Shown here piece after piece: positions 1-5,551 of a DNA stretch of 5,551 nt (positions are counted from its first letter, which is position 1; every line of letters starts with the position of its first letter). The notes below the pieces were generated by a model. The model was not told where the DNA came from. It saw only the letters and a list, made by a program, of their open reading frames with translations, and did no database searches. Origin of the DNA: Chloroflexota bacterium (lineage in GTDB: Bacteria; Chloroflexota; Anaerolineae; Anaerolineales; Anaerolineaceae); the NCBI GenBank assembly GCA_012800995.1, contig JAAZIH010000084.1:1-5551 (forward strand), in the 5' to 3' direction. Made by a program: the position numbers and the translations under genes.

Positions 1-1
1 A

Positions 2-1000
2 GAAAGCTTAGCTGATGGCAATGGCAATCCTCTGGATATTACATGGACTAAAAACGCTAATCCAAGCGGATGCTCAAATGGCAACGGTGGCGTTTCATTG
101 GAACGCAATTTTACTTATCAGTGGAATCATACGCCAACGGATGGATGTGCTCCTGACTATCCAGGCACAAATGCCCTTTCAGAGCCAGAAACCCAAGCTA
201 TACACAGCTATTTGCAGTCAATTGAGAGTTCACCTTATGGCGAAAATCTTTTAATCGATCTTGAAAGCAAAGGCAATTTTATCGTTCATCCCTATCTTTA
301 TTCTAAAAGCCATAAGGTCGACAATTATGATGCCTATCAAATCATGATAAACAAATTTGCCTACGGTCAAATTGCCGAGCCATTAGCTTCCAATTCATAT
401 TTAATTTTTCCCCAATATGGTGCCTTAATTGACGACGCGCATGCTCAATTAGGTATGGTGACCACACATTACCTGCTTGGTAATGATATGGATGGCGGTG
501 ATCTATCTTCCTGCGCTGCTTTTGATTCTCATTTGGCTGAACCAGCAATACAAAGTTTATTGCGAGTGTTAAAAACCATGCCGAATCCCCTTGAATACGC
601 GGCTGGTCCTGAAATTATTGACATCGTAATGAATCATGATACTAATGAAAGAAAAGTGACTATTACAGGTCAGTTGAATGCCTTTAGCTACTATCACAAT
701 AGTAATCGAGCATCATTTATAGAATCAATGCATTACAGCATTAATCTGCCTCCATGGCATCCAGACGCGGATTTGATTCCAATTAATACTTTTGAGCGGG
801 ACATTGAATATCCTGGCTTGGCAGATTTTACATTTAGTATTGGCAATAAGGATTTACCGTCTGGCAAAGTATCCATTTTTATCCAAAGTGTTGCTGAAGA
901 TCCAATTCGTAATAATAAACGTGATGCAGGTTTTGTTGAAGTTATCAACATTTATAATCAAGAGCTTTATTTCCCGTATATTGCGTGGAATAGTCATTAA
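2..1000 (+). CDS. M14 zinc-carboxypeptidase-like protein, C-terminal part, probably degenerate active site
   Basis: The reading frame is open from the left edge, so the true start lies upstream; the TTG at 98 is only an internal codon. The visible 332 residues match the second half of an M14 metallocarboxypeptidase domain: GVSLERNF (about residues 30-37) corresponds to the family GVDLNRNF block, SEPETQAI (60-67) is a typical family block, VHPY (95-98) matches the His196/Tyr198 region of carboxypeptidase A, and SSCAAFDS lies near 169-176. Cysteines in PSGC and DGCA suggest a disulfide in an exported enzyme. From about residue 197 a roughly 135-residue beta-rich tail follows, which I do not recognise. 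Three key positions look substituted: the Asn of the NR pair is Glu, the Tyr248 equivalent is His and the catalytic Glu270 equivalent is Leu. Family members cleave C-terminal residues; this one may bind peptides without cutting. The HxxE zinc ligands lie outside the window. Sampled stretches are more AT-rich than the genes to the right. Confidence 0.8.
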   Translation, partial: ESLADGNGNPLDITWTKNANPSGCSNGNGGVSLERNFTYQWNHTPTDGCAPDYPGTNALSEPETQAIHSYLQSIESSPYGENLLIDLESKGNFIVHPYLYSKSHKVDNYDAYQIMINKFAYGQIAEPLASNSYLIFPQYGALIDDAHAQLGMVTTHYLLGNDMDGGDLSSCAAFDSHLAEPAIQSLLRVLKTMPNPLEYAAGPEIIDIVMNHDTNERKVTITGQLNAFSYYHNSNRASFIESMHYSINLPPWHPDADLIPINTFERDIEYPGLADFTFSIGNKDLPSGKVSIFIQSVAEDPIRNNKRDAGFVEVINIYNQELYFPYIAWNSH

Positions 1001-1030
1001 GCAATTGGAATGTTAATTAATAAAGTCTTT

Positions 1031-1048
1031 AAGTAGTGGAATTAGTAG
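1031..1048 (+). promoter_or_regulatory. DnaA-trio-like tract
   Basis: Read in triplets the tract is AAG TAG TGG AAT TAG TAG, four of six fitting the TAG/AAG type of trio. It is followed by a G-rich 13-base spacer (1049-1061) and then a perfect DnaA box read as TGTGGATAA. In the Bacillus subtilis origin the trio strand also runs 5' to 3' through trios and a GC-rich spacer into a box of this orientation, with a shorter spacer. The match in order and polarity is visible; its function is inference. Confidence 0.4.
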
Positions 1049-1061
1049 GCTATGGGGAAAG

Positions 1062-1070
1062 TGTGGATAA
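1062..1070 (-). promoter_or_regulatory. DnaA box, perfect consensus (left box)
   Basis: TTATCCACA on the minus strand. It adjoins the trio-like tract and is oriented opposite to the right-hand boxes, so the AT-rich centre of the region lies between inverted boxes. Confidence 0.7.
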
Positions 1071-1166
1071 AAAATGATAGGATGGCATTTTGTCTCAGTC
1101 TCACTCGATATTTTCGCAAATCTTAAAAGAAATATTATCTACATGACATCGGGATAAAAAGATAGC

Positions 1167-1175
1167 TTTTCCACA
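1167..1175 (+). promoter_or_regulatory. Relaxed DnaA box
   Basis: TTTTCCACA, one base from consensus and within TTWTNCACA. A second TTCCACA core follows at 1177-1183, eight bases on, but its 9-mer deviates at two relaxed positions. Confidence 0.4.
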
Positions 1176-1276
1176 ATTCCACACTTACGGAAGAAAAAAT
1201 AAAAAATCGATTCATTTCTTCCCCGTTTTCTAAACAAAAAATCCACGAAAAGAGTCTCTTTTATAGTGAACTAATA

Positions 1277-1306
1277 AACAAAAACTGCGGACTTATCCAC
1301 AGTTTT
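1277..1306 (-). terminator. Possible terminator hairpin of the nucleotidyltransferase gene, overlapping a DnaA box
   Basis: AAAACTG at 1281-1287 pairs with CAGTTTT at 1300-1306. Inside, after one mismatch, GGA pairs with TCC around a four-base loop. Read on the minus strand, the hairpin begins about 26 bases after the stop codon at 1332 and ends in TTTTTGTTT. The stem is AT-rich, so it would be a weak intrinsic terminator, and it encloses the DnaA box at 1293-1301. Confidence 0.35.
1293..1301 (+). promoter_or_regulatory. DnaA box, perfect consensus (right box 1)
   Basis: TTATCCACA, exactly 21 bases (two helical turns) before the next perfect box, so both would face the same side of the helix. 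It lies inside the loop side of the inverted repeat at 1281-1306. Confidence 0.7.
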
Positions 1307-1311
1307 GCACA
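1303..1311 (+). promoter_or_regulatory. Relaxed DnaA box between two perfect ones
   Basis: TTTTGCACA fits TTWTNCACA and lies 10 bases after the start of right box 1 and 11 before right box 2. This gives three same-strand sites at one-turn spacing. Confidence 0.4.
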
Positions 1312-1313
1312 AC

Positions 1314-1322
1314 TTATCCACA
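1314..1322 (+). promoter_or_regulatory. DnaA box, perfect consensus (right box 2)
   Basis: TTATCCACA, ending nine bases before the stop codon of the minus-strand nucleotidyltransferase gene. It completes the phased right-hand array. Confidence 0.7.
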
Positions 1323-1331
1323 AAAACTCAT

Positions 1332-2369
1332 TTATAGTCCATAGTCTCGTTGATAAAGCTCCAGCGTTTGGCGTACTTTTTCAATAAAGCGACCTAATTC
1401 GCGGGTCTTTGCTTCTTTTTGATCGGGAGAAAAGCCAATTTCTGCGGCAAAAGTGAGCCAGTCCTCGGGCGCGTTTGAACGAGAGGATTCGGTTGAGCCC
1501 TTATTGTTTTCATCGCGCAGGCACAGTTCTATCTGTCTCCAGGTTTCCAGCATAGGCCAGAGAATCGCATGATAGCTGCCTGATTCCACCAAGGCATCGC
1601 AACAATCCAGAAAGTAAGATTTGCGCGCTTTATGTAAATTGGGTGGGCATTGCGCGCTTTTGCTGCATTCCTCAAGCCTAAGTTCCCAAACGGGTCGCCA
1701 TTTCTGATAAAACGCATCAGAAATATAATCATTGCCAATCAGGTGCGCCAAATCGCCCACCAAAGACAATTGGTTGACCGCTTCAGCCCGCGCAGGAAAG
1801 TCAAGCATGAAGCGTCTTTGGGTCAATACAGGTCCACTTAAAGCCGCAATCGCGTTTGAAGCATCTCCAACAGTTTTGAAAAACAGGTTGAGCCAGTCGC
1901 AAAAAGGCGTTTCATCGTCATCATCCAAATCGAACCAATAGCGACGCGCTTGATCCAAGAACTTTGACGCGCGAGCGAAGGTATTTTCAGGTGTTTCAAA
2001 TTGCGAGTCAACGCCCGCCTGAATGTACTCTAACCAGTGATCTGTGTCATGAATAATGGCGTCATGGTTGCGCAAGGCGTATCCCAACCAGGCATCCTGA
2101 CGCATGCGTCGATGAAAGGCGTAAAGTGATTGGTGGTGATGAACGATATCGAAAGACAGATTGCTTTTGATTCGTCGAATTTCGCGAGCGACAGCTGGCT
2201 CTTCTTTGTGCACAATGACCATGTCGATATCCGTGCTGCCACCGATAAAGGCTTGATCGCCTAAGACAGAACCCGTTAAATAGACCGCGACAATATCATT
2301 CGTTTGCCGCAAAAGGCGTCTTAGATAATCTTTGGCAATGTCAATGAGTAAATCCTGGCTAATAAACAT
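1332..2369 (-). CDS. Pol-beta-superfamily nucleotidyltransferase domain protein, function unknown
   Basis: The 345-residue protein begins with a minimal nucleotidyltransferase fold. GS at residues 33-34 in YLTGSVLGD, the acidic pair D47 and D49 in STDIDMVIV, and a probable third metal ligand D74 in SFDIVHH fit the family pattern hG[GS]...DhD...D. All catalytic positions therefore look intact, and it should transfer a nucleotidyl group from an NTP to an unknown acceptor. Residues from about 110 onward form a predicted mostly helical accessory region rich in Trp, as in aminoglycoside-adenylyltransferase-like and other substrate-modifying members; I cannot name the substrate. I chose ATG 2369 over the in-frame GTG at 2429 because an extended -10 element lies between them and because the residues upstream (many Arg, Lys and Pro) do not look like part of the fold. 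The Shine-Dalgarno match is poor (AGAAAG, close to the ATG). The protein is probably cytoplasmic and transcribed separately from the importer upstream. Confidence 0.8.
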   Translation of the reverse strand: MFISQDLLIDIAKDYLRRLLRQTNDIVAVYLTGSVLGDQAFIGGSTDIDMVIVHKEEPAVAREIRRIKSNLSFDIVHHHQSLYAFHRRMRQDAWLGYALRNHDAIIHDTDHWLEYIQAGVDSQFETPENTFARASKFLDQARRYWFDLDDDDETPFCDWLNLFFKTVGDASNAIAALSGPVLTQRRFMLDFPARAEAVNQLSLVGDLAHLIGNDYISDAFYQKWRPVWELRLEECSKSAQCPPNLHKARKSYFLDCCDALVESGSYHAILWPMLETWRQIELCLRDENNKGSTESSRSNAPEDWLTFAAEIGFSPDQKEAKTRELGRFIEKVRQTLELYQRDYGL

Positions 2370-2405
2370 CTTCTTTCTACGCTCTCTGGGCGTTTTCGGA
2401 CTTAA

Positions 2406-2414
2406 ACTATACCA
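2406..2414 (-). promoter_or_regulatory. Extended -10 promoter of the nucleotidyltransferase gene
   Basis: On the minus strand the sequence TGGTATAGT fits the extended -10 pattern TGnTATAAT with one mismatch. No good -35 hexamer is present at 16-18 bases, as expected for extended -10 promoters. Transcription would start near 2399, giving a leader of about 30 bases before ATG 2369. This argues against translation from GTG 2429. Confidence 0.5.
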
Positions 2415-2420
2415 CAAAGA

Positions 2421-2465
2421 CACAGCCACGCTTGTTTTAAGCTTGTAAAACAGCGTGTGGTTGTG
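2421..2465 (-). terminator. Imperfect hairpin after the importer operon, possible terminator
   Basis: Starting a few bases after the ATPase stop codon, TTTTGT (read outward on the left arm) and then CGCAC pair with the right arm around an eight-base loop. One base is bulged between the two blocks. The stem extends outward through CACA (2421-2424) with TGTG (2462-2465), about 16 pairs in all. No long T run follows on either strand, so it may be a weak terminator or a transcript-stabilising 3' hairpin separating the importer from the next gene. Confidence 0.4.
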
Positions 2466-2468
2466 GGT

Positions 2469-3254
2469 TTAGCTCAGCGCGGCATGTAGTTCTTGGGTGA
2501 GCGCGACAAATTTGGGGGAATAGCGAACATTGTTGTTTCTCGGACGCTCCAGAGAAATGGGCAAATCAAGCATTAATTGAGCCGGCCTTTTGCTGAAAAC
2601 GAGCACGCGGTCGGATAAAAAGACGGCTTCGTCGATAGCATGAGTTACCATGAGTACCGTTTTTTGTTTTTCTTCCCACACGCGCATGAGCTCTTCGCCC
2701 ATGCGTTCCCGGTTGAGCGCGTCAAGTTGCGCGAACGGCTCATCGAGCAGTAAAAGATCTGGGTCCTGGGCTAAGGCGCGGGCAATTGCCACGCGTTGTG
2801 CCATGCCGCCAGAAAGCTCATGTGGATAGGACTTCTCAAATCCTTGCAATCCCATCAGCTCAACTAAATCATAAACGCGCGACGCAATTTCCTCTGGACT
2901 TAGTTTAGCAATCTCCAGCGGCAAGCTGATGTTCTGCCAAAGTGTGCGCCAGGGCATAAGATTGGGTTTTTGAAACACCATGCCTACCCGGGTTCTGTAT
3001 TTTTGCTTTTGTTTAATGACCTGAACTGGCTCGCCAGAAAGGATGATTTTTCCCTGGCTGACAGGTATCAATCCGCTGATGGCGCGCAGTAAAGTGCTTT
3101 TCCCGCCCCCGCTGGGGCCAATCAGACAGACAAAGCTGTTTTTAGCGATCTCAAAGTTTAGCTCACTTAAAACCTCAAGCGAGCCGTCGCTCTCAACAAA
3201 TTCAACGCTAAGTTGAATAAGTTCAAGTGCAGGATCAGCGGTCGAAGGTGTCAC
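2469..3254 (-). CDS. ABC importer ATPase (SsuB/TauB/ThiZ type)
   Basis: This is the nucleotide-binding subunit that hydrolyses ATP to drive uptake through the adjacent permease. Counting from GTG 3254 (261 residues) all motifs are present: Walker A GPSGGGKST (46-54), Q-loop glutamine in VFQKPNLMPW (95), signature LSGGM (147-151), Walker B LLLLDEP with D171 and E172, D-loop, and H-loop histidine in MVTHA (205). Length and motifs fit the nitrate/sulfonate/taurine/pyrimidine-type importer ATPases. The GTG is preferred to ATG 3284 because a full AAGGAG Shine-Dalgarno (3261-3266) stands six bases before it, whereas the longer version would overlap the binding-protein gene by 50 bases and add an unconserved N-terminus. 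The chosen start still overlaps the upstream gene by 20 bases, suggesting translational coupling. It is the last gene of the operon. Confidence 0.93.
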   Translation of the reverse strand: MTPSTADPALELIQLSVEFVESDGSLEVLSELNFEIAKNSFVCLIGPSGGGKSTLLRAISGLIPVSQGKIILSGEPVQVIKQKQKYRTRVGMVFQKPNLMPWRTLWQNISLPLEIAKLSPEEIASRVYDLVELMGLQGFEKSYPHELSGGMAQRVAIARALAQDPDLLLLDEPFAQLDALNRERMGEELMRVWEEKQKTVLMVTHAIDEAVFLSDRVLVFSKRPAQLMLDLPISLERPRNNNVRYSPKFVALTQELHAALS

Positions 3255-4221
3255 TAAACGCTCCTTCAATATCCAGGGTTTCATTAATCAAGCCTAATTC
3301 AAGTAGTAAATGTTGCATATTTTGCCACTTTCGGAATTGCTCGACATGTTCAAGTGGTTCTGTTTGCCAAATGGCTATAGAACTTAGCATGACCTGGCGC
3401 TGAATCTCAAGCTCTTCCGGGCTAAGTTGGTTTAGGTTCTCAACATGTTTCTTGCATATGTCAAAGGCTTCTTCGGGATTTTCCGCGGCGTACCTAATGC
3501 TCTTGACAACAGCCTGTGCCATGGCTTTGACGAAATCAGGCTCATCCGCGATGGTTTTCTCGTTGGTCACCAAACAATTACCGACAAGATCCACGGCATC
3601 AGCAACACGAAGGACATCCACCTCATATCCACGTGCTTTGAGCTGAACAGGCTCATTGGCAACGTAGCCAACCACGGCTTCAACCTGTCCGGTTACCAAG
3701 CTTTCGACCTGGGTAAATCCAATAGAGTTAAGCGAATAGTCGCTGTCGCTAAGATTGGCAGACCGCGCTAAAGCTTCAAAACCAATATAACTGGCTCCAA
3801 ACAAACCTGGCAAACCAATCTGCTTGCCTTTTAAGTCAGCGGGACTTTGGATATTGGCTTCTTTAAGGGCTACCACTCCCACAGGATAATCGCTGTACCA
3901 GTTGGCAACAGAAACCACTGGCAGTCCCTGGGCGCGTGACATGAGCACTTGCTCACCGGAAGCGATCATAAACTGCTCTTTGCCAGCGCCCACAAGTGCC
4001 ACCATATCTGCTTCGTTTCCGTAAGCGAGTGTAACATCCAGACCAGCTTCAGCGAAAAAGCCTTTTTCGATGCCAACGTAATAAGGTGCAAATTGAACGT
4101 TTGGGATATAGGTCAGGTTGAGAGTAACGGGTCTAAGCGCTTCATTTTCTGCGAATGGCTTACACGCGGACAAGAGCAAGGTGATGATCAAAAAGATTAA
4201 AAAGAAAAGGCGTTTTTTCAT
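3235..4221 (-). CDS. ABC importer substrate-binding lipoprotein, NMT1/THI5-like (possibly RibY or ThiY type)
   Basis: The 328-residue protein begins with a lipoprotein signal: Lys/Arg start, a hydrophobic stretch 5-17, then lipobox LSAC with the lipidated Cys at 20. The mature part is a periplasmic-type binding fold of the NMT1/THI5-like (SsuA/ThiY) family. YIPNVQFAPYYVGIEKGFF (38-56) is the typical first-lobe block, followed by AGLDV, GEQVL (89-93), the NWYSDYPVGVVA strand, SPADLKGKQIGLPG (126-139) and LFGASYIG (140-147). Such proteins bind small aromatic or sulfonated nutrients such as hydroxymethylpyrimidine compounds, riboflavin, taurine or nitrate. The blocks VQFAPYYV, EQVL and PGLFGASYIG remind me of Chloroflexota RibY riboflavin-binding proteins, but this is recall. 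ATG 4221 has AAAGGA six bases upstream and overlaps the permease stop codon as ATGA, so translation is probably coupled. Confidence 0.9.
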   Translation of the reverse strand: MKKRLFFLIFLIITLLLSACKPFAENEALRPVTLNLTYIPNVQFAPYYVGIEKGFFAEAGLDVTLAYGNEADMVALVGAGKEQFMIASGEQVLMSRAQGLPVVSVANWYSDYPVGVVALKEANIQSPADLKGKQIGLPGLFGASYIGFEALARSANLSDSDYSLNSIGFTQVESLVTGQVEAVVGYVANEPVQLKARGYEVDVLRVADAVDLVGNCLVTNEKTIADEPDFVKAMAQAVVKSIRYAAENPEEAFDICKKHVENLNQLSPEELEIQRQVMLSSIAIWQTEPLEHVEQFRKWQNMQHLLLELGLINETLDIEGAFSDTFDR

Positions 4222-5036
4222 AAATGATCCTTTCGCCAGGTTTGCCAGACTAATGCCCGACGCTCCAGAAGCAAGACGACATAATAAAGTAAAGATGCCA
4301 TGAGTATTAAGCTTAAAACGGCAACAAAAACGAGGGCTGTATCATACTGCCCCCGACCAACATTAATCAAAAAACCCAAGCCGCGATCGGAGCTCACTAA
4401 TTCGCCCACAATTGCGCCAATGACCGAAAGGGTTGTGCCCACGCGCAAACCGCCTAACAAAACAGGCAAAGCAGCCGGCAGCTCAAGCATGGTAAGCTTT
4501 TGCCAGGGACTGGCGTTTAGTGAGCGCATCAGTTCATGTAGCTCTTGGGGGGTATTGCGTAAGCCCACTAAAACGTTGACCAGGACCGGAAAAAAGACGG
4601 TGAGTGAGCAAATGAGGACCTTTGAACCCAAGCCCGCGCCAAACCAGATAATCAACAAGGGCGCGACCGCGACCATGGGTAACGAGCTGCTCCCTACCAA
4701 AAAGGGTGCCATCAATCGCTCCAGGAACGACAGTTTGGATAGCCCGTAGCCTATTAGCGTCGCGGCAAGCCCACCGATTAATAAGCCTAAGAGGATTTCC
4801 AGTAAAGTCCAGGACAGGTGATGCCACCAAGTGCCGTTGAGCAGGATAAGTAAAAATTTATCCCAAACCATTTTTGGGCTGGGCAAAATGAAGGCGGGGA
4901 GTTTGAGCAAGCTATATAGGACTTGCCAGAGTGCCAAAAGCAATATCACGCTTCCCAAAGGATACAAGATGCGCAATAGCGGGCTTATTCGCGGGCTCAG
5001 TCTCTGGGCATGTTCGTTCTTTAATGGCTCGGTCAT
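4218..5036 (-). CDS. ABC importer permease (SsuC/TauC/ThiX/RibX type)
   Basis: This 272-residue inner-membrane protein forms the translocation channel, probably as a homodimer. A first membrane helix spans about 23-43, then LPSP (51-54) before the core, as is common in this family. Further helices lie near 75-98, 112-132, 138-158, 200-214 and 236-260. The cytoplasmic EAA loop that docks on the ATPase is at about 168-191 (ELMRSLNASPWQKL..ELPAALP); the usual Gly of EAA---G is Asn174, while the LP end is intact. ATG 5036 is the first start after an in-frame TGA in the leader; the Shine-Dalgarno (GAGAG) is modest. It is the first gene of the operon, four-base-overlapped with the lipoprotein gene. 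No TPP or FMN riboswitch fits in the 78-base divergent gap upstream, so regulation, if any, is by a protein or unknown. Confidence 0.92.
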   Translation of the reverse strand: MTEPLKNEHAQRLSPRISPLLRILYPLGSVILLLALWQVLYSLLKLPAFILPSPKMVWDKFLLILLNGTWWHHLSWTLLEILLGLLIGGLAATLIGYGLSKLSFLERLMAPFLVGSSSLPMVAVAPLLIIWFGAGLGSKVLICSLTVFFPVLVNVLVGLRNTPQELHELMRSLNASPWQKLTMLELPAALPVLLGGLRVGTTLSVIGAIVGELVSSDRGLGFLINVGRGQYDTALVFVAVLSLILMASLLYYVVLLLERRALVWQTWRKDHL

Positions 5037-5078
5037 TATTAGCTCTCATTAATAATAATGCAAATGATACCCTCTTTT

Positions 5079-5088
5079 CTTGTTCAAG
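5079..5088. repeat. Short palindrome in the divergent intergenic gap
   Basis: CTTGTTCAAG is an inverted repeat of four bases with a two-base centre. It overlaps the -35 element of the NAD kinase promoter and lies between the two divergent genes, so a repressor operator is possible. It is short enough to be chance. Confidence 0.2.
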
Positions 5089-5108
5089 GCGAATGTTAGG
5101 GCTATAAT
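5080..5108 (+). promoter_or_regulatory. Promoter of the NAD kinase gene
   Basis: A perfect -10 TATAAT (5103-5108) stands 17 bases after a partial -35 TTGTTC (5080-5085). The predicted transcription start, seven bases after the -10, is position 5115, the A of the NAD kinase ATG. Confidence 0.6.
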
Positions 5109-5114
5109 ACACCC

Positions 5115-5551
5115 ATGCCCAATGAACCCTTTATCCCCAGGAACATTTTACTCATGCCCAACGCGGGAGTGCCTAAAGCGATGGCGATCGCCAAAGAGGT
5201 GCACAAATACTTTTTGAATATCAAAGTGGATAGTGATATTTTTGCCTATGACTTTGAAGGCAAAAGTGAAAAACCAACGCTGGTTGACAGTGATTTGCTC
5301 ATCGTGATTGGTGGAGATGGTACGCTTTTGCGGGCAGGGCATTTATGTGCCATGAATGAGGTGCCTCTTTTGGGCATCCAAGCCGGCACGCTCGGTTTTT
5401 TGGTTGAAATTAAAGACAAAGAATGGCCAAAACAAATTGACCGCCTGATGAAAGGCGATTTTCGTATTGAATCACGTATGATGCTCAACGCAGAACTTGT
5501 ACGTGGCGACATTGTAAACGGACGCTGGGACGTTATCAACGAAATTGTTAT
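5115..5551 (+). CDS. nadK: NAD kinase, N-terminal half (runs off the window)
   Basis: NAD kinase phosphorylates NAD to NADP in the cytoplasm using ATP or polyphosphate, the only route to NADP. The visible 145 codons contain the diagnostic GGDGT (residues 66-70), followed by LLRAG, the second glycine-rich block GIQAGTLGFL (87-96), and the start of the NE/D motif with N142 and E143. The usual form of the second block is GxN.G.LGFL, so Gln89 replaces a normally conserved Asn. Family members are about 270-300 residues, so roughly half is missing at the edge. ATG 5115 is favoured over ATG 5154 because NILLMPNAG is the first beta strand and would be cut by the later start. No good Shine-Dalgarno precedes it, and the promoter predicts a leaderless transcript. 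It is divergent from the importer operon. Confidence 0.93.
   Translation, partial: MPNEPFIPRNILLMPNAGVPKAMAIAKEVHKYFLNIKVDSDIFAYDFEGKSEKPTLVDSDLLIVIGGDGTLLRAGHLCAMNEVPLLGIQAGTLGFLVEIKDKEWPKQIDRLMKGDFRIESRMMLNAELVRGDIVNGRWDVINEIV

What the first reader, a model, noticed from the sequence alone, without database searches (positions are those of the whole stretch)
1001..1331. Origin-like cluster of DnaA boxes between two convergent genes
Seen: three exact TTATCCACA sites, two relaxed sites, about 32% GC and no gene. Known: such clusters mark bacterial replication origins or DnaA titration/reactivation sites. Unusual: both flanking genes point into the region, so the boxes are not promoter sites, and no dnaA or dnaN lies in view. 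This could be an origin separated from dnaA, or a datA-like locus in a poorly studied lineage.
Basis: partly seen in the sequence, partly recalled or inferred. Interest (0 to 1): 0.8.

Follow-up and report, generated by a model that had tools for sequence, protein, structure and literature searches.

The report
Chloroflexota replication origin far from dnaA
The cluster is very likely the place where an uncultured Anaerolineaceae bacterium starts copying its chromosome: relatives keep such a DnaA-box cluster beside the same gene, many of them with a predicted DNA-opening sequence, and where the distance could be measured it lies far from the dnaA gene.

Summary
Bases 1001-1331 carry 3 exact and 2 one-mismatch DnaA boxes (0 of 2000 shuffles reach either count). 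The window's relatives are Anaerolineaceae (Chloroflexota). They keep a box cluster at the 3' end of the same nucleotidyltransferase (NT) gene: at least 3 boxes in 64 of 72 loci, against 0 of 76 upstream of that gene. Next to the box at 1062-1070 lie a 13-bp spacer and DnaA-trios (3'-GAT-GAT-TAA-5', 1048 down to 1040), which meet the published rule for an origin unwinding module (BUS). In five relatives the cumulative GC-skew minimum falls 0.3 to 50 kb from the site; in two of them most of the chromosome was sampled. dnaA lies elsewhere: 332 kb away in Leptolinea sp. HRD-7. A purely titrating datA-like site is therefore unlikely. A second box pair without trios (own contig C227; 54-59 kb from the origin in two relatives) is the better candidate for that. 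Initiation itself is untested. It is a new member of a known kind (oriC), at an address that my paper searches (capped lists) did not show described; DoriC could not be searched.

The parts
1001..1331 (.). predicted chromosomal origin (oriC) between two convergent genes
   Evidence: box cluster; at least 3 boxes at the NT gene 3' end in 64 of 72 loci; GC-skew minimum at or near the site in five relatives
1001..1030 (+). AT-rich stretch (77% AT, includes TTAATTAA at 1013-1020), predicted outer part of the unwinding element
   Evidence: composition; an AT-rich tail follows the trios in the genus alignment
1031..1048 (+). DnaA-trio run, read 3'->5' from 1048: GAT-GAT-TAA-GGT-GAT-GAA
   Evidence: sequence; published BUS rule met with 3 consecutive NAN trios (rule in PMC8287927)
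1049..1061 (-). 13-bp spacer with a degenerate second box between box and trios
   Evidence: the published spacer peak is 10-13 bp (PMC8287927)
1062..1070 (-). exact DnaA box that would anchor the unwinding module
   Evidence: the position is kept in the genus alignment, exact in 3 of 14 rows and degenerate in the rest
1135..1143 (+). one-mismatch DnaA box TTATCTACA
1167..1175 (+). one-mismatch DnaA box TTTTCCACA
1293..1301 (+). exact DnaA box, first of a pair 21 bp apart
   Evidence: the phased pair (up to 2 mismatches) lies within about 4 kb of the NT gene in 7 of 10 relatives searched
1314..1322 (+). exact DnaA box, second of the pair, 9 bp from the NT stop codon
1332..2429 (-). nucleotidyltransferase-like gene (weak PF18765 Polbeta, below cut-off), the conserved neighbour of the origin
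   Evidence: a relative in 86 of 101 genomes searched, own included
2..1000 (+). 3' part of an M14 zinc carboxypeptidase gene, convergent neighbour on the unwinding side
   Evidence: PF00246; same family in L158, other genes in L214 and L233

Best explanation
Bases 1001-1331 are very likely the chromosomal replication origin (oriC) of an Anaerolineaceae bacterium, standing apart from dnaA. Shown: a DnaA-box cluster, a box-spacer-trio arrangement meeting the published unwinding-module rule, box clusters at the same gene in relatives, and GC-skew minima at or near the site in five relatives. Inferred: DnaA, made from a distant locus, binds the phased pair at 1293-1322 and the boxes between, and the exact box at 1062-1070. 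From that last box a DnaA-ATP filament would grow across the 13-bp spacer onto the 3'-GAT trios of the + strand (1048 towards 1031), open the AT-rich DNA at 1001-1048, and let the helicase load, so that two forks leave in opposite directions.
For: Box cluster far above chance. At least 3 boxes within 1 kb of the NT 3' end in 64 of 72 loci, against 0 of 76 upstream and 0 of 72 for the reversed motif. Genus alignment of 14 rows shows box, degenerate box, GC cluster, trios and AT-rich tail. The published BUS rule, with the first trio required to be GAT, is met by the window and by 34 of 74 loci (3 of the 34 on the opposite strand), against 1 of 72 upstream stretches and 54 of 1480 shuffles. A looser motif that I wrote after seeing the data gives 54 of 73 against 1 of 71 and 47 of 730. 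GC-skew minimum against site: G010 40 vs 36.0 kb, G021 150 vs 150.3, G047 208 vs 204.4, G057 665 vs 677.7, HRD-7 986 vs 1036. In HRD-7 the only group of at least 3 exact boxes within 500 bp, among 64 in the genome, is this site. The own genome's DnaA carries GGRDHTTV, which I recall as the box-reading signature.
Against: No replication, binding or coverage data. The own genome is too fragmented (296 contigs) for skew. 8 of 72 loci lack three boxes. 40 of 74 fail the strict trio rule and 19 of 73 the loose one. The exact genome-wide pattern box-N7..13-CCTAC was found in only 10 of 61 genomes, and its reversed control had 7 matches, so that pattern alone is not significant. The skew minimum is 50 kb off in HRD-7, single sampled stretches there go against the trend, and the G071 profile is inconclusive. 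G044 has no phased pair, and those of G071 are not beside its NT-like gene.
Confidence: 0.93

Rival explanations
1. A DnaA titration or reactivation locus (datA- or DARS-like): the boxes would bind DnaA and regulate its supply or nucleotide state, while initiation happens elsewhere.
For: Box cluster without dnaA; convergent genes, so not a promoter.
Against: DnaA-trio module beside the box and GC-skew minima at or near the site are origin features that a titration site would not need. In the three fully read relative contigs a second box pair lies 17-55 kb from the skew minimum while this site lies 0.3-4 kb from it.
Confidence: 0.04
2. A DnaA-regulated transcription control region for the neighbouring genes.
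For: DnaA boxes do occur in promoters (recalled).
Against: Both genes end here, so no promoter is expected. The cluster follows the NT 3' end while the gene on the other side differs between the genera examined.
Confidence: 0.02
3. Chance cluster in AT-rich DNA.
For: The region is 68% AT.
Against: 0 of 2000 shuffles of the region itself; box clusters at the same place in 64 of 72 relatives' loci.
Confidence: 0.005

Closest known systems
Bacillus subtilis oriC with its basal unwinding system (two DnaA boxes, spacer, DnaA-trios)
   Same: Box, degenerate second box, short spacer and 3'-GAT trios next to AT-rich DNA (passages of PMC8287927, and of PMC6669920)
   Different: Not beside dnaA (the position of B. 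subtilis oriC beside dnaA is recalled); no dnaN or recF in view; the added boxes form a 21-bp phased pair at the far end
Escherichia coli oriC (recalled: gidA-mioC, tens of kb from dnaA)
   Same: Origin separated from dnaA
   Different: Other neighbours; here a nucleotidyltransferase-like gene on the box side
E. coli datA (recalled)
   Same: Cluster of DnaA boxes outside dnaA
   Different: Here a trio module is present and the site lies at or near the GC-skew minimum in relatives

Membership tests
bacterial oriC | cluster of DnaA boxes above chance | tested here: met
   5 sites with at most one mismatch in 331 bp, 0 of 2000 shuffles
bacterial oriC | AT-rich unwinding element | tested here: met
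   1001-1030 is 77% AT, 1001-1048 73% AT
bacterial oriC | lies at the GC-skew minimum | tested here: met
   in five relatives, 0.3 to 50 kb from the minimum; not testable in the own 296-contig genome; G071 inconclusive
bacterial oriC | replication starts there | not testable with these tools
   no reads, no assay
basal unwinding system (BUS) | at least 3 trios 3'-NAN-5' within 16 bp of a DnaA box | tested here: met
   window: exact box, spacer 13, GAT-GAT-TAA; rule from PMC8287927
BUS | conserved in relatives | tested here: met
   strict rule 34 of 74 loci against 1 of 72 upstream; looser motif, written after inspection, 54 of 73 against 1 of 71; exact pattern no better than its control genome-wide
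BUS | DnaA-ATP-dependent strand opening | not testable with these tools
   biochemistry needed
dnaA-linked oriC | adjacent to dnaA | tested here: not met
   332 kb apart in HRD-7; on other contigs in the own genome, G010 and G021
datA/DARS | binds DnaA without being an origin | tested here: inconclusive
   binding untested; trio module and skew minimum argue against

The most novel reading that the evidence does not exclude
Anaerolineaceae keep their origin at a fixed address away from dnaA, beside a conserved nucleotidyltransferase-like gene and, in two genera examined, deoxynucleoside kinase genes. That neighbourhood takes part in control: the gene products or their convergent transcription tie the timing of initiation to nucleotide supply.
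Probability: 0.12. Interest if true: 0.7.

Novelty: new member of a known kind. Interest (0 to 1): 0.5.

Why it matters
It gives a sequence-level origin for a large, mostly uncultured family. That would allow growth rates to be read from metagenome coverage, correct zero points for genome maps, and a test of how an origin works far from its initiator gene. It also places a trio-type unwinding module in Chloroflexota, in line with the proposal that this module is ancestral (passage of PMC6669920).

Tried and rejected
Rfam scan: no match. Site B (own C227:4767-4796, same 21-bp box pair) was considered as the origin and rejected: no trios beside the pair (the motif matches that contig once, about 0.9 kb away at a two-mismatch box, and not at all in L075 or L080), and in G010 and G021 it lies 54-55 kb from the skew minimum; another box pair in G047 lies 17 kb from it. 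G071 as a further complete-genome test: sampled skew too noisy, its box pairs and trio motif are at 150 and 505 kb, and the NT hit at 929 kb is not beside them, so the NT-origin linkage is not shown in that family. The genome-wide exact trio pattern gave 10 matches in 61 genomes against 7 reversed-control matches, so it is no better than its control in total; 4 of the 10 lie beside the NT gene (own, G010, G021, G031). Loci dropped before counts: 7 of 79 with under 600 bp downstream. In one search, 4 of the 79 were not given and 1 of the 75 given was short, leaving 74. In one search, 6 of the 79 were not given, leaving 73. One search looked at 44 of the 79 loci.

Full report
What was checked. 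The 331 bases hold 3 exact and 2 one-mismatch DnaA boxes, far above shuffles of the same stretch, at 32.3% GC, between an M14 peptidase gene fragment (+) and a nucleotidyltransferase-like (NT) gene (-) that both end there. The genome has 22 exact boxes in all, against 7 matches of the reversed motif. Among these exact boxes only this site (three) and contig C227 (two, 21 bp apart, as here) are clustered.

Lineage. The 79 relatives found with the NT protein alignment bear names from Anaerolineaceae and other Chloroflexota. The closest hit is UBA5404 at 80% identity, and cultivated relatives include Levilinea saccharolytica, Bellilinea caldifistulae, Leptolinea tardivitalis and Anaerolinea thermolimosa. 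The own genome may be left out of that list, so its family is inferred from its neighbours.

Conservation. The NT protein has a match in 86 of 101 genomes searched, own included. The 331 bases themselves match as DNA, mostly in short pieces around the box pair, in 15 of 101, own included; several lie beside the NT gene. Of 79 named loci, 72 have at least 600 bases downstream of the NT match. 64 of these have three or more boxes with at most one mismatch within 1 kb, and 61 have two or more exact boxes. Upstream of the same gene the count is 0 of 76 for three or more boxes (1 of 76 has one exact box), and the reversed motif gives 0 of 72 downstream. The gene on the other side differs: M14 peptidase in L158, a galactose-1-phosphate uridylyltransferase-type gene in Leptolinea sp. 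HRD-7, a deoxynucleoside kinase in A. thermolimosa. So the boxes stay with the 3' end of the NT gene, not with a promoter.

Unwinding module. Read from the NT gene, the genus alignment (14 rows) shows a phased box array, then about 200-300 bp further the order box, degenerate box, GC cluster, CTA-CTA trios, AT-rich tail; the anchoring box is exact in 3 of the 14 rows. In the window this is the exact box 1062-1070 (-), a 13-bp spacer, and 3'-GAT-GAT-TAA-GGT-GAT-GAA-5' on the + strand from 1048 to 1031. A published search rule asks for at least three 3'-NAN-5' trios within 16 bp of a box, and reports 3'-GAT-5' as the most frequent trio and a spacer peak of 10-13 bp (PMC8287927, passages seen). 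The window meets it. With the first trio required to be GAT, 34 of 74 relatives' loci meet it (3 of the 34 on the opposite strand), against 1 of 72 upstream stretches and 54 of 1480 shuffled sequences. A motif I wrote after looking at the sequences is present in 54 of 73, against 1 of 71 upstream and 47 of 730 shuffled. Against this, the exact pattern box-N7..13-CCTAC was found in 10 of 61 genomes with 7 reversed-control matches. In the own genome its only match is the window site, and in G010, G021 and G031 it lies beside the NT gene; the other six matches lie elsewhere.

Strand asymmetry. On three contigs read in full the cumulative GC-skew minimum lies 4.0, 0.3 and 3.6 kb from the site (G010:C6, G021:C19, G047:C13). 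Block-permuted arrangements put the minimum as near in 65, 9 and 1 of 5000. In G057 (4.145-Mb contig sampled by 20 stretches) skew is negative in the four stretches up to 570 kb, positive from 680 kb to 2.77 Mb but for one stretch near zero, and negative from 2.99 Mb. The fine minimum within 610-750 kb is at 665 kb, the box pair at 677.7 kb. In the complete genome of Leptolinea sp. HRD-7 (34 stretches) the minimum is at 986 kb, the box group at 1,036.3-1,036.5 kb, and the opposite turn near 3.0 Mb. There the left side is weakly negative on balance with some positive stretches, and one stretch to the right of the site is slightly negative. G071, from another family of the order, was inconclusive.

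dnaA. It lies 332 kb from the site in HRD-7. In G057 it is at 3.83 Mb of the same contig, 3.1 Mb along it, or about 1.0-1.3 Mb the other way if the two contigs form one circle (circularity assumed). In the own genome, G010 and G021 it is on another contig. Beside the own dnaA are a polA-like and an oxidoreductase-like frame, named by eye from the translations, and no box cluster.

How it would work. DnaA binds the boxes. From the box at 1062-1070 an ATP-DnaA filament would extend onto the trios and open the AT-rich DNA towards 1001. The phased pair at 1293-1322 may raise local DnaA, a possibility that PMC6669920 raises for added boxes (passages seen). Box positions, trios, conservation and skew are shown; binding, opening and initiation are inferred.

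Literature. Searches for Anaerolineae or Chloroflexi with oriC, DnaA box, dnaA, origin, DnaA-trio and GC skew, and for Leptolinea with oriC, listed no paper that by title, abstract start or the passages read describes this origin. The lists were capped at 20 of 264, 15 of 10,187 and 15 of 541 papers. The Chloroflexus aurantiacus genome paper places oriC at the top of its map and dnaA as gene 0001 (passages). The word Anaerolin does not occur in the main text of the BUS survey; its supplement was not read. DoriC, a catalogue of predicted origins, could not be searched and may hold predictions for this family.

Noticed in passing
own contig C227 (L026:4767-4842); L080:1501-1530; L075:1501-1530: A second pair of exact DnaA boxes 21 bp apart just after a gene that looks like an HD-domain gene by eye, without trios beside the pair, present in three species and 54-59 kb from the origin in G010 and G021: a candidate datA-like or regulatory site.
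   Followed up: partly
L214:3162-5969; L233:5295-5963 and 7898-8551: DNA polymerase III delta (holA) and deoxynucleoside kinase genes lie near the NT gene and origin in Leptolinea sp. HRD-7; A. thermolimosa has deoxynucleoside kinases on both sides.
   Followed up: partly
window 2469-5036 (-): An ABC transporter set with an NMT1/THI5-like binding protein, possibly for a thiamine precursor, next to an NAD kinase gene at 5115.
   Followed up: no
own contig C219 (L028): A reading frame of 481 aa with two weak Bac_DnaA-domain matches in tandem; similar weak matches occur in the ten relatives searched. Probably a tandem AAA protein, not dnaA.
   Followed up: no
G071:C1:150305-150503 and 505306-505621: Another family of the order has two box clusters, one with a trio-like motif, away from its NT-like gene: its origin may have other neighbours.
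   Followed up: partly
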